NCBI GenBank assembly: GCA_026713545.1
Contig: JAPOOG010000099.1
Coordinates: 1 to 64,000 of the forward strand
Reading direction: 5' to 3'
From: Bryobacterales bacterium
GTDB taxonomy: Bacteria > Acidobacteriota > Terriglobia > Bryobacterales > UBA6623
DNA length: 64,000 nucleotides
Made by a program: the position numbers and the translations under genes. Below are positions 1-64,000 of this stretch, piece after piece. The stretch's first letter is position 1; every line of letters starts with the position of its first letter. The notes under the pieces are model-generated. The model did not search any database and was not told where the DNA came from. It was given only the letters and a program-made list of their open reading frames with translations.

Positions 1-219
1 CCGTGGAAGGCGCGGCGGGCTACTGTAGTCGCTCCGCGCGGAGAGAGGAGGATCGGGATCCGGGTGATCTCCTTCGACGAACGACAAAGCCGACGGCTGC
101 AAACGTCCGTCGCCCACAGGGTTACGCGACGCTTCCGCTTGGCTTCGCGGAGAGCGCGGTGCTGTGTTGCTGGAGCGGATACGCGTTGGGCAATCGGCCC
201 CGGGGCGCGTAACGCCGCC

Positions 220-237
220 TGCGTGACTTTTGTCACG
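220..237. other. Short perfect inverted repeat
   Basis: CGTGAC and GTCACG flank a TTTT loop in a stretch with no recognisable gene. It could be a small hairpin or a dyad operator; nothing else supports either role. The first 480 bases of the window otherwise hold only repeat material, and the short open frames there match no family I recognise. Confidence 0.3.
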
Positions 238-274
238 GGCTGCTAGCGGCCATATCGCCTCCTTAACCCCTCGG

Positions 275-384
275 GTCACGAAACACGGCCTTTACGCTTC
301 GCCGGCCAAACGTTTCTTCTGGAGTGAACTAGGCCCGGCCCATGGTTTTTACGAATCACGAGACACGAAACACAAATCACGGCC
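275..384 (+). repeat. CACGA-type heptamer repeat array
   Basis: Degenerate units of the kind TCACGAAACACGA / CACGAATCACGA occur at 275-290 and 347-384. The same motif recurs near 9657-9684, 9825-9849, 60299-60357, 60534-60563, 60940-60970 and 61145-61190, always outside genes and next to other dispersed repeats of this window. The unit is roughly seven bases, too short and irregular for a CRISPR. Confidence 0.6.
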
Positions 385-390
385 TTTTCA

Positions 391-427
391 TCGCTTGCTG
401 CGGCCGTCGGGTGGTGAGAAATGCAGG
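391..427. repeat. Solo right end of the 17-bp-TIR element family (family 1)
   Basis: The last 17 bases equal the right terminal repeat GTGGTGAGAAATGCAGG. The preceding 20 bases match the right-hand interior of the full copy at 18024-18199. The rest of the element is missing and is replaced on the left by the CACGA heptamer array, so this is a truncated or recombined copy. Confidence 0.7.
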
Positions 428-520
428 TTAGAGACGCACCGGCCGCTGAAACCGCTGAAATTCCTATCGAATGGGACGTTGATATCATGACGGGAAGTCG
501 CGCCCGGTGGAAGGATCTCG

Positions 521-1864
521 ATGACACTCGTTCGCTCCCTGATAGCCGTTCTGACTTGTCTGCTGGCCGGAAGTTTGTTCGGGGCGGACCCCGCGGACAA
601 TTGGCCGCACTGGCGCGGGCCTCATCTCGACGGTCGCAGTACCACCGCCAGGAATCTTCCCGTGAGTTGGAGCGAGACGGACAAGGTCGTCTGGCGGACC
701 CGGCTTCCCAGTTGGGCGGCCGCAACGCCCGTAGTCTGGGAAGACACGGTTTTCGTGACGTCCGCGCAAGAGGGTTTTACGCCGAACAAGGGAGCAGGGA
801 TGGTTGACAGCGCGGTCGAGCGGCTCAAGAGCGCCTTCAATACGACGGACCAACTCCTTCTGCTTGCATTGCGTCGCAAGGATGGCTCGATACGTTGGCG
901 GAAAGTCATCGGTGAAGGCAACACGTTTCTGAACAAGCAAAACATGGCCTCGCCGACGCCGGTAACGGACGGCCGGCGCGTGTGGGTGATGACCGGGTTG
1001 GGGGATCTGAGTTGCCTTGATTTCGAGGGCAACCTGGTTTGGAAGCGCAACATCTCGGATGACTACTGGGCGTTCGGGCTGGCATTCGGCTACGCTTCGT
1101 CTCCGGTCCTCCACGACGGCAGGCTTTACATCCAGGTCTTGCATGGCATGAAGACGGACGAACCGTCGTATCTTGTCGCGGTCGACGCCGCGAGCGGAAA
1201 AACTCTCTGGCAAGTCGAGCGCCCGACGGATGCCGTTCACGAGTCACCGGATTCCTACTCCACGCCGATGCTCGTCCAAGCTGACGGCAAGACACGGCTC
1301 GTCGTCGCCGGCGGCGACTACCTGACCGGACACGATCTCGATACCGGACGCGAGGTATGGCGGGCGGGCGGGCTCAACCCCCGAAAGGCCCGCAACTATC
1401 GCACGATTGCTTCAGCGCTCGTCGTCCGGGATATTGTTTTTGCGCCGAGCCGCGTGAAGCCCTTCATCGCTTTCCGGGCGGGCGGCAGCGGGGATGTGTC
1501 GGAGTCGCACCGGCTTTGGTCAACGCAGTATGGGCCGGACGTGCCTACTCCGGTCAGCGACGGCGAACGGCTCTTCATCGTCAACGACAAGGGGATCTCC
1601 CTCTGTCTGCGGGTGCCGGACGGAAGCGAGGTTTGGGGCCGCAGCCGCATGGAACCAGGCACCTACAGCGCATCGCCGGTTCTCGCCGACGGCAAGATAT
1701 ACGCTACCAGCGAAGATGGAACAACAACCGTGATCGAGGCCGGCGACCAGTTCAAGATTCTCGCCACCAACAAGTTGAACGACTACACGTTGGCCTCGCC
1801 GGCAGTATCGGGCGACCAGATTTTCATCCGCACTTCGAATTATTTGTATTGCCTGGCTAACTGA
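521..1864 (+). CDS. Exported PQQ-like beta-propeller repeat protein
   Basis: The 447-residue product starts with a signal peptide (basic residue at 5, hydrophobic 6-20). It continues with the NWPHWRGP motif that opens many secreted quinoprotein-like propellers in Acidobacteria and Planctomycetes. Blade motifs of the form VAVDAASGKTLWQ, GHDLDTGREVW and CLRVPDGSEVW recur through the chain, consistent with an eight-bladed PQQ-like fold as in BamB. No residues proving bound PQQ or an enzyme activity are visible, so a binding or scaffold role in the periplasm is as likely as dehydrogenase activity. The ATG has an AAGGA box six bases upstream. The gene stands alone: the next gene begins more than 500 bases downstream. 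Confidence 0.85.
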   Translation: MTLVRSLIAVLTCLLAGSLFGADPADNWPHWRGPHLDGRSTTARNLPVSWSETDKVVWRTRLPSWAAATPVVWEDTVFVTSAQEGFTPNKGAGMVDSAVERLKSAFNTTDQLLLLALRRKDGSIRWRKVIGEGNTFLNKQNMASPTPVTDGRRVWVMTGLGDLSCLDFEGNLVWKRNISDDYWAFGLAFGYASSPVLHDGRLYIQVLHGMKTDEPSYLVAVDAASGKTLWQVERPTDAVHESPDSYSTPMLVQADGKTRLVVAGGDYLTGHDLDTGREVWRAGGLNPRKARNYRTIASALVVRDIVFAPSRVKPFIAFRAGGSGDVSESHRLWSTQYGPDVPTPVSDGERLFIVNDKGISLCLRVPDGSEVWGRSRMEPGTYSASPVLADGKIYATSEDGTTTVIEAGDQFKILATNKLNDYTLASPAVSGDQIFIRTSNYLYCLAN

Positions 1865-2226
1865 TCGGAAACGCGGCGGAATGTTTTGCTTCTGTGCCTG
1901 CCGCGCTGACCGCGTTTCTTGTGTTGGAGTGGGATGTTTTCCGATCTTTTCGGGAAATATGTCTGTCACGCTTCTGTCTGCATCAACCAGCGGGAACTCC
2001 CCTGGAACAATAGTCTTCGTCTGACAGGCTTCAGTGTGATGGGCTGGTGCTTTACTTGGTTTTTCTACAAGACTTCGGCCGGGGGCAGCTCCTTTTTATA
2101 GCCGGGAAAGGAGGCCCAGGGCTTTGGCAGAGCTTGTGCGTAGGGCCGGATTTGAGGACACTGGCTGAACCGGCCCGATCGAATGTGGAAGAATGTCTTC
2201 TGACGAAAGGTTGCTTCGCTGCCTGA
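1865..2226. other. Gene-free spacer
   Basis: I see no convincing gene, RNA or terminator here. The short frames have no family signature. The spacer ends where the inverted-repeat element begins at 2227. Confidence 0.4.
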
Positions 2227-2413
2227 CCTGCATTTCTCACCACGCGGCGAGGTGAAGTGTGTGAGAGGGCCGTCAGGACGAGCCGCGAGCCGCTTGGCGC
2301 GCGGAGGCGTACTTGAAAGTACGTCGAGCACGGCAAGCAAGCGTTGCGAAGGAAAAGCGAAGTCATGACGGTCGTATCGCGTGCTTCGACCGTCGGGTGG
2401 TGAGAAATGCAGG
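2227..2413. repeat. Full-length 187-bp inverted-repeat element, family 1 copy A
   Basis: It is bounded by a perfect 17-bp terminal inverted repeat, CCTGCATTTCTCACCAC on the left and its reverse complement on the right. The interior carries blocks seen in every full copy: GAGAGGGCCGTCAGGACGAG, CGTACTTGAAAGTACGTCGAG (a small palindrome) and GCAAGCAAGCGTTGCGAAGG. No coding potential is visible, so it resembles a non-autonomous MITE-like element. Its right end contains the ATG used by the following peptidase gene. Confidence 0.85.
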
Positions 2414-4308
2414 CTAACAAGTCCCATTGCCTGTTCGGGCTGGCAACCCTGTTCGCCTGGTCGGCCTGCGCTCCTGTCAACGACAGCCTTCCCGCGATTC
2501 CCAATGTGAGAGAAGACCATCATTCCTATTCCAACCCCGATCAGGTGCGGGTGAGCCGCGTTGAGCTGGACCTCGACGTTTCGTTCGAGCGCAAGTCGCT
2601 GGAGGGCTCGGCGACGCTGCATTTGAAGCGTCAAGGTGAAGCTGATGAAGTTGTGCTCGATACGCGCGGCCTTGCGATTGCGAGCGTCGAGGCGGCGGGC
2701 CCCTCGGGGGAGTTTTCGGCGTCCGGGTTTGCCCTCGGTAAACCGGATCCCGTGCTGGGTGCTCCCTTGCGCGTCACGCTTCCGCCGGGCGCCGAGAGGG
2801 TGCGTGTCCATTATTCGACGAGTCCTGATGCTTCCGGCTTGCAGTGGTTGGGGCCGGCTCAAACGGGCGGGAAGAAGCATCCGTTTCTGTTTACGCAGTC
2901 GCAGGCGATTCACGCGCGCAGTTGGATTCCCATTCAAGACAGCCCGGGCGTTCGCGTGACGTACTCGGCGACGATACGCACGCCGAAAGAGTTGTTCGCC
3001 GTGATGAGCGCCGAGATGGAAGCGCGGCAGCCGTCCGACGCGGCCGCGCCGGGCGAGTATCACTTCCAGATGCCGCAGCCGATTCCGGCGTACTTGATTG
3101 CGTTGGCCGTCGGCGACCTCGCGTTCCAGGCCATGAGCGAGCGGACCGGCGTATATGCCGAGCCGTCCGTCGTAGCAAGCGCGGCCAAGGAGTTCGAGGA
3201 CACCGAGGACATGATGGCGGCCGTCGAGAAACTCTACGGCCCTTATCAATGGCAGCGATACGACATTCTCGTTCTGCCTCCGAGCTTTCCGTTCGGGGGG
3301 ATGGAGAACCCGAGGCTTACTTTCGCGACGCCGACGATTCTCGCGGGTGACAAGAGCCTGGTCTCGTTGATCGCTCATGAGTTGGCGCATTCGTGGTCGG
3401 GCAACTTGGTCACGAACGCGACTTGGAGCGATTTCTGGTTGAACGAAGGCTTCACGGTCTATTTGGAAAACCGCATCCAGGAGGCTGTCTTCGGGCGCGA
3501 ACGTTCAGAGATGGAGTCGGCGCTCGAGGTCCAGGAACTGCGGGAAGAGATGAAGAAGCTGGAGCCGCGCGACCAGGTCCTGCACATTGATCTGAAAGGC
3601 CGCGACCCCGATGAGGGATTCACGCTGGTGCCCTATGTGAAGGGGATGCTTCTGTTGCGCGCTCTCGAGCAGGCGGCGGGCCGCGATCGTTTCGACACTT
3701 TCCTGCGGAGCTACTTCGACCACTTCGCGTTCAAGAGCGTGACGACCGCCGACTTCGCCGGCTACCTCGACGAATATCTGTTCCGCAACAATCCGGGGCT
3801 TGCGGAGAAAGTCGCCGTTGGAGATTGGATCCGGAAACCCGGATTGCCGCAGGACGTTGCGTTGCCGGTCTCCGGGAACTTCGAGCGTGTTGAAGCCCTG
3901 GCGAACCGTTGGTACGACGGCGGGGCGGCGCTATCCGGGATGCCCGTCGGTCAATGGACCACTCAGGAATGGCTGCGGTTTCTGCGCGCGTTGCCGGAGG
4001 GATTCGAAGCCGAGCGCATGAAAGAACTCGATGATGCCTTCCAGTTCACCGCCAGTAGGAACTCGGAGATCCTGCATCAGTGGTTGTTGATGTCGGTCAG
4101 AAGCGGCTACGAACCGGCGTATCCGAAAATGGAAGAGTTCCTTGCCTCGGTAGGCCGTCGCAAGTTTCTCAGGCCGCTCTACACCGAGTTGGCCAAGACG
4201 GACGAGGGCAGGCGGCGAGCGGCCGCGATTTACAGGAAGGCGCGGCCGCTCTATCACCCGATCGCCTCCGCCACGATCGATGAGATATTGGGAATAGCAT
4301 CGGAATAG
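2407..4308 (+). CDS. M1-family metalloaminopeptidase, predicted lipoprotein
   Basis: The 633-residue protein has the gluzincin signature HELAHSWSGN at about 324-333, with the third zinc ligand Glu at about 347 in WLNEGF (HEXXH-X18-E). The substrate motif GGMENPRLTF sits near 297-306. An N-terminal beta-saddle domain and a shorter C-terminal helical domain give a size like leukotriene A4 hydrolase/aminopeptidase B rather than PepN. The N-terminus is hydrophobic and ends in WSAC, compatible with a lipobox, so the enzyme is probably periplasmic and membrane-anchored. The only usable start is the ATG at 2407, which lies inside the terminal repeat of the upstream element; there is no strong Shine-Dalgarno sequence beyond GGTGAG. 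recQ follows seven bases after the stop. Confidence 0.9.
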   Translation: MQANKSHCLFGLATLFAWSACAPVNDSLPAIPNVREDHHSYSNPDQVRVSRVELDLDVSFERKSLEGSATLHLKRQGEADEVVLDTRGLAIASVEAAGPSGEFSASGFALGKPDPVLGAPLRVTLPPGAERVRVHYSTSPDASGLQWLGPAQTGGKKHPFLFTQSQAIHARSWIPIQDSPGVRVTYSATIRTPKELFAVMSAEMEARQPSDAAAPGEYHFQMPQPIPAYLIALAVGDLAFQAMSERTGVYAEPSVVASAAKEFEDTEDMMAAVEKLYGPYQWQRYDILVLPPSFPFGGMENPRLTFATPTILAGDKSLVSLIAHELAHSWSGNLVTNATWSDFWLNEGFTVYLENRIQEAVFGRERSEMESALEVQELREEMKKLEPRDQVLHIDLKGRDPDEGFTLVPYVKGMLLLRALEQAAGRDRFDTFLRSYFDHFAFKSVTTADFAGYLDEYLFRNNPGLAEKVAVGDWIRKPGLPQDVALPVSGNFERVEALANRWYDGGAALSGMPVGQWTTQEWLRFLRALPEGFEAERMKELDDAFQFTASRNSEILHQWLLMSVRSGYEPAYPKMEEFLASVGRRKFLRPLYTELAKTDEGRRRAAAIYRKARPLYHPIASATIDEILGIASE

Positions 4309-4315
4309 ACTGATC

Positions 4316-6439
4316 GTGGACCCGCTCTCGACAACCGGGGAATCCGTGGCCGCGGTGCCCCCCGCTCTCGATTCCCTGCTGCGCTCGACCTTCGGTCACG
4401 AACGCTTCCGGCCCTACCAGCGCAACGTCTGTCAGGCCGTCGGCAGAGGTGACGATGTGTTGCTCGTGATGCCGACCGGCGCCGGCAAGTCGCTTTGCTA
4501 TCAGCTTCCGGGGCTCGCTCGCGACGGAGTCGCGCTGGTTGTCAGTCCCCTGATCGCACTGATGGAAGACCAGGTGACGAAGCTCCAGGCTCTCGGCCTC
4601 CGGGCGGACCGGATTCATTCGGGGCGCGGCCGCGACGATTCAAGGCAGGTCTGCTTTGCCTATCTCCACGGTGAGCTTGACTACCTCTACATCGCGCCCG
4701 AGCGGTTGGCCGTTCCGGGCTTTCCCGAGATGCTTGCCAAGCGCACGCCGGCGCTGGTCGCGGTCGATGAAGCGCATTGCATTTCGCAGTGGGGACACGA
4801 TTTCCGTCCCGAGTACCGCCGCCTGGGCGAACGGATTCCGATGCTCCGTCCGGCGCCCGTCATCGGACTGACCGCCACGGCCACGCCGCTGGTGCAGGAC
4901 GACATCGTCGAGCAGCTTGGACTGGCTGACTGTACCCGTTTCATCCATGGTTTCCGGCGTGAGAACATCGCCATCGAGATCGTCGAAGCGCCGCCGTCGA
5001 TTCGCGGCGAGAAAACGCGGGAACTGCTCCAGGAACCGAACTTGCGTCCTGCCATCGTCTACTGCGGCTCGCGCAAGAATGCCGAGGAGCTCGCCGCGGC
5101 GCTGAAGAATGACTTCCCGGCCGCGCCCTATCACGCGGGAATGCCCAGTGACGACCGCGACCTCGTGCAGGACGGCTTTCTCAATGGCCGCTTCGAGGTG
5201 ATCGTGGCGACCATTGCTTTCGGCATGGGCGTCGACAAGCCGGATATCCGAACGATCGTCCACACCGCGTTGCCCGGCACTCTTGAAGGCTATTACCAGG
5301 AGATCGGGCGTGCCGGACGCGACGGTGAGCCGTCTCGGGCTGTCCTCATGTACTCGTGGGCGGACCGCCGCACCCACGAGTTCTTCTGGGATCGCGACTA
5401 TCCCGACACGTCCCATCTGCAAAGGCTCTGGAACTTGCTCGGCCGTGAGCCGCAGACGAATGAACAGTTGCAGGCTCGCATGGCCGCCGGGGACCTTGTC
5501 TTCGAGAAGGCGCTCGAGAAACTTTGGATCCACGGGGGCGCCGTGGTCGATCCCGATCAGCGCGTTCGGCGCGGGCATGACCACTGGCAGTTGGACTACG
5601 GCCAGCAGCGGGAGCACAGGATGGCGCAGCTTGACTTGATCACGCGCTATGCCGAATCACCCGTGTGCCGCATGCTGGGCCTGCTCAAGCATTTCGGCGA
5701 TCTCGATGATGCGCGGCGGGCCTGCGGCATCTGCGATATTTGCGCGTCCGATGACACGCTGCTTCAACGTTTCCGCAAGCCGAGTTCGGAGCAACTGCGG
5801 CGGCTGCGGCAGATCACGACGGCGCTCCGCGAGCACGGGCGGCAGACCTCGGGACGCTTGCATCGGGCTCTGTTCGAGGACGACGAGGTCAGCCGCAACG
5901 ACTTCGAAGACTTGGTGTCGGCGCTGGCGCGGGCGGGGTTGGTGCGGTCGATCGAGGATTCGTTCGACAAGGCCGGCAGCGTGATCCGTTTTCGTTGGGT
6001 CGAACTCACGCCGGAGGGCTTCCGTCACGAGGGTTCGCTCGAGGGCGTCGTGACCCTCCCCGCGCCGTTGCCGAAGAAGACACCGGAAAGGAAGAAAGCG
6101 GCGAAGAAGAAAAAGCAATTGCGCAAGGCGAAGGCGGCAAGCCGAGCGGACCGTTCGAAAACGGCCGCCGGTTCCTTGGAAGCCGTGGAATCGGACGAAG
6201 CGCAGCCCGACGCAGCTTTGCTCAAGGCCCTCAAGGACTGGCGCTTGCAAGAGGCCCGCCGCCGCCGCATCCCGGCCTTCCGGATCCTGCATGACGGCGT
6301 TCTCGTTGAGATTGCCCGCTCGAAGCCGCGCTCACAGGCGGACCTGCTTGCCGTCCATGGGTTCGGTCCCACCCTGGCCGCAAAATACGGTCTGAAACTG
6401 CTCGCGCTGGTGAAACAGAGCGATCCGCCAAGGGCCTGA
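4316..6439 (+). CDS. recQ: RecQ-family ATP-dependent DNA helicase
   Basis: The 707-residue protein has all RecQ helicase motifs: the Walker A GAGKSLCYQLP near 54-64, DEAHCISQWGHDFRPEY near 151-167, GLTATAT, and the motif VI region YYQEIGRAGRDG near 323-334. A zinc-binding RQC segment with cysteines in CRMLGLLKHF...CGICDIC lies near 451-476. A Lys/Arg-rich linker (about 585-625) leads to a C-terminal HRDC domain (about 630-705). It is a 3'-5' helicase of recombination and fork repair. Translation starts at GTG, seven bases after the M1 peptidase stop, so the two genes are probably cotranscribed although functionally unrelated. Confidence 0.95.
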   Translation: MDPLSTTGESVAAVPPALDSLLRSTFGHERFRPYQRNVCQAVGRGDDVLLVMPTGAGKSLCYQLPGLARDGVALVVSPLIALMEDQVTKLQALGLRADRIHSGRGRDDSRQVCFAYLHGELDYLYIAPERLAVPGFPEMLAKRTPALVAVDEAHCISQWGHDFRPEYRRLGERIPMLRPAPVIGLTATATPLVQDDIVEQLGLADCTRFIHGFRRENIAIEIVEAPPSIRGEKTRELLQEPNLRPAIVYCGSRKNAEELAAALKNDFPAAPYHAGMPSDDRDLVQDGFLNGRFEVIVATIAFGMGVDKPDIRTIVHTALPGTLEGYYQEIGRAGRDGEPSRAVLMYSWADRRTHEFFWDRDYPDTSHLQRLWNLLGREPQTNEQLQARMAAGDLVFEKALEKLWIHGGAVVDPDQRVRRGHDHWQLDYGQQREHRMAQLDLITRYAESPVCRMLGLLKHFGDLDDARRACGICDICASDDTLLQRFRKPSSEQLRRLRQITTALREHGRQTSGRLHRALFEDDEVSRNDFEDLVSALARAGLVRSIEDSFDKAGSVIRFRWVELTPEGFRHEGSLEGVVTLPAPLPKKTPERKKAAKKKKQLRKAKAASRADRSKTAAGSLEAVESDEAQPDAALLKALKDWRLQEARRRRIPAFRILHDGVLVEIARSKPRSQADLLAVHGFGPTLAAKYGLKLLALVKQSDPPRA

Positions 6440-6627
6440 TGCACGGAAACCCTCGGCTCACTCTTTCACGGTGATCTTCGCCGGCAGGCGACCGTGCCGC
6501 CACGGACCACAACAACGGCTGATGGCGCATACCGGCGCCCGAAGGGCCCGCGGGCAGGCAGCAGTTCCGCCGCAGCGTGCTTAGTGAGCACGATACGCCG
6601 GCAACTTGCCGAAAGGGGAACGTGTGG

Positions 6628-8289
6628 TCACGACTCGTCCGGCGTCGCCAATCCTTGCTCGAAGACGACGTCCACGGGAATCCCCGCTGTCGACAGCCGG
6701 TCCAGGTCCCTCTGCAGCCCCTCGCCGATCTTGCCCATCTCCCTGACGAACTGCGTGACGCCTTCGTAGTCCCCGTCGCCCTGCAAGGTCAGAATCTTCT
6801 TGGACAGCGCATCCACGGCCTCTTGCATCTTCTCCATCTCGACTCGATACGCCCCCGTTGCCTCGTCACGCGAGAACGCCCCCGCCTCGGCGAAAAAGTT
6901 GAACCGCAGTAGATTCGCCGCACCGTGCGCGCTCGACGCTCCGAAGCGGATTGACCGAAAGATTCCCGCCAGGAACGTTACATAGTTGTCCAGCAGCTCG
7001 GCATCTTCCAGTTCGCCCTGCTCATGGAGTTTTGTCACCATGTGCAGACCGAGAATATCGGCTTTACCTTCCTCGAGCGCCGACGCCTTGTCCTTGAGCG
7101 CCTCTCGCACCGTTCCCTTGCCCGTCAGCGTATTCTTGATGCCCAGACCGTGCGCCACTTCGTGGAACATCGTGTTCTCGAAGAAGGCGTCGAAGTCGAT
7201 GAATCGCCGCTGGCTTTCGGCGATCAACACGTCGCCGATGGGGATGAGAATCTTTTCGAACTTCGCCCGCATCGCGTTCTTGAGTTGCAGGCGCCTCGTG
7301 CCTTTCTCAAGCTGCACCTCCTCGTCGTTGGGAAGGTTGATCGCGATCGTCTTCGCCCCCGCGTTGCAATCGCCGGCGTAGTAGATCACGTCGTACGCAT
7401 TCAAGTCGGAATCCGAGCCCGGCGTTTCCTGCTTGTACTCCTCCGGCACCGGAAGCCCGCGCTGCAAGGCGGGCAACATCGAGGCGTAGCGCGAGAGCCG
7501 CCCGCTCCACTCCTTGTCTTTGATCAACACGTACGCCTCGTAGGCCGCCTTGTAGCCGAACAGCGCGTCCTCGTAGGTCTCGATCGCGCCGATGACGACA
7601 TCGATCGTGTTGTCCTTCATGTCCATCCAGGCCAGATCGCTGGGTTGATAGTCGTCCGTGACCAGCGCTTCGGCCCGCAGCTCCAGATATTTCTTGAGAC
7701 CGGGGTCGTCCGCCAGGGCGGCTGCCTCGCGGAGCTTTTCCGCCGCCGCCGCAAGTTCCGCTGCGAAGACTTCGTGATAGGGTTCCGCCGTGAGGCCGCC
7801 GTTCTCGTCCCTCTGGACAAAGGTGTACAGACTGCGCAGCGTGTCCGCCTGGTCCCCCGAAGCCGCCGCCTCGAACTCCTCTTTCGTCATGTCTTCCGGA
7901 TAGAAGCGCGCGCCAGGCGGTTTCGTACCGGCGCCCGGGACAAATGGCTCATCGCCTGCCAGCCGGTCCCAGGGACCGTAGTTGATCTCCGCCAGCCGCC
8001 GCAGGTCCGCATCTTCGATCTTGCCGAGTAATGCCTCGCGGTCGCCGTAGGACTGCCGCCAGAACAGCCCGTTCATCACGTCCGACGCCTCGATCAACAA
8101 CGGAAGCATCTTCCGTTCGTTCTCCGTCAGAACGCTGAGGTCCGACTCCAAACGAAACGATGTGTACTTCTCCAACCGAGCGGCCATATCCGTATCCGTT
8201 GCCGGCGGTGCGTCGCTGCCGCAGTTCCACGACGAGAAGCACAACCCCGCTCCCGCCACCAACATCGAGCAAGCAATCCGGCGCGTCAT
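6628..8289 (-). CDS. M49-like (dipeptidyl-peptidase III-type) zinc peptidase, lipoprotein-like N-terminus
   Basis: The 553-residue protein from ATG 8289 opens with MTRRIACSMLVAGAGLCFSS and a Cys-Gly soon after, so it is exported and possibly lipidated. HEVAHGLG near 373 and EEGKADILG about 50 residues later supply the zinc ligands and catalytic Glu. Classical DPP III has HELLGH, with one extra residue; bacterial members often annotated as Zn-dependent hydrolase or M49 carry this shorter HEXXH form. The likely role is cleavage of small peptides in the periplasm. It is convergent with recQ and monocistronic. Confidence 0.75.
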   Translation of the reverse strand: MTRRIACSMLVAGAGLCFSSWNCGSDAPPATDTDMAARLEKYTSFRLESDLSVLTENERKMLPLLIEASDVMNGLFWRQSYGDREALLGKIEDADLRRLAEINYGPWDRLAGDEPFVPGAGTKPPGARFYPEDMTKEEFEAAASGDQADTLRSLYTFVQRDENGGLTAEPYHEVFAAELAAAAEKLREAAALADDPGLKKYLELRAEALVTDDYQPSDLAWMDMKDNTIDVVIGAIETYEDALFGYKAAYEAYVLIKDKEWSGRLSRYASMLPALQRGLPVPEEYKQETPGSDSDLNAYDVIYYAGDCNAGAKTIAINLPNDEEVQLEKGTRRLQLKNAMRAKFEKILIPIGDVLIAESQRRFIDFDAFFENTMFHEVAHGLGIKNTLTGKGTVREALKDKASALEEGKADILGLHMVTKLHEQGELEDAELLDNYVTFLAGIFRSIRFGASSAHGAANLLRFNFFAEAGAFSRDEATGAYRVEMEKMQEAVDALSKKILTLQGDGDYEGVTQFVREMGKIGEGLQRDLDRLSTAGIPVDVVFEQGLATPDES

Positions 8290-8458
8290 AACCTCATCCT
8301 TCACCTGAGCTGAGTGTACCGTAGCTTGCCTCAGCCACTCCAAACCCTAACGCCCGAGCGAGGACCGGCCGGAAGAGCATCAACTCTACCTGGTCACCTG
8401 CATCAACCTCCTCTAAAATCACTAGGTAGACTCGTAGTCTGGATCGGAGTCCTCATTG

Positions 8459-8905
8459 ATGAAAGCCTGCGGCACGTACGACGACGTCAACCTTATCCTG
8501 CGCCTTTATGAGATTCGCCGGGAAACGAAACTGCGCCAGGCGCGCGCCTGGTTCGCCGAGTCGTTCCACGTGAAGACCATTGACGACTGGACGAAGCTGT
8601 GCCCACTCGGCTCCGAGAAGAACGCCTATTTCCGCATGGTCGTCACGTACTGGGACATGGTCGCATCGTTCATCACCGGAGGTGTCCTCCAGGAAGAGAT
8701 CTTCTTTGCAAGCGGCCGGGAATTGCTGTTCACCTGGATCCGTATCAGACCCATCGCCGCCGCCTATCGCGAACGAGTAAAAGACCCCACCGCCTTCGGC
8801 AATCTGGAAATCGTGGCCGACTCCTTCATCAAGTGGTGGACGGCGAGAGCTCCTGACGCCTACGAGGCCTTCGTCCAACGCGTCAGCGCCCCGCCGAAAT
8901 CCTAG
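8459..8905 (+). CDS. Conserved small hypothetical protein, helical
   Basis: The product is 148 residues, rich in Trp, Phe and Arg, with no signal peptide. It appears largely alpha-helical, with motifs such as LGSEKNAYFRMVVTYWDMVAS and IKWWTAR. It resembles uncharacterised proteins of similar length (DUF4760-like) in Acidobacteria, but I cannot name a family securely. The ATG follows GGATCGGAG by about nine bases; a TTG immediately before it is also in frame. It is divergent from the M49-like gene and convergent with the DinB gene. Confidence 0.65.
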   Translation: MKACGTYDDVNLILRLYEIRRETKLRQARAWFAESFHVKTIDDWTKLCPLGSEKNAYFRMVVTYWDMVASFITGGVLQEEIFFASGRELLFTWIRIRPIAAAYRERVKDPTAFGNLEIVADSFIKWWTARAPDAYEAFVQRVSAPPKS

Positions 8906-8956
8906 CGTTGCCGGACCTACCCAAGCATGGGCGTCATGATCGGAGTGGGGACTTTG

Positions 8957-9445
8957 CTAACCCCGCAGCGATTGCTTGCCCAACCACTTCCGTAAATACC
9001 CGAGTTGCCCCATGTGGTAAGCCTCGTGATACGCCATGAAGTAGATCGCGCCGCGCATCGTCTTGTCCGGGATCGGGAAGTTGCGGGGAGCCGGCGCGGA
9101 CAGTTCCTCGTCCGTCAACTCTTCGAACCGCTGCTCGAGTTGTGCCGACGCTTCATTCCAAACCGACCATACCTCCTCGAGCTCCGGGAACTGTGCCGGA
9201 TCGTTCATGGCCCCGCCGCGGCCGAACCGCCCTTCCCAGGGAAGCTCTCGCTCCACGCCCAGCATCTGCAATAGTGCGCAGCGGGTATTTGCGAGATGAG
9301 CCATCACTCCCAGAGCGGGGTTCAGGCCGGGTTCGGCGGGACGGCGCAACTCCTCGGGGGTCAAGTCGTCAAGTGCTTTGTGAGCCATGCCGGTGCCGAG
9401 ACCGAATTGATGAACGCTGGCTGTGATTCGAGAATCCATAGCCAT
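8957..9445 (-). CDS. DinB/YfiT-family putative metal-dependent protein
   Basis: This 162-residue four-helix-bundle protein has the DinB metal triad pattern: a His in GVMAHLANTR (first half) and HEAYHMGQLGYLRKW near the C-terminus (H-X3-H). Family members are thiol-dependent S-transferases or hydrolases; the substrate here is unknown. The open frame continues upstream into repeat DNA with no homology to the family. ATG 9445 (or the second Met at 9439) is therefore chosen, immediately before the DinB-like first helix. Confidence 0.85.
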   Translation of the reverse strand: MAMDSRITASVHQFGLGTGMAHKALDDLTPEELRRPAEPGLNPALGVMAHLANTRCALLQMLGVERELPWEGRFGRGGAMNDPAQFPELEEVWSVWNEASAQLEQRFEELTDEELSAPAPRNFPIPDKTMRGAIYFMAYHEAYHMGQLGYLRKWLGKQSLRG

Positions 9446-9540
9446 GGTTGTAGCAGATCCTGGGGAGGCAATAGCACCTTCCGTGTCAGAGCTACGGGAG
9501 AAGTTCTCTTGGTACAAAGCAGAACGTTGCCTTCGGCTCG

Positions 9541-9849
9541 AGGTGCTGAAGCCCTTGAGTCTTGTTTTGGCCGTCCTGTCCGGCATTGCATGACGACACG
9601 GAGGCAGGAATCCTACCGTGTCTTTCTCACCAGGCGGCGAGGCGAAGTCCGAGTGGGTCACGAGACACGAATCACGAAACACAGCTTGTACAAACGGTGG
9701 TCTTTGGTACTGAAGCCCTTCAGTCTTGTTTTCCCTCCCCGGCCTGCCTAGCATGACGATAGAGAGGCGGCAATCCCAGCCTGTCTTTCTCACCAAATGG
9801 CGAGGCAAAGTCCGTGCGGGTCAAGAGTCACGAGGAACGAGACACGGCC
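9541..9849 (+). repeat. Mosaic of dispersed repeats (two direct units)
   Basis: Two direct units start near 9541 and 9707. Each runs: a GGTACTGAAGCCCTTCAGTC hairpin followed by T-rich sequence; a GCATGACGA segment; an end-like fragment of the family 1 element (CTTTCTCACCA...GGCGAGGC); and a CACGA array. The same order recurs at 60.2-61.2 kb. The hairpin ACTGAA-GCCC-TTCAGT is perfect in the second unit and degenerate in the first. Confidence 0.7.
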
Positions 9850-9924
9850 ATTATGGCCGTTCGGTTCGCCGTGGGTGCGCAAGGCTCGCGCTATCGGAAA
9901 CCGTCGCCGGACCGCTGCGTCCTC

Positions 9925-10131
9925 CGGCAAGTTACGGCCTCCATACCCACCATTTCCCGCTATTTCCCACCATTTCCCGGTAAAAAAAGTTATGAATCAG
10001 TGTTAGCGTATCGTCAGCCGTTCACGGCCGGCCTCACGACGAGCGCCGTTAGCCGAAAAAAACGAACCCATGCTGAGAAAGGAGGACGTTCTGGATTGCA
10101 CAAACGGGGGAACTTTCTATCTTGCGTTGAC
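9925..10131 (+). promoter_or_regulatory. Upstream region homologous to that of the TonB receptor gene
   Basis: It contains duplicated CACCATTTCCCG motifs near 9949-9980 and a GCCGTTC...GCCTCACG...AGCGCCGT block. It ends in a 68-nt segment (10064-10131) that matches 61410-61477 with about nine mismatches, beginning GAACCCATGCTGAGAAAGGA. It lies directly upstream of the DUF1501 operon. The conserved block contains a GGAGGACG string without a following gene, so it may be a shared leader, regulatory RNA or duplicated junk; function is not shown. Confidence 0.6.
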
Positions 10132-10147
10132 ACAATAGCCGTTTCCG

Positions 10148-10176
10148 TTGCGGGTGTTTTGCCCTCGGAGTACAAT
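10148..10176 (+). promoter_or_regulatory. Candidate sigma70 promoter of the DUF1501 operon
   Basis: TTGCGG (10148-10153), 17 bases, then TACAAT (10171-10176). This would give a 5' leader of about 50 bases before the GTG start at 10234, which has CGGAGG nine bases upstream. Confidence 0.4.
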
Positions 10177-10233
10177 GGGCGTACAGTAGCCGCAGAGGGG
10201 ATCTGTATCTAGTTAACGACCGGAGGTTTAGCC

Positions 10234-11613
10234 GTGTTTCGACTCGATCACCAAAAGGCCGTCAGCTTCTGTGACGGTCTCCGCCGCCGCGATTTCCTGC
10301 ACGCCGGTTCGGCCGGCATGTTGGGCCTCGGCCTGACTGACTTCCTGTCGCTCAAAGCCCAGGGCGCGGTCCACAACGACAAGAGCGACATCAACGTGAT
10401 CATGCTCTTCCTCGTTGGAGGACCGAGCCAGCTCGATACCTGGGATATGAAGCCCAACGCTCCGTCGGAAATTCGCGGCCCGTATAAGCCGATCAAGACG
10501 AACGTTCCCGGCATCGAGATCTCCGAAATCTTCCCCCGCATGGCGCGGCACGCCGACAAGTGGTCGTTGATACGGACGCTCTATCACACTGCCGCCGCTG
10601 TTCATGACACCGGCCACCAGATGATGCAGACCGGGCGGCTCTTCCAGGGCGGGCTCAACCATCCCCACATGGGTTCGGTGCTCGGCAAGCTGCGCGGACC
10701 CAACGGAGACGTGCCGCCCCACGTCCTGCTGCCGCGGCCCATCGGTAACACCGGCGGCAACATGCCGCATGGCCAGGATGCGGGTTATCTCGGCAAGGCT
10801 CACGACCCGTTCGTGCTCAACGCCGACCCCTCGGAGCCGAATTTCGAAGTGCCCGACATGCTGCCGCCTGACTACATCTCGGCAGTGCGCATCAAACGTC
10901 GCCGCAAGTGGCGCGACATGATCGATGCCGCCGTGAAACACTTCGAGGAAGTTCCCGATGCGAAGCTCCTCGATACGACGTTCCATCAGGCCTACACGCT
11001 GATGTCGTCGAAAAAGGCCCGCGCCGCGTTCGATCTCGCTCAGGAGTCCGACGACACGCGCAAGCGCTACGGCTGGAACCGTTTTGGTCAAAGCTGCCTG
11101 ATGGCGAAACGCCTTGTTGAAGCCGGCGTTCGCTTCGTAACGGTCAATATGTTCGAAACGGTCTTCGACGAGATCACCTGGGACATTCACGGCTCCAGCC
11201 CGTTCAGCCCGATCGAGTGCTACAGCAATCTTGTCGGACCGATGTTCGACAACGGGTTCACTTCGCTTGTCGAGGACCTTTCGCGGACGGGCTTGCTCGA
11301 CAACACGATGATCGTCGCAACCGGCGAGTTTGGCCGCACGCCGAAGATCAACCCGGCCGGCGGGCGCGACCATTGGCCTGCTTGTTGGCCGGTCGTGATG
11401 GCCGGCGGCGGCATTCAGGGTGGACGTGTTGTGGGTGAGTCCGATGACATCGGCGGCGCGCCGAAGAGCCGCCCAACGACTCCGGCCGAAGTGACGGCCA
11501 CCATGTATCACGGTCTCGGCATCGACCTTGAAACCGAGCTGCCCGGTCCGCAGAACCGACCGATCCGCGTGGTCGATCACGGCGTCGAGCCGATCATGGA
11601 ACTGTTCACATAG
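10234..11613 (+). CDS. DUF1501 domain protein (Tat-exported)
   Basis: The 459-residue protein has an N-terminal twin-arginine motif in RRRDFLHAGSAGMLGLGLTDF, so it is predicted to be exported folded. The body carries the DUF1501 hallmarks: LFLVGGPSQLDTWDMKPNAPSEIRGPY near 62-88 and a C-terminal TGEFGRTPKINPAGGRDHWPACWP block near 366-389. The family is related to sulfatase/alkaline-phosphatase-like folds, but its reaction is unknown. It starts at GTG with a CGGAGG ribosome site and leads a four-gene unit whose other members are all predicted to be secreted. Confidence 0.9.
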   Translation: MFRLDHQKAVSFCDGLRRRDFLHAGSAGMLGLGLTDFLSLKAQGAVHNDKSDINVIMLFLVGGPSQLDTWDMKPNAPSEIRGPYKPIKTNVPGIEISEIFPRMARHADKWSLIRTLYHTAAAVHDTGHQMMQTGRLFQGGLNHPHMGSVLGKLRGPNGDVPPHVLLPRPIGNTGGNMPHGQDAGYLGKAHDPFVLNADPSEPNFEVPDMLPPDYISAVRIKRRRKWRDMIDAAVKHFEEVPDAKLLDTTFHQAYTLMSSKKARAAFDLAQESDDTRKRYGWNRFGQSCLMAKRLVEAGVRFVTVNMFETVFDEITWDIHGSSPFSPIECYSNLVGPMFDNGFTSLVEDLSRTGLLDNTMIVATGEFGRTPKINPAGGRDHWPACWPVVMAGGGIQGGRVVGESDDIGGAPKSRPTTPAEVTATMYHGLGIDLETELPGPQNRPIRVVDHGVEPIMELFT

Positions 11614-11666
11614 CTTATGCGTGAGCCGTGGCGCAATGTGCCCAAGCTGGCACAGGCCCGTAGACA

Positions 11667-14117
11667 ATGATCAGGAAAGCACTTCTAGCGGCGTTCCTCC
11701 TGACCTCGCCGTGCGTGGCGCAATCGCCGTCGTCCATTGAGATCCTCCCCGACGGCGTCACCCTTTCCGGACCACAGTCAAGCCACCGGCTCATTGTTCA
11801 GGGCCGATTCGCCGACGGGTCCGAACGCGACCTCACCGCCAAAGCCGCTTTCAACGCTTCAAATCCGAAGGTCGTCAACATGGACGACAGCGTTCTCCGC
11901 CCGCTCGCCAACGGCCGTACCCGGTTGACGGCTGAGGTAGCAGGCGTCTCGGCATCTATCGAAATCACGGTCGAGAACTACCAGACGCCCTTCGTTCCGA
12001 GCTTCCTCAACGATGTCCAACCCGTCCTCACGAAAGCCGGCTGCAACTCGGGCGCCTGCCACGGTTCGGAAGCCGGCAAGAACGGTTTCAAGCTCAGCCT
12101 CCGCGGCTATGACCCGGAATTCGATCACGCCGTCCTCACGCGCGAAGCTGTCGGACGCCGTGTCGCCCGCTGGGACCCTTCGAAGAGCCTTTTGCTCCTC
12201 AAGCCGACGCTGACGATTCCGCACCAAGGCGGCAGACGCTTCGCTGTCGACTCGCCCGACTTCCGCATCCTTGCCGAGTGGATTGCCAATGGCGCCCTCG
12301 CCCCGGCCGAAGACGAAGTCCGGATCATTGACCTCCGCATTTCCCCCGAGCAGGCGTGGCTTCAGACTGACGCCGAGCAACAAGTTATCGTCCAAGCCGT
12401 CTACAGCGACGGCTCGCGCCGCGACGTCACCCGCTGGGCGAAATTCTCGAGCACGAACTCCGGTGTCGCCACTGTTGACGACCTGGGCCGTGTCAAGATG
12501 CAGGGTTCCGGCGAAGCCGCCATCACCGTCTGGTATTCGAGCAAGGTCAAATTCGCCCGCTTCGGCATCCCCTTCGACAACGATATCGCCCCGAACGTCT
12601 ACTCCGAAGCACCCCGCAACAACTACATCGACGACCTCGTCATCGAGAAACTCCGGGCCCTGCGCATTGCGCCCTCTGAACCGGTCGTCGACTCGGCTTT
12701 CCTGCGGCGAGCCTACCTTGACGCCATGGGCGCGCTTCCGAGTCCGGCCGAAGTTGAGCGCTTCACCGCCGACCCCTCGCAGGACAAGCGCCAGCGCCTG
12801 ATTGACGCCATCCTTGAACGTGACGAGTTCGTCGACTACTGGGCTTACAAATGGTCGGATCTGCTTCTTGTCTCGAGCCGCGATCTCGGCAACACCGCCA
12901 TGTGGTCGTACTATCGGTGGGTCCGTGACAGTGTCGCGAAGAACACGCCGTGGGATCGCTTTGTCCGACAAGTCCTCACTTCCACCGGCAACAGCCGCGT
13001 CAAGGGCGAACTGAACTACTATCAGCTCCACCGCAACACGATCGAGTTGGCCGAGAACATCACGCAAGCCTTCCTTGGTCTCCGCATCACCTGTGCCCGA
13101 TGCCACAACCATCCGCTCGAAAAGTGGACGCAGAACGACTACTACCAGTTCGCGAATCTCGTCTCGCGTGTTGCTCAGAAGAACGGCACGGGTGAGGGAG
13201 ACGTGGTCGTGTACCGCAGCCCCTCGGGCGACATCAATCACCCCAAGCTCGGCAAGCCTCTCCTGCCTCGCCCGCTCGACGGTGAGGAACTGGCCCTCGA
13301 CAGCTCGAAAGACCGCCGTCAGCACTTGGCCGACTGGCTCACCTCGGCAGAAAATCCTTACTTCGCCCGCGCAGTCGTCAACAAGATCTGGGCGAACTTC
13401 ATGGGCCGCGGCATCGTCGATCCGGTCGACGACATGCGCGCAACGAATCCGGCGAGCAACGAAAAGCTCCTGACCGCCCTGACCAAGGACTTCATCGAAC
13501 ACGATTTCGATGTGAAACATCTCGTCCGCCGCATCATGCTCTCCGCGACCTATCAGCGCTCGTCGAAGGCGAATGCGACGAACACCGACGACGAGGTCTA
13601 CTATTCGCGTTACATCGTGCGCAGGCTGCCGGCTGAGGTGGTGCTCGACACCGTAAGCCAGGTTACCCGTGTGCCGACACGCTTCAGCGGCTATCCCGAG
13701 GGCACACATGCGATCCAACTGCCGGACACCCAGGTGAATTCATTCTTTCTGACGGTGTTCGGGCGTCCGCCGCGTGTCAATGTCGACGCCGCCGAGCGCG
13801 AACATGCCCCGACAATCAAGCAGGCGCTCCACGTCATCAACGGCGACACACTCAACAACATGCTGCGCGACGAAGAGGGAGCGATCGAGATGTTCCTCAA
13901 GTTGGGGCTCTCGAACGCGAAGATTCTCGATCATCTCTACTTGTCGGCTTTGAGCCGCTACCCGACCAAGGAGGAGAAGGAGGCTCTGGTTCGCGTCCTC
14001 GACGAAGCGGAGCAAGCAACGAGAGCTGATCCGTTGGAGCGCAACCCGCGCCGCAAACCACTGGAAGATCTGATGTGGGCGATGCTCACCGGCAAAGAGT
14101 TTCTGTTCAACCACTGA
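11667..14117 (+). CDS. DUF1549/DUF1553 (PSCyt2/PSD1) protein with Ig-like domains
   Basis: The 816-residue protein has a signal peptide (1-19). A first BIG2-like domain covers about 25-110, and a GCNSGACHG cysteine motif lies near 127-135. A second Ig-like domain runs about 225-305, followed by DUF1549 (about 330-540) and DUF1553 (about 570-815). ITCARCHNHPLEKW within DUF1549 is a CXXCH heme-attachment motif. These proteins accompany DUF1501 genes in Planctomycetes and Acidobacteria and are thought to be periplasmic electron-transfer or polymer-processing partners; no reaction is established. The gene begins 53 bases after the DUF1501 stop and ends four bases before a possible GTG start of the next gene. 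Confidence 0.9.
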   Translation: MIRKALLAAFLLTSPCVAQSPSSIEILPDGVTLSGPQSSHRLIVQGRFADGSERDLTAKAAFNASNPKVVNMDDSVLRPLANGRTRLTAEVAGVSASIEITVENYQTPFVPSFLNDVQPVLTKAGCNSGACHGSEAGKNGFKLSLRGYDPEFDHAVLTREAVGRRVARWDPSKSLLLLKPTLTIPHQGGRRFAVDSPDFRILAEWIANGALAPAEDEVRIIDLRISPEQAWLQTDAEQQVIVQAVYSDGSRRDVTRWAKFSSTNSGVATVDDLGRVKMQGSGEAAITVWYSSKVKFARFGIPFDNDIAPNVYSEAPRNNYIDDLVIEKLRALRIAPSEPVVDSAFLRRAYLDAMGALPSPAEVERFTADPSQDKRQRLIDAILERDEFVDYWAYKWSDLLLVSSRDLGNTAMWSYYRWVRDSVAKNTPWDRFVRQVLTSTGNSRVKGELNYYQLHRNTIELAENITQAFLGLRITCARCHNHPLEKWTQNDYYQFANLVSRVAQKNGTGEGDVVVYRSPSGDINHPKLGKPLLPRPLDGEELALDSSKDRRQHLADWLTSAENPYFARAVVNKIWANFMGRGIVDPVDDMRATNPASNEKLLTALTKDFIEHDFDVKHLVRRIMLSATYQRSSKANATNTDDEVYYSRYIVRRLPAEVVLDTVSQVTRVPTRFSGYPEGTHAIQLPDTQVNSFFLTVFGRPPRVNVDAAEREHAPTIKQALHVINGDTLNNMLRDEEGAIEMFLKLGLSNAKILDHLYLSALSRYPTKEEKEALVRVLDEAEQATRADPLERNPRRKPLEDLMWAMLTGKEFLFNH

Positions 14118-14148
14118 TGGAGTGCATGAGGAGCGACAACACGACAAC

Positions 14149-15483
14149 ATGACCACGCTCCGCCGCGTTGCTCTTTCGATCAATCTCCTGGCTCTTCCTA
14201 TATGCGCGGAACCTTCCTTCCGCAGCGATGTCTTCCCCATCATTCGTGACAACTGCCTCGCCTGCCACAGCGACCAGACAAAGATGGGACAACTCGTGAT
14301 GGAGAGCTACGACGGGTTGATGCTGGGCGGCAAGAGCGGACCTGCGATTACCGCCGGTGATGCGGAGTCAAGCTTGCTGGTCCGCATGCTCGAAGGACGT
14401 GTTCAGCCGAAGATGCCGTTCGGCGGCGAACTCCCGCCCCACAACATCGCTGTAATCAAAGCCTGGATCGATTCCGGTGCGAAAGGCGAAGAGGTATCCG
14501 GAGGCCGTACGCTGGCGCTACCTGCCATTGAGAGCCGCCGTGCAGTACCTTCTCCCGTCAGCGCCCTGGCGTTTTCCCGGGATGGCGCCACATTGGCGGT
14601 CGCTTCGTATCGGCAGGTTCGGATCACGGACGCCGCAAGCGGCAACGTTACGCGGACGCTTGACGGCCACGCCGACCTCGTCCGCTCTCTGGCCTTTTCG
14701 CCCTCCGGCAGGATGCTCGCCGCCGCCGGCGGCGCCCCCGCGCAGTTCGGTGAAGTCAAAGTGTGGGATGTCGAGACCGGAGAACTACGCCACACCATCA
14801 ATGCCCACAAAGACTGCATCTACTCGGTCGACTTCTCGCCCGATGGCAAGCAGATCGTCACCGCCAGCTATGACCGCATGATCGAACTGTGGAGCGCCGA
14901 AACGGGCGAGCCTATCCGCACGTTGAAGGACCATGTCGATGCCGTCTACGCCGTCGATTTCGGCAACGAACCCGGTCAACTCGTGTCCGGTGGCGCCGAC
15001 CGCTCGGTCAAGCTTTGGAACCTCGAGACCGGCAAGCCGAGCCTCACGCTCAGCGAGCCCCTGGCCGGCGTTTTGACCGTGGCGTTCCATCCGGACGGTC
15101 GCCGGCTCGCCGCCGCCGGCGCCGATAAGACGATCCGCGTCTGGCGCATTGCCAACGACGAGAACACCGCCGCTGAATTGGTGAAGGCAATGACGGGGCA
15201 CGAAGCCGCGATCCTCAAGATCGCCTTTTCGCCTGATGGCTCGACGATCGTGTCATCGTCATCGGATCGATCCCTGAAGGTCTGGGACACTGCGACCCTG
15301 AACGAAAAGGGCGTCCTCGCCGATCAATCCGATTGGGGACAGGCCCTGGCCTTTCACCCTGATGGAAAGAGTTTCGTAGTGGGTCGCTACGACGGCTCAC
15401 TCACTGCTTACGAGACAGTTTTGTTGCAGCCAACTAAGAAGTGGGAGCGCGCGGCCGGCCCGTCGCATCTCGCGCGCCGATAA
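14149..15483 (+). CDS. PSCyt1 c-type-cytochrome-like / WD40 repeat protein
   Basis: From ATG 14149 the product is 444 residues with signal peptide MTTLRRVALSINLLALPICA. A short planctomycete-type cytochrome domain contains NCLACHSDQT (CXXCH). Seven WD40-like repeats follow, with motifs ALAFSRDGATLAVAS, VDFSPDGKQIVTASYDRMIELW and IAFSPDGSTIVSSSSDRSLKVWD. The propeller probably binds partners while the heme domain carries electrons. An in-frame GTG at 14122, four bases after the previous stop, would add nine acidic/polar residues before the signal peptide and is less likely. It is cotranscribed with the DUF1501 and DUF1549 genes. Confidence 0.85.
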   Translation: MTTLRRVALSINLLALPICAEPSFRSDVFPIIRDNCLACHSDQTKMGQLVMESYDGLMLGGKSGPAITAGDAESSLLVRMLEGRVQPKMPFGGELPPHNIAVIKAWIDSGAKGEEVSGGRTLALPAIESRRAVPSPVSALAFSRDGATLAVASYRQVRITDAASGNVTRTLDGHADLVRSLAFSPSGRMLAAAGGAPAQFGEVKVWDVETGELRHTINAHKDCIYSVDFSPDGKQIVTASYDRMIELWSAETGEPIRTLKDHVDAVYAVDFGNEPGQLVSGGADRSVKLWNLETGKPSLTLSEPLAGVLTVAFHPDGRRLAAAGADKTIRVWRIANDENTAAELVKAMTGHEAAILKIAFSPDGSTIVSSSSDRSLKVWDTATLNEKGVLADQSDWGQALAFHPDGKSFVVGRYDGSLTAYETVLLQPTKKWERAAGPSHLARR

Positions 15484-15500
15484 CAAGCTTACCCGGAGGA

Positions 15501-17957
15501 ATGATGAAACGATTCCTGAACCTGGCACTGTTCGTTGCCATCCCGGCGATCCTCCTCGCTGATACCCGCACCAACCCGCCCACCATTCAGGAAACGTCGC
15601 CGCTCGCTGTTACCCGTGGCCTGACGACTGAACTGAAGATCGAAGGTATCAACCTTGTCGGAGCGCGGGAAATCCTGTTCGACGACCCGGCTGTTCAAGG
15701 CAAGATCCTCCATGTCAACACACTCGGTGAGTTTGTCGGCACTTTCATCGGTTCGAACGGTGCCCCCAGCACCGTCAACCGCGGTGACCCGCCCCCGCTT
15801 AACGAAGTCGCCATCGAAGTGGAAGTCGACTCGGGAGCCAAGCTCGGCCTTTACTCTTTCCGCCTCGTTACCAGGGAAGGCACGACCAACACCGGCAAGA
15901 TCAGCGTCGAGCCCTTCTATGGCGCCCGCCCGGAAATTGAACCTAACGATACGCTCCAGGATGTTCTCCTCCAAGACGCATACATCTTCCCACCGGCCAT
16001 CATCACCGGCACTCTTCGCAAGCCCGGCGACGTCGACTACCTGCCGTTCGAGGCGCCGGCCGGAGAAGAATTCGTGTTCCACATGAGCGCTGCGGAACTA
16101 GGCTCGAAACTGCGTTGGAAGATCGATCTGATGAATGCGCAGGGGACGACCGTTGCCTCGCGCTCTGCCGCGGACACCGCCCGCGAGCCGGTCCTCGCCT
16201 ATCGCATCCCCTCCAGCGGCAAATACTATGTTGCGATCTCGGACATCGAGCGCGGGGGAAGCCGGGGACATTTCTATCGGCTCAAGATCGGCTCGTACCC
16301 TTATCTCACGGGCGTTCATCCACTCGGTGTTCCTGAAGGTGAAAACACGCAGATCACCCTACAGGGCCATAATCTCGGCGATCGGCGGACGATCACGGTT
16401 GATGGCAAATCCGACTATCGAGCGATGGCTCGACAGGATATCCGCCCGGGTCTGGATCTCGGCTTTCCGCACAACGAGTTGAAGATCGCTGTCGGCAAAC
16501 ACTCGGAAGTCACCGAGGATGACCGTGGCGCAAGTCCCGATTCGGCGATGTCGCTCAACGCACCGGTTACCGTCAACGGAAAGATCAGTGGCTTCTCTCA
16601 AGACCAGATGCCGGACGAAGATTACTATCGTTTCAGCGCAACGAAGGGCAGGGAATACACGATCGAAGTCGAAGCCCGCCGCCTTGGCTCGCCGCTCGAT
16701 TCCACTCTCGAAATTCTGGACAGCAACGGCAATCTGGTTCCGCAAATCAAAGCTCGCGCCGAGCTCGGAACCGAGATCGAGCTGCGGGATCACAGCTCTG
16801 TCCAAAGCGCCCTTCGTATCAGCTCACCGCGGGAAAAGGGCTTTCGTGTGGGCGACTATGTCATGATCGGCAGCGAAATTCTCCGCATCGGCGCTTTGCC
16901 GCGCGGTCCGGACGACGGCACGGTTTTCATCAACCTTGGCGACCGTCGCATCGGCTACTTCAACACGACCCCGGAAGCCCAAGCTCTCGGTACTGCCGTC
17001 TACAAGGTAAGTCTGCACGCGCCCGACGCCAAGTTGCAGCCGAACGGACTTCCGCAACGGGTCTTTTTCCATCAAAACGACGACGGCGGCCCCGGGTACG
17101 ATAAGGACTCCCGTCTGAGCTTCACTGCTCCGGATGACGGCGATTACTTCATCCGCCTGCGAGACCTGAGAGGACACCAAGGCGAGGACTATGCCTACCG
17201 CCTCATCGTGCGGGAAGCTTCGCCCGATTTCCAGCTCAGCGTCTCGCCTGCCAATCCGAATCTCCCGCGTGGCGGCGGCGCGACCGTCACCGTGACGGCT
17301 TTGCGCTACGACGGTTTCGACGGCCCGATCGAGGTCGAGGTACGCGATCTGCCGCCGGGCATCAGGGCCACCAGGGAAACCATTGTGCCGGGCGAAAGCT
17401 CTACCGTCCTGACGCTCTTCGCCGATTCGGATGCAGAGCTTGAACATGCCGTCCCGCTGCACGTAGTCGGTCGAAGCGAGTTGCAGGGCAAGAGCATCGA
17501 GCGCGTCGCTAATGCAGACGACAATCTGCGCTACATCGCTCTTACCGAGCCGGCCGACTTGGCCGTCGAGGTCGAGCCGCCTGAGGTCGAGCTCGAGGCT
17601 GGCTCGAAGACGACTATCGCTGTCCGCGTCAGGCGCAATAACGGATTCAGGGGCCGCGTTCCCATCGCAATCACGAATCTGCCGTTCGGCGTCCGAGTCA
17701 CCGATGTCGGGCTCAACGGAGTATTGGTGACCGAGGAGGAGACGCGGCGGGAGTTCGTGCTCGAAGCGTTGCCCGATGTGGAACCGACCGAGCGGTTGAT
17801 CGCTGTCAGCGGTACCGTGGAGACTCGCTCGCCGATCCGACCGACTTACGCCGCCGAACCGTTCAAACTGAAGGTCGTTTCACGTAAGGTGTCACGAGCG
17901 GCGGCGGTCTCATCGAGACGCGAGAGGCTCTCCGCGTCTTCCGCTGGACAACCGTAA
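15501..17957 (+). CDS. Exported pre-peptidase (PPC)-domain protein
   Basis: The 818-residue protein starts MMKRFLNLALFVAIPAILLA, a signal peptide. An N-terminal TIG-like segment (about 25-130) is followed by PPC-type beta-sandwich domains, recognisable by EPNDTLQDV...GTLRKPGDVDYLPFEAPAGEEFVF near 155-200 and DEDYYRFSATKGREYTIEVEA near 375-395. A third stretch with DGDYFIRLRDLRGHQGEDYAYRL lies near 547-570. C-terminal Ig-like NEW3/alpha-galactosidase-type repeats follow. Such proteins close DUF1501 operons. GGAGGA lies directly before the double ATG, favouring the second Met at 15504. The upstream extension reaches into the preceding gene and is not a plausible N-terminus. Confidence 0.85.
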   Translation: MMKRFLNLALFVAIPAILLADTRTNPPTIQETSPLAVTRGLTTELKIEGINLVGAREILFDDPAVQGKILHVNTLGEFVGTFIGSNGAPSTVNRGDPPPLNEVAIEVEVDSGAKLGLYSFRLVTREGTTNTGKISVEPFYGARPEIEPNDTLQDVLLQDAYIFPPAIITGTLRKPGDVDYLPFEAPAGEEFVFHMSAAELGSKLRWKIDLMNAQGTTVASRSAADTAREPVLAYRIPSSGKYYVAISDIERGGSRGHFYRLKIGSYPYLTGVHPLGVPEGENTQITLQGHNLGDRRTITVDGKSDYRAMARQDIRPGLDLGFPHNELKIAVGKHSEVTEDDRGASPDSAMSLNAPVTVNGKISGFSQDQMPDEDYYRFSATKGREYTIEVEARRLGSPLDSTLEILDSNGNLVPQIKARAELGTEIELRDHSSVQSALRISSPREKGFRVGDYVMIGSEILRIGALPRGPDDGTVFINLGDRRIGYFNTTPEAQALGTAVYKVSLHAPDAKLQPNGLPQRVFFHQNDDGGPGYDKDSRLSFTAPDDGDYFIRLRDLRGHQGEDYAYRLIVREASPDFQLSVSPANPNLPRGGGATVTVTALRYDGFDGPIEVEVRDLPPGIRATRETIVPGESSTVLTLFADSDAELEHAVPLHVVGRSELQGKSIERVANADDNLRYIALTEPADLAVEVEPPEVELEAGSKTTIAVRVRRNNGFRGRVPIAITNLPFGVRVTDVGLNGVLVTEEETRREFVLEALPDVEPTERLIAVSGTVETRSPIRPTYAAEPFKLKVVSRKVSRAAAVSSRRERLSASSAGQP

Positions 17958-18023
17958 CGGGGGCCTTCTCCTGCACAACGGCCCGCCTGTGATGAATTGC
18001 TGCGGTGCGTCGGTGTAATTTAG

Positions 18024-18199
18024 CCTGCATTTCTCACCACGTGGCGAGGCGAAGTGGGTGAGAGGGCTGTCAGGAGGAGGCGCGCGCCGCTGGGCGCGTG
18101 CAGGTGTACTTGATCGTACATCGAGCACGGCAAGCAAGCGCAACGAAGTCATGGCGGCCTTATCGCTTGCTTCGGCCGTCGGGTGGTGAGAAATGCAGG
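18024..18199. repeat. Full-length 176-bp inverted-repeat element, family 1 copy B
   Basis: Perfect 17-bp terminal repeats CCTGCATTTCTCACCAC bound it. The interior is the same as at 2227-2413 but about 11 bases shorter. It fills the gap between two convergent genes. On the minus strand its end directly follows the TAA stop of the DAHP synthase gene, so the junction reads TAA|CCTGCATTT. Confidence 0.85.
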
Positions 18200-19234
18200 T
18201 TAACTCGGAACGGCCACTGCGCGGTTCGCCTGCCAGAGCTGTATGTAAGGCTTGAGACCGTCCATCATTTTCTTGAAGCCGTCGAACGTCAGTGACTGTG
18301 GACCGTCGCTCCACGCGGATTCGGGATTCGGGTGGGTTTCCACCATCATGCCGTCAGCTCCGATTGCCACGCAGGCGCAAGCGATCTGAGGAATGAGGTC
18401 GCGCCTGCCTGAAGAGTGTGCCGGATCGAGCACAACCGGTAAGTGCGTCAACTTGTTCAAGACCGGCACGGCTTGAATATCCAACACGTTGCGAGTCTCG
18501 GTTTCAAAAGTGCGAATCCCTCGCTCGCACAGAATGACATTCGGGTTGCCGTGCGAGACGACGTATTCCGCCGAGAGCAACAACTCCTTGATGGTCGAAC
18601 TCAATCCTCTCTTCAGCATCACCGGCCGATCCACACGCCCGACCGCCTTCAGCAGCGGGAAATTCTGGACGTTCCGGGCTCCGATCTGCAGGATGTCGGT
18701 GTATTCCGCCACAAGATTCACGTTCGTCACGGTCATCACTTCTGTGATGACCGCCAGCCCATGCGTGTCACCCGCCTTGCGCAACAACTTGAGCCCTTCT
18801 TCCTCGAGCCCCTGGAAGTCATACGGAGAAGTTCGGGGCTTGTATGCACCACCGCGCAGGACTTTTCCTCCCGCGCTGGCGACCGCTTCGGCCGTAGCCA
18901 TGATCTGCTCTTCAGTTTCTACGGAACAAGGCCCCGCTATCACAACGAACTCGTCACCGCCGACTACAGTGTTACCAACTGCGATCTGCGTTCGGTCCAA
19001 TCTGTACTGGCGGCTCACGAACTTGTACGGAGCCGAAATCCGCACTGCGCTCTCGACCGAATCATAGGATCTCAGCGATTCCAGGCAATGCGTCACATCC
19101 CCCGTCCCGACTGCGGCGATCACAACCCGTTCTTCTCCCTGGATGGAATGGACCCGGTATCCGAAATCTTCAATCCTTTTGCAGATGTCTTCAATCTGTT
19201 CTTTCGTTGCCCCTAACTTCATCGATATGATCAT
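18200..19234 (-). CDS. aroF: 3-deoxy-7-phosphoheptulonate (DAHP) synthase with N-terminal regulatory domain
   Basis: The 344-residue enzyme condenses phosphoenolpyruvate and erythrose-4-phosphate, the first step of the shikimate pathway. Residues 1-70 form a ferredoxin-like/ACT-like regulatory domain, as in the Thermotoga-type enzyme that tyrosine and phenylalanine inhibit. Catalytic-barrel motifs are [54 protein letters not shown] and [15 protein letters not shown]. Either ATG 19234 or the Met four codons on (19222) could start it. Upstream on the same strand lie an attenuator and a leader peptide, and the stop codon abuts a family 1 element. Confidence 0.95.
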
Positions 19235-19251
19235 CAAGACCCCCGCAAATG

Positions 19252-19276
19252 AAAAACCCACTCAGTGCGAGTGGGT
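19252..19276 (-). terminator. Intrinsic terminator (attenuator) in the DAHP synthase leader
   Basis: On the minus strand an 8-bp perfect stem ACCCACTC / GAGTGGGT with a five-base loop is followed by a run of T, ending 18 bases before the start codon. Its 5' arm (CCACTC) can instead pair with GAGTGG at 19315-19310, giving an antiterminator. It therefore acts before the gene, not after one. Confidence 0.85.
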
Positions 19277-19296
19277 GGCCTCTTAAAAACAACTCA

Positions 19297-19364
19297 GTTC
19301 GAACCGACGCCACTCTGCGGGTCAATCGCCCGAAAAGGAAAGCCAAAAATAGGCGCGTTCGAAC
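19297..19364 (-). promoter_or_regulatory. Alternative leader RNA pairings of the aromatic attenuator
   Basis: Region 1 (19364-19352, GTTCGAACGCGCC, inside the leader peptide codons) can pair with region 2 (19311-19297, GGCGTCGGTTCGAAC) by eight plus five base pairs around a two-base bulge. Region 2 overlaps GAGTGG (19315-19310), which can pair with the terminator 5' arm. A ribosome stalled at the Tyr-Phe-Trp codons would mask region 1, free region 2, form the 2:3 antiterminator and allow transcription of the synthase gene. Confidence 0.75.
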
Positions 19365-19369
19365 AGCAT
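19322..19369 (-). CDS. Aromatic leader peptide controlling DAHP synthase
   Basis: The 15-codon frame encodes MLFERAYFWLSFSGD and then stops. Tyr, Phe and Trp codons are consecutive (positions 7-9), with further Phe at 3 and 12, so shortage of any aromatic aminoacyl-tRNA would stall a ribosome here. The start codon lies only about 11 bases after the predicted -10 box, so the transcript would carry a 5' leader of about five bases and translation would be nearly leaderless. It is followed by alternative hairpins and a terminator, the arrangement of trp/phe-type attenuators. Confidence 0.85.
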   Translation of the reverse strand: MLFERAYFWLSFSGD

Positions 19370-19380
19370 GGTAAACGTGC

Positions 19381-19409
19381 AGTATACCAGTGACCGCTGT
19401 GCCTGTCCA
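19381..19409 (-). promoter_or_regulatory. Promoter of the aromatic leader and DAHP synthase
   Basis: On the minus strand: TGGACA (19409-19404), a 17-base spacer, then TATACT (19386-19381), a close sigma70 match. The predicted start of transcription near 19374 is just ahead of the leader peptide ATG. Confidence 0.7.
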
Positions 19410-19793
19410 GTCGCATACTCTTTCCGGCAGGCCTTCAACCATCCATTAGGGATCGAAAGGCAGATCGAACGGTCTCGGGGAGAGGTTCCATCACGTGGGT
19501 CGTAAATCGTGGGAAAGCCGGAGAGGCCTCAACAGTGTGGATTCACACCAACTTTTGCCCCGACACTCTCTCTGTAAGGGCATTTTCTGACCGCTCCCGG
19601 TGTGCTTGCCGTCGCACACATTTCGATCGTTCTTCTCCAACCCCTTTTACGAGAGGATGAGTGGCGCAGACTCCCCGTTTCTCTCTCTGATGAGGTAAAC
19701 TGGGACAGTGCAAGTCGGTGTGGAACCCATGCCGGCCGGGCAACGTCCTTCTCCAGTGGCGAAAGCGAAGTGAAGGGTCAAAGGAGATCCACT

Positions 19794-20690
19794 TTGTCAC
19801 GTCCACAGCGACTCATTCAGTTAGCCGCTCTTTGTATTCTTGCTGCTCTCGTCGGTACCAGTGCCGCGTCTGCAGCTTCGAAAGAGATCATCACTCTGCA
19901 GCGCGAAATGTCGATGCTGCTCGTCGAGGTGCGCCAGCTCAAGAGCCAATATGGTGAGCGGATGGCCGTCCTCGAAGAACTGACGAAGCAGAACCTCGAA
20001 GTCGCCAACCGCATGAATCAGGCGATGGCTGTGCTCGAACGGCAACTCGCAAAACAGAGCGAATCACTGGAGCGACCGGTGTCGTCGATGAGCACGCGTG
20101 TCGAGAATGTGTCGAACGACTTCCGCAACTTGCGGGCCGCGGTCGAGGCCATCAACACACGTTTGTCTCGTGTGCAGCAGGACGTCGAGGACATCAAGAG
20201 TCATCTCATGACACTGCCTCCCCCGTCCTTCGAAGGCGATGAGACGGCTTCCGCTGTCGCCGATCCGTCTTCGGCCAGCACGCTGTTCGACGCGGCACTC
20301 GGAGATTTTCATCGTGGCAACTACGAGCTGTCGAAAGTCCAGTTCAAAGATTACTTGAGAGACTACGGCCGGTCGCTCCGGGCTGTTGAGGCCCAGTACT
20401 ACCTCGGAGCGATTGCTTATTCCGAACAGGATTACCTGGGAGCCACCCGCAACTTCGATCTCGTGCTCGAGCGATATCAGGTAGCCAGCATCACGCCGGA
20501 TGCCCAGTACAAGAAGGCGATGTCGCTGATGAAACTCAATCGTCTGGATGAAGCCGGTGCCGAGTTGCAAAGCCTTGTCGAACGGTTCCCGAACAGCACT
20601 GTCACGCCCAACGCCGAGGCTCAATTGGAAGAGTTGCGTGGCTTCAATCAGAAACCTTCTCCTACGCGGCAGTCGTCTCTCACCAACTAG
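19794..20690 (+). CDS. YbgF/CpoB-like periplasmic coiled-coil and TPR protein
   Basis: The 298-residue protein has a signal peptide ending near ASAAS. A long predicted coiled coil (about 32-140, LQREMSMLLVEVRQLKSQYGERM...) comes next. A C-terminal tetratricopeptide block (about 165-285) contains LFDAALGDFHRGNYELSKVQFKDYL and YKKAMSLMKLNRLDEA. This is the architecture of YbgF/CpoB, which links the Tol-Pal system to cell-wall synthesis in Proteobacteria; no tol or pal genes are adjacent here. AAGGAG at 19781-19786 points to TTG 19794 as start; a GTG at 19770 is in frame but precedes that site. Confidence 0.85.
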   Translation: MSRPQRLIQLAALCILAALVGTSAASAASKEIITLQREMSMLLVEVRQLKSQYGERMAVLEELTKQNLEVANRMNQAMAVLERQLAKQSESLERPVSSMSTRVENVSNDFRNLRAAVEAINTRLSRVQQDVEDIKSHLMTLPPPSFEGDETASAVADPSSASTLFDAALGDFHRGNYELSKVQFKDYLRDYGRSLRAVEAQYYLGAIAYSEQDYLGATRNFDLVLERYQVASITPDAQYKKAMSLMKLNRLDEAGAELQSLVERFPNSTVTPNAEAQLEELRGFNQKPSPTRQSSLTN

Positions 20691-20827
20691 CTCGCGGGTG
20701 CGGCGAGCATTCCCAGCCGAACTGGGCTCGATGCCCTGCTCAGGTCGTACGGTTCATCTACGGCTCCCCGACTCAATCGATCATGCGCCGGCCGACATAA
20801 GTAAGGGGCGCGGTCGTTGTGTTGCAC

Positions 20828-20896
20828 GGCAATCGAGCGCCTCGTCCCGACGCTCCTTTCAAGCACTACGCCTCGCCGCGTGGTAAGAAATGCAGG
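20828..20896. repeat. Solo end of family 1 element, reversed
   Basis: Read on the minus strand it begins CCTGCATTTCTTACCAC-GCGGCGAGGCG and continues with a diverged GAGAGGGCCGTCAGGACGAG block. No second terminal repeat is found within 250 bases. It directly follows the TGA stop codon of the pterin dehydratase gene. Confidence 0.7.
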
Positions 20897-21199
20897 TCAG
20901 GTTTGCAGTTTCCTGGCGATCGACTCGAGCTTGGCCGCCAGATCGGTGTCTTTCGAGGTGATGCCGCCGGCGTCGTGGGTCGTGAGATCGATTTTTACGG
21001 TGTGATAGACGTTGAACCATTCCGGATGGTGCCCTATTGCTTCAATCGCCACAGCGGCGGTCGCCATGAAACCAAAGGCATGGACAAAATCCGCGAACTT
21101 GTACTCTCGATGAAGTTTCCCGCTCTCGATTCTCCAGCCGGGAAGATTCGCGAGCGCCGAGTCGATCTGGTCGCCGGTGAGTCTTGTCAGGTCAGCCAT
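20897..21199 (-). CDS. phhB: 4a-hydroxytetrahydrobiopterin dehydratase (pterin-4a-carbinolamine dehydratase)
   Basis: The 100-residue protein starts MADLTRLTGDQI. It has the family signature IGHHPEWFNVYHTVKIDLTTHDAGGIT: the HHPEW active-site His pair, then THDAGGIT. The enzyme dehydrates the carbinolamine formed by pterin-dependent hydroxylases and regenerates quinonoid dihydropterin. Many bacteria carry it without a hydroxylase nearby, as here. An upstream in-frame start would add 18 residues unlike the family. The stop codon TGA lies directly against a family 1 repeat end. Confidence 0.95.
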   Translation of the reverse strand: MADLTRLTGDQIDSALANLPGWRIESGKLHREYKFADFVHAFGFMATAAVAIEAIGHHPEWFNVYHTVKIDLTTHDAGGITSKDTDLAAKLESIARKLQT

Positions 21200-21308
21200 A
21201 ACCCCATCATATCGCCGCACTCTTCCCTGCAGCCGCCCGAGAAGCCATCTCATTTGACGGCACTCTCATCGGACACTCCGCCACAAGCAATCGTCTCCGG
21301 GTGCGAAA

Positions 21309-22565
21309 ATGAGTCGTTTGGTTTTCAAGACTCATCCCAGCGGTATTCGAACGACCGCCTTGTCAGCACTCGCTGAAGTACTGGTCGGCCTGCTGCTCGT
21401 GACCGTCGTCGGCAGCTTGCCGACAGTCGCTTCCGCAACCGAGATCGCCACCGGCGTCATGCTGGGACCGCGTTTCAAACCCGACCGTTTCTACATGCGC
21501 ATGGGCGGCCGTTGGGAGGCAACCTACTCTCACCGGGTCTATCGGATCAAGGCGCGCGGACGTTTGATGATTCTTTGGCTTCCGAACGCCCTGTTCGAGG
21601 ACGAGTGGCTGATTGAACGCGACTTTGATCCGGATGAGAATACGGACCGGGTGATCGCCTCCCTCGATGTGTACAACGCTTATGGAGTGGGCGCAATCGG
21701 CGTTAGCCTGCAGGGGGGTGTTCCCGGCTATCGCGTGGAAGTCAATGGGATCAACCGCAACGGCATAGCGAACGCTGGTAAGGAGCGCGGCTCGCTCGTC
21801 AGCGCGTTCGAGCCCGACGGCAGCTTGAAAGAGAGCTGGCTGGGTCGGCTCGAACGGCTGCTGCTAGAAACAGACCGCCGTGGGATGGTCGTCTGTCTCG
21901 CTTATTTCGGACGCGGACAGGATGAGATCTTTGAGTCTCCCCGTGCGATCGTCGCAGCCGCGCGCAACATGACTGATTGGCTCGTCGCAAAGGACTTTCG
22001 CAACGTTGTGATTGATGTCGCGCCTGGCTGGGACCTCGAAGCACAGAACTGGGACCACGACAGCTTTATTCCGGAGTACATCGCCCATGTTTTGGAGGAT
22101 GTGCGCGAGCGGTTCAACGACGCAGCATTCGCTCTCCCGATCGGTGCTTCCAGCGGTGGAAACATGGTGTATCCCGCTTCGCTGGCCCAACTTTGCGACG
22201 TCATCCTCGTACAGGGTAACGGCGTAAGCCCCGATCAGAAACGGGCACGACTGAGGGAATTGAGATCGAATCTTCGGCCGGTTTGGATGATCGAGGACGA
22301 TAACGGCGCTGAACCTACTCTGGCGACGCTGTCGCGCGAGACCGCGAGCGCGAATGCGCTGTTCACGAACGGCGCGGGCTGGGGCTTTCGACCGCTCGCC
22401 AGAGCCCATCTGTTCCCCTTCGACTACCGTCCCGGGTCCACGAGCGAACTCACCGACGAGGTATCCCCCACAGAGCGCGACCGCGCGTATTTCAAAGCCG
22501 TCTTGGAACACATCGCGACTCTCGTTCTCAAGAAGCCCCCTCATAAGCAGAAGAAGAAACGCTAA
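21309..22565 (+). CDS. Exported TIM-barrel, glycoside-hydrolase-like hypothetical
   Basis: The 418-residue protein has a hydrophobic export segment near 18-43. The body resembles the glycoside hydrolase superfamily fold: DVYNAYGVGAIGVSLQGGVPGY, a GMVVCLAYFGRGQDE strand and DFRNVVIDVAPGWDLEAQNWDHDSF follow the order of barrel strands, with acidic residues at strand ends. I cannot assign a GH family or identify the catalytic pair. The C-terminus is basic (KKPPHKQKKKR). It is divergent from the pterin dehydratase gene. Confidence 0.65.
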   Translation: MSRLVFKTHPSGIRTTALSALAEVLVGLLLVTVVGSLPTVASATEIATGVMLGPRFKPDRFYMRMGGRWEATYSHRVYRIKARGRLMILWLPNALFEDEWLIERDFDPDENTDRVIASLDVYNAYGVGAIGVSLQGGVPGYRVEVNGINRNGIANAGKERGSLVSAFEPDGSLKESWLGRLERLLLETDRRGMVVCLAYFGRGQDEIFESPRAIVAAARNMTDWLVAKDFRNVVIDVAPGWDLEAQNWDHDSFIPEYIAHVLEDVRERFNDAAFALPIGASSGGNMVYPASLAQLCDVILVQGNGVSPDQKRARLRELRSNLRPVWMIEDDNGAEPTLATLSRETASANALFTNGAGWGFRPLARAHLFPFDYRPGSTSELTDEVSPTERDRAYFKAVLEHIATLVLKKPPHKQKKKR

Positions 22566-22630
22566 GCCTGGCCCCGACTTTGGGAAACGCTTGTCGTGCG
22601 GATCCTGGTATGAGGAACATGCACTACCAG

Positions 22631-22817
22631 CCTGCATGTCTCACCACGAGGCGAGCTGAAGTGCGTGAGAGGGCCGTCAGGGCGAGGCGCGAGCCGCTTG
22701 GCGCGCGCAGGCGTACTTGACGGTACGTCGAGCACGGCAAGCAAGCGTTACGAAGGAAAAGCGAAGTCATGGCGGTCGTATCGCGTGCTTCTGAAGTCGT
22801 GTGGTGGGAAATGCAGG
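22631..22817. repeat. Full-length 187-bp inverted-repeat element, family 1 copy C
   Basis: The terminal repeats are CCTGCATGTCTCACCAC and GTGGTGGGAAATGCAGG, each with one or two changes from the 17-bp consensus. The interior is nearly identical to copy A, including the ACTTGACGGTACGTCGAG palindromic core. It lies 65 bases after a stop codon and about 185 bases before the next start. Confidence 0.85.
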
Positions 22818-23002
22818 GTAGCCCCTCCTTGATCGTGAATGATCGTCCTTCCTGATGTGGAAATCGGGCATCGTGCTGTGGTCCAGCGACAATCCTGTTG
22901 CTGCTGTTGTAGCCCGGCTCGCAGAGGACTCCTGATCTCTCTGTCGGCAACCTGGCGCCCCCGGTTTTCTTCACCTAGCCTTTCCGCTATCCTGAGTGCA
23001 CC

Positions 23003-24385
23003 ATGGTCGTCAAAACCGCTACCGCCTCCAAGATCCAAGAGCTCTATATCAAGAAGACGCCGAAGTCGGCGCAGGCCCACCAACGGGCTCTCAAAACGTT
23101 TCCCGACGGCGTCACGCACGTAGGCCGCTTTCTCAAGCCTCACCCTCTCTATGTCGATCGCACTCGGGGCTCACGGAAATGGGATGTCGACGGGAACGAG
23201 TATGTCGACTATTTCGGCGGTCACGGGGCGTTGATTCTGGGCCATGCCCCCCCTGCCGTTGTCGAGGCGGTGATCCGTCAAGTGCCGCGAGGCACGCACT
23301 ACGGCGCTCAGCACGAGATGGAACTCGAGTGGGCCGAACTCATCAAGGAGATGATTCCGTGCGCTGAGAAGGTTCGCTTGGTCTCCTCGGGTACCGAGGC
23401 CACTCACATGGCGCTGCGGCTGTCGCGAGCCCATACGGGCAAGACGAAGTTCCTGCGCTTCGGCAATCATTTCCACGGCTGGCATGACCATGTGGCGTTC
23501 AACAACCCCGCGCCGGAAGTCAACCAGCCGGAGGGCATTCCTGGCTCGATCGTAGAGGAAGTGATCGTTGTCCCTCCAAACGACATCGAAGCCGTCAAAG
23601 CCGTGCTGTCGAGCCGTGACGACGTTGCCGCCGCCATCCTCGAACCGACCGGGGCGGGCTTCGGGCACGTGCCGACGAGCGGGGAATTCCTTCGCGCACT
23701 TCGCGAAGTGACCGCCGAGCACGGCGTGGTCCTGATCTTCGACGAGGTCGTTACCGGCTTCCGCGTCTCACCCGGCGGGGCGCAGGCACACTACAAAATC
23801 ATGCCCGATCTCACGACCGTCGCCAAGATCGTCGCAGGCGGATATCCCGGCGCCGCCGTCGTCGGCCGGGCGGACATCATCGACATCCTGCGATACATCG
23901 AAACCGAGGATGGCTTCACCCCTCCGCGCATCCCACATCAGGGAACTTTCAACGGATATCCCGTCGCCGCCGTCGCGGGCATAGAAACATTGAAGTTGCT
24001 CAAATCGGGCGAGTGCATCGATCGCGCCAACAATACCGCCGAAGCCATTCGCAACGGCATCGACGAAATTCTGAAAAAGAACGGCGCGCCCTGGTGCGCG
24101 TACGGTGAGTTTTCCGGATTCCATGTCTTTACCAACCCCGAGCGGCAAACCGTCACGCGGGAAGATATCTACAATGGCAAAGTCTCATGGAGTGTGCTCG
24201 CCCATGGCTTGCGCGCCGAGCTTGGCCATAAGGTGAGGCTAGCCGCGATCTGCGGCGGCGTCGACCTCACCGGTTGGCCGGGCGGGATTGTTTCCGGCGT
24301 GCACGACGGCCAGGATGTCGACGCGACGCTCGCAGCATTCGAGAACGCTGTGAAAATGCTTGCACAAGAGGGTGAGTTCGACTAG
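23003..24385 (+). CDS. Class III aminotransferase, glutamate-1-semialdehyde aminomutase-like
   Basis: The 460-residue PLP enzyme has SSGTEATHMALRLSRAHTG (phosphate-binding), FGNHFHGWHDHVAF, LIFDEVVTGFR (the Asp that contacts the pyridine nitrogen) and TTVAKIVAGGYPGAAVVG with the Schiff-base Lys. It is closest to HemL-like proteins of unknown substrate rather than to true HemL: the N-terminus is longer and the neighbours are sugar-acid enzymes. Its TAG stop is immediately followed by a family 1 repeat end. The enolase-superfamily gene downstream is 137 bases away on the same strand. Confidence 0.85.
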   Translation: MVVKTATASKIQELYIKKTPKSAQAHQRALKTFPDGVTHVGRFLKPHPLYVDRTRGSRKWDVDGNEYVDYFGGHGALILGHAPPAVVEAVIRQVPRGTHYGAQHEMELEWAELIKEMIPCAEKVRLVSSGTEATHMALRLSRAHTGKTKFLRFGNHFHGWHDHVAFNNPAPEVNQPEGIPGSIVEEVIVVPPNDIEAVKAVLSSRDDVAAAILEPTGAGFGHVPTSGEFLRALREVTAEHGVVLIFDEVVTGFRVSPGGAQAHYKIMPDLTTVAKIVAGGYPGAAVVGRADIIDILRYIETEDGFTPPRIPHQGTFNGYPVAAVAGIETLKLLKSGECIDRANNTAEAIRNGIDEILKKNGAPWCAYGEFSGFHVFTNPERQTVTREDIYNGKVSWSVLAHGLRAELGHKVRLAAICGGVDLTGWPGGIVSGVHDGQDVDATLAAFENAVKMLAQEGEFD

Positions 24386-24447
24386 CCTGCCTTTCTCACC
24401 ACGCGGCGAGGTAAAGTGCGTGAGAGGGCCGTCAGGACGAGGCGCGC
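24386..24447. repeat. Solo left end of family 1 element
   Basis: It begins CCTGCCTTTCTCACCAC (one change from consensus), continues GCGGCGAGGTAAAGTGCGTGAG and the GGGCCGTCAGGACGAG block, and then diverges. There is no right end before the next gene. It starts on the base after the TAG stop of the aminotransferase gene. Confidence 0.75.
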
Positions 24448-24522
24448 GTCAAAGCCCGTCCAGCTTTGCGGGCAGAGAGGTCCCATGGATCGTGGGCTTC
24501 GGGTTTGTAGAGAGAAAAGCTC

Positions 24523-25689
24523 TTGAAGATCGTTGAAGTTCGCGAGCAGTCCGTTTCCATCCGCTCCGAGATCAGCAACGCCTACATTTCGTTCGCTGAA
24601 ATGACCGTCTCCGCGGCGGTAATCATCACCGATGTCGTGCGAGACGGCCGGCCCGTCGTGGGCTATGGCTTTAACTCCAATGGCCGCTACGCGCAAAGCG
24701 GCATCATCCGCGATCGGTTGATTCCTCGCCTCATGCAAGCACCCGCCCGGAACCTGCTCAACGACGCCGGAACGAACTTCGACCCTTTCAAAGCCTGGCA
24801 GATCATGATGTCGAATGAGAAGCCCGGCGGGCACGGCGAGCGTTGCGTGGGAGTTGGCGTTCTCGACATGGCGTTTTGGGATGTCGTGGCCAAGATCGAG
24901 GATCAGCCGCTCTACCGGCTCCTCGCCAATTGGTTTCGCAAGGGCGAGCCCGACAAAGCCGTATACGTGTACGGCGCCGGAGGCTACTACTACCCCGGCA
25001 AGGAGTTGTCCGGCTTGCGGGATGAAATGCGCCGCTACCTTGATCTCGGCTATGACACCGTCAAGATGAAGATCGGTGGCGCTCCTCTCGAACAAGATCT
25101 CAAGCGCATCGAGGCGGTGCTGCATCTTGTGCCTTCGGGCCGCCATCTCGCCGTGGACGCAAATGGCCGTTTTGATCTGGCGACGGCGACCCGTTACGCT
25201 CGTGCGATCGAGCCGTATGATCTCAAGTGGTATGAGGAGCCGGGTGACCCGCTTGACTTCGAGCTCAACCGCGAGGTCGGCTTGGCATCCTCCACGCCCA
25301 TTGCTACCGGTGAAAACCTTTTCTCTGTGCAGGACGCCCGCAATCTCATCCGCTACGGCGGCATGAAGCGCGAACGGGACTGCCTCCAAATGGACCCAGC
25401 CCTCAGCTATGGCTTGGTCGAATACCTGCGGACACTCGAGATGCTCGCCGAAAACGGCTGGTCAACCAGGCGGTGCATTCCCCACGGCGGTCACCAGTTC
25501 GCGCTGCACATCGCTGCCGGCCTGGGCCTTGGCGGGGCGGAGTCGTACCCCGGCATCTTCGAGCCTTTCGGTGGTTTTGCCGACGATATCCCTGTCGAGC
25601 AGGGCCGGGTCCGGCCTTCTGAAACGCCTGGCATCGGTGTCGAGGCCAAGCCCGAGCTGATGAAGATCTACGAGCATCTCTCGGCGTGA
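24523..25689 (+). CDS. Mandelate racemase/muconate-lactonizing (enolase) superfamily enzyme, D(-)-tartrate dehydratase-like
   Basis: The 388-residue protein closely follows the layout of D(-)-tartrate dehydratase as I recall it: RNAYI/SNAYISF near the N-terminus, VVGYGFNSNGRY, NEKPGGHGERCVGVG and YGAGGYYYPGKEL. Next come the base motif VKMKIGG (KxK) and the metal ligands in AVDANGRF, WYEEPGDP and ATGENLF. The distal His lies in CIPHGGHQ. It should dehydrate a sugar or aldaric acid, probably tartrate-like. It starts at TTG with AGAGAAAAG upstream and lies between the aminotransferase and a convergent sugar isomerase. Confidence 0.88.
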   Translation: MKIVEVREQSVSIRSEISNAYISFAEMTVSAAVIITDVVRDGRPVVGYGFNSNGRYAQSGIIRDRLIPRLMQAPARNLLNDAGTNFDPFKAWQIMMSNEKPGGHGERCVGVGVLDMAFWDVVAKIEDQPLYRLLANWFRKGEPDKAVYVYGAGGYYYPGKELSGLRDEMRRYLDLGYDTVKMKIGGAPLEQDLKRIEAVLHLVPSGRHLAVDANGRFDLATATRYARAIEPYDLKWYEEPGDPLDFELNREVGLASSTPIATGENLFSVQDARNLIRYGGMKRERDCLQMDPALSYGLVEYLRTLEMLAENGWSTRRCIPHGGHQFALHIAAGLGLGGAESYPGIFEPFGGFADDIPVEQGRVRPSETPGIGVEAKPELMKIYEHLSA

Positions 25690-25740
25690 CTCCGCGGTTC
25701 TCAGACACATGAATAGCGGTTTACCCCAACGCCCGCTTGC

Positions 25741-26601
25741 TCAACCGCCGATCAACGAGAAAGCCTTGCGCATCGCAATGATTGTTTCGGAACACGCCTC
25801 TTCATTCGACAGAGCGTTGAGCCTCTTGTTGAAGGGCTCGGCCCGTACAGGCCCGTTGTAGCCGATTTGGACCAGAGCTTCCAGAAAGTCTTTGATCGGG
25901 ATCACTCCCGTTGCCAGCGGCAGTTCGCGGCTCGTATCGTGCTGCTCGTCTCTGGGAATGCCGCCGGGCGCGTCGTTCAAATCGCACGAAACGACATCCG
26001 CGTTTCGCAAGGCAAGGATGTCAGTGGAACTCTCCTCGGCCGTCCACCAATGCCAGCTATCCAGCACGAACCCGACGTTGGGCTTGCCGATCTCTGCGAT
26101 CAGTTCCTGCGTTTCCACCATCGTGTGCACAAACGGAAAAGCCTTGCTGCTCCAAAGCGATTTCGTTCCCACGTATTCCAGCCCCAACCGCATGCCGTGA
26201 TCCTCGGCGATGAGAGCAACTTCCCGAAGCCGACGAACATGCTGCTTGAAGTTCTGAATGTATGTCAGTGAATCATGAGTCGGCATGATCCAAGTGCCGA
26301 CGCGGGTCACGCCGGCCTGCTGCAGCGCCTTCACTTCGCGGGACCAGTTCCGCAAGCCCTCATGAAAGAGCGGCTCGTCTTTTCGAAAGTCGATGCCAAG
26401 TCCCGCTGCGGCCCAGACAAGCCCGAAGGCCGACAACTCGTCGGGAAGCTCCGACAGCCGCGTTTCCGAAAACCCGGCTAGCTCTCTTCCGTTCGGCTGC
26501 ACTGCTTCATATCCGAAATAGTGGGCCAGACCGATGGCTTCTTCCTGTGTGCTCTCGACGCCGATGCTCCCTGGACTCAACGCTATCTTCATCTTCCGCA
26601 T
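25741..26601 (-). CDS. Sugar phosphate isomerase/epimerase-like (AP endonuclease 2 family) TIM barrel
   Basis: The 286-residue protein has the xylose-isomerase-like barrel motifs. GLEYVGTKSLW carries a metal-binding Glu, VGFVLDSWHWW an Asp/His pair, CDLNDAPGG a strand-end Asp, and PVRAEPFNK the final Glu. It is typical of sugar or inositol isomerases/epimerases; the substrate is unknown. The Met in MRKMKIALSPG is the start, and an in-frame extension upstream runs into repeat DNA and is rejected. The family 2 repeat lies 24 bases upstream of the start codon, so it is in the promoter or leader region. Confidence 0.85.
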   Translation of the reverse strand: MRKMKIALSPGSIGVESTQEEAIGLAHYFGYEAVQPNGRELAGFSETRLSELPDELSAFGLVWAAAGLGIDFRKDEPLFHEGLRNWSREVKALQQAGVTRVGTWIMPTHDSLTYIQNFKQHVRRLREVALIAEDHGMRLGLEYVGTKSLWSSKAFPFVHTMVETQELIAEIGKPNVGFVLDSWHWWTAEESSTDILALRNADVVSCDLNDAPGGIPRDEQHDTSRELPLATGVIPIKDFLEALVQIGYNGPVRAEPFNKRLNALSNEEACSETIIAMRKAFSLIGG

Positions 26602-26625
26602 ACGCGCCCCTCCTGCAATCTGATG

Positions 26626-26700
26626 TGAAACATCTTCCTGATCAAGCGGCGTTGACACCGATCCGGATGTTTCCTTCTTGTATGATCCGCACACGGGCGG
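26626..26700. repeat. Family 2 hairpin repeat, copy 1
   Basis: The arms TGAAACATC and GGATGTTTC flank a core containing CTGATCAAGCGGCGTTGA, followed by a conserved tail ATGATCCGCACACGGGCGG. It matches copies at 48391, 48521 and 54342. It lies between the divergent sugar isomerase and propeller genes. Confidence 0.75.
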
Positions 26701-26868
26701 AGGAAAAACTAGTCTGGCACAGACGGGCAACAGCGGCGCGGCGGCGGAACGGGGGCTGCCCTTGATCGGACGAGCAAGATCCACTTGCTTCTTCTGTGGA
26801 TTGGGATCAACGCCATGAAACGCAAAAACTGAGACACTACGAATGTCTGAGATGCGAGAGGACGCCTG

Positions 26869-27912
26869 ATGCGAATCATCAGCCTGCTCAAAATCCTCGT
26901 CGTGGTCGCCATCGGCGCGGTCTGGTTCTTTGGAGGTTCGGGGCCGCAGACCGCGGCTCCTCCCAAGTCGAGTTCCATCGAAAGCTGGCTTGGTCCTCAG
27001 AACTGGCGAAAGCACCGGGCCGGGCCGGTCATCGCATTGGGCGCCCAAGGCGCTTTTGACGACATGCACGTGTTCGCGCCCTCAGTCGTGCTGGAGAACG
27101 GCATCTACCGGCTTTGGTATCCCGGCTCCCGCGGTACGGTTGCAGACCGCATCTTCCGCGGCGGACTGGCCACAAGCTCCGACGGAATTCGATTCGACAA
27201 GGCGGACCAGAACCCGGTGTTCTCGTTCGGCGAGCGGAAGTCCATTGTCACCCCCACGGTCCTGCGCGACAGCGACGCCGCTCCGATCCGTGAAAACGGC
27301 CAACTCCGCATGTGGTTCACCAGCGTGGACTTCAGCGACGGGGTTCACCGATTGCACGATGCTGTCAGCAGGGACGGGTTGGAGTGGTCGGCCCCCTCCG
27401 AATCCCTTCTCGAAAACGCCTATGCTCCGAGCGTTATCAAGGACGGCCCCATCTATCGCATGTGGTACACCGACGTGGGTGTCGCCTCGTGGACCATCCG
27501 CCATGCCTCAAGTCCGGACGGCAAGCACTGGGACGTCACTCCCGAACCTGTGCTCACTGTCGAGCAGGAGTGGGAGCATCGTCGGTTGTTCTATCCGACC
27601 GTGGTCAAGGTCGACGGCCTCTACTTGCTCTGGTACGCCAGCTACTGGATCGAAGCGCCCGAAGCCGACAAGACCGCCATTGGCTTCGCCGTCAGCGAGG
27701 ACGGCATTCTTTGGCGCAGGAACCCGTACAACCCCGTTCTCCGTCCGGACCCCGATTTGCCATGGGAATCGCACTACAACAGCAGTCAGTCGGTCATGCG
27801 CCTCGCCGACGGCGCTTGGCGGATATGGTACGGGTCCCGCAAAGAGCCGCCCTTCGTGAACAAGTATTTCGCTATCGCAACAGCTACCTGGTCCGGCCCG
27901 GACGTGGACTAG
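26869..27912 (+). CDS. Membrane-anchored five-bladed beta-propeller (GH43/GH32-like fold) protein
   Basis: The 347-residue protein has an N-terminal signal anchor (about 4-21). Repeated blades are marked by PSVVLENGIYRLWYPG, GGLATSSDGIRFDK, LRMWFTSV, PSVIKDGPIYRMWYTD, SSPDGKHWD, YPTVVKVDGLYLLWYAS and AVSEDGILWRR. This pattern (SxDGxxW, xYRMWY) is that of glycosidase-like five-bladed propellers such as GH43, GH62 and DUF1861 proteins. No complete catalytic triad can be assigned by eye, so carbohydrate binding or hydrolysis is inferred. The stop shares the tetranucleotide CTAG with the convergent gene. Confidence 0.75.
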   Translation: MRIISLLKILVVVAIGAVWFFGGSGPQTAAPPKSSSIESWLGPQNWRKHRAGPVIALGAQGAFDDMHVFAPSVVLENGIYRLWYPGSRGTVADRIFRGGLATSSDGIRFDKADQNPVFSFGERKSIVTPTVLRDSDAAPIRENGQLRMWFTSVDFSDGVHRLHDAVSRDGLEWSAPSESLLENAYAPSVIKDGPIYRMWYTDVGVASWTIRHASSPDGKHWDVTPEPVLTVEQEWEHRRLFYPTVVKVDGLYLLWYASYWIEAPEADKTAIGFAVSEDGILWRRNPYNPVLRPDPDLPWESHYNSSQSVMRLADGAWRIWYGSRKEPPFVNKYFAIATATWSGPDVD

Positions 27913-28550
27913 CGCCGAACGGGGAACTGGTTTGCGGCCGGCAACCGATCAAGTAGCGCGTCGATGGTGACCAGGCGCGCACCCCTCGAGGCGAGGCCGG
28001 CGTTCGACGGGGCGTCGGGCGCGTAGACCGTCCCGCCGGTGTCGAGAACGGCGGAGCAAAGGCGTTCGAGGCGGCTCTTCGGCGCCGCGTGAAGAACCAG
28101 CAGGCTTGCCGCCAACGCGGTTACGAATCGGTTTCGTCGCTCCGCAAGCGGCGCGTCCATTCGCTTGCGGCGGGGATCGAAAGGGGAAACGATCAGCAGC
28201 CTCCTCTCCTCGATCGGCTTCCGCCATGCGGCGGGGACTCTCATGCCCTCGATCCCGCGGGCGGGGCAGACGACGAGTGGCTGGGTCCCCCGAAGCAGCA
28301 GTTCCAGGCACTCCTTCTCCATGGGCGAATGGAATCCGCCGATGACGGGGACTCCGGCATCACGCAGGGCGCGGGCGATGTCGTAGGCAAGCAGGATGAT
28401 CTCGCCCGGACAGCGTTTCGAGCAGAACAGGCCCAGCAGGGGCCTAGCCAGAATCCCAAGGTCGCCGATCGCCCAGAGCCGCTCGCAACCCACGTTCCGA
28501 AGCGCCGTGGGAAATGCCGAACTGCTTGATTCGAGGACGGTTGCTTCCAT
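27909..28550 (-). CDS. Short DprA/Smf-like Rossmann protein
   Basis: The 213-residue protein contains LWAIGDLGILARPLLGLFCSKRCPGEII...YDIARALRDAGVPVIGGFHSPMEKECLELLLRG and VVCPARGIEGMRVPAAW. These match the SMF/DprA nucleotide-binding core, including the family GG-FHSPMEKE motif. True DprA is about 300-380 residues with flanking SAM and winged-helix domains. Both are absent here, so this belongs to the short DprA-like group whose role in DNA uptake is unproven. An in-frame GTG nine bases upstream is an alternative start. Confidence 0.75.
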   Translation of the reverse strand: MEATVLESSSSAFPTALRNVGCERLWAIGDLGILARPLLGLFCSKRCPGEIILLAYDIARALRDAGVPVIGGFHSPMEKECLELLLRGTQPLVVCPARGIEGMRVPAAWRKPIEERRLLIVSPFDPRRKRMDAPLAERRNRFVTALAASLLVLHAAPKSRLERLCSAVLDTGGTVYAPDAPSNAGLASRGARLVTIDALLDRLPAANQFPVRR

Positions 28551-28746
28551 CGAAGGCACGCCAGGGATGCCCCCATTCTATCCTCAAAATCGGGGTAGAT
28601 CTGTTCCGGGCGGCACGCCGTCTCAACTGATTCATGCACGTTCATCCCTGGGAAATCGAATACGGCCCGGCGTGTGATCAGACTGCTCGCAGGCGCCTCA
28701 ACCGAATGGCGTGATATGAACGAAGACAGAACGAAGGGGCGCAGCC

Positions 28747-28971
28747 ATGACGCTCGAAGAACTCGAAACCGAAGTGCTCAAACTGAATCCGGCCTGCCGC
28801 GCCAGACTCGCCGGTAAGCTCTTGAACAGCCTCGAAACGCTCTCCGAGGCCGAGGTCGAACGCCTGTGGATGGAAGAAGCGGAGCGAAGGAACGAGCAGA
28901 TGGAACGAGGAGTTGTTGAGGCGAGACGCGCGGAAGACGTGATCCGTGACGCCTGGGCGCGGTTGGGATGA
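28747..28971 (+). CDS. Addiction-module antitoxin (Unstab_antitox family)
   Basis: The 74-residue protein has the family start MTLEELETEVLKLNPACRARLAGKLL, the motif LSEAEVERLWMEEAERR and a C-terminal VEARRAEDVIRDAWARL. These small antitoxins neutralise RelE/ParE-type toxins. The ATG of the toxin gene overlaps its stop by four bases, giving translational coupling. GGCGCAG upstream is a weak ribosome site. Confidence 0.88.
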   Translation: MTLEELETEVLKLNPACRARLAGKLLNSLETLSEAEVERLWMEEAERRNEQMERGVVEARRAEDVIRDAWARLG

Positions 28972-29270
28972 ACCGGCAGGTTGTTTTCCACCCCGAAGCA
29001 GAAGACGAGTTGCATGACGCCACAAGCTACTACGACACGGAAAGCCCGGGTTTGGGACATTCTCTTCTTGAGGATCTTGAGCGCGCCATCCGCCATCGCT
29101 CAAATCATTCAATATCGGAAGCATCTGCTCTCGTGAGCAAACGCGTCCGTCGGAGACCCCTTCGGCGCTTTCCCTACAACATCATGTATCTTGTGCTCCC
29201 TGGCGCAATCCGAATCCTGGCTTTTGCGCATCAGAAACGCCGCCCTTTCTATTGGCGTGTCCGCAAGTGA
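28968..29270 (+). CDS. RelE/ParE-family toxin
   Basis: The 100-residue product starts [30 protein letters not shown] and ends [31 protein letters not shown], the canonical ParE beginning and end. The stretch near residues 43-52 (HRSNHSISE) does not look like the family, whereas the +1 frame there reads IAQIIQY, as ParE proteins usually do. Two compensating indels may have replaced about ten residues, so activity is uncertain. Confidence 0.85.
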
Positions 29271-29369
29271 GCAAGCATCGATGGCCCAACAAACCGTTTC
29301 AGGGGATGCAGCGGCGACGGACTTTGGCGCATGCGCTGGAGCAGGACAGAGCGCGGTGGGATAGTCATC

Positions 29370-29513
29370 GAAGAAGCCAGCCAGATCGTCAATCGACTTC
29401 CAGACGCGAAGGTTGAAATAGCCTACGCAGAAGTCGGCATGCTCCAAAACTTCGAGAGTGCCTCGGAGGGCGGGGAGCAAGCCGTTCTCGATGTTGTCGA
29501 ATGTTCACGGCAT
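29370..29513 (-). pseudogene. Remnant of PLD/SNF2-type helicase N-terminus
   Basis: On the minus strand, ATG-CCG is followed at once by TGA. Then comes a frame reading [19 protein letters not shown] and [20 protein letters not shown]. This is the opening of large phospholipase-D-like/SNF2 helicases of the restriction type. The TGA at codon 3 could come from a CGA-to-TGA change. Homology ends after about 45 codons and no helicase motifs remain upstream or downstream, so the gene is a short relic beside the toxin-antitoxin pair. Confidence 0.5.
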
Positions 29514-29779
29514 TTCACGTCGGAGATTCGCTTTCGCGGTCTCGCGGGCAGTATTTCACTTTCGCCGATTGAAAGATGCAGGCTGAAGAAGAGATAGGCC
29601 GCGGTCGTGGAGCGTAGAAAGGTATCGCAATCGCTTTTTTGAGGGCGGTTGCCGGCTGGCGCGAGTGGTGGGAAACCGCCTTCGAAAATCGATCGCGGCC
29701 AATGCACGGGTAGAAATCGCGGGGTTTGACGTTCAGCCTCGAAAGCACGGTCTGTTGAAGGCTGCGTTAAGCGGGAAGA
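29514..29779. other. Gene-free spacer
   Basis: I find no supported gene, RNA or copy of the named repeat families between the helicase relic and the glycerol dehydrogenase stop codon. Short open frames here show no family features. Confidence 0.35.
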
Positions 29780-30886
29780 TCAGCTTGGGTCCCGCCAATC
29801 CCGACCCAACGCGTCGGCGGCGAGAATCGCGTCGGCGACCATGTCGGGGCGGACGTCGAAAGGTTCGTTGTGAATCGTTTCTCCTTCTGCGGTCGCCCGC
29901 TCGGCGACCTGATCGAGCAAAGCAGCCTCGATATCCGCCAAGCCCACTTCAGACAAGGTGATCGGCAAGCCCACTCGGGTTGAGAATGACAGGACTTCAT
30001 CGATACGCGATTGCGGCTGGCCTTCGAGCACCAATTGGACCAGCGTTCCGAAAGCGACTTTTTCGCCGTGAAAATAGGCATGAGTGCCGCGAGCGGCGGT
30101 GAGTCCGTTGTGCACGGCGTGGGCCGCCGCCAACCCGGCAGACTCGAACCCCAGCCCCGACAGCAGCGTATTGGCTTCAACGAGCCTTTCGAGCGCGGGA
30201 GAAACGACGCCGCTTGCAACGGCTTTCTTGGCCGCCGGTCCGTCGTTGAGCAGCGTGTGGTAGCACAGCTCGGCCAGCGCCAAGGCGCTCTCGGTCGAGG
30301 CGCCGCCGCGCATGTTCCGGATATGCCCTTCGACGCAGGTTTGAGCCTCGAACATGGTGGCAAGGGCATCGCCCATCCCGGCTACCAACAGGCGCACCGG
30401 TCCTTGGGCTATGACATGGGTGTCGACGAGAACCAGGTCGGGGTTCCTGGAATAGAAGCGGTATTCCTGGAAAACGCCCTCGTCGGTGTAAATGACCGAC
30501 AAGGCGCTGCAGGGCGCATCGCTCGAAGCGACGGTCGGACAGTTAACGGCCGGCAGATCGAGGTCGGCGGCGGCGGCCCGCGAGGCGTCGAGCACCTTGC
30601 CGCCCCCGGCGCCGATCACGACCCGAGCTTGCGCTTCGCGGGCCGCCGTCTTGATCCGCTCGATTTCCCGGTGCGAACATTCTCCGCCGAACGGAGTCAC
30701 ACTGAACTCGATTCCCGCGTCGCCGAACGTCTCGGTCCAGACCTCCGCGAGCAGGCGTTGTGCCGAGCGGCCGGCCAGAATCAACGCCGGACCCCGTAAG
30801 CCAAGCCCCTTCATCTCCGCACCGAGTTGCACGGTGGCGTGCTTGCCCTGGGTGTAGCGGCCAGGGGACGAGAAGACAGACAACAT
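29780..30886 (-). CDS. Iron/zinc-containing alcohol dehydrogenase, glycerol dehydrogenase-like
   Basis: The 368-residue protein from ATG 30886 has the group III features: IGAGGGKVLDASRAAAADL (NAD-binding GGGK), CPTVASSDAPCSALSVIYTDEG, and the metal ligands in AGMGDALATMFEA, AHAVHNGL and FHGEKVAFGT. The family oxidises glycerol to dihydroxyacetone with NAD+ in the cytoplasm; related members act on 1,2-propanediol. A longer in-frame start at 30925 lacks family homology. It is a single gene divergent from the small membrane protein gene. Confidence 0.88.
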   Translation of the reverse strand: MLSVFSSPGRYTQGKHATVQLGAEMKGLGLRGPALILAGRSAQRLLAEVWTETFGDAGIEFSVTPFGGECSHREIERIKTAAREAQARVVIGAGGGKVLDASRAAAADLDLPAVNCPTVASSDAPCSALSVIYTDEGVFQEYRFYSRNPDLVLVDTHVIAQGPVRLLVAGMGDALATMFEAQTCVEGHIRNMRGGASTESALALAELCYHTLLNDGPAAKKAVASGVVSPALERLVEANTLLSGLGFESAGLAAAHAVHNGLTAARGTHAYFHGEKVAFGTLVQLVLEGQPQSRIDEVLSFSTRVGLPITLSEVGLADIEAALLDQVAERATAEGETIHNEPFDVRPDMVADAILAADALGRDWRDPS

Positions 30887-31182
30887 GAAGATACCCTCGT
30901 GGTTCGGCGGCCAAAGGCCACTCAATCAGAGAAAGTCGGCATTGACCAGAGTAGCGCAGAGTCGCAGGAACTCGAAGGCGTGCCTGTTCGCCGAGTCGGT
31001 TGAAGCTGCCGGAGCCCAGCAAGGCAGTCGCGTCAGGGGGCGGATGGAGCTTCCTTTTCAGGGTTGCTGCGGGTTCGGTCCGTAACGGGTCATTCGCTCT
31101 GTTCGATAGAATATCTCCGCCGCAGCATGGGCCAACCACCCTGAATGAGCCCAACCAATCTGCGAAAGGGAGTGATCGACCC

Positions 31183-31446
31183 ATGCAAATCTCTGTAAAA
31201 ACCTTCGCTCTGACGGCCGGAGTATTTCTCGGAGGCAGCACCTGCTTCATCGCCTGCGTGAACCTCGCCAACCCTTCCTATGGCGGCGAGTACCTGGCCG
31301 CGATGAGTTCGCTGTACCCCGGTTTCGAGCACGCCCGCACTTTTCAGAGTGTTGCTATCGGGACTCTCTACGGACTCGTGGACGGCGCCTTCGCCGGCTT
31401 TCTATTCGCGTGGATCTACAACGCGCTGGTCCGCCGGTTGCAATGA
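31183..31446 (+). CDS. Small two-helix membrane protein, holin-like annotation family
   Basis: The 87-residue protein has two hydrophobic segments (about 5-27 and 58-82) ending GLVDGAFAGFLFAWIYNALVRR. This matches a bacterial family often auto-annotated as bacteriophage holin but found outside phages. AAAGGGAGTG lies about 12-18 bases upstream of the ATG. There is no lysis gene nearby, so a phage role is not supported. The 3' end overlaps the convergent hydrolase gene by 45 bases. Confidence 0.7.
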   Translation: MQISVKTFALTAGVFLGGSTCFIACVNLANPSYGGEYLAAMSSLYPGFEHARTFQSVAIGTLYGLVDGAFAGFLFAWIYNALVRRLQ

Positions 31447-32481
31447 ACCGCGGTTCCGGGCAAGGAATTCTCGTACTTTTGCTGCCACCTTGCCTTCATC
31501 GCATTCGAAGACGAGATGGCCGCAATCTCCGTCGACAACCAACGTTTCCGCTTGAGCTGCTTGAGCGAACTCCAGCGCGGAGCCGGGCGTCACCATGTGG
31601 TCCTGCTCGGCAACAATGACGAGCAGCTTGCCCTTGGCGGGAAGAGCGATGCGTTCCATCGAAATCCCGGACCCGCGAGAGATGTCGTGAGTCATCATCG
31701 CCCTCAACTGGCTTGCCCAATCATGGGGGTCCGCCCTGAGGATGAGGTCTGCCGACTTCTTCGCGATGTGAGTTTCGACATGGGACGACTGGTTCGCCGC
31801 ATTGAATGCCCCCGGCGTTCTAAGCGCCAACTCGTGCAATTCCGCCACCGCGCTCATCGCGGCAGCCCGGGCTTTCCGAGCGTCTGAATAAGCCGCCAAC
31901 GCTCTTTCGATCGCGTTCAGCTCTGCTTGCCACAGCAGCGCGTCGTAGGCTCCCAACTTCGGCGAGCCCACGATGCTCACGGCCTGATCCAGGAATCTCG
32001 GGTAGGATGTCAACCACTCGAACACTTGCATCCCTCCCATCGAAACCCCCACCACGGCCCGAACATGTCTGATGCCGAGCACCTCGGTCAGCAGTCGATG
32101 TTGGGCTGTGACCATGTCACCGATCGTGAATTCCGGGAAGGCGCCGCCGCCTTGCGAGAGACTGTTCGACGGCGACGACGAAACACCGTTGCCGAATGCT
32201 CCAACCGCTATGACGAAGTGCTCGGACGAGACGACCATGGAGCGCGGGCCAATGAAACGAGCCAGGTCTTCCGTGGTACCGGAGAACCAGCTTGGGAACA
32301 GCACCACATTCGAGCGGTCGTCGTTGAGCGCGCCGAAGGTTCGATAGGCGACCCGACAGTTCTTGATGACGGTCTCGTTCTCGAGCTGGCAGTCACCCAG
32401 GTCTGCGAAGCGCAGGGCTTGTCCACTGAGGGACCCGAAGATCGTGAGCATCAACACAACGACGGAAGCAAGCATTTTCAT
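31402..32481 (-). CDS. Exported alpha/beta hydrolase, homoserine O-acetyltransferase-like
   Basis: The 359-residue protein has a signal peptide ending near SLSGQA. The MetX-like fold shows in NCRVAYRTFGALNDDRSNVVLFPSWFSGT and the nucleophile elbow VVGVSMGGMQVFEW (Ser). The Asp lies in VIVAEQDHMVTPG and the His in DGDCGHLVFECD. Cytoplasmic MetX/Met2 acylate homoserine; exported relatives are more likely esterases or hydrolases of unknown substrate. Its last 45 bases overlap the opposite-strand membrane-protein gene. Confidence 0.85.
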   Translation of the reverse strand: MKMLASVVVLMLTIFGSLSGQALRFADLGDCQLENETVIKNCRVAYRTFGALNDDRSNVVLFPSWFSGTTEDLARFIGPRSMVVSSEHFVIAVGAFGNGVSSSPSNSLSQGGGAFPEFTIGDMVTAQHRLLTEVLGIRHVRAVVGVSMGGMQVFEWLTSYPRFLDQAVSIVGSPKLGAYDALLWQAELNAIERALAAYSDARKARAAAMSAVAELHELALRTPGAFNAANQSSHVETHIAKKSADLILRADPHDWASQLRAMMTHDISRGSGISMERIALPAKGKLLVIVAEQDHMVTPGSALEFAQAAQAETLVVDGDCGHLVFECDEGKVAAKVREFLARNRGSLQPADQRVVDPRE

Positions 32482-32544
32482 GAGTCACCTCGGCGGCGGT
32501 GCGCGAAAGCACCATCTCCAACTGACAGGACGCAGCGGGCGGCC

Positions 32545-33645
32545 CTACGGTTGAATCACGGTCTTGCCGGATCGCCATTGCCGTACTGTCTCCAACGCCT
32601 CGTTCGCCTCCGCCAGCGGAAAGCGGTGAGTGATCTCACCGGCAAACAACTCTTTCCAAGCGCTGTGCTCCAACAGCTTCAACCCGGCGTGGACGTGACG
32701 CGGCTCGAACCCCCACGATCCAATCAATTGCAACTGCTTGCGGGTGATCGTGTGGGGGCGAAAATCGATGGTGCCCGCGTCCCCATACTGTCCCAGCACC
32801 AACAGCTTGCCTCCGTCGCGACACAGATCCATGCCCTCGTTAACGACAGCGGGATGACCAACGCACTCGATCACGACGTCAGCTCCATAAGAATCGACTG
32901 CGGCCAACGCTTGTCTGACGCGTTCTGCCGGAGTTGCCGCGTCTTCGATGTCGACAACGGCATCCGCTCCGAACTCCAGGGCAAGATCAAGACGGTGCTT
33001 CGGTCCTCCGATCGCGACGACTTTCGAAGCTCCGGCCTCTCTCGCAATCGCCAGCGCCGCCAGCCCCACCGGCCCGGTTCCCTGAATGACAACCGTATCG
33101 CCCCACGAGATCGAAGCCCGCTCAATGCCATGGATCGCCGTCACCAGAGCGCACCCCGCGCCTACGACCGATTCCGTCGGCACCGAATCGGGGATCCGAA
33201 ACAACGCGGTGCCCGCCCGGAGCAATATGTATTCGGCATAGCCACCCCGCAAGTGGGGAGCCTCGTCGGCGCAATAGGAGATACCGTAGGCCTTTCGCGC
33301 GACGCATCGCGTCGGCTGATTCTTCAGACGGCAGTAATAACAGGACCCGCACGTCACCGAGCTGGCCCAAGTGACGCGGTCGCCAACTGCCACTGGACGC
33401 CCCCGCCAATCGTTGCGCAGGCTCTCACCGAGCGTCACGACGCGGCCGGCGGTTTCATGGCCGAGAATGACAGGAAGCGGTATTGGAAGCTGCCCCTGCC
33501 AAAGATGCACGTCCGTGCCGCAAATCCCCGCCAAGTCGACACGGACCAGCGCCTCACCCGCCCCTACTCTTTCAATCCTCGGGTATTCACGGATCTCGAG
33601 CGGTTTCTCATACTCCACCAGCACAGCAGCTTTCACTGGGCTCAT
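32545..33645 (-). CDS. Zinc-dependent medium-chain alcohol dehydrogenase
   Basis: The 366-residue enzyme has the catalytic zinc Cys in GICGTDVHLWQG and the His/Glu in GHETAGRV. A structural-zinc loop has four cysteines, CGSCYYCRLKNQPTRC with spacing variant. The Rossmann motif is VIQGTGPVGLAALAIAREAGASKVVAIG. It resembles threonine/sorbitol dehydrogenase-type proteins acting on polyols; the substrate is not evident. ATG 33645 is preferred over a start six codons earlier. It lies 63 bases upstream of the hydrolase gene on the same strand, and the two may be cotranscribed. Confidence 0.88.
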   Translation of the reverse strand: MSPVKAAVLVEYEKPLEIREYPRIERVGAGEALVRVDLAGICGTDVHLWQGQLPIPLPVILGHETAGRVVTLGESLRNDWRGRPVAVGDRVTWASSVTCGSCYYCRLKNQPTRCVARKAYGISYCADEAPHLRGGYAEYILLRAGTALFRIPDSVPTESVVGAGCALVTAIHGIERASISWGDTVVIQGTGPVGLAALAIAREAGASKVVAIGGPKHRLDLALEFGADAVVDIEDAATPAERVRQALAAVDSYGADVVIECVGHPAVVNEGMDLCRDGGKLLVLGQYGDAGTIDFRPHTITRKQLQLIGSWGFEPRHVHAGLKLLEHSAWKELFAGEITHRFPLAEANEALETVRQWRSGKTVIQP

Positions 33646-33860
33646 CGCGATTCTCTTCCGCACCCACCACTTCCGGGAAGAAGCGCTATTCTCGCAAACC
33701 CGTGGCTATGCCTGCGCCTCCTGCCAAGCTTCGAAGGAAAACCCTCCTGCTGCTGAAGTCCCGCAAGCCGCCGCAAGGCTGAGGAAGCGCCATGTAGACC
33801 TCTTCCCAACAGACGTGCCGGAGGTGTTCGGCCAACTCCGGTGCAGGAGCGAGCTATGTG

Positions 33861-34445
33861 CTATGAGGCGGCCGCCTGCGTCCGGGCTGGAGCCGATTCT
33901 TTCTTCTTGCTCTTACGGGGGCCGATGATCACATGCATCTGGCGGCCTTCCAGTCGCGGGCGTCCTTCTATTTCTCCGAAGTCCGCCACGTCACTGGCGA
34001 GATTGGCCAATATTTTCTGCCCGAGGTCTGCATGTGTGATCTCGCGTCCTCGGAAGAACACGACTGCCTTTACCTTGTTGCCGTCCTTGAGGAAGCGCAC
34101 CGCATGGTTTTTCTTGAAGTTGTAGTCGTGGTCGTCGGTATTCGGACGGAATTTCACTTCCTTCACTTCCATCCGATGCTGCTTTTTCTTCGCCTCATTT
34201 TTCCTCTTTTTCTCCTGATACGTGTACTCCCCGTAGTCCATCACTTTGCACACGGGGGGATCCGCCGTCGGAGAAACGAGTACGAGATCAAGGCCTTGTT
34301 CCTTGGCTTTCTTCACGCCGACATGGGTCGGCAGAACCTCGGTTTGGCCATTCGGAAATACTACGCGAACCTGCTTCGCCCGAATGAACTGATTGACATT
34401 GTCTTTCCGGGCTCGCCGGTAAGGTCGAAACGGTCTTCGAAAAAT
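33861..34445 (-). CDS. infC: Translation initiation factor IF-3, non-canonical ATT start
   Basis: The 194-residue protein has the IF-3 N-domain (INQFIRAKQVRVV region, VSPTADPPVCKVMDYGEY) and C-domain (KEVKFRPNTDDHDYNFKKNHAVRFLKDGNKVKAVVFFRGREI). A perfect AAGGAGG is followed six bases later by ATT in frame, with another ATT three bases before it. There is no ATG or GTG nearby, and a TTG lies upstream of the ribosome site. infC in other bacteria uses rare AUU/AUC starts so that IF-3 represses its own synthesis, and the layout fits that. The usual partners rpmI and rplT do not follow; an alcohol dehydrogenase gene does. The C-terminus carries a Lys/Ala-rich tail. Confidence 0.92.
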   Translation of the reverse strand: MFRRPFRPYRRARKDNVNQFIRAKQVRVVFPNGQTEVLPTHVGVKKAKEQGLDLVLVSPTADPPVCKVMDYGEYTYQEKKRKNEAKKKQHRMEVKEVKFRPNTDDHDYNFKKNHAVRFLKDGNKVKAVVFFRGREITHADLGQKILANLASDVADFGEIEGRPRLEGRQMHVIIGPRKSKKKESAPARTQAAAS

Positions 34446-34702
34446 AATAAGCCTCCTTTGGTTGTTCAACTCCCAGGCTCGACGGTGCCGGAGGGGCTTG
34501 CCATTCGAGCCCTCCGCATACGCGTCTTTCCGCGGGAGTCGAGGTTTATCCGAGTCGTCTTCCGTTCCTCATGGACATGGTGTTCGAAGCACAATGGGCA
34601 TCATTCTTCTGTCTGAAGAAGCGCCCCGTCGAAATACTCTTCGTCACATAGGGAACAAACGACATGTTCCCACTTCTGTTGTCAACTCGATGCCGGGTCA
34701 AC

Positions 34703-34740
34703 AAAAAAAGGGATTGTCGAGCTGCTGGCTCGCAATCCCC
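34703..34740 (-). terminator. Strong intrinsic terminator upstream of infC, possible attenuator
   Basis: On the minus strand a 12-bp stem GGGATTGCGAGC / GCTCG-A-CAATCCC (one-base bulge, five-base loop) is followed by seven T. It lies about 260 bases upstream of the infC start with no recognisable gene before it on that strand. It may terminate an unknown short transcript or act as an attenuator in the infC leader. Confidence 0.7.
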
Positions 34741-35079
34741 TTCCAATAACGATGGACTCGCCCAAGTCGTTGATTGGTTCCGTTTGCTTTGCTACCGCCC
34801 ACTGAATTGCGGACGTGCGGTCATTGTACCACGAGTTCGAAGAGCAGGAGCTATATTTCTGTCGCAGTAGACGCTCGGCAGGAATGAGGACCCGTGCTCG
34901 TTGTTTTGGTGGTTGCGACCACAGGCATGCACTGCAAGGAAGGAACGCAACGTGCTTGCGCTTGTCGGCGTCCTCCGTGGCTCGTGAGGCGCCGCTTTTG
35001 CCCAAGCTGGGTGTCGCCTGCATGCGAAGGCATGTTGCCGTACCTGTTCCGCGCCATCTCGACTAACGGAAAATGGTTC
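34741..35079. other. Gene-free spacer between the infC-side terminator and the HU promoter
   Basis: No convincing coding sequence is visible. On the minus strand TACAAT at 34828-34823 could be a -10 box for an RNA that ends at the 34.7-kb terminator, but a good -35 box is lacking. Confidence 0.3.
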
Positions 35080-35109
35080 TTGACAAAGCATTTGCACCTT
35101 ATCTAGCAT
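35080..35109 (+). promoter_or_regulatory. Promoter of the HU gene
   Basis: A perfect TTGACA (35080-35085), an 18-base spacer and TAGCAT (35104-35109) precede the HU start codon at 35152 by about 42 bases. Confidence 0.6.
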
Positions 35110-35151
35110 ATTCACAATATTCCGCTGCAGCCCCGCTGGTTCCTACCAAGA

Positions 35152-35445
35152 ATGATCAAGTTCGACATTGTCACGAACGTCGTTAACCGCACCGGCCTGA
35201 GCAAGACGAGGGCGGAGATGGCCGTCGAGACGGTCTTCGAGACGATGAAGCGGGCTATGAAACGCGGGGAACGGCTCGAGTTGCGAGGCTTCGGGGTTTT
35301 CAGCGTCAGGCCGCGAAAAACCGGCATCGGCCGTAATCCCCGAACCGGAGAAGAAGTGAGGATTCCGCCCGGTAAGGCCGTCCGCTTCAAACCTGGCAAG
35401 GGGCTCCAGTTCTTGGACCCTCCACCAACCTGTCTCGGCGACTGA
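35152..35445 (+). CDS. HU/IHF-family DNA-bending protein
   Basis: The 97-residue protein has the two-helix dimerisation body (MIKFDIVTNVV...LSKTRAEMAVETVFETMKRAM), the beta saddle LRGFGVFSVRPRKTGIGRNPRTGEEVRIPP and AVRFKPGKGL. It binds and bends DNA as a dimer and shapes the nucleoid. IHF and HU cannot be told apart here; the RNPRTGE arm fits either. It is a single gene with its own promoter, divergent from infC. Confidence 0.93.
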   Translation: MIKFDIVTNVVNRTGLSKTRAEMAVETVFETMKRAMKRGERLELRGFGVFSVRPRKTGIGRNPRTGEEVRIPPGKAVRFKPGKGLQFLDPPPTCLGD

Positions 35446-35658
35446 ACCGGTTGGCGGAGCGCACTGCCTGCACGGAACTTGAGGCCGCACCTTCGTTTCG
35501 TCCAGTAGATCTTTGACCGTCCCCTCCGGGGTCGAATCTCGCCCGGACACAGGCGATCCGGCAGGATGCCTCACACCGCCCCCCAGCAGATCTCCAGGCG
35601 GGCGTGCTTCGGCTTCAGGTGATCGGCGCTCGGCCGAAGGGTGTATCGGACTGTTTCG

Positions 35659-36972
35659 TCAGACGGAGACCCGCAGCCTGCCGGCGTTTTCATCCACTCG
35701 AGCCAGCACCAGCATGCCCCCGACAAAGAACGCGATCAACGTTAGAATACTCAGCCGACTACCGCCGGTCGCCTGGCTCACCACCGCAAACACGAACGGC
35801 CCGAGGATCGATCCGAACCGTCCGCTCACGTTATAGAACCCAAAGAACTGAGACGACTTCTCGGGCGGAATCAACGTCGCGAACAACGATCGGCTCAGTG
35901 CCTGACTACCACCCTGCACGACAGCCACAGCGCAAGCCAGGATCCAAAAATGCGTCGCCGTGCTCATGTAGTAGCCCAGCACTGAAATCCCCGTGTACAC
36001 GACAAGGCTCATCATGATCGCGCGCTTGGCCCCAATCCGTTCCGCCAACCTGCCGAACGCAAAGGTGCAAGGAATCCCGAGGAACTGAACGACCAGCAAC
36101 GCGCCGATCAAGTCTGTCTGTCCGATGCCGATTTCGGCTCCATAAATCGCCGCCATCTTGACGATGGTGATGATCCCGTCGTTATAGAGCCAGAACGCCA
36201 GCAAGAACCAGAAAGCCTCACGGTAACGCCTGATTTCGCGAAACGTAGCCGCGAGCTGCTGAAATCCATCGGACAGCCCCCCGCCCAGCGTCGCCATTCC
36301 CTTGCCGTCATGAGTCGGCTCTTTCACAGTGCGAAACAGGGGGATCGAGAACAGCACCCACCAGATCGCCACGCTCACGAACGCCAGTCGTGATCCCACA
36401 GCGCCATCGGAGAGCCCGAATGTCTGCGGGTATGTGATCCATGTAAGTTGAACCGCCAACAGCAGCCCTCCACCGACATAACCCAACGCATATCCGGCGG
36501 TCGAGACGCGGTCAATCTCCTGCGGACTCGCGATATGAGGCAACAGTGACTCATAGAAGACGTCGGCTGCCGCGAACCCGATGTTCCCCACAATGAAAGC
36601 AATGGATGCAAACAGCCAACGCCCTTGTGTAGCGAACCAGAGCGCCGAGCACCCTGCGAACCCGAACGAGATGAAGAACCGCAGAAAGCTCTTCTTGGCT
36701 CCCAGGCTGTCCGCTGCCGCGCCCAGCACAGGCGAAAGGAAGGCAACGATCACCAAAGCCACCGTCTGCGTATAGCCCCAGTAGGCCGTCCTCAGATTTT
36801 CCGGCAGTTCCACCGCCGCGACCTGGTGATAATAGACCGGCAGCACGGCTGCCATGATCGTCGTGGCGAATGCCGAGTTTGCCCAGTCATACATCGCCCA
36901 GGCCCGCAGTTCCGGGCGATGCAAGCCTAGTCTGGCACGGATGCTGCGGCGTGGCACCGCGGTCTCGTTCAT
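35659..36972 (-). CDS. UMF1-family MFS transporter (Atg22-like)
   Basis: The 437-residue protein has about twelve membrane helices and the UMF1 signature [25 protein letters not shown] near residues 24-48. Other motifs are [20 protein letters not shown] (motif A-like) and [29 protein letters not shown]. Substrates of bacterial UMF1 proteins are unknown; the fungal relative Atg22 exports amino acids from vacuoles. Only two bases separate it from the stop of the acyl-AMP ligase fusion upstream, so the two are cotranscribed. That suggests a link with lipid or envelope metabolism. Confidence 0.88.
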
Positions 36973-36974
36973 TA

Positions 36975-39830
36975 CTAGATGCGCTCCACACCCGAGGCCG
37001 TGAACAACAATTGCTCGTCACCGCGATCCGGCTCGCCGCAGTGCGGAAGAATCGCGGCCCGCGCTGCATTGCGCAGCCGAATCGCTTCACTGAAGCCGCT
37101 TCCTTGCGGGGAAATCAGGGGCAGAATCTTGACGTGGACCGATCCACGGTTCGGGAGCCGATGTTCGTCGCGCAGGATGTGCCGCGTACCTCGAAGCGCC
37201 ACCGGAATCACCGGCGTCTGTGTCTCCGCGGCCACCACGAATGCCCCCAGACGAAACGGCAGTAAGCCATCCCTTGGAATGAACGTACCTTCCGGGAAAA
37301 CGGCGATACGCCGGCCGGCTCTGGCCGCCTCGATGACCTTTCCGGCGTCTTCGACGCTCGCCGCGACATCCAGGCGCTGGACGAACAGGGCATCCATGCG
37401 TTCGAGAAACGACCGGAACCATTTGAACTCGCTGAGGTCATCTTTCACAACGAAACTCAGTGGCCCGGGCACTATCGCCGCCACGACAATCGAGTCAAGG
37501 TAGCTGGCGTGGTTGATCACCACGACTCCGCCCCGGCTTGGCGTTAGTTGCGCGCCTTCCAACGTAGTCTTGGTGAACGTCAGTCCCAGGATCAATCGTC
37601 CCCAGGTGCGAACCGCCGTCCAGCGAGCGCGCTTGGGGAGGATCAGCATCGATAACCAGGTTCCGAGTACGCAACCTGCGATCACGAACCACCAATGGAT
37701 GCCGTAGAGCCAACGGCCGGTTCCTCTGATGAACCGCGACGCACCGCTCGCGACGCCGCCAAGCGCCAGCGATGCAACCTGCTTCCAAACGGCGCGAGGA
37801 CCCGCCTCGAGAAGACCCTGCTCATAGAGTTCGCGAGTCGCCGAACGTCGGATCTTACCGCTGGATGTCTTCGGGACCGTCTGCGGGCGAACAAGGACCA
37901 CGTCGTCCGGACGTGCATCCATGATTTCAGTGGCGAGCCGCTCGATCTCGCTTCTCACGGCGTCTTTCGCACCCTTGTCCTCAAGTCTCGTTTCCGCAAC
38001 GACAATGACTCTTTCGATTCCTGTCTCCGCGTCCGTCATCCCGAACACGGCAACGCAGCCTTTGCGCACTTTTTCGATCTGACCGATCGCTTCTTCGACT
38101 TCGTGCGGGTAAATATTGCGGCCGGCACGGATGATGATGTCCTTCGAGCGTCCGGTGATATGGATCTCGCCGTCGGCGAGATAGCCGCGGTCGCCGCTTT
38201 CGAGCCAACCATCGCGTATCAGTTCGCTGGTTTTTTCTTCGTTATGAAAATACCCGCTAGTCGCCGAAGGTCCGCGAAACTGAATCCTCCCCACACAGCG
38301 TTCGCCCAACTCGCGGCCGGCGTCATCCAATATCCGAATGTGGTGGCGAGGCAGAGCCCGACCGCAGGAGACCACTTCCAGCACGCCCTCATCCACCGAG
38401 CCTGCCGGAACGGCTTCACCACGCGTCATCAACAAACTGCGGCGAATCCGGTCGACGGGCGGCAGACGTTCTGGCGGCGTTGCGGTGAGAGCCAGCGAGT
38501 TCTCGGCCATCCCGTATACCGGAGTGACCGCTTCCGGCCGAAGACCGTAGGGCTTGAACCGTTCCGTGAACTTGCGAATCGAGTTCCCGCTTACCGGTTC
38601 GGCGCCGTTCATCAGAATTCGTGCGGAACTCAAATCCAGGCCCTCGATTTGATCGTCTTCGACCTTTGTGGCACAGATCTCGAACGCAAAATTCGGCGCC
38701 GCCGAGATCGTTCCTCGGTGTTGATGAATCGCCCACAACCATCTTTCCGGCCGCGACAAAAACGTCAGTGGCGACATCAGAACGAGTGGCACGGCGTAGT
38801 AGAGACTGCCCAGCCAAGCGCCAATCAGGCCCATGTCGTGATAGAGCGGCAGCCAACTGACAACGGTATCTCCCGGGCCGGGATGCATGACTTCACCGAT
38901 GGCGCGAAGATTCGCGAGCAGATTGCGATGGCTCAGCACGACACCTTTCGGGTCTCCGGTGCTGCCTGACGTATACTGCAGCAAAGCCGTGTCGTCCGAT
39001 CTCAGTGTGACGGGCTCCATCGAGTTGCCGTCCGATTTCAGGTCCGAGACCGTGCCCGCGAAGCGCAGCGACGGCACGAGGGCTCGCAGCAGCCTTGCCG
39101 CGCCGCGGGCCTCCGGCACGGTGATCAGAACTTCTGCCTCGGCATTGTTCAGAATCGCAGCTTGTCTTCGCAGGTGATCTTCCAACTGCGACAGGCGCGC
39201 CGGCGGATAGATCGGAACCGGCGTTGCTCCCGCACACAGCGCCCCGAAAAACCCCTCGAAGAAGTCTGCTCCGGTGGGCAGCATCATGGCGACGCGGTCG
39301 TCTTGCCTGACATCGTGCTCCATAAGGCCCGCGGTTACTTCCCGCGCCGCCGTGAACAACCCGCCGTAGGTGATCTTCGCGACGCCCGGCGGGTCGTCCG
39401 TTAGGAGAATGTGAGTGCGTCCTGCTTCGTGTGCGGCATGCGCTTCGAGGACGTCGTTCAGTGTCGCGGCCGCACTCGGCGTAGCGGCTACTCCCTCGTC
39501 GGCGGATGCAACGGAAACCATGTCGGGGCCGCCGGCTGCTGACGTATTTTGTGCAAGTCCGGCGAGCAGGTCCGCGATCGACTCCGCCGTGCCCAGCAAA
39601 CCGTCGGGCAAGCGAACGTCGAACGTCCTCTCGATGCGGCGCAGCAGTTCAGCACGCCCTAGGCTGTCGATCGCCAGATCGCGCTCCAGGCGGCTTGCCG
39701 CTGTGACCCGCACTCGATCGCGCCGCCCCGGATGCAATTCGGAAACAAGCTGCTCCACCACGGCGAACAAACGCTCTGGAGCACGGTAGGCAGGCCCTAC
39801 GCCGGACGATTCCTTGAGGAGGTCAGCCAT
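36975..39830 (-). CDS. Fusion of acyl carrier domain, fatty acyl-AMP/CoA ligase and PlsC-type acyltransferase
   Basis: The 951-residue protein begins with an acyl-carrier domain (about 15-95, phosphopantetheine Ser in [10 protein letters not shown]). An AMP-binding ligase follows (about 125-665), with [45 protein letters not shown] and TSGSTG-type motifs typical of fatty acyl-AMP ligases. After two hydrophobic stretches (about 690-745) comes a lysophospholipid acyltransferase domain with NHASYLDS (H-X4-D) and [15 protein letters not shown]. One polypeptide could activate a fatty acid, load it on its own carrier domain and transfer it to a glycerolipid at the membrane. The UMF1 transporter gene follows after two bases. 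Confidence 0.88.
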
Positions 39831-40029
39831 TCATCGAGGCAGCGGCGAGGACACATGTCCCTCCGAACACCGTGAGTCAGGATAACGGCGCCGCACATCG
39901 CGCGGCTCCTTGCTCGCGGGGAGCCCTCACTCCTTCAGCCGTTTTTTTCAGAATAGCGCTCCGGCATCCGTGCAAAGGGCCCGGCTGTCGACAAAAGATG
40001 CAAGGCGCCGCGAGTGCGACCTTGCCTGC

Positions 40030-40572
40030 CTACCTCAGTGCGGCTTCGATCGCAGGCGCGATCTTCGCGGGCTCGACATCCGGGGCGAAACGGCCGATGA
40101 CCTTGCCATCACCATCCGCCAGGAATTTCGTGAAGTTCCAGGGCACCTCGCCGCCGGTTTCCGGATGGGCCGACTTGTCCGTCAAGAACTGATACAGTGG
40201 GTGAGTATCCGTGCCTTTGACCGAGATCTTGCCGAACATCGGGAAGCTCACGTCGAAGTTGCGGGAGCAGAAGGCCTTGATCTCATTGTTTGTGCCGGGC
40301 TCCTGCCCACCGAAGTTGTTGGCCGGGAAACCCATGACCACCAGGCCTTGGTCCTTGTACTTTCGGTAGATCGCTTCCAGCCCTTTGTATTGAGGCGTGA
40401 AGCCACAGCGGCTTGCCACGTTCACTATCAGGAGCACTTTGCCCTTGTAGTCGCCGAGCGAACTGGCCTCGCCGTCTATCGAGTCGAGAGTGAAATCGTG
40501 AACACTGTTGGCGGCGGACAAGGAAAGTACGAACAAGCAGGCCAGAGTGAACCATCGGATCGATTTTCTCAT
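40030..40572 (-). CDS. Glutathione-peroxidase-family thiol peroxidase, exported
   Basis: The 180-residue protein begins with a signal peptide (MRKSIRWFTLACLFVLSLSAANS). The family motifs are NVASRCGFTPQY (peroxidatic Cys, not selenocysteine), GFPANNFGGQEPG (Gln) and WNFTKFL (Trp). Bacterial Cys-type members mostly use thioredoxin to reduce peroxides, here in the periplasm. A perfect TATAAT lies six bases before the ATG, so the transcript could be leaderless. The M50 protease gene ends 20 bases upstream, so cotranscription is also possible. Confidence 0.9.
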   Translation of the reverse strand: MRKSIRWFTLACLFVLSLSAANSVHDFTLDSIDGEASSLGDYKGKVLLIVNVASRCGFTPQYKGLEAIYRKYKDQGLVVMGFPANNFGGQEPGTNNEIKAFCSRNFDVSFPMFGKISVKGTDTHPLYQFLTDKSAHPETGGEVPWNFTKFLADGDGKVIGRFAPDVEPAKIAPAIEAALR

Positions 40573-40578
40573 AGCGAC

Positions 40579-40584
40579 ATTATA
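40579..40584 (-). promoter_or_regulatory. TATAAT box immediately before the peroxidase gene
   Basis: On the minus strand TATAAT is followed after six bases by the ATG at 40572. Transcription would begin at or next to the start codon, giving a leaderless mRNA. The -35 region is weak. Confidence 0.35.
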
Positions 40585-40592
40585 CGACTGCC

Positions 40593-41489
40593 TTACATGC
40601 GGAACGGCGCCGGGGTGAAGCACAAAATGAAGATCACCCAGAGCCAGAACCCGATACGCCGCCGCCCTCGTCCGAGGTCAACAGCATCGTTCACAGTCGG
40701 GGGGTGGCCGATCCCCATGAACAGAAGCAGGATCAGCATGATCAGATACTGAAATCCCTGAATCGCCGTGACAATCGCCAGCAGTAAAAAGGCGACGATC
40801 GCCACCATCCGGCTCCGACGGCCGAACAGCGCGTAGTTGATGTGCCCTCCGTCGAGCTGACTGATCGGCAGGAGGTTCAGCGCCGTGACAAAAAGTCCGA
40901 CCCAACCGGCGAACGCAACCGGATGCAAGAGAAGTGCGACCTCGTCGGGCTGATGTCCGAAAATCACCCATTGCATGGCGCGAAATATCAATGGGTCGCC
41001 CAAGTTGATCCAGTTAGCCCCTTGCTCCGGCATCGGCACCTGTTCGGAAAGATAGATGCCGAGAAAACTCAATGGGAAAGCCACAACCAACCCCGCCACC
41101 GGGCCGGCCGCCGCGATGTCGAACAAAGCGCGGCGGTTCGGAATGTAAGGCGACATCCGAATGACAGCCCCGAGAGTGCCCAGAAACGACGGGAAGGGAA
41201 TGAAGTAAGGCAGTGTCGCCGGCACTCGATAGTGCCGGGCAGCGAAGTAATGACCGAATTCGTGCGCCGTCAGGATGCTCAGCACGCAAACGGAATAGAC
41301 AGGTCCTTGCACCAGCGTCGTCGAGGCCACCGTCAGCAGAAACAACAGCAGGTGGAGCCAGATCTTTCGCTGACGAGGCCGGAGCCGCGGCTGATCGGGG
41401 ACGTATCCCCCGTTCGTGCTCGTCTCGTAGACCTGTGGCGGGTAACGGATAACCCGTGGCGGAAACAGCGGCGGAGGATTCGACGACAT
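40593..41489 (-). CDS. M50 (site-2 protease family) membrane metalloprotease
   Basis: The 298-residue polytopic protein has the zinc motif TAHEFGHYFAARHY in an early transmembrane helix and the distal ligand in LLPISQLDGGHINYALFG near 205-222. The spacing and the PYFIPFPS...GTLGAVIRM insertion resemble the S2P-like family of plants and cyanobacteria (EGY-like). It should cleave membrane proteins within the bilayer; no substrate such as an anti-sigma factor is encoded beside it. The exported peroxidase gene follows after 20 bases. Confidence 0.9.
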   Translation of the reverse strand: MSSNPPPLFPPRVIRYPPQVYETSTNGGYVPDQPRLRPRQRKIWLHLLLFLLTVASTTLVQGPVYSVCVLSILTAHEFGHYFAARHYRVPATLPYFIPFPSFLGTLGAVIRMSPYIPNRRALFDIAAAGPVAGLVVAFPLSFLGIYLSEQVPMPEQGANWINLGDPLIFRAMQWVIFGHQPDEVALLLHPVAFAGWVGLFVTALNLLPISQLDGGHINYALFGRRSRMVAIVAFLLLAIVTAIQGFQYLIMLILLLFMGIGHPPTVNDAVDLGRGRRRIGFWLWVIFILCFTPAPFRM

Positions 41490-41635
41490 GCGGCTCCCCC
41501 TCAGGGTACGACAAACCCCTTTCCCTGGTCTTGCGCCCGGTCGGACATTGGTTCAGCCGCTCTCCGCAGAGATGCGCAGCGCTAACTCGCCCCGGGAGTG
41601 TCCGTAATGGATCGACGGCTTCAAAGAGCCCGGCT

Positions 41636-42667
41636 TCAGTAGCCGGCGGCTTTATCGACCAGGTTCACGAGCGGGCGGCCGTGGGCGAAGCGCCCGACAT
41701 TATCGACCATCACATCGAGGCGGCGTCCGTTCGCAGCATCCGACAGCGACGCCATGTGGGGGGTGATGATAACGTTCTTGAATCGCCAAAGGGAGTGGTC
41801 TTCGGGCAGCGGCTCGGGACGGGTTACGTCGAGGCCGACACCGCGGAGCTTGCCGCTGTCAAGGCTCTTCACAAGCGCCTCGCGGTCATAGAGGCCCCCG
41901 CGCGATATCACGATGAAATAGGCGTCGTCTTTCATGAGATCGAACTGACGCGCGCCGATCATGTTCTCGCTCTCGAGTGTCAACGGAGCAGCGATAAAAA
42001 CGGCATCGGCTTTCGGGAGCACACTATCGACGGCGTCAGGCTTGACGACGATCGGCACGAAGTTCGATACCGGAATGTCTCGCGGGTCAACGCCGATGAC
42101 TGAGATTCCGAAACCGTGCAGGCGCTGGGCGATCTGGGTACCGATGCCTCCGATGCCCACCACCACAGCCGTCATGCCCTGTAGCTCACGGATGGTTCCA
42201 GGCGCCTCGGCGCGGGACTTCCAGGTCTGCGTCTGCATGTCGGGGATGTAGGTTTGCAGTCCGCGCGCCAGCGCCAGGAAGAGCGCCAGTGCATGATCGG
42301 CGACTGACGGTCCTTGCACGACTTTGCAGTTCGTCAACATGACATCGCTTTCTACGAACTCCGGCCAGAAAGTGTAGGCCTCGACTCCGGCGCTTGGACT
42401 TTGTACCCATTCGAGATTCTTCGCCTTGGCGAACTGCTCCTTGTTGATGCCGCCCAGCACTCCGTGGGCATCGACGACGTGCCGGTCGAACTCTTCCTGC
42501 GAGCGGGCGACGATGATATCGGCACGGTCGCCGGCGGCTTTCTTGTAGCGGGCGACGGCATGATCGTTGGCCGTGAACGAGGTCTCGCTGCCCCGAAGGA
42601 GGATCTTCTTGTCGGCGGCGGAAGCGGCGGCCGCGATGAAGAGCAGCAGAGCCAGAATCTTTTTCAT
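41636..42667 (-). CDS. D-2-hydroxyacid dehydrogenase with signal peptide
   Basis: The 343-residue protein from ATG 42667 begins MKKILALLLFIAAAASA, a clear signal peptide. The enzyme body follows with the NAD-binding VVGIGGIGTQIAQRLHGFG, catalytic Arg in VISRGGLYD, acidic residue in LDVTRPEPLPEDHSLW and His in NVIITPHMASLSD. The family reduces 2-keto acids with NAD(P)H, normally in the cytoplasm where cofactor is available, so export of this fold is unusual. The longer upstream frame lacks homology. A ribosome site GGGAGATCG precedes the ATG. Confidence 0.88.
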   Translation of the reverse strand: MKKILALLLFIAAAASAADKKILLRGSETSFTANDHAVARYKKAAGDRADIIVARSQEEFDRHVVDAHGVLGGINKEQFAKAKNLEWVQSPSAGVEAYTFWPEFVESDVMLTNCKVVQGPSVADHALALFLALARGLQTYIPDMQTQTWKSRAEAPGTIRELQGMTAVVVGIGGIGTQIAQRLHGFGISVIGVDPRDIPVSNFVPIVVKPDAVDSVLPKADAVFIAAPLTLESENMIGARQFDLMKDDAYFIVISRGGLYDREALVKSLDSGKLRGVGLDVTRPEPLPEDHSLWRFKNVIITPHMASLSDAANGRRLDVMVDNVGRFAHGRPLVNLVDKAAGY

Positions 42668-42913
42668 GATCGATCTCCCAAGACGCTTTTTTGTACGGTA
42701 GCGAAGGATAGCACTCTGACGGCTCCGAGAAAACCCGCCCGGTCGTCGTGTCACAGTGCCTTCCCGAGACACCGAAGGTGATCAGACTTGCAGAGGAGCA
42801 AGAGTTTCTCCTCCACGCGGCCTCGTCAGCACAGATGAGTTGAGGCTGCGTGTGCGGCGCCACCGAGCCGAGCACAACGCAGAGGAGCAAGGCCGCAGAG
42901 CGGTCCGCATTCC

Positions 42914-44203
42914 TCAGGGCGCCTTGGCGGCATCGAGGAGCCGGAGCCAGTTTTCGCCGAGGATCCTCTTGATTCGCTGCTCGCTGTAGCCCTTCTTGAC
43001 GAGGGCTTCCGTGAGACGGGGGTAGCCGGTGGCATCCAAGTCGAGCAGATTGGGTCCGCTCATCAGATCGAGGCCGAGGCCGACGTGATCGTCGCCGACC
43101 ATTTCGACAGCATAGTCAAGCTGGTCCGCCCAGTCACTGACGGTGGGAAGCGGCGCGCCGGCATCGACGGCGCGTTTGTGCCGCACACGCCAAGGAGTGC
43201 CGTATCCGGTCCCGCCACGGTTCGTCCGCTCACGCACCCAACGGTCATGCATTTCGGCGTCGAGCGACCGGATGTACTTGCCGAAGTCCCCATGGGGGGG
43301 CCGGGAGAACTCGTACCCTGGGATTTCGTGTCGAGCGGCCCCTGCTGTGGCGGGCTGCCTCCTCTGCCGCCAGTCAACGACGGCTTGGCTGAGGAAGCTC
43401 GAACTCGAATGCATGCCCATCAATCCCCCACTGGCGGCCATGGCGCGCAGAACTTCGTCAGAAAGGTTGCGTGGGTAGTCGACGAAATGCCTCAGGCCAT
43501 GGTGACTCCCGACGACCGGTGCTTTGCTCGTCTCGATGATCTGGAGCTTGCCCTCGTCGGTGGCATGCGAGATGTCGATCATGATGCCGAGGCGGTTCAT
43601 CTCGGTGATGACCTTGCGACCGTGCTCGGTGAGACCACCCCATTTCTTTTCACCGAGTCCGGCGTCGAGGAAAGCGTTCGTCGTGTTGTGGCTGATCGGT
43701 TGGATCATCCGGACGCCGAGCCGATGGAAGAGCCGCAGCACTTGGAGGTCGCCTTCGGTGTCAAAGCCACCCTCCAGGGCGAGGATAGCGGCCATCTTGC
43801 CTTGCGAGACAATGCGGCGCACATCGGCTGACGTCAGGGCAAGCTCCATCTTGTCGGAGTTCGCATCGAGAACCTGATAGAACGTCTCGATGAGCCTCAC
43901 TGCTTGTTTGACGGCGTAGTTGTAGTGGTTGTAGGGGTCTTCGATGTAGACCGTGTGGATTACCACGTCGAGTCCGCCTTGCTTGGCTCGGGCATAGTCC
44001 CACAGACCTGTCTCCTGCACTTGCCAGGGATCGATGCCTTGATGGAAGACCGGCGTGATGATGTGGACATGACCATCGACGACGATGGCTTCTTCGTGAA
44101 GCTTGGCAACATTGATGCTTTGGCCAGCCGCAGGAATAAGCGCGGCGCAGGCGGTGGCCAGCAGGACGAGAGTCCTATGGAGAGGGCTGAAGCGGTGGAT
44201 CAT
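42914..44203 (-). CDS. M19 membrane dipeptidase (renal dipeptidase family)
   Basis: The 429-residue protein has a signal peptide (MIHRFSPLHRTLVLLATACAALIPAAGQ). Metal-site motifs are VDGHVHIITP (HxH), AILALEGGFD (bridging Glu), IDISHATDEG and VVGSHHGLRHF, ending VGLGLDLMSG. The family hydrolyses dipeptides, including D-amino-acid dipeptides, with two zinc ions. The insertion around WRQRRQPATAGAARHE is longer than in human dipeptidase. The start codon lies inside the last 29 bases of the gene upstream, so translation is coupled. Confidence 0.92.
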   Translation of the reverse strand: MIHRFSPLHRTLVLLATACAALIPAAGQSINVAKLHEEAIVVDGHVHIITPVFHQGIDPWQVQETGLWDYARAKQGGLDVVIHTVYIEDPYNHYNYAVKQAVRLIETFYQVLDANSDKMELALTSADVRRIVSQGKMAAILALEGGFDTEGDLQVLRLFHRLGVRMIQPISHNTTNAFLDAGLGEKKWGGLTEHGRKVITEMNRLGIMIDISHATDEGKLQIIETSKAPVVGSHHGLRHFVDYPRNLSDEVLRAMAASGGLMGMHSSSSFLSQAVVDWRQRRQPATAGAARHEIPGYEFSRPPHGDFGKYIRSLDAEMHDRWVRERTNRGGTGYGTPWRVRHKRAVDAGAPLPTVSDWADQLDYAVEMVGDDHVGLGLDLMSGPNLLDLDATGYPRLTEALVKKGYSEQRIKRILGENWLRLLDAAKAP

Positions 44204-45116
44204 CGGGAGCCTCCGGGTTGACGGTTTCCGGCGACTCATTGTCCGTCTCTTGCCGCAACTTTTCAACCTCCGCCGGGGAGAGCCGGACGGATAACCGGAC
44301 TGCGTCGCCTGTCTCGATGATGCGGGCGGATTCTCCGAAGTTGCGATGATAGCGGCGGAGAAGCTCGCTGAACTGCGTTTCGTCGTCCACGAGCGCGCCC
44401 TGTTGGACAACCTTGCGAATCAGGCCGGCGAGAAGGGAGACATTCTCCGCGGAGTCTGCGACGAACTCCTCGTGTGACTCGATCCAACCGTCGACCCAAC
44501 GAAGCGTGGAATAGGCCTGATCGACCAGCAACTCGATTCGATCGCCAATGGCGCTGGGTCCGTCCGCAGGATAGGGATATTTCGGCGGCATCACCCAGGT
44601 CGCCGTGAGCGTGCGTTCGCGCAGGGCCGCGAGCGTCGTCCGCACTCGCCTCGGTAGAGGCGCGACTTTATTGGTTTGAAACAGTTCCAGCACGTCAGTG
44701 ACCGGATCAGCATCCCCCCAAATCAACACCGATCCTCCCAAGATGGCCGTCTTACGACCGTCCTGTTCGCGGAAATGGAGAATTTCTACTTCACGGACGC
44801 GCTCGATTCGGTCAGCGGCAGGAGCCTGGCCGCGCAGCACGATCGGGTCCACATGCAACAGATAAAGGAGAAAGCCTTCCTCCTCCTCCTCGGCGATGCC
44901 GAAGGCCGAGACGGCCTGATCGACCGACTCAATCGGATATTCGTCGCCGAAAGGGTGGTCCGGCCAATGGCTCGCCAGAGGTGTGCCCCGAAACTGCCGT
45001 GGCCTTTCGATCGTGACGATACGGCTGTCTGGGGGGATCAGATCGAGCAAGTCGATGTCGGCGGCTTGCGCCGAAGCATCGAGGCCAAAGACCAGGAATA
45101 GAAGGAAAACAGGCAC
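44175..45116 (-). CDS. Exported hypothetical protein, coupled to M19 dipeptidase
   Basis: The 313-residue protein starts at GTG with signal peptide MPVFLLFLVFGLDASAQA. The mature part has no motif I recognise: an alternating beta/helical layout, an acidic stretch near 77-82 (EEEEEG) and a Pro/Glu-rich C-terminus (ESPETVNPEAPDDPPLQ). It overlaps the dipeptidase start by 29 bases, suggesting shared expression and perhaps shared location outside the inner membrane. Confidence 0.7.
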   Translation of the reverse strand: MPVFLLFLVFGLDASAQAADIDLLDLIPPDSRIVTIERPRQFRGTPLASHWPDHPFGDEYPIESVDQAVSAFGIAEEEEEGFLLYLLHVDPIVLRGQAPAADRIERVREVEILHFREQDGRKTAILGGSVLIWGDADPVTDVLELFQTNKVAPLPRRVRTTLAALRERTLTATWVMPPKYPYPADGPSAIGDRIELLVDQAYSTLRWVDGWIESHEEFVADSAENVSLLAGLIRKVVQQGALVDDETQFSELLRRYHRNFGESARIIETGDAVRLSVRLSPAEVEKLRQETDNESPETVNPEAPDDPPLQPSP

Positions 45117-45203
45117 TTGGTTTGGCGTCTGTTTCTATTACGTGCAGGAAGGGGGTTTGGGTGCGTTCAGCCTGCCTCTCGGTCCTGATGCCTTCCGATC
45201 CAT

Positions 45204-45998
45204 TCAAACTTCCATTTCGCCGCACGTTACCGTGACAGCCTGACCGCTCAGATAGACACGATCGCCGGCGACGCGGACACGCAGTTCGCCTCCCCGAGCG
45301 GACGCTTGATATGCGAGGAACGAATCCTTTTCGAGGCGTTCTTTCCAATAAGGCCCCAAGCAGCAGTGTGAAGATCCCGTGACCGGATCTTCGTCGATGC
45401 CGGTGGCGGGTGCAAAGCAGCGCGAGACGAAATCGTACGGAGCAGCCGAGCGGCTTGTCACCACGATGCATCGTGCATCGACTTCCTTCAGTTCACGCAG
45501 ATTCGGACGCAGCTTGCGAACCGTCTGCTCTCTTGAGACTTCCACAACGAAGTCGAACTGGTTTTTGCCAACGTAGACGTAGTCGTTGTCGGAGCCCAGG
45601 CCATGAAGCAACTCGGGCGGCGGGAGAACTTTTTTTTCAGGCGTAGCAGGGAAGTTCAACTCGATCCAGTCATCCTCCTTGCGGGCTGTCAGCAGGCCGC
45701 TGCGAGTGTGGAAGTGAAGCTCCTCATCGCCGCTGTAGCCCTCGTGACACCAAAGAACGTGGGCGCTCGCAAGAGTTGCGTGACCGCAGAGTTCGACTTC
45801 CACCGTGGGCGTGAACCAGCGCAGGCCGAACCCGTTTTCTTGCGTCGTCAGAAAGGCGGTTTCCGAAAGGCCCATCTCGCGGGCGACGTTCTGCATCCAT
45901 TGAGGGGCGCGTGGTTCGGACAGCAGGCAGATCGCGGCTGGATTGCCGGCGAAGGGCCGTGCTGTGAAGGCGTCAACCTGATAGATACGAGTGCTCAT
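45204..45998 (-). CDS. PhzF-family isomerase
   Basis: The 264-residue protein has the family N-terminus IYQVDAFTARPFAGNPAAICLL, the catalytic Glu in GLSETAFL, VELCGHATLASAHVLW, and DPVTGSSHCCLGPYW in the second half of the duplicated diaminopimelate-epimerase-like fold. Family members isomerise diverse small molecules; no phenazine genes are present, so the substrate is unknown. It is 87 bases upstream of the exported hypothetical gene on the same strand. Confidence 0.93.
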   Translation of the reverse strand: MSTRIYQVDAFTARPFAGNPAAICLLSEPRAPQWMQNVAREMGLSETAFLTTQENGFGLRWFTPTVEVELCGHATLASAHVLWCHEGYSGDEELHFHTRSGLLTARKEDDWIELNFPATPEKKVLPPPELLHGLGSDNDYVYVGKNQFDFVVEVSREQTVRKLRPNLRELKEVDARCIVVTSRSAAPYDFVSRCFAPATGIDEDPVTGSSHCCLGPYWKERLEKDSFLAYQASARGGELRVRVAGDRVYLSGQAVTVTCGEMEV

Positions 45999-46099
45999 GA
46001 GAAGGGGCGCAGTCAGGCGGGCTGCGGCAACCGAACGTAGCGCAAACGGAGAGCTCGCAACAGCGGCGGCAGGTAATGTTTACCGGAACGGATCATGAC

Positions 46100-47092
46100 T
46101 CAGGTCGGCAGTTCGACGCGAAAGTGCGGCGCGAGGGCGGCCAAGTTGTGCTCGATCTCGGTCACCTCTTCCTCGGACCAACTGTATTCTCCACGCCGGG
46201 ACTTGGTGGTTTTGAAGATTCCGCGGCGCTTCATGATGTAGTTGCGGACACCACGAATTTGAGAATTCAGATTGATCATCAGCATCAACTTGCTGAAGAG
46301 ATCACGGATCTCATCCCGCTCCCCTTTCAAGTGCAGTTCCCAAAGTTGCGCGTAGATGTCGGCATACACCGCGCCTGGCATCGTGCCGTCGAGGTCGTAC
46401 CGCATCTCGTACGGCCAGCCGCGGCCGGCGGACCCACTGAAGACGCTCTTGATTGCGTGCGGACGATGCTTCGACAACTCGACGAGGCGGGGAATGACCG
46501 GTTGGAACTCTTCCTTGATGTAGCCGAAGTTGGGGTGCTTCTTCCCCATCTCGACGATGAACTCCACGGTCGGCACGACGTCGGCCGCGCCGCCGGTGGT
46601 CTGGATGAAGACCGGTCGTTTCGCGAGCTTGCACAGCGCGCCGTAGTAGGCTCGGTAGTCGTCGAGCGACTTCGCTTCTTTCGGTGGCATGGCGATCAGA
46701 GCGTCGGGCTCGAGCTTCTCGGCGTGTCGGGCGAATTCGAGCATCTCGTCGATGTTTGGGGCCTGAACGCCGAAGACCATCGCCGGTTTCTTGCCCTTGG
46801 CGGTCTTGGCGAGGGTTTCCATCCCCTCGAAGCGCTCCTCTTTTTTCAGGTACGGATACTCGCTGGCGAATTGAGGCCACACCATGCCTTGTGCTCCGCA
46901 GCGATGGAGGAAGACGGCCTCGCTGGCCAAATCCTCGTAATCGACTTTCTTCGCCTCGGTATAAGGGGTGGCCATGATGATAAAGGCGCCCCTCATGGTT
47001 TTTCGAGACGCGCCCGACAAGTGAACGGACGAGCCGAGAGCAGCGGCTCCCAGCATGGTCATCATGCGGCGGCGGGAATAGATTGGAGTCAT
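46100..47092 (-). CDS. DapA/NanA-family aldolase with Tat-like signal
   Basis: The 330-residue protein begins MTPIYSRRRMMTMLGAAALGSSVHLSG, a twin-arginine-type signal. The dihydrodipicolinate-synthase barrel follows: GAFIIMATPYTE, VYLH/GAQGMVWPQFASEYPYL, FIQTTGGAA (usual Tyr position changed) and FGYIKEEFQP with the Schiff-base Lys. It is not the housekeeping DapA: it is predicted to be exported and the active-site GTTGE motif reads FASEYP. It may act on sugar acids. TATAAT at 47139-47134 lies about 41 bases upstream of the ATG. Confidence 0.85.
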   Translation of the reverse strand: MTPIYSRRRMMTMLGAAALGSSVHLSGASRKTMRGAFIIMATPYTEAKKVDYEDLASEAVFLHRCGAQGMVWPQFASEYPYLKKEERFEGMETLAKTAKGKKPAMVFGVQAPNIDEMLEFARHAEKLEPDALIAMPPKEAKSLDDYRAYYGALCKLAKRPVFIQTTGGAADVVPTVEFIVEMGKKHPNFGYIKEEFQPVIPRLVELSKHRPHAIKSVFSGSAGRGWPYEMRYDLDGTMPGAVYADIYAQLWELHLKGERDEIRDLFSKLMLMINLNSQIRGVRNYIMKRRGIFKTTKSRRGEYSWSEEEVTEIEHNLAALAPHFRVELPT

Positions 47093-47239
47093 TGCGAGGT
47101 TCCTCCCGAAAAGGCGGAATGGTAGCGAAGGGCATTATACCGGACGCCTTGCGCGAGGTCCGTTCCAAGCCGCTGGCTATACTGGAGGTACTTCGGCGGC
47201 GTTCGTTGTAGCGCGCTGCCTGCGCTTGGGTGCAGCTCA

Positions 47240-47917
47240 ATGGACCAGGAAGCCCACGAAGAGAATACGACGAGAGGCTTGGTCGCCGAGGTCAGGAACG
47301 AGCTTGGTGTATTGCATCAGCTCACCGGCATCATCGCGCGCGCCGGTGGCAATATCACCTGGGTGGCGATCCTCGACAGCCGCAAGCCGATCGAGACCGT
47401 CTTCTTTGAAATTGGCGGTGTCGACGATCTTGACCCGATCATCGAGCGGTTGAAGGAGCTGCCCGAAGTGGCTCGCGTAGCCGAGCAGCACACTCTCAAG
47501 CGTGTCTTCGGCAAGCGCTTGATTATCATCGGAGGCGGCGCTCAGGTCGGACAAGTCGCGGTCGGCGCGGTCGCTGAGGCGGATCGTCACAATCTTCGCG
47601 GAGAACGTATCTCGGTCGACACGATTCCTCTGGTCGGAGAAGCGCAGATCGCGGAAGCGGTCAAGGCTGTGGCGCGCCTGCCGCGTGCGCGGGCGCTGGT
47701 TCTCGCCGGGGCGTTGATGGGCGGAGAAATCGAAGACGCGGTTCGTGAGGTGCGCGATAAGGGTTTGATCGTCATCTGTTTGAACATGGCAGGAAGCGTT
47801 CCCGACGCTGCGGACCTCGTGGTGACCGATCCGATCCAAGCCGGCGTGATGGCCGTGATGGCCATTGCCGATACGGCCTCCTTTCAAGTCCATCGGCTGA
47901 CCAGGAAAGCCTTCTGA
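47240..47917 (+). CDS. ACT-domain regulator-like protein (DUF5612-like)
   Basis: The 225-residue protein has an N-terminal ACT domain (about 11-85): GLVAEVRNELGVLHQLTGIIARAGGNITWVAIL. A C-terminal Rossmann-like half follows, with LIIIGGGAQVGQVAVGAVAEADRHNLRGERISVDTIPLVGE and LVLAGALMGGEIEDAV. The layout matches DUF5612 proteins best known from methanogenic archaea, probably ligand-sensing. The ligand is not deducible. It starts at ATG after CAGCTCA with no strong ribosome site; a TATACT box lies near 47178. Confidence 0.75.
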   Translation: MDQEAHEENTTRGLVAEVRNELGVLHQLTGIIARAGGNITWVAILDSRKPIETVFFEIGGVDDLDPIIERLKELPEVARVAEQHTLKRVFGKRLIIIGGGAQVGQVAVGAVAEADRHNLRGERISVDTIPLVGEAQIAEAVKAVARLPRARALVLAGALMGGEIEDAVREVRDKGLIVICLNMAGSVPDAADLVVTDPIQAGVMAVMAIADTASFQVHRLTRKAF

Positions 47918-47939
47918 CCGTGATCTTTCAATAGGGTTT

Positions 47940-47957
47940 CCCGCCGGTCCCGGCGGG
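47940..47957 (+). terminator. GC-rich palindrome after the ACT gene
   Basis: CCCGCCGG and CCGGCGGG separated by two bases form a stable hairpin 23 bases after the stop codon, followed by TCTTGAGG rather than a T run. It may be a terminator or an mRNA-stabilising hairpin. Confidence 0.4.
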
Positions 47958-48064
47958 TCTTGAGGTCGGAGCGGAAGGCCGTGGGGCGCCTCACGGGACA
48001 ACGGCAATAGAGTACCCGAAAGAGAAGGGACTGCTTCTCGGAGATGCTACGATGGGGTCCGATC

Positions 48065-48361
48065 ATGGCTGCTGAAAGCGCTACCGAAGCCATCTATCTC
48101 GCTCTGAGCAGTCCCGAACCGGACCCCCGGGTGGTCTATGCCGCCATTGAGGAAATCCGGGATCTGAGCGGGCAGAATGTCATCGCTGTTCTCGGAGCCA
48201 AGATCGATGCCCTGGGTGCCCGGATCGATGCCCTAAGCGCCCGGATTGATGCCCAGATCGCTGAGGTCAAAGCTGAAATCAAAGCCCAGTCCGAACGGAT
48301 TGACGCCCAGTCCGAGCGGATTGACCTTCTGCAACGAGTGATCTGGCCGCTCCGGTCTTAG
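48065..48361 (+). CDS. Small coiled-coil protein with RID heptad repeats
   Basis: The 98-residue protein has a helical N-terminus (MAAESATEAIYLALSSPEPDPRVVYAAIEEIRDL) and then a coiled coil built from repeated seven-residue units: AKIDALG, ARIDALS, ARIDAQ, SERIDAQ, SERIDLL. The DNA shows matching 21-base tandem repeats that could expand or contract by slippage. I do not recognise a family; relatives annotated only as hypothetical may exist. An upstream ATG (48044) is in frame but lacks a ribosome site. Confidence 0.6.
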   Translation: MAAESATEAIYLALSSPEPDPRVVYAAIEEIRDLSGQNVIAVLGAKIDALGARIDALSARIDAQIAEVKAEIKAQSERIDAQSERIDLLQRVIWPLRS

Positions 48362-48390
48362 GCCTGCTCTATCAAGCCCTCAGCCGCTGA

Positions 48391-48466
48391 CCTGAAACAT
48401 CCTCCTGATCAAGCGGCGTTGATACCGGCCCGGATGTTTCAGCTTGAATGATCCGCGCACGGGCGG
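48391..48466. repeat. Family 2 hairpin repeat, copy 2
   Basis: Perfect 11-base inverted arms CTGAAACATCC and GGATGTTTCAG enclose about 29 bases. A conserved tail ATGATCCGCGCACGGGCGG follows. It lies 30 bases after the coiled-coil gene. Confidence 0.8.
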
Positions 48467-48520
48467 CGAAAAACTAAAAACTGAAAACCAAAAACTAAAA
48501 ACTGAAAGAGGAAAAACTGA
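48467..48520. repeat. A-rich tandem repeat AAAACTAAAAACTGA
   Basis: Units close to AAAAACTAAAAACTGAAAACC repeat about two and a half times in otherwise GC-rich DNA, sandwiched between two family 2 copies. It may be a replication-slippage product. Confidence 0.65.
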
Positions 48521-48600
48521 CCTGAAATATCCCCCGGATCAAGCGGCCTTGACGCCGATCCGGATGTTTCTTGCTCGAATGATCCGCACCGCGTAGCGGG
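48521..48600. repeat. Family 2 hairpin repeat, copy 3
   Basis: This copy is diverged: CCTGAAATATCC and GGATGTTTC arms, core GGATCAAGCGGCCTTGACGCCG, tail ATGATCCGCACCGCG. It is in direct orientation with copy 2, 130 bases away, and is followed by the convergent ThyX-like gene. Confidence 0.75.
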
Positions 48601-48698
48601 GCGGGGGCGGGCTGGCAGTAGTGCCTCAACGGTTTCCCGGCGCCCCGGAAATGGCGTTCCCGGTCGGCGGCGGTCATCAGAGCACGAACTCCGTGCGC

Positions 48699-50165
48699 CT
48701 ACCGCGTCAATGCGTCTTCCACTTCCGGTTGTGTGGCGTGGACCAGCGCGCCAAGTTCCGGCTCTCGTTCCATGATGCACTCGCGCATCTTCCAGGCCAC
48801 GGTACGGTAGGAGATATGACCCTTCACGCCCGAGCGGACCCGCGCGATGTACTCTGCCTCGGCGAAATCCATCTTGTAGAGTGATCGCATGCGCGCTGCA
48901 AACGGCAGCAGGTAGTGCGTCGCCTCGGCCGACTGCTCCGCCAGCTTCCTGCGGGCCGTCGCCGCGTCCGCCAACGCCTCGTCATACAGATGCCCGACAC
49001 CCGCCTCATCCACGAGCGCCGGCCGGTCATACCCGAGCCGCCCCGTGAACTTCTGGCGGATTTGCTGGCAGCGCCGATGCCGATGTAAGTCTCGATAAGC
49101 GCCGATGTCGCACACGATGTCGAACACATAGCTGTAGCCGCTGCAGAACTCGCGGAGCAACTCGTCGCGCCGCCGGCGGTCTTCCAGAGCCACGTCGAGT
49201 ACCTCCCGCCGCCTTGCGCGGCTCCAGCCGCTGACTTCATCGAGGATGATCCGGAACGGATGCGGCGTCACGGCATAGAGCAGCGTCGCCGCCGTCTCAT
49301 CGAGCGGGTCTGTCGGGCGGATGAGATCCACCTCTGGAAGTTCGGCATCGCCTTCAAGATTGAGGTTCTGTTGCGCCCAGGCGGCGACTTTCTCGCGCGA
49401 GGCTTTCGAGCGCAGGTCCGGCTCGGCGTATTTCGCCAACGTCGGCGCCAACGGCTCTTGATCCTGCTCCGGATACCACGGGCACCCCGGTGGCGTCGCG
49501 CAGGCCTCGTGCATCTCAGCGGCGAGGTCCCGCACTTCCCCGTAGTCCGAGGCGCCCAAGCGCTGCATCTGCTTTTCGAGGGTTCGGATGCTGGTGACCT
49601 GTCCGATGTTGGTCGAGATTCCCAGCCAAAGCAGGTAGCGCGAAACATCGAAGGCGCGGGCTGCGATCGTCCGCTTGTATGCGCCCGCCTTCATCTTTTC
49701 GGGGCGCGGATGCTTTTCGGTCAGGTGCTCCGCCAAGCGCCGGTGGATATCGAGGTAGGTGTCGAGCAGCTTCTCCGCCGCCGCGCGGTAAACGGCCTCT
49801 CCTCCGGTGTCGAGCAGTTCGGGCGGCGTGACGATGTTGCCCTTGGAGAAATCCTGGTAGCGGCTCGATTTCGCCTGCCCGTCCCAGAGCTGTTCATCTT
49901 CGATTTCGATCGCCGCCAGCTCCGAGATACCCTCGAAGCAGAAGATTGTATGGCCGAGGTCGGCGATCGAGGCGTGTCCGTACTGGAAATAGAAGCTGTC
50001 GAGAAACTTCGCTGAGTCGTGTCCTCGGACCCACTCCAAACTTTGCGTGATCGAGTCCGGCGACCGGCTATAGCGCGCCAGCGCATAGGCGCTCTTCTCC
50101 GGCGGCATCGGTGCCACCACGATCACCCGTCGAACTGGAGCAGAGGCGTCCGGTTGCGCCGCCAT
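48699..50165 (-). CDS. ThyX-like tandem protein with degenerate signature
   Basis: The 488-residue protein is about twice the length of FAD-dependent thymidylate synthase. Its first half has the ThyX-like opening VIVVAPMPPEKSAYALARYSRSPDSI, YFQYGHASIADLGHTIFCFEGIS and SSRYQDFSKG. The second half repeats the theme with HPFRIILDEVSGW, HRHRRCQQIRQKF and YIARVRSGVKGHISYRTVAWKM. The canonical RHRX7-8S motif needed for dUMP/FAD binding is altered (RHRRCQQIRQKF in one half, SRYQDFSK in the other). Thymidylate synthase activity is therefore doubtful; a related flavin or nucleotide role is possible. It is a single gene between family 2 repeats and the MoxR operon. Confidence 0.8.
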   Translation of the reverse strand: MAAQPDASAPVRRVIVVAPMPPEKSAYALARYSRSPDSITQSLEWVRGHDSAKFLDSFYFQYGHASIADLGHTIFCFEGISELAAIEIEDEQLWDGQAKSSRYQDFSKGNIVTPPELLDTGGEAVYRAAAEKLLDTYLDIHRRLAEHLTEKHPRPEKMKAGAYKRTIAARAFDVSRYLLWLGISTNIGQVTSIRTLEKQMQRLGASDYGEVRDLAAEMHEACATPPGCPWYPEQDQEPLAPTLAKYAEPDLRSKASREKVAAWAQQNLNLEGDAELPEVDLIRPTDPLDETAATLLYAVTPHPFRIILDEVSGWSRARRREVLDVALEDRRRRDELLREFCSGYSYVFDIVCDIGAYRDLHRHRRCQQIRQKFTGRLGYDRPALVDEAGVGHLYDEALADAATARRKLAEQSAEATHYLLPFAARMRSLYKMDFAEAEYIARVRSGVKGHISYRTVAWKMRECIMEREPELGALVHATQPEVEDALTR

Positions 50166-50482
50166 CGCCAGATTATAGCGAGGCGGGCTTGAATGACTGA
50201 GTTTGGTCGATGCGCGGCGGCCTGGCTGGGGAGAGTGTCCAGGCCGTTCGCGATGGGCCTCGAGAGCAGTGGCCGCTCACGTGTGTCGCGGTTGTGCGCC
50301 GGATTATTGCAGCCTGCGGGACCACCGTTCTGGCAAGAGGTTCGATGAGGATGGTTGTAACGGATCTTGCTCCAAGAGGCTGTGGGTGCGGTATTGTCGG
50401 CCAGGGCGCAGCAGGGCGGATGATCGAGCGGAGCGTATCACCGGGGACGTAACACTATAATAGGTTTTCGTTTTTTCGTCTG
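50166..50482. other. Gene-free spacer upstream of the MoxR operon
   Basis: No gene or repeat family member was recognised. The divergent promoters of the ThyX-like and MoxR-operon genes must lie here, but no box pair is convincing. Confidence 0.3.
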
Positions 50483-51973
50483 ATGTCAGTGTCAGGTTCG
50501 GACCCGGTGATGAAGGCGGTGGAGCGTGCTCACACGCGCGCGGTCACTCAGGTGACGTTTCGGGAGATTGCCCTCGCTGGGACCATCGCTTTGCTCGGCC
50601 CGCTGCTGGTCGCCGTCTTCGGGACAGATTGGCTGCCGGTCGGCCTGATCGTTGTTTTCGCGGCGGCTGGCTTGATGGCCGGGAGCTATCGTTGGTCGCG
50701 CAGGCGCCCGTCCCACTATGGTGTCGCGCAGCATATTGATTCGGCATGGGAGACGGACGATCAAATCTCAACGGCCTACTATTTCGCGCTGCATCCGTCC
50801 GAGGCCGGTCCGCTTGTGCGGGTTCAGAGGGAGCAGGCGGCTCCCCTGGCAGCGTCAGGCGACTTGGCGCTGGCTCTGCCACTGGTGATTCCGAGATCCG
50901 GGTATGCGTTCGCGACGATGCTGCTATTGCTTCTGGTTCTTCTGGGCATCCGCTACGGGACGCAATCCAGTTTTTCGTTGCAGCCGCCGCTCATCCCGAT
51001 TGAGGCCCCGGCGCTGTATGCCGATGCGGGCCATGAACTGCGGCGTGAGGATTCGACGGAGGTAAGGAGTCACGGCGAGGAGCCGTCACAGTCGCTGCGC
51101 AAGGAAAACAAGCTGGAGAAGTCGCCGAACACGGCTGAGCCCGATCCCGTACCGGATGTGATCGAAGGCGAGACGCCGATAGGAGATGCGCTTGGTGAAG
51201 GGTCATCGGCATTGCCCGAAGTGGAGGGGCTCTCGATAGACGACGAATTTGGAGATGAGCTCGTCGGTGGCTCGGGTGAAGGCGGCGAAGAGCAGGAGGA
51301 CTCCGAGTCGAGGGATCCTTCTCAGCAGAGCGGGGAAAGTAATCCCGATGCGGAAGCGGGATCGACCGGGCAAGGCGCGGAGAACGAAACATCGAACGAT
51401 TTGCTCTCGCGCCTCGAAGATGCTTTTCGCAATATGCTTTCGAGTTTGAGTATGGACCCGCCGTCGGGTTCGGACCCGGGTGACTCTTCCGAGCAGCAAT
51501 CAGGGCAGCCTTCACCCGCTGAAGGTGCGAAGTCAGGTCAGAAAACGGCGGCGGAGGCGCCCGATTCCGGACAAAGCGGCACGGATGCCGAAAGTGCCAG
51601 CGGAGCAGCCCCCGAGGCGCCTCAGGAACTGACCCAAGGTGACTCGGGCAGCGAAAGCTCGGCAGCTTCGCCGGAAGGGTCCAATGTGTCCTCGGCGGGG
51701 AGCAAGGACGGCAGCAAGGAACTGAGCGCCGCCGAGCAAATGCAGGCCATGGGCGAACTCAGTGAACTCTTTCAGCAGAGGGCCGAAGACATGTCCGGTG
51801 AAGTGCTGATCGAGACCGAGGCTGTTCCGCAGCAGCTTCGAACACCCTATTCTCCGACCGCTGCGGGACATCGCGACCCTGGTGGTCGCGTGAGTCGAGA
51901 CGAAATACCCTATGCCTATCGCCGCTACGTACAGAAGTACTTCGAAACGTTGCGGCAGAAGAGCAGGAATTAA
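50483..51973 (+). CDS. Membrane protein with long acidic low-complexity domain, MoxR partner
   Basis: The 496-residue protein has two hydrophobic helices near 30-70 and one near 140-160. About 300 residues rich in Ser, Gly, Glu, Asp, Gln and Pro follow (about 180-440; for example SGEGGEEQEDSESRDPSQQSG). The C-terminus IPYAYRRYVQKYFETLRQ is conserved in proteins encoded beside MoxR genes. I do not know a named domain for the body; it may be an extracytoplasmic assembly factor. Its TAA stop overlaps the MoxR ATG by one base, so the two are translationally coupled. Confidence 0.7.
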   Translation: MSVSGSDPVMKAVERAHTRAVTQVTFREIALAGTIALLGPLLVAVFGTDWLPVGLIVVFAAAGLMAGSYRWSRRRPSHYGVAQHIDSAWETDDQISTAYYFALHPSEAGPLVRVQREQAAPLAASGDLALALPLVIPRSGYAFATMLLLLLVLLGIRYGTQSSFSLQPPLIPIEAPALYADAGHELRREDSTEVRSHGEEPSQSLRKENKLEKSPNTAEPDPVPDVIEGETPIGDALGEGSSALPEVEGLSIDDEFGDELVGGSGEGGEEQEDSESRDPSQQSGESNPDAEAGSTGQGAENETSNDLLSRLEDAFRNMLSSLSMDPPSGSDPGDSSEQQSGQPSPAEGAKSGQKTAAEAPDSGQSGTDAESASGAAPEAPQELTQGDSGSESSAASPEGSNVSSAGSKDGSKELSAAEQMQAMGELSELFQQRAEDMSGEVLIETEAVPQQLRTPYSPTAAGHRDPGGRVSRDEIPYAYRRYVQKYFETLRQKSRN

Positions 51974-52965
51974 TGGTTGCCAGCGAGCAGTTCCTTCAAA
52001 CCGTCACCGATCAGATGAAGCTCGTGCGTGACGAGATCGGCAAGGTGATCGTCGGACACGACGACGTGGTCGAGGGCGTGATCATTGCTCTGGTGGCGGG
52101 CGGACACGTGCTGCTGGAAGGCGTACCCGGACTTGGTAAGACGACTCTACTCCGCACGCTCGGCAGCGCCATGCACCTGGACGATTCGCGCATACAGTTC
52201 ACGCCCGACTTGATGCCAGCCGACATCGTCGGAAGCATGGTGCTGGAGGCCGACTCGCTGGGGTCAAAGGAATTGCGGTTCCAACCCGGGCCGATCTTCG
52301 CGCATCTGGTGCTGGCGGACGAGATCAACCGCGCGACGCCGCGCACGCAATCCGCGCTGCTCGAGGCGATGCAGGAGCGGACGGTGACGACGGGTACGAC
52401 TACCCACCAGCTCGAAGATCCGTTTCTCGTGATGGCCACGCAGAATCCGTTGGAGATGGAAGGAACCTATCCGCTGCCGGAAGCACAGTTGGATCGATTT
52501 CTTCTCAAGCTGGTCGTGCGGTATCCGACAAAGCAGGAGATGGAAGAGATTGTGGACCGGACCATGGCGCCACAGTCGCCGGTGGTCCACCAAGTCATGG
52601 ATCGGGAACAGGTTCTCGATGCCCGGCGCGGAGCGCATGAGGTATTGATCGCGCCTCATGTTCGCGACTTCGCCATTCGGCTGATTCTCTCCACTCAACC
52701 CGAGCGGGAGGAAGCTCACGCCTCGGCCAAGAAGTACATCCGCTATGGAAGTTCACCTCGCGGAGCACAGGCGCTGATTCAGGCTGGCCGCGTGCGATCA
52801 CTGATGCGCGGGCGGCTCAACGTAAGCCTTGCTGATCTGCGTGAGCTGGCGTTGCCCGCGTTGCGGCATCGCATCATCCTCAACTTCGACGCGCACGCCG
52901 AGGGCAAGACGGCGGATCAGGTATTGAACGGGATCATCGAGTCGCTTCCGGAAGGGACTCGGTAG
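51973..52965 (+). CDS. MoxR-family AAA+ ATPase
   Basis: The 330-residue ATPase has Walker A GVPGLGKTTLLRTL near 48-61, Walker B LVLADEINRATPRTQSALLEAMQE near 113-136, sensor 1 FLVMATQNPLEMEGTYPLPEAQLDRF and a C-terminal lid domain ending LNGIIESLPEGTR. MoxR proteins act as chaperones for assembly of metal-binding or VWA-domain complexes. The usual DUF58 and VWA genes are absent; the only tightly linked partner is the acidic membrane protein upstream. Confidence 0.95.
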   Translation: MVASEQFLQTVTDQMKLVRDEIGKVIVGHDDVVEGVIIALVAGGHVLLEGVPGLGKTTLLRTLGSAMHLDDSRIQFTPDLMPADIVGSMVLEADSLGSKELRFQPGPIFAHLVLADEINRATPRTQSALLEAMQERTVTTGTTTHQLEDPFLVMATQNPLEMEGTYPLPEAQLDRFLLKLVVRYPTKQEMEEIVDRTMAPQSPVVHQVMDREQVLDARRGAHEVLIAPHVRDFAIRLILSTQPEREEAHASAKKYIRYGSSPRGAQALIQAGRVRSLMRGRLNVSLADLRELALPALRHRIILNFDAHAEGKTADQVLNGIIESLPEGTR

Positions 52966-53028
52966 CCCGAGCGGGACATGCTGCCGGATTGTGCTCTGAA
53001 GTCTTCCTTTGATGCATAATGAACGCCT

Positions 53029-54258
53029 ATGACAAGCCGACGACTTGATTCCGTTGTTGTTCTTGCAAGCTGTCTTCTCCTGCTCGGGTCGGTCGGATGC
53101 GCTCCGGAGCCGGTGGCGGAGGAAAGCGGGGAGATGGTCATGTTCGAGAACCGTAACGCTTGGCGTCTTGAGAATGACCGTCTGCGTGTCACCATTCTCG
53201 AAGGCGGAGGGCAGCTTGCGGAGATTGTTTTGATGACGGACAGCGGCAACTCCATCAATCCGCTTTGGATTCCGCCCTGGCCTTCGCTCGACCCTTGGTC
53301 ATTCGACGTCGACAAGCACGGCAAGATCTATGGAACCGATTCAGAGGCGGCTCTGTTGGCCGGGATCATGGGTCACAATTTGTGCTTTGACTTCTGGGGT
53401 ACGCCGTCGGAAACCGAGTACCGGCAAGGCATGGCCTATCACGGCGAGGTGTCGCTGCTCGCGGCCGAGATGATTTCGCATGATGAGCGTTCCTTGGTCC
53501 ACGAGCTCGACTTGAAGAACTCGGCTACGGCCATAACAAGAACGATGCGGCTCGCTGACGGTCAGCCGGTCCTGTATGTCGAAGAGACGGCGTTGAACAA
53601 GTTGGGGCTCGACCGGCCCTTTGGCTGGGTTCAGCATCCGACGTTCGGTCCGCCGTTTCTCGATCCTGAACACACCTTCTTCGACGCCTCGGCCACCAAG
53701 GGCGACCTGGGAGGCGACAAGAACTACGAGCCTCTTGGAAACTGGCCGGTGGGTCCGCCCGGTCATCCTGAGCGGGACTACCGGCGTTTCGCTCCGGAAC
53801 CTCCCAGCCAGAAGATGGCGTTTTTCCTGTTGGACGAGGGTCGCGATGTGCAATTCGTCTCGGCGATCAATGCTGAACACCGCCTTCTGATCGCGTACGT
53901 GTTCCTGCGCAAGGATTCCCCGTGGATGATGGTGTGGGAAGAAAATCGGCACATCCAGCTCCCGCCGTGGAATGGCAAGGCGATGACCCGCGGCATGGAA
54001 TTCGGTAATACACGGATCCCGGGGACAGCGAAAGCCTACTTTGCGAACCCCGAAATGTATGGGACTCGCACGTTCGGCTGGCTCGACTCGAAGGCCGAGA
54101 TGACGGCGCGCTATATGGTCGTCATGGCGTCAGTGCCGGAAGGGTTCGAGGCAGTGCGCGACATTCGCCTGATCGGCTCAGAGATTGAAATTACGGGCTT
54201 GGAGGGCTTTGAGCCGATTCGTGTGCCCTTCACTCCGGATTGGTTCCCGGTCGAATAA
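53029..54258 (+). CDS. Predicted lipoprotein with galactose-mutarotase-like fold
   Basis: The 409-residue protein starts MTSRRLDSVVVLASCLLLLGSVGCAPEP with a lipobox LGSVGC. The mature part resembles the aldose-1-epimerase-like beta-sandwich found in many uncharacterised Acidobacteria proteins: AWRLENDRLRVTILEGGGQLAEIVL, GHNLCFDFWGTPS and VEETALNKLGLDRPFGWVQHPTFGPPFL. The conserved His and Glu positions fit a mutarotase fold, but an enzymatic role is not established. It lies 63 bases after moxR on the same strand; whether it shares the operon is unclear. Confidence 0.8.
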   Translation: MTSRRLDSVVVLASCLLLLGSVGCAPEPVAEESGEMVMFENRNAWRLENDRLRVTILEGGGQLAEIVLMTDSGNSINPLWIPPWPSLDPWSFDVDKHGKIYGTDSEAALLAGIMGHNLCFDFWGTPSETEYRQGMAYHGEVSLLAAEMISHDERSLVHELDLKNSATAITRTMRLADGQPVLYVEETALNKLGLDRPFGWVQHPTFGPPFLDPEHTFFDASATKGDLGGDKNYEPLGNWPVGPPGHPERDYRRFAPEPPSQKMAFFLLDEGRDVQFVSAINAEHRLLIAYVFLRKDSPWMMVWEENRHIQLPPWNGKAMTRGMEFGNTRIPGTAKAYFANPEMYGTRTFGWLDSKAEMTARYMVVMASVPEGFEAVRDIRLIGSEIEITGLEGFEPIRVPFTPDWFPVE

Positions 54259-54341
54259 GACGCGCTCTGGTCGCCCCGGCTCCGTCGGTCAAGTCTATTC
54301 ACGGTTGTCCCGTATTGCTACTTGGTTCTTCAAACCGCTGG

Positions 54342-54415
54342 CCTGAAACATCCTCTTGATCAAGCGGCGTTGATACCGGCCCGGATGTTTTCAGCTTGAA
54401 TGATCCGCCCACGGT
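54342..54415. repeat. Family 2 hairpin repeat, copy 4
   Basis: CCTGAAACATCC and GGATGTTTTCAG arms (one extra T), core CTTGATCAAGCGGCGTTGATACCGG region, tail ATGATCCGCCCACGG. It sits between convergent genes, and its last base is the first base (plus strand) of the stop codon of the TPR-TonB gene. Confidence 0.8.
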
Positions 54416-55437
54416 CAGAGGATTCGGAAGCTCACTTCCAGACTGACTCGAAACGCAACCGGTGCATTGCCCATTCGGGCTGGATCGAATCGCCAACTTC
54501 GCACCGCCTCCACGGCTTTTTCGTCGAGTCCCAAGCCGAGACTGCGCACGAGCCTGAGGCCTGCAACACCCCCGTCGGGTGTGATGACCGCCTGCATGAC
54601 CACGGTGCCTTCATGGCGCGCGATACGGGCTTCTTCCGTGTACTCGGGCTCGGTTCTCTCGTTGAGTCGAGCTGGAATCACTCCTGGGCCGAGGCGAAAA
54701 ACCTCGCCCGAAACAGCCTCGGTTGCTTGCGCCACGTGACGCGCTCGTACGGCCTCGGCTCGCTCCAACAGAGGCTGGGCTTGTTCGCTGTGATTCATTT
54801 TGACCAATAACCGTGCATAGTGCTCCATCGTGACGACGGTATCGGTGTGTTCGGGTCCAAGCACCGTTTCGCGAATCCTCAGGGCATGCTGATAGTAGAC
54901 CTCCGACTTGCTGTAGCGGACCTCGTTCTCATAAAGGACTGCGAGGTTGTTGATGCTCTCGGCAACGTCAGCGTGCTCCCTGCCGAGATGCTTGACGCGG
55001 TTCGCGAAAGCGCTTCTATAGAGTTCCTCCGCCCGTCGATATTTACGCCTCGAGTGGAAATAGCGTCCGGCCTCGTTGAGATACTCGGCGAACTCGAGGC
55101 TCGAAGGGTCATAGGCCTTCTCGGCAATATCAATCGCAGCTTCGTACAACTCCTCCGGCTTGGCCAGATCTCCCAGAGAGCGATACGATCGGGCTAGGCG
55201 GACCAGAGTTACGGCTCGCCTCGGGTCGGCGACCCCAAACCCGGCGGAGACTCGCCGCGCAACTGCGAATTGTTCGATGGCCTCTTGGTGCTGGTTCGTG
55301 GCCCGCGCCCGGTCGCCCGCATCGATGGCATCTTGCCAGGCATCTTGCGCTCGTAACGGTGTCAGCAGGCACAGCAACACGCACACTCCGCTCAAGACGG
55401 ATGTGGCGAGACTTGCCTGCCTTCTGCCGTCGGACAT
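54415..55437 (-). CDS. TPR-containing TonB-family energy transducer
   Basis: The 340-residue protein has a signal sequence or signal anchor (about 10-30). Tetratricopeptide repeats span about 35-225 (kinesin-light-chain type: NNLAVLYENEVRYSKSEVYYQHALRIRE, LGPEHTDTV). A C-terminal TonB domain follows (about 255-340): EPEYTEEARIARHEGTVVMQAVITPDGGVAGLRLVRSLGLGLDEKAVEAVRSWRFDPA. It may couple an outer-membrane receptor to a periplasmic partner; no ExbB/ExbD genes are near. The stop codon lies at the edge of the family 2 repeat. Confidence 0.88.
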   Translation of the reverse strand: MSDGRRQASLATSVLSGVCVLLCLLTPLRAQDAWQDAIDAGDRARATNQHQEAIEQFAVARRVSAGFGVADPRRAVTLVRLARSYRSLGDLAKPEELYEAAIDIAEKAYDPSSLEFAEYLNEAGRYFHSRRKYRRAEELYRSAFANRVKHLGREHADVAESINNLAVLYENEVRYSKSEVYYQHALRIRETVLGPEHTDTVVTMEHYARLLVKMNHSEQAQPLLERAEAVRARHVAQATEAVSGEVFRLGPGVIPARLNERTEPEYTEEARIARHEGTVVMQAVITPDGGVAGLRLVRSLGLGLDEKAVEAVRSWRFDPARMGNAPVAFRVSLEVSFRIL

Positions 55438-55938
55438 CAGACCCCTGTCTTCGACGTGCCAGACCCCGAAACGATTTCAGTCTAACAAGGGGCCGTCACA
55501 GCGGCGGATTGGTGTTTCTTTGCCTGATTCCGCAAGGTAGGCAATCTTGAGGTCGGTGCTTGGTTTCCTGGGCGATACTGCTATCCATCGCCGAGCACCA
55601 GGAACTCCCTGACAGTGGGGCGCATCACGAACTCTGAGAAGCGGAACTGATTGAGATGCTGCCTCTCGATCATCTTCACTCCCACGCTATCCGTCGATTC
55701 TTCAGAGTACCTGATGTACTTCACATCTCTTCACGACTCATTTCAGCAAAGGGGCGGCATCCGTCGGCGTCACACATAGCTGATGCAGCGCTGCCGGGGT
55801 TGCTGCGGCGCTAAGCTTGGAGAAGGGTTTTCCCGCGTTCCGGAGGCGGTTGACGAATTGCTTGTGGGCAGGTATCGACTGCCCTGACCAGCCGGATCGA
55901 GGCAGCGTGTGGAACTTCTTTCCAACCTCGAAGTGCTG
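55438..55938. other. Gene-free spacer, 500 bases
   Basis: No recognisable gene. A GC-rich imperfect hairpin (AGCGCTGCCGG...TTGCTGCGGCGCT) near 55787-55814 could terminate the NHL-repeat gene transcribed leftward. Otherwise nothing is seen. Confidence 0.35.
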
Positions 55939-58239
55939 TCAAGGAAATGTCGGACGCCCCGGGATGGCTGCCAGGAACTGTCCGGCACGGTCTCCGAACA
56001 CCGCGAAGCTGATCACCGGCCGGTCACTGCTGACTTGCAAGTGTCCGCCCACTTGCCGGAATGCCGGGCCGAACAACAAGGGATCTTCCAGTTCGCCACC
56101 ATTGCGGACGCCGGGCGCTATCGCCAAGATCCGCTCCGAGGCGCTGGGTCGCCCTGTCTGATCGAACACCCGCACCCTCACCATCGCCGTCTCCGGACCG
56201 GGATTGAGAATCCACAGTGCGGTGTACATGTTGCTGCCGGGTAACTCGCTGTGAGCGACCTGCAAAAAAGAGCTGTTCTGGCTGCCTGAAGCTGCGGATA
56301 ACGGTAGGACGGTTCGAGCGCCGCCGCGCGCCACCGCCACGGCTCCCAACACCCGAGGCCTGGCAAAAAGCAGTGCCGGTCCGCGGGTCACCGAGAAATC
56401 CAGTTGCAAGTAGCCCTCCAGCAGGCCGTCCTGCCGAGCCGTTGGGTTCAGTGATAGCAACTCGCCCACGTCGTCGGCCAGCAGCAAGCCGTCGGCATCA
56501 ACGGCCAGCTCCCGCTCAGCTTCTCCCAGAGGGTTGCCGTCGTTGTCGAATGCTCGTATCCGCACCCGCGTCGCGTACCTGGCTAATCCCGACAGCAGAT
56601 AGAGTTTCGCGGCACTGTCCTGCCCCACCGCGAAGTGCGGCGCATACAGGCTGCTGCTCCTGGCGGAGTTCCGGTGAAACGGCCCACCGGCCAGCGCCGC
56701 ATAGCTGTCGTCATCGTGGAGAAAAGCGAATCCCGCCACAGGATTCTCGGCCCTTGCTTCCACATAGCCGTGCCCGCTGTCGTCGGCGTCGGCAAACAGC
56801 GTCGTGGCGGTCTCGCTCACGAAGCCGCCGGCGGCCACCGTGCGGCTCGCAGTGGCGGCCAACCCGCCATCCTGTCGGTAGAGCGTGAAGGTCACTTCTG
56901 TCTCTTGCAGGGTCGGGCTGAAGACGAACAACCGGGTCGCGCCGTGACGGCCCGGATCGACGATGGGAAAGTAGAGTTGCTTGTCTGCCTCGAACTCTCC
57001 TGACAGGCCGTCCAGCTTCCGCCCGGCATGATCGCCCACCATGAACATGCTCTGCACCGGACCCTGCTGGCCGCGTACGATCAGGGCGGTGTCGCCGAGG
57101 GCCGGCTGGCAATCGATCAGTTCGCAGGCCGGCTGGGCCAGTTGTGCCTTCGCCATCAGAGCCTCCTCCAGCTCCACCTGTTGGAGAGTCGCTCCTACGG
57201 CGTCCACGAGTGCCAACCCCACGGCATTCGGGGCGGATGTCGGATTGTGGATGGCCACTCCCACGGAATGATCCTCGCCGGGGACATCGAGCGTGACCGG
57301 CACAAGCGCGCGCCGAGTCAGGGCAGGCCCGCCCACACCCGTAATCTCACCGTTACTTCGCAGATCGTCGTCGCCACGCTTGCCGTCCTTGAAGTGCACG
57401 ACGATTTTACCCTCCCCCGGGAATTGCGCTCCGGTTTCGCCGTCGTAGACAAATTCATACCAGTGCGGCTCGATATCGTCGGTCGTGGGGCCGTATTTCC
57501 AATAGCTGTTGACCTCCATGTCTGCGGGAAGAAACAGTGTCACTGAGGCCGCCAGTCCCCGAGCCGGCCCGCCAAGGCGGAAATAGAGAAATCCCATCGG
57601 AAATTCGATCTCGGCCGGAGGTGGGGCCGCTGGTGGCCTCGACAAGGCCCTCGTGTTGGTGATGCGGATAGGATCCGGTGCCTGAAGCGTGACGTAGCGT
57701 GCGTCTAGTGCGTTGGGAAGAGAGACGACATAGGGCTGCTCGGCATCCGGGATGCCATCGCCATTACCGTCCCCGTTATTGGGAGCGCCCGACTCCACTG
57801 CGTCCGAAATACCGTCGTCGTCGAGCGACATCGGCATCAGCAGGCGGATGCGGTGGTTGTTGGTATCGGCGATGTGGAGGTTGCTCGAGCCGTCCAGCGT
57901 CACTCCGTGGGGGTTTCTGAGTTGAGCTTCGGTTGCCGGCCCGCCGTCCCCGCCGAAGCCTTGCGTCCTCGTGCCCGCCAACGTCGTAATCGTCCCGTCG
58001 GCATCGACCTTGCGGATGCGGTGGTTGCCGTTATCGGCGATGTAGAGGTTGCCGGAGCCATCCACCGACACGTCATAGGGACCGTTGAGTTGAGCTTCGG
58101 TTGCCGGATCGCCGTCCCCGTTGAATCCGGCGGTCCCCGTACCGGCCACCGTGGTAATCGTTCCCTCGGCATCGACCTTGCGGATGTGGTGGTTGTTGGA
58201 ATCGGCGATGTAGAGGTTGCCGGAGCCGTCCACCGCCAT
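55939..58239 (-). CDS. C-terminal part of NHL-repeat secreted protein
   Basis: The open 766-codon frame starts within NHL repeats (MAVDGSGNLYIADSNNHHIRKVDAEGTITTVAGTG). After two more repeats it passes into a calcium-binding TSP3/EF-like stretch (DDDGISDAVESGAPNNGDGNGDGIPDAEQP, about 134-163). It ends in a long beta-rich domain (about 200-766) of Ig/bacterial-surface type common in Acidobacteria. The Met at 58239 is internal to the repeat array; the true start is at 59424, in the same frame but separated by two frameshifts. The product would be extracellular or outer-membrane-associated. Confidence 0.75.
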   Translation of the reverse strand: MAVDGSGNLYIADSNNHHIRKVDAEGTITTVAGTGTAGFNGDGDPATEAQLNGPYDVSVDGSGNLYIADNGNHRIRKVDADGTITTLAGTRTQGFGGDGGPATEAQLRNPHGVTLDGSSNLHIADTNNHRIRLLMPMSLDDDGISDAVESGAPNNGDGNGDGIPDAEQPYVVSLPNALDARYVTLQAPDPIRITNTRALSRPPAAPPPAEIEFPMGFLYFRLGGPARGLAASVTLFLPADMEVNSYWKYGPTTDDIEPHWYEFVYDGETGAQFPGEGKIVVHFKDGKRGDDDLRSNGEITGVGGPALTRRALVPVTLDVPGEDHSVGVAIHNPTSAPNAVGLALVDAVGATLQQVELEEALMAKAQLAQPACELIDCQPALGDTALIVRGQQGPVQSMFMVGDHAGRKLDGLSGEFEADKQLYFPIVDPGRHGATRLFVFSPTLQETEVTFTLYRQDGGLAATASRTVAAGGFVSETATTLFADADDSGHGYVEARAENPVAGFAFLHDDDSYAALAGGPFHRNSARSSSLYAPHFAVGQDSAAKLYLLSGLARYATRVRIRAFDNDGNPLGEAERELAVDADGLLLADDVGELLSLNPTARQDGLLEGYLQLDFSVTRGPALLFARPRVLGAVAVARGGARTVLPLSAASGSQNSSFLQVAHSELPGSNMYTALWILNPGPETAMVRVRVFDQTGRPSASERILAIAPGVRNGGELEDPLLFGPAFRQVGGHLQVSSDRPVISFAVFGDRAGQFLAAIPGRPTFP

Positions 58240-58305
58240 GCCGGAGGGGCCGTTGAACTGTGCCGCTGTTGCCGGATCGCCGTCCCCGTTGAATCCGGCG
58301 GTCCC

Positions 58306-59424
58306 ATACCGGCCACCGTGGTAATCGTTCCCTCGGCATCGACCTTGCGGATACGGTTGTTGCGTGTATCGGCGATGTAGAGGTTGCCGGAGCCATCCAG
58401 CACAACGCCATAGGGGCCGTTGAGTTGTGCCGCTGTCGCCGGATCGCCGTCCCCGTTGAAGCCGCGTCTCCCGGTGCCCGCCACCGTGGTGATCGTCCCG
58501 CCGGCATCGACCTTGCGGATACGGTTGTTACTGGTATCGGCGATGTAGAGGTTGCCGGAGCCGTCCACGGCCACGCCATGGGGGAAGCTGAGCCGTGCTT
58601 CGGTTGCCGGCCCGCCATCCTCGTTGAAGCCGCGTCTCCCCGTGCCCACTGCCGTAGTGATCATCCCGCCGGCATCGACCATGCGGATGCGGTGATTGTT
58701 GGAATCGGCGATGTAGAGGTTGCCGGAGCCGTTGTCCGCCGCCACGTCAATGGGGGAGTCGAGTTGCGCGTCGGTTGCCGGCCCACCGTCCCCGCTGAAT
58801 CCGTCGCTCCATGTGCCCGCCGCCGTGGTGATCGTCCCGTCGGCATCGACCTCGCGGATGCGGTCGTTGCGGGTATCGGCGATGTAGAGGTTGCCGGAGC
58901 TATCCACCGCCACGCCAATGGGATTGTTGAGCTGCGCGCTGGTTGCCCGGCCGGAGTCCCCGCTGAATCCGTCGGTCCCCGTGCCCGCCACTGTGGTGAT
59001 CATCCCGCCGGCATCGACCATGCGGATGCGGTGGTTGTTGGAATCGGCGATGTAGAGGTTGCCCGAGCCGTCCAGCGCCGCGCCAGTGGGGGAGTCGAGC
59101 TGCGCGTCGGTTGGCCGGCCCGGAATCGCCGCTGAAGCCGTCAATTCCCGTGCCCGCCACGGTTGTGATCGTCCCATCGGCATCGACTTTGCGGATGCGG
59201 TCGTTATTGGTATCGGCGATGTAGAGGTTGCCCGAGGCGTCCACCGCCACGCCATAGGGAGAGTTGAGAACGGCCTCGACGTCCGTCCGTCCGTCTCTCA
59301 TCCCCTGCAGGCCGGCGAACGTATCGATTCTATAGCCGGCCTGCTGTTGCGCCCAGGCCGTCGCGGTGAGCAGCGTCAGGCAAGCTACAAGCCGGCGAAA
59401 AACAGAGTCAAGGCGAAACGGCAT
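58306..59424 (-). pseudogene. N-terminal NHL-repeat segment of the same gene, two compensating frameshifts
   Basis: From ATG 59424 the frame reads a signal peptide (VFRRLVACLTLLTATAWAQ) and one NHL repeat with VAVDASGNLYIADTNNDRIRKVDADG, then loses frame near 59120. Five NHL repeats continue in another frame from about 59115 to 58315. A second shift near 58295-58310, visible as TCCCATACCGG against TCCCCGTACCGG in the neighbouring repeat, restores the original frame. Each unit is about 165 bases at DNA level and highly similar, so slippage or assembly error is plausible. If the shifts are errors, the whole gene is 55939-59424, about 1,161 codons. Confidence 0.7.
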
Positions 59425-59729
59425 GATGGAGGACTCTCCTGCGGTGATTCACAATCTGCTCGGGACAACTGCCTGCCGCCGCTTGTGCTTGCTTGAACTC
59501 TTGCCCGAAAGGTTTTTTCCACCCGACGCTCATGACGACACATCCCTTGCGGCGATTCCGTGCCCCAGGGCACCCTGCTCGTCCGAAACCTGTACTTCGC
59601 ATAGTATCGCGAAGCGTTCCTCAATCCCATCCGCCAACAAAGCGGTGCTATTCATACGCCTGGGGCTCCAATGTGTTGGACGATGGTAAGCCTTGAAAGC
59701 GTTCCGGGTTTAGATTCGCTGTCTTCGAG

Positions 59730-60146
59730 GTGTTTTATCAGATCCGAGTACTGGCGAGTGTTTGTGTCGTCGCCGGCTCCCTTCTCGATCAACCGCTACC
59801 CGAGAGGGTTCGAGTCTCGGCCGGTCGTTTTCGGATGGGCTCGGCAGAGGAGCAACCTGGAAGACACCCCTTCATGAGGTGCTTGCCTCCGAATTCAGCA
59901 GCGGCAAGCGGCCGGTGACCTTCGCCGAGTTTCGAGCGTTCCGCCCGGCGCACCCGAATCCGCCCCATGTGCCGCAAGACGTGGACGTAAGCGCCCAACC
60001 CGTAACCGCTGTGAGTGGGAGCGATGCGCGGCCTTGCTGCCGTTGGCTGAGCGAGCAGACCGGGAGACGGTACCGGCCGCCAACCGAAGCCGAATGGAAA
60101 AAAGCGATCTTCGGCGCGCGGTTCAGACTCGGCGATAAGTGGTTGG
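59730..60146 (+). pseudogene. Relic of a formylglycine-generating-enzyme (FGE/SUMF1) domain gene
   Basis: One frame encodes VRVSAGRFRMGSAEEQPGRHP. After a frameshift near 59868 the next encodes HEVLASEFSSGKRPVTFAEFRAF, AQPVTAVSGSDARPCCRWLSEQTGRRYRPPTEAEWKKAI. These match the FGE-sulfatase domain (typical PxGxFxMGS, HEV, PVTxVSWxDAxAYCxWLS, RLPTEAEWE). The expected SWFDA reads SGSDA, and the C-terminal half with the active-site region is gone, replaced by repeat DNA. No intact start is evident, so it is a dead gene. Confidence 0.7.
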
Positions 60147-60239
60147 GAATCAAGGCTTCCGGAGCATTGTCGGCGCAATGGGAGGCGTTCCCTTGGTGAG
60201 CCAGGCGGACGGCGAAGGAAAAAATTCCCCTTCGGCAAA

Positions 60240-60271
60240 TGGTACTGAAGCCCTTCAGTCTTTTTTTTCCG
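60240..60271 (+). repeat. Hairpin-plus-T-run repeat unit
   Basis: GGTACTGAAGCCCTTCAGTC followed by eight T. The 6-bp stem ACTGAA/TTCAGT with loop GCCC and the T run look like a weak intrinsic terminator. Sister copies lie at 9541, 9707 and 60573. Confidence 0.65.
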
Positions 60272-60275
60272 CGCC

Positions 60276-60540
60276 GGCAACACGGCCTTCAGGGTTGTTA
60301 CGAGTCACGGGACACGAGACACGAATCACGGCTTTTCTGTTTTTCACGAATCACGGACTTTATGGCCGTTCCGTGCGCAGTGGGAGTGAAAGGGGCGCAT
60401 CACGAAAAACCGTCGCCCGGTCACTGTTTCCCGGAGCCCGTTTGCGTGGCATTGTCCGGCATCGCGCGGCAACGGGGCGCCCCGAGCCGCTGTCCGCGCA
60501 CCGTCCGCAGCAGCAACACGGCCTTTAGGGTTTTCACGAA
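60276..60540 (+). repeat. Long direct repeat, copy 1
   Basis: It begins GCAACACGGCCTTCAGGGTT, runs through a CACGA array, TTTATGGCCGTTCC, AAAGGGGCGCATCACGAAAA and CCCGGTCACTGTTTCCC, and ends CTGTCCGCGCACCGTCCGCA. It is matched by 60917-61160. No protein family is recognisable in any frame. Confidence 0.75.
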
Positions 60541-60572
60541 ACACGAATCACGAGACACGAAACACTGCCTTT

Positions 60573-60604
60573 TGGTACTGAAGCCCTTCAGTCTTTTTTT
60601 TCCG
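60573..60604 (+). repeat. Hairpin-plus-T-run repeat unit, second copy
   Basis: GGTACTGAAGCCCTTCAGTC again followed by a T run, then GGCCTGCTTAGCATGAG as in the 9707 copy. It separates the two long direct repeats. Confidence 0.65.
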
Positions 60605-60840
60605 CTTCGGCCTGCTTAGCATGAGAAAAGCGAGGCGGGAATCCTGGCCCTCGCGAAGAAAAAAGCGGAGAAAAAAGATCGAGGAGGTGAGATCAAGCCC
60701 ATGCGTCCCCAGCGAAGTTTGTTCTTCGAAGCGCCGGCAACCCCGCCCGGCAGGCCCTCTACCGCAACCCCGGCGAGACCGTCCAGGCCCTCCCCGGCCG
60801 GGCCGGCCGCGCTCAGTTCGGCGCCCCCAAGTTGCCCTGG

Positions 60841-60903
60841 CCTGCCTGTCTCGCCACCTGGGGAGGCGAAAGTGCGTGAGAGGGCCGGCAGGACAAGGTG
60901 CGA
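60841..60903. repeat. Diverged solo left end of family 1 element
   Basis: CCTGCCTGTCTCGCCAC matches the 17-bp terminal repeat with three changes. It continues with GAGGCGAAAGTGCGTGAGAG and GGGCCGGCAGGACAAGG as in full copies, then changes into the long direct repeat. Confidence 0.65.
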
Positions 60904-60916
60904 GTTGCCCGCGCCC

Positions 60917-61160
60917 GCAACACGGCATTCAGGGTTTTCATGAGTCACGGGACACGAGACACGAATCACGGACTTTATGGCCGTTCCATGTGCAGTGGGA
61001 GCGAAAGGGGCGCATCACGAAAAACCGCCGCCCGGTCACTGTTTCCCTGCGCCCGTTCGCGTGGCATGGCGCGGCGTCGCGCGGCAAGGGGCGACCCGAG
61101 CAACTGTCCGCGCACCGTCCGCAACGGCAACACGGCCTTTAGGTTTTTCACGAATCACGG
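60917..61160 (+). repeat. Long direct repeat, copy 2
   Basis: The order of blocks is the same as at 60276-60540, with scattered substitutions and a missing GGCTTTTCTG segment. It ends in another GCAACACGGCCTTTAGG boundary that leads into a further CACGA array (61145-61190). Confidence 0.75.
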
Positions 61161-61182
61161 CTTTTCTGTTTTTCACGGGTCA

Positions 61183-61477
61183 CGGCTTCCATTCCCACCA
61201 TTTCCCGGCATTACTCGGGAGGGTGGGGGGGCTGAGCAAGTGTCCGCGCACCGTCTGCCGTTCTTGGTGGGCCTCACGTCAAGCGCCGTCATCTGGGGGA
61301 TCCTGCGAAAGCGCGCAGAATCCCGTGTCTGCGGGAGGTTGCACGAGGTGTACCGTTGGCCGCAGTTCCCGTCGCCATGCGGGCTCGTCCGCTGCGGTGA
61401 ACACACAATGAACCCATGCTGAGAAAGGAGAACGTTCTGGATTGCGCCAACAGGCGCGCTTTCTATATTGCGTCGAC
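61183..61477 (+). promoter_or_regulatory. Upstream region of the TonB receptor, homologous to that of the DUF1501 operon
   Basis: CCCACCATTTCCCGG, a GCCGTTC...GGCCTCACG...AGCGCCGTC block and the final 68-nt segment 61410-61477 correspond in order to 9949-10131. The 68-nt match begins GAACCCATGCTGAGAAAGGA and differs at about nine positions. It ends about 120 bases before the receptor start codon. Confidence 0.6.
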
Positions 61478-61595
61478 CGGGCTCCCGGAGCATGTTTCGG
61501 AACTGCAAACCGGTCTTTTTACCTTGATTTAACATCACTTCCGCTGCTTGCCGGTAACGTAAGGAAAGATAAGTCCGCCTTGGTCGGAAAAGCCG

Positions 61596-64000
61596 ATGAC
61601 CTTACTATCGCGATTCCTTGTTGTGCTCTGTATGTCTGCGGGCAGCGTTTCGGCTGCCGAGCATGTCGGCCTCGTTCGATCGAACGAGCTGCCGGTCCCC
61701 GGCACGTCGGTCATTGCCACGCAGGGCGAGACAAAACGGGTGACTTCGACCGATCAGACCGGGCGGTACCGCTTTGCCCGCATGCAGCCGGGTGTCTGGA
61801 CGCTGGAAGTGAGCATGTTCGGCTTCGAGTCGGTCAGGCGGGAGATTGAAGTCACCGACGGCGCGAGTCCCACGGTATGGGAGTTGGCGCTGACGGCTCG
61901 GGTACAGCAAGAAGCCCCTGGGGGCGGAGAACGGCTCTCGCGGGCGGAACGGCGCGAGCGCTTTCAGCGGTTGCTTGTGAACGAAACGCAGCAGAACAGC
62001 ATCATGAACGAATTGGCGGCGATGCCCGATCCGACGGTCTCGATGGCGGCGGAGCAGGACGCCAATGAATCGTTCCTCGTGACCGGCAGCTTGAGCCGTG
62101 GTTTGCAGGCGCCGGGGGGCAACGGTCAGTTCGACATGCGGGGACTGGGTTTTGGCGGCCCCTCGCAACAAGGGAATCCTTTTGCCGATCGCAGCAGCGG
62201 CAACGACACAGATGGCGGACCGGGATTTGGTCGTGGCGGTCGCGGGCCCGGCGGTGCGCGCGGCCGCCGCGGCGGCCGTGGCGGGCTCGGCGGCCGACGA
62301 GCGGGAGGCCGCGGATCGGGTGGCCCCGGAGGCCGCGGACCCGGTGGTTCTGGCGGCCCGGCCAGAGGTGAGATGACGCCCGAGCGGCTGGCGCGCATGC
62401 GTGAATGGATGCGGCGTCGCGGGACGATGCAGTTCGGCAACCGGATTGGGGCCGGAAGAAACTCGATGCGCGCCTCGCTCAACTTCTCGTTCCGCAATTC
62501 GGCGTTGGATGCCCGGCCTTATTCACTTACTGGCCAGACGGTGGACAAACCTTCCTACGCGCAGAATCAGTTCGGGGCGATGCTCGGTGGGCCACTGAAG
62601 ATCCCCAGGATCGTGGACGACGAAAAGACGTTCTTCTTCTTCCGCTACAACGGAGCACGCAGCCGGAACCCCTTTAACCGCACATCGACGTTGCCCTCGG
62701 CATTGGAGCGGTTGGGCGACTTTTCACAATCCGTGGCTTCGGGGCCGGTGACGGTGTTCGATGCGGGTGAGGCCTTTCCCAACAATGTGATTCCGGCGTC
62801 GCGGTTGGATTCGGCTGCACTGGGTTTGACTCCGTTGATCCCGCTTCCGAATCAGCCGGGCCAAGTGCAGAACTACCAGTTCGTTACCTCCGTACCACAA
62901 GACACCGACAACTTCAGCGTGCGGATGGGACGGAGCCTTTCCGAAGCGGACCGGCTGTCTGTCTCCTACAACCTGCGGATGCGGGATTCCGAGACGGCGC
63001 AATTGTTCGGGTTCCGTGACACGGCAGGCAGCCGCGCGCAGAGCGCGAGCGTCGGTTGGACGCGCAATGTGAAGACGAATGTGATCAACAACGTGCGGCT
63101 GCGCTTTTCACGGAATCGTATCGAGACGCTTCCATTCTTCGCGTTCGGTGCGGATGTGGCCGGAGACCTTGGGATTGGGGGCACGTCCGATGCGCCGATC
63201 AACTTTGGCCCGCCAAACCTGACATTCACGAACTTCGGCAATCTCACCGATGGCAGCCCGATGCTGCGCCGCGATCAAACGTTGGAAATGAGCGAGGGCG
63301 TCACTTGGGTGCACGGTAATCACAACTTGTCGATAGGCGGCAACTACCGCTGGGTCCAGCTCAACACGATCAGTGAGCAAAACGCTCGAGGCAGCCTGAG
63401 TTTCAGCGGTTTGAGGACCAGCGCGTTCGACAGCCGGGGCTTGCCGCTGGCGAACACCGGGTTCGACTTCGCGGACTTCGTCCTGGGCCTGCCGCAGTCA
63501 AGCTCGATTCGGTTCGGCAACCCCGATACGTATTTCCGTGCTCCGGCATTCAGCTTGTACGCCCAGGACGATTGGCGAGTGAGCGCGAACTTCACCGTGA
63601 ACTTCGGACTGCGGTATGAGTTCCTCCGGCCGTTCCAGGAAAAGTTCAATCGGATCGTGAACCTCGACGTCGCGCCGGGGTTCACCGGCGTCGCGCCGGT
63701 GTTGCCGGGCATGGACGGCGCTTTCAGCGGGCCGTTCCCGGCGGCATTGATCGAGTCGGACCGCAACAACCTCGCGCCTCGATTCGGCATTGCCTGGAAG
63801 CCTTTTCCCAAACGCTCGACGCTGGTGCGGGCCGGCTACGGCTGGTACTACAACGGCTCGGTGTACAACAACGCCGCGAGCCGCTTGGGGCAACAGCCGC
63901 CGTTTGCGACGACGGGTACATTGACGACGACGCTGGACCGGATTCTGACGATCCGGAACGGCTTTGCGACACGGCCCGATCAGGACATTACGAACACCTT
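61596..64000 (+). CDS. TonB-dependent receptor, Oar-like, incomplete at window edge
   Basis: At least 801 codons are open to the end of the window. A signal peptide (MTLLSRFLVVLCMSAGSVSA) is followed by a carboxypeptidase-regulatory-like beta-sandwich (about 22-100: TSVIATQGETKRVTSTDQTGRYRFARMQPGVWTLEV). A plug region carries a Gly/Arg-rich insert (about 207-260, for example GGRGPGGARGRRGGRGGLGG), then come beta-barrel strands typical of Oar-type receptors (KTFFFFRYNGARSRNPFNR, FALYAQDDWRVSANFTVNFGLRYE). It should take up large ligands such as oligosaccharides or peptides across the outer membrane with TonB energy. GGAAAAG lies five bases before the ATG. Upstream DNA resembles that of the DUF1501 operon. 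Confidence 0.92.
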   Translation, partial: MTLLSRFLVVLCMSAGSVSAAEHVGLVRSNELPVPGTSVIATQGETKRVTSTDQTGRYRFARMQPGVWTLEVSMFGFESVRREIEVTDGASPTVWELALTARVQQEAPGGGERLSRAERRERFQRLLVNETQQNSIMNELAAMPDPTVSMAAEQDANESFLVTGSLSRGLQAPGGNGQFDMRGLGFGGPSQQGNPFADRSSGNDTDGGPGFGRGGRGPGGARGRRGGRGGLGGRRAGGRGSGGPGGRGPGGSGGPARGEMTPERLARMREWMRRRGTMQFGNRIGAGRNSMRASLNFSFRNSALDARPYSLTGQTVDKPSYAQNQFGAMLGGPLKIPRIVDDEKTFFFFRYNGARSRNPFNRTSTLPSALERLGDFSQSVASGPVTVFDAGEAFPNNVIPASRLDSAALGLTPLIPLPNQPGQVQNYQFVTSVPQDTDNFSVRMGRSLSEADRLSVSYNLRMRDSETAQLFGFRDTAGSRAQSASVGWTRNVKTNVINNVRLRFSRNRIETLPFFAFGADVAGDLGIGGTSDAPINFGPPNLTFTNFGNLTDGSPMLRRDQTLEMSEGVTWVHGNHNLSIGGNYRWVQLNTISEQNARGSLSFSGLRTSAFDSRGLPLANTGFDFADFVLGLPQSSSIRFGNPDTYFRAPAFSLYAQDDWRVSANFTVNFGLRYEFLRPFQEKFNRIVNLDVAPGFTGVAPVLPGMDGAFSGPFPAALIESDRNNLAPRFGIAWKPFPKRSTLVRAGYGWYYNGSVYNNAASRLGQQPPFATTGTLTTTLDRILTIRNGFATRPDQDITNT

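Follow-up and report, generated by a model that had tools for sequence, protein, structure and literature searches.

The DAHP synthase gene aroF of a Bryobacterales bacterium (assembly GCA_026713545.1, contig JAPOOG010000099.1, positions 1 to 64,000, hereafter the window) is preceded by an attenuator-type leader. As judged from sequence comparisons, compensating mutations have kept this leader throughout a class of Acidobacteriota, and it most likely allows ribosomes short of Phe, Tyr or Trp to switch aroF on. Ribosome stalling on aromatic codons regulates the trp and phe operons in Proteobacteria. The sequence-level features of such a control were all found here, namely a short ORF rich in codons for the end products of the pathway and conserved as codons, an antiterminator and a terminator that are mutually exclusive and both kept by compensatory change, an intrinsic terminator between the ORF and the structural gene, and a downstream gene, DAHP synthase, belonging to the pathway of the sensed amino acids. 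With these features in place, a ribosome-mediated transcription attenuator very probably controls aroF.

Organisation of the aroF leader

The elements of the locus are collected in Table 1. The initial annotation had proposed a minus-strand promoter TGGACA-17-TATACT, all letters of which proved to be as claimed (10 of 12 consensus matches in the two hexamers), followed by a 15-codon frame with consecutive Tyr, Phe and Trp codons. This frame was found at 19369-19322 (-), reading ATG CTG TTC GAA CGC GCC TAT TTT TGG CTT TCC TTT TCG GGC GAT TGA, and its stop codon lies 6 nt from region 2. Further downstream, the core of region 3 (CCCACTC, 19275-19269, minus strand) pairs with region 4 (GAGTGGG, 19263-19257, minus strand) ahead of five T residues (19256-19252), in agreement with the 8-bp terminator stem and T run reported before the start codon, the stem measuring 8-9 bp. 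The last T of the terminator is located 18 nt (about 20) upstream of the likely aroF ATG.

Table 1. Features of the aroF leader locus (positions in the window)
Feature	Position	Strand	Remarks
-35 hexamer TGGACA	19404..19409	-	17-nt spacer to -10
-10 hexamer TATACT, TG directly before	19381..19386	-	11 nt before leader ATG (19369)
Leader peptide ORF MLFERAYFWLSFSGD*, 15 codons, near-leaderless	19322..19369	-	Counterparts in about 50 relatives
Region 1 GTTCGAACGCGCC, partner of region 2	19352..19364	-	Duplex -20.1 kcal/mol; cognate test
Control codons Tyr7-Phe8-Trp9 (TAT TTT TGG)	19343..19351	-	Ribosome stall model
H1, small hairpin CGGG-cgattga-CCCG around stop codon, candidate pause hairpin	19318..19332	-	Sequence; longer covarying versions in relatives
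Region 2 GAGTGGCGTCGGTTCGAAC: GAGTGG to region 3, GGCG..GTTCGAAC to region 1	19297..19315	-	
Region 3 GGCCACCCACTC, strand common to antiterminator (2:3) and terminator (3:4)	19269..19280	-	
Intrinsic terminator (3:4) ACCCACTC-GCACT-GAGTGGGT and T run	19252..19276	-	Stem 8-9 bp
aroF, DAHP synthase (PRK08673/TIGR01361 type), N-terminal ferredoxin-like domain	18200..19234	-	

Among the 337 ATG ORFs of 10-25 amino acids in the window, only one other is equally rich in aromatic residues; this second small ORF (2039-2101, plus strand) has no terminator behind it and was taken as chance.

The start of the leader peptide had been described as lying about 11 bases after the -10 box, hence nearly leaderless and unusual for an attenuator. 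The distance in the window is indeed 11 nt. The gap has a median of 9 nt in 48 leaders, a TATACT/TATAAT-like box being present 7-12 nt before the ATG in most relatives, and given that transcription usually starts 6-8 nt after the -10 box, 0-5 nt would remain before the ATG. With its 5' end predicted from the -10 box, the near-leaderless start is thus a fixed trait of the leader family, and the qualification as unusual does not hold, since the trait is conserved and the attenuator ORF trpL of Sinorhizobium meliloti is known to be leaderless (PMC7298713). The ilvB leader of Corynebacterium glutamicum has also been described, in a work cited by PMC4046766, as having no ribosome binding site. Such a start raises the question of how a ribosome is loaded early enough to act on a terminator located about 110 nt further on.

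Conservation of the leader peptide and of the alternative helices

The upstream regions of aroF were collected from relatives of the same family and order. A short ATG frame dense in aromatic codons, followed by GAGTGG and then by a GAGTGGG terminator, was observed in about 50 of them (peptides MLYSAYSFSFRFWC, MSYRYANAFWFRFSWLG and MPQRYNSFRFWFWYRA, for example), with a mean aromatic content of 33%. Codons for Phe, Tyr and Trp are found together in 37 of 51 leaders, Phe being present in 51/51, Tyr in 44/51 and Trp in 42/51. Codon columns 9, 11 and 13 of alignment A1 are occupied by Phe or Tyr in 93, 90 and 100% of cases respectively, by means of TTT, TTC, TAT and TAC, and one-step departures from Phe lead to Tyr 21 times versus twice to Leu, a tally given as counts with no probability because the species are not independent. 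These synonymous and Phe-Tyr exchanges reflect selection on the meaning of the codons, beyond the nucleotides alone. An Arg is present in the motif aromatic-x-aromatic-Arg-aromatic-Trp in 30 of 42 leaders, and the TGG of the common motif RFW falls inside the 5' arm of H1.

Both alternative helices were found to be kept by compensating changes. The antiterminator 2:3 (GAGTGG-C-GTTGG with CCAAC-CCACTC) is paired in 90.2% of alignment cells, with a covariation of 0.165; shuffled alignments gave 0.120, 0/500 reaching the observed value, and slid registers did not exceed 0.074. This bears out the proposed pairing of GAGTGG in region 2 with CCACTC of the terminator. The terminator 3:4 is paired in 97.9% of cells, with a covariation of 0.180 compared to 0.111 (0/500); both scores exceed those of all shuffles and all slid registers. 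In one leader (L050), the three strands have changed jointly (GAGCGG / CCGCTC / GAGCGG). A cognate test, in which the strand of each species was duplexed with its own or another species' partner, gave stronger cognate than non-cognate duplexes for 1:2 (49 leaders, p = 7.1e-7), 2:3 (p = 3.5e-7), 3:4 (p = 9e-9) and H1 (p = 2.5e-4).

The pairing of regions 1 and 2, also predicted by the initial annotation, received modest support by columns (67.7% of cells paired, 1/500 shuffles as high) because its register shifts among genera. It was at first judged unsupported, GTTCGAAC being kept solely in the two closest genomes; the cognate test, with an advantage of 3.5 kcal/mol for own-species pairing, shows that the pairing persists with different bases.

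The stop codon lies inside H1, and the Arg-Phe-Trp codons form part of its 5' arm. Lengths of 12-13 bp, with compensated changes (ACCGCTTT/AAAGCGGT in L171; ACCGG/CCGGT), are attained in related families, the pairs of H1 covarying in L171, L179 and L189. Column-wise counting fails for H1 because its position shifts, and folding sequence by sequence did better; the H1 of the window has just 4 bp, and there the folding chose a different best hairpin. In most sequences, H1 ends at most 3 nt from the start of the conserved GAGTGGCGTTG, which has a G at -10, a pyrimidine at -1 and a G at +1, about 10-12 nt behind H1. This layout of a hairpin-stabilised pause is known from the his and trp pauses. 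By analogy of layout, H1 may tentatively be regarded as a pause hairpin, a role which is less sure in the window's own leader.

Absence of conservation of the peptide codons or of the pairing among relatives had been named as grounds for abandoning the attenuator. The opposite was observed, as the codons, both alternative helices, the terminator, the promoter-ATG spacing and the aroF context are kept across Bryobacterales and in two further families of the class that lie outside this order.

Modelled effect of ribosome position on helix formation

Computational folding of the leader had been called for in the initial annotation. As a single sequence, the leader of the window folds unremarkably (z = -1.34) and would not have been recognised in this way; the evidence for the element is comparative. 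In a model with the ribosome in place, 46 leaders were folded with the nucleotides under the ribosome blocked and the RNA cut before region 4, assuming a transcription start 4 nt before the ATG and a footprint reaching 15 nt upstream of the A-site codon and 13 nt downstream of it. The probability of the antiterminator was 0.71-0.87 with the A site at least 8 codons ahead of the stop, dropped to 0.10 when the stop codon was reached, and was 0.30 without ribosome; the corresponding values for the window were 0.9 at Tyr/Phe/Trp, 0.0 at the stop codon and 0.32. Aromatic codons occupy the stall positions favouring the antiterminator more than shuffled ones do (0.724 compared to 0.673 +/- 0.017, 1/2000), and effective codons (stalling at which gives antitermination at P of at least 0.6) are present for Phe in 43, for Tyr in 35 and for Trp in 28 of the 46 leaders. 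Three relatives from the same family as the window do not switch well, the model giving no switch for L006 and L007 and a poor one for L005. In these simulations, the position of the ribosome would thus decide which helix forms, save in these three relatives. When full-length RNA was folded at equilibrium, the terminator was favoured at every ribosome position (antiterminator at most 0.12), implying that the switch would have to be kinetic and settled before region 4 is complete, as in other attenuators.

Distribution of the leader in Acidobacteriota and other phyla

A covariance model (R1) was built from 42 Bryobacterales leaders, that of the window among them. In the window's own genome, R1 has a single match, at this locus (E=5.8e-19, the leader being in the training set). 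Of the 399 genomes of the class, 136 gave a match; 78 of these belong to the same order, and the other 58 come from outside it, nearly all of them from two families. Wherever the gene behind a match at E<1e-5 was checked, it was aroF; this includes 21/21 class matches from outside the training order, which stand directly before it. Matches not associated with aroF (L202, L203, L218, L219 and L222) all have E >= 2.5e-4 and look like chance. In a sample of the phylum, R1 matched 9 of 396 genomes, and three of these nine, in another class, precede aroF with the leader MMRNQLADIRVTSCANWFWWPWHF... A leader MMRNQLADIRVTSCANWFWWPWHFTDAAWVSHRPL with a terminator before aroF was noted in L198-L200, from another class of the phylum. 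L201 (genome G488, another class) gave a weak R1 match at about 1501-1644 (E=2.7e-4), with a leader ending in FFVFGYNYAWRWYSSTRWAVS and a terminator directly before a trpE-like gene, and is a probable trpE attenuator in Acidobacteriota.

The leader was lacking in 11/11 genomes of genus g6 (L008-L018), which belongs to the window's own family, and many of them have another conserved upstream stretch with hairpins in common, indicating that the control was lost or replaced. Several other relatives are also without the element upstream of aroF. On the basis of these sequence matches, the element is a class-level trait with losses and is not phylum-wide at the sensitivity of R1.

Among 50 further aroF upstream regions (L115-L164, mostly from other phyla), 11 carry an aromatic-rich ORF with a terminator, one of them in a Bryobacteraceae record; among control windows taken at these loci, the combination was seen in 4 of 748. 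A second leader family was recognised in Syntrophaceae, Smithellaceae, Syntrophobacterales and relatives (L125, L128, L131, L132, L134 and L135) and in Rokubacteria (L136), with peptides such as MDRKLNANVSFYGYWFYNYYVSVCPSLRRTC, those of Syntrophaceae and relatives reading MDRKLNANVSFYGYWFYNYY.. Its antiterminator is common to the Syntrophaceae-type and Rokubacteria leaders (GGTCTGCCC/GGGTAGATC, GGTCCGCCC/GGGCGGACC); GGTYYGCCC, located within the ORF, pairs with GGGYRGAYC of the first terminator, two being present. In this antiterminator, 98.4% of cells are paired, in seven sequences, too few for strong covariation. A search of Rfam with this second family gave no match. Aromatic-rich leader ORFs with terminators before aroF were also seen in Armatimonadetes (L143, ICFNFYFAFYFWRR) and Calditrichota (L145, MASTERLNHFFGFYFGYYYWTQ), and in Roseiflexus (L164, 683-763) a leader MQSRSTYYFWFWYFASSPRDWLLRVG with a terminator precedes an aroH-looking chorismate mutase gene, aroF being located further downstream. 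Aromatic-rich aroF leaders thus look like repeated inventions.

Genomic context of aroF

The start of aroF is most likely the ATG at 19234, the proteins of relatives beginning with M-I-[IV]-S-M, and the N-terminal ferredoxin-like domain, through which the initial annotation expected feedback to act, is present and corresponds to PF18152. Since the left neighbour is convergent (15441-17957, plus strand) and the right one divergent (19602-20690, plus strand), aroF is most likely monocistronic, transcribed alone from the leader promoter. Directly behind the aroF stop codon (18025-18198), a MITE-like repeat is inserted, about 174 bp long and bounded by the terminal inverted repeats CTGCATTTCTCACCAC; its end motif occurs 9 times in the window versus 0.03 expected, and the genome holds at least about 40 copies.

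The genome measures 5.6 Mb and is 99% complete. DAHP synthases of class II or of the AroFGH type were not detected in it, and the only paralogue of AroF (37%) is KdsA (KDO8P synthase). AroF therefore appears to be the only DAHP synthase detected in the genome. No leader was found upstream of trpE in the window's own family (L225-L235), because trpE there directly follows, almost without gap, an aroE-like gene (shikimate dehydrogenase-looking). Given this absence, the principal RNA-level control of Trp may also reside in the leader of aroF.

Proposed mechanism and alternative explanations

Under a shortage of charged Tyr-, Phe- or Trp-tRNA, the ribosome would stall at codons 7-9 and cover region 1; pairing of region 2 with region 3 would then precede the synthesis of region 4, and transcription would continue into aroF. 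Once the peptide is completed, the ribosome at the stop codon would cover region 2 instead, region 3 would pair with region 4 and transcription would end, while without translation 1:2 would form and termination would be favoured. One leader would in this manner act as an OR gate for three end products before the sole DAHP synthase found. With less certainty, H1, which ends beside GAGTGGCGTTG, may hold RNA polymerase back and thereby give translation time to begin.

Separate sensing of Phe, Tyr and Trp by the leader is likely. The same type of attenuator could respond mainly to Phe, with Tyr, the Trp codons being structural or fortuitous. Phe codons are indeed the only ones present in every leader (51/51, compared to 44 for Tyr and 42 for Trp), a Trp codon reaches an effective position in 28 of 46 leaders compared to 43 for Phe and 35 for Tyr, the TGG of the RFW stretch also belongs to the 5' arm of H1, and aroR of C. 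glutamicum reads Phe and Tyr only (PMC11802643). In the window, however, Trp9 lies within the effective stretch (P=0.9), and with a single DAHP synthase and a trpE devoid of leader, Trp would otherwise give no signal at the entry of the pathway, feedback excepted; a response mainly to Phe is thus rather unlikely. The nascent peptide might also be an arrest sequence sensing free aromatic amino acids in the ribosomal tunnel, as TnaC does for Trp, and the recurrence of aromatic-x-aromatic-Arg-aromatic-Trp exceeds what codon sensing needs. Yet the distance from this motif to the stop varies from 1 to 13 codons and its residues are exchangeable, which does not resemble TnaC, the Arg codon is inside H1, whose pairs covary, and arrest at high amino acid concentration would leave region 2 uncovered and increase aroF expression, the opposite of what a biosynthetic gene requires. 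Such an arrest peptide is therefore quite improbable.

Leaders in which the ORF is incidental, such as a T-box, a riboswitch or a protein-bound RNA, would occupy the same position before the gene, and T-boxes control aromatic genes in some other bacteria (cited in PMC1262725). The leader matched 0 of 4227 Rfam families at the gathering score, none relevant up to E of 5, and its conservation tracks the reading frame, making this explanation highly improbable. Finally, the modest single-sequence z-score and the existence of one other equally aromatic small ORF in the window would suit an ordinary terminator of an upstream or spurious transcript next to a chance ORF, but codon conservation, covariation and the fixed place before aroF in many genomes contradict this, leaving it the least probable of these explanations. 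An attenuator reading aromatic codons through the position of the ribosome remains the preferred explanation.

Relation to known attenuators and significance

No Rfam family, T-box, riboswitch, Trp_leader and Phe_leader included, matched the leader at the gathering score, and a threshold of up to E = 5 yielded irrelevant matches alone (E ~2). The trp and pheA attenuators of Enterobacteria share with it the control codons, the alternative helices, a region 2 behind the stop codon and a terminator before the first gene, but they read one amino acid each from a Shine-Dalgarno-led ORF, and the Trp_leader and Phe_leader models do not match the Bryobacterales leader. In the ilvGMEDA attenuator of E. 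coli, one leader reads Ile, Val and Leu; it is thus alike in serving several end products, and differs in pathway (branched-chain), gene and structure.

The closest known systems are aroR and uORFC-13-1. In C. glutamicum, aroR is located before aroF; there too, a DAHP synthase gene is subject to attenuation through a leader peptide containing aromatic codons, and induction upon Phe limitation was reported (Neshat et al. 2014, via PMC11802643 and PMC4046766). This leader has Phe-Tyr-Phe codons with no Trp reported, and it belongs to another phylum. In Acholeplasma, uORFC-13-1 also combines a uORF and a terminator before aroF with a promoter nearby, but includes a ribosome binding site as well as one or more Phe codons within a U run; it is a prediction from 24 Acholeplasma and environmental sequences (PMC8632094). 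The rnTrpL/peTrpL system of S. meliloti is similar in that the attenuator RNA starts at the leader ATG (PMC7298713); it concerns Trp only, and the Bryobacterales 5' end is placed 0-5 nt before the ATG from the -10 box. The present leader differs from aroR and uORFC-13-1 in its combination of Phe, Tyr and Trp codons, its leaderless start, its stop-codon hairpin and its lineage.

In a survey of 2010, leader peptides were known just from Proteobacteria, Actinobacteria and, as its own result, Firmicutes, and nearly no predicted attenuator in Acidobacteria had a known function (PMC2965389). In a search of the open-access literature, no description of a leader peptide of Acidobacteria was found.

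It is about evenly balanced whether one RNA leader, class-wide in Acidobacteriota and separately invented in several other phyla, serves as an OR gate for Phe, Tyr and Trp before a single DAHP synthase, where E. coli instead uses three isoenzymes under separate regulation. The Acidobacteriota gain a well-supported, class-wide example of an attenuator with a named gene and a covariance model for finding it, and the testable question is raised whether one leader integrating three amino acids for one enzyme is an alternative to isoenzymes.
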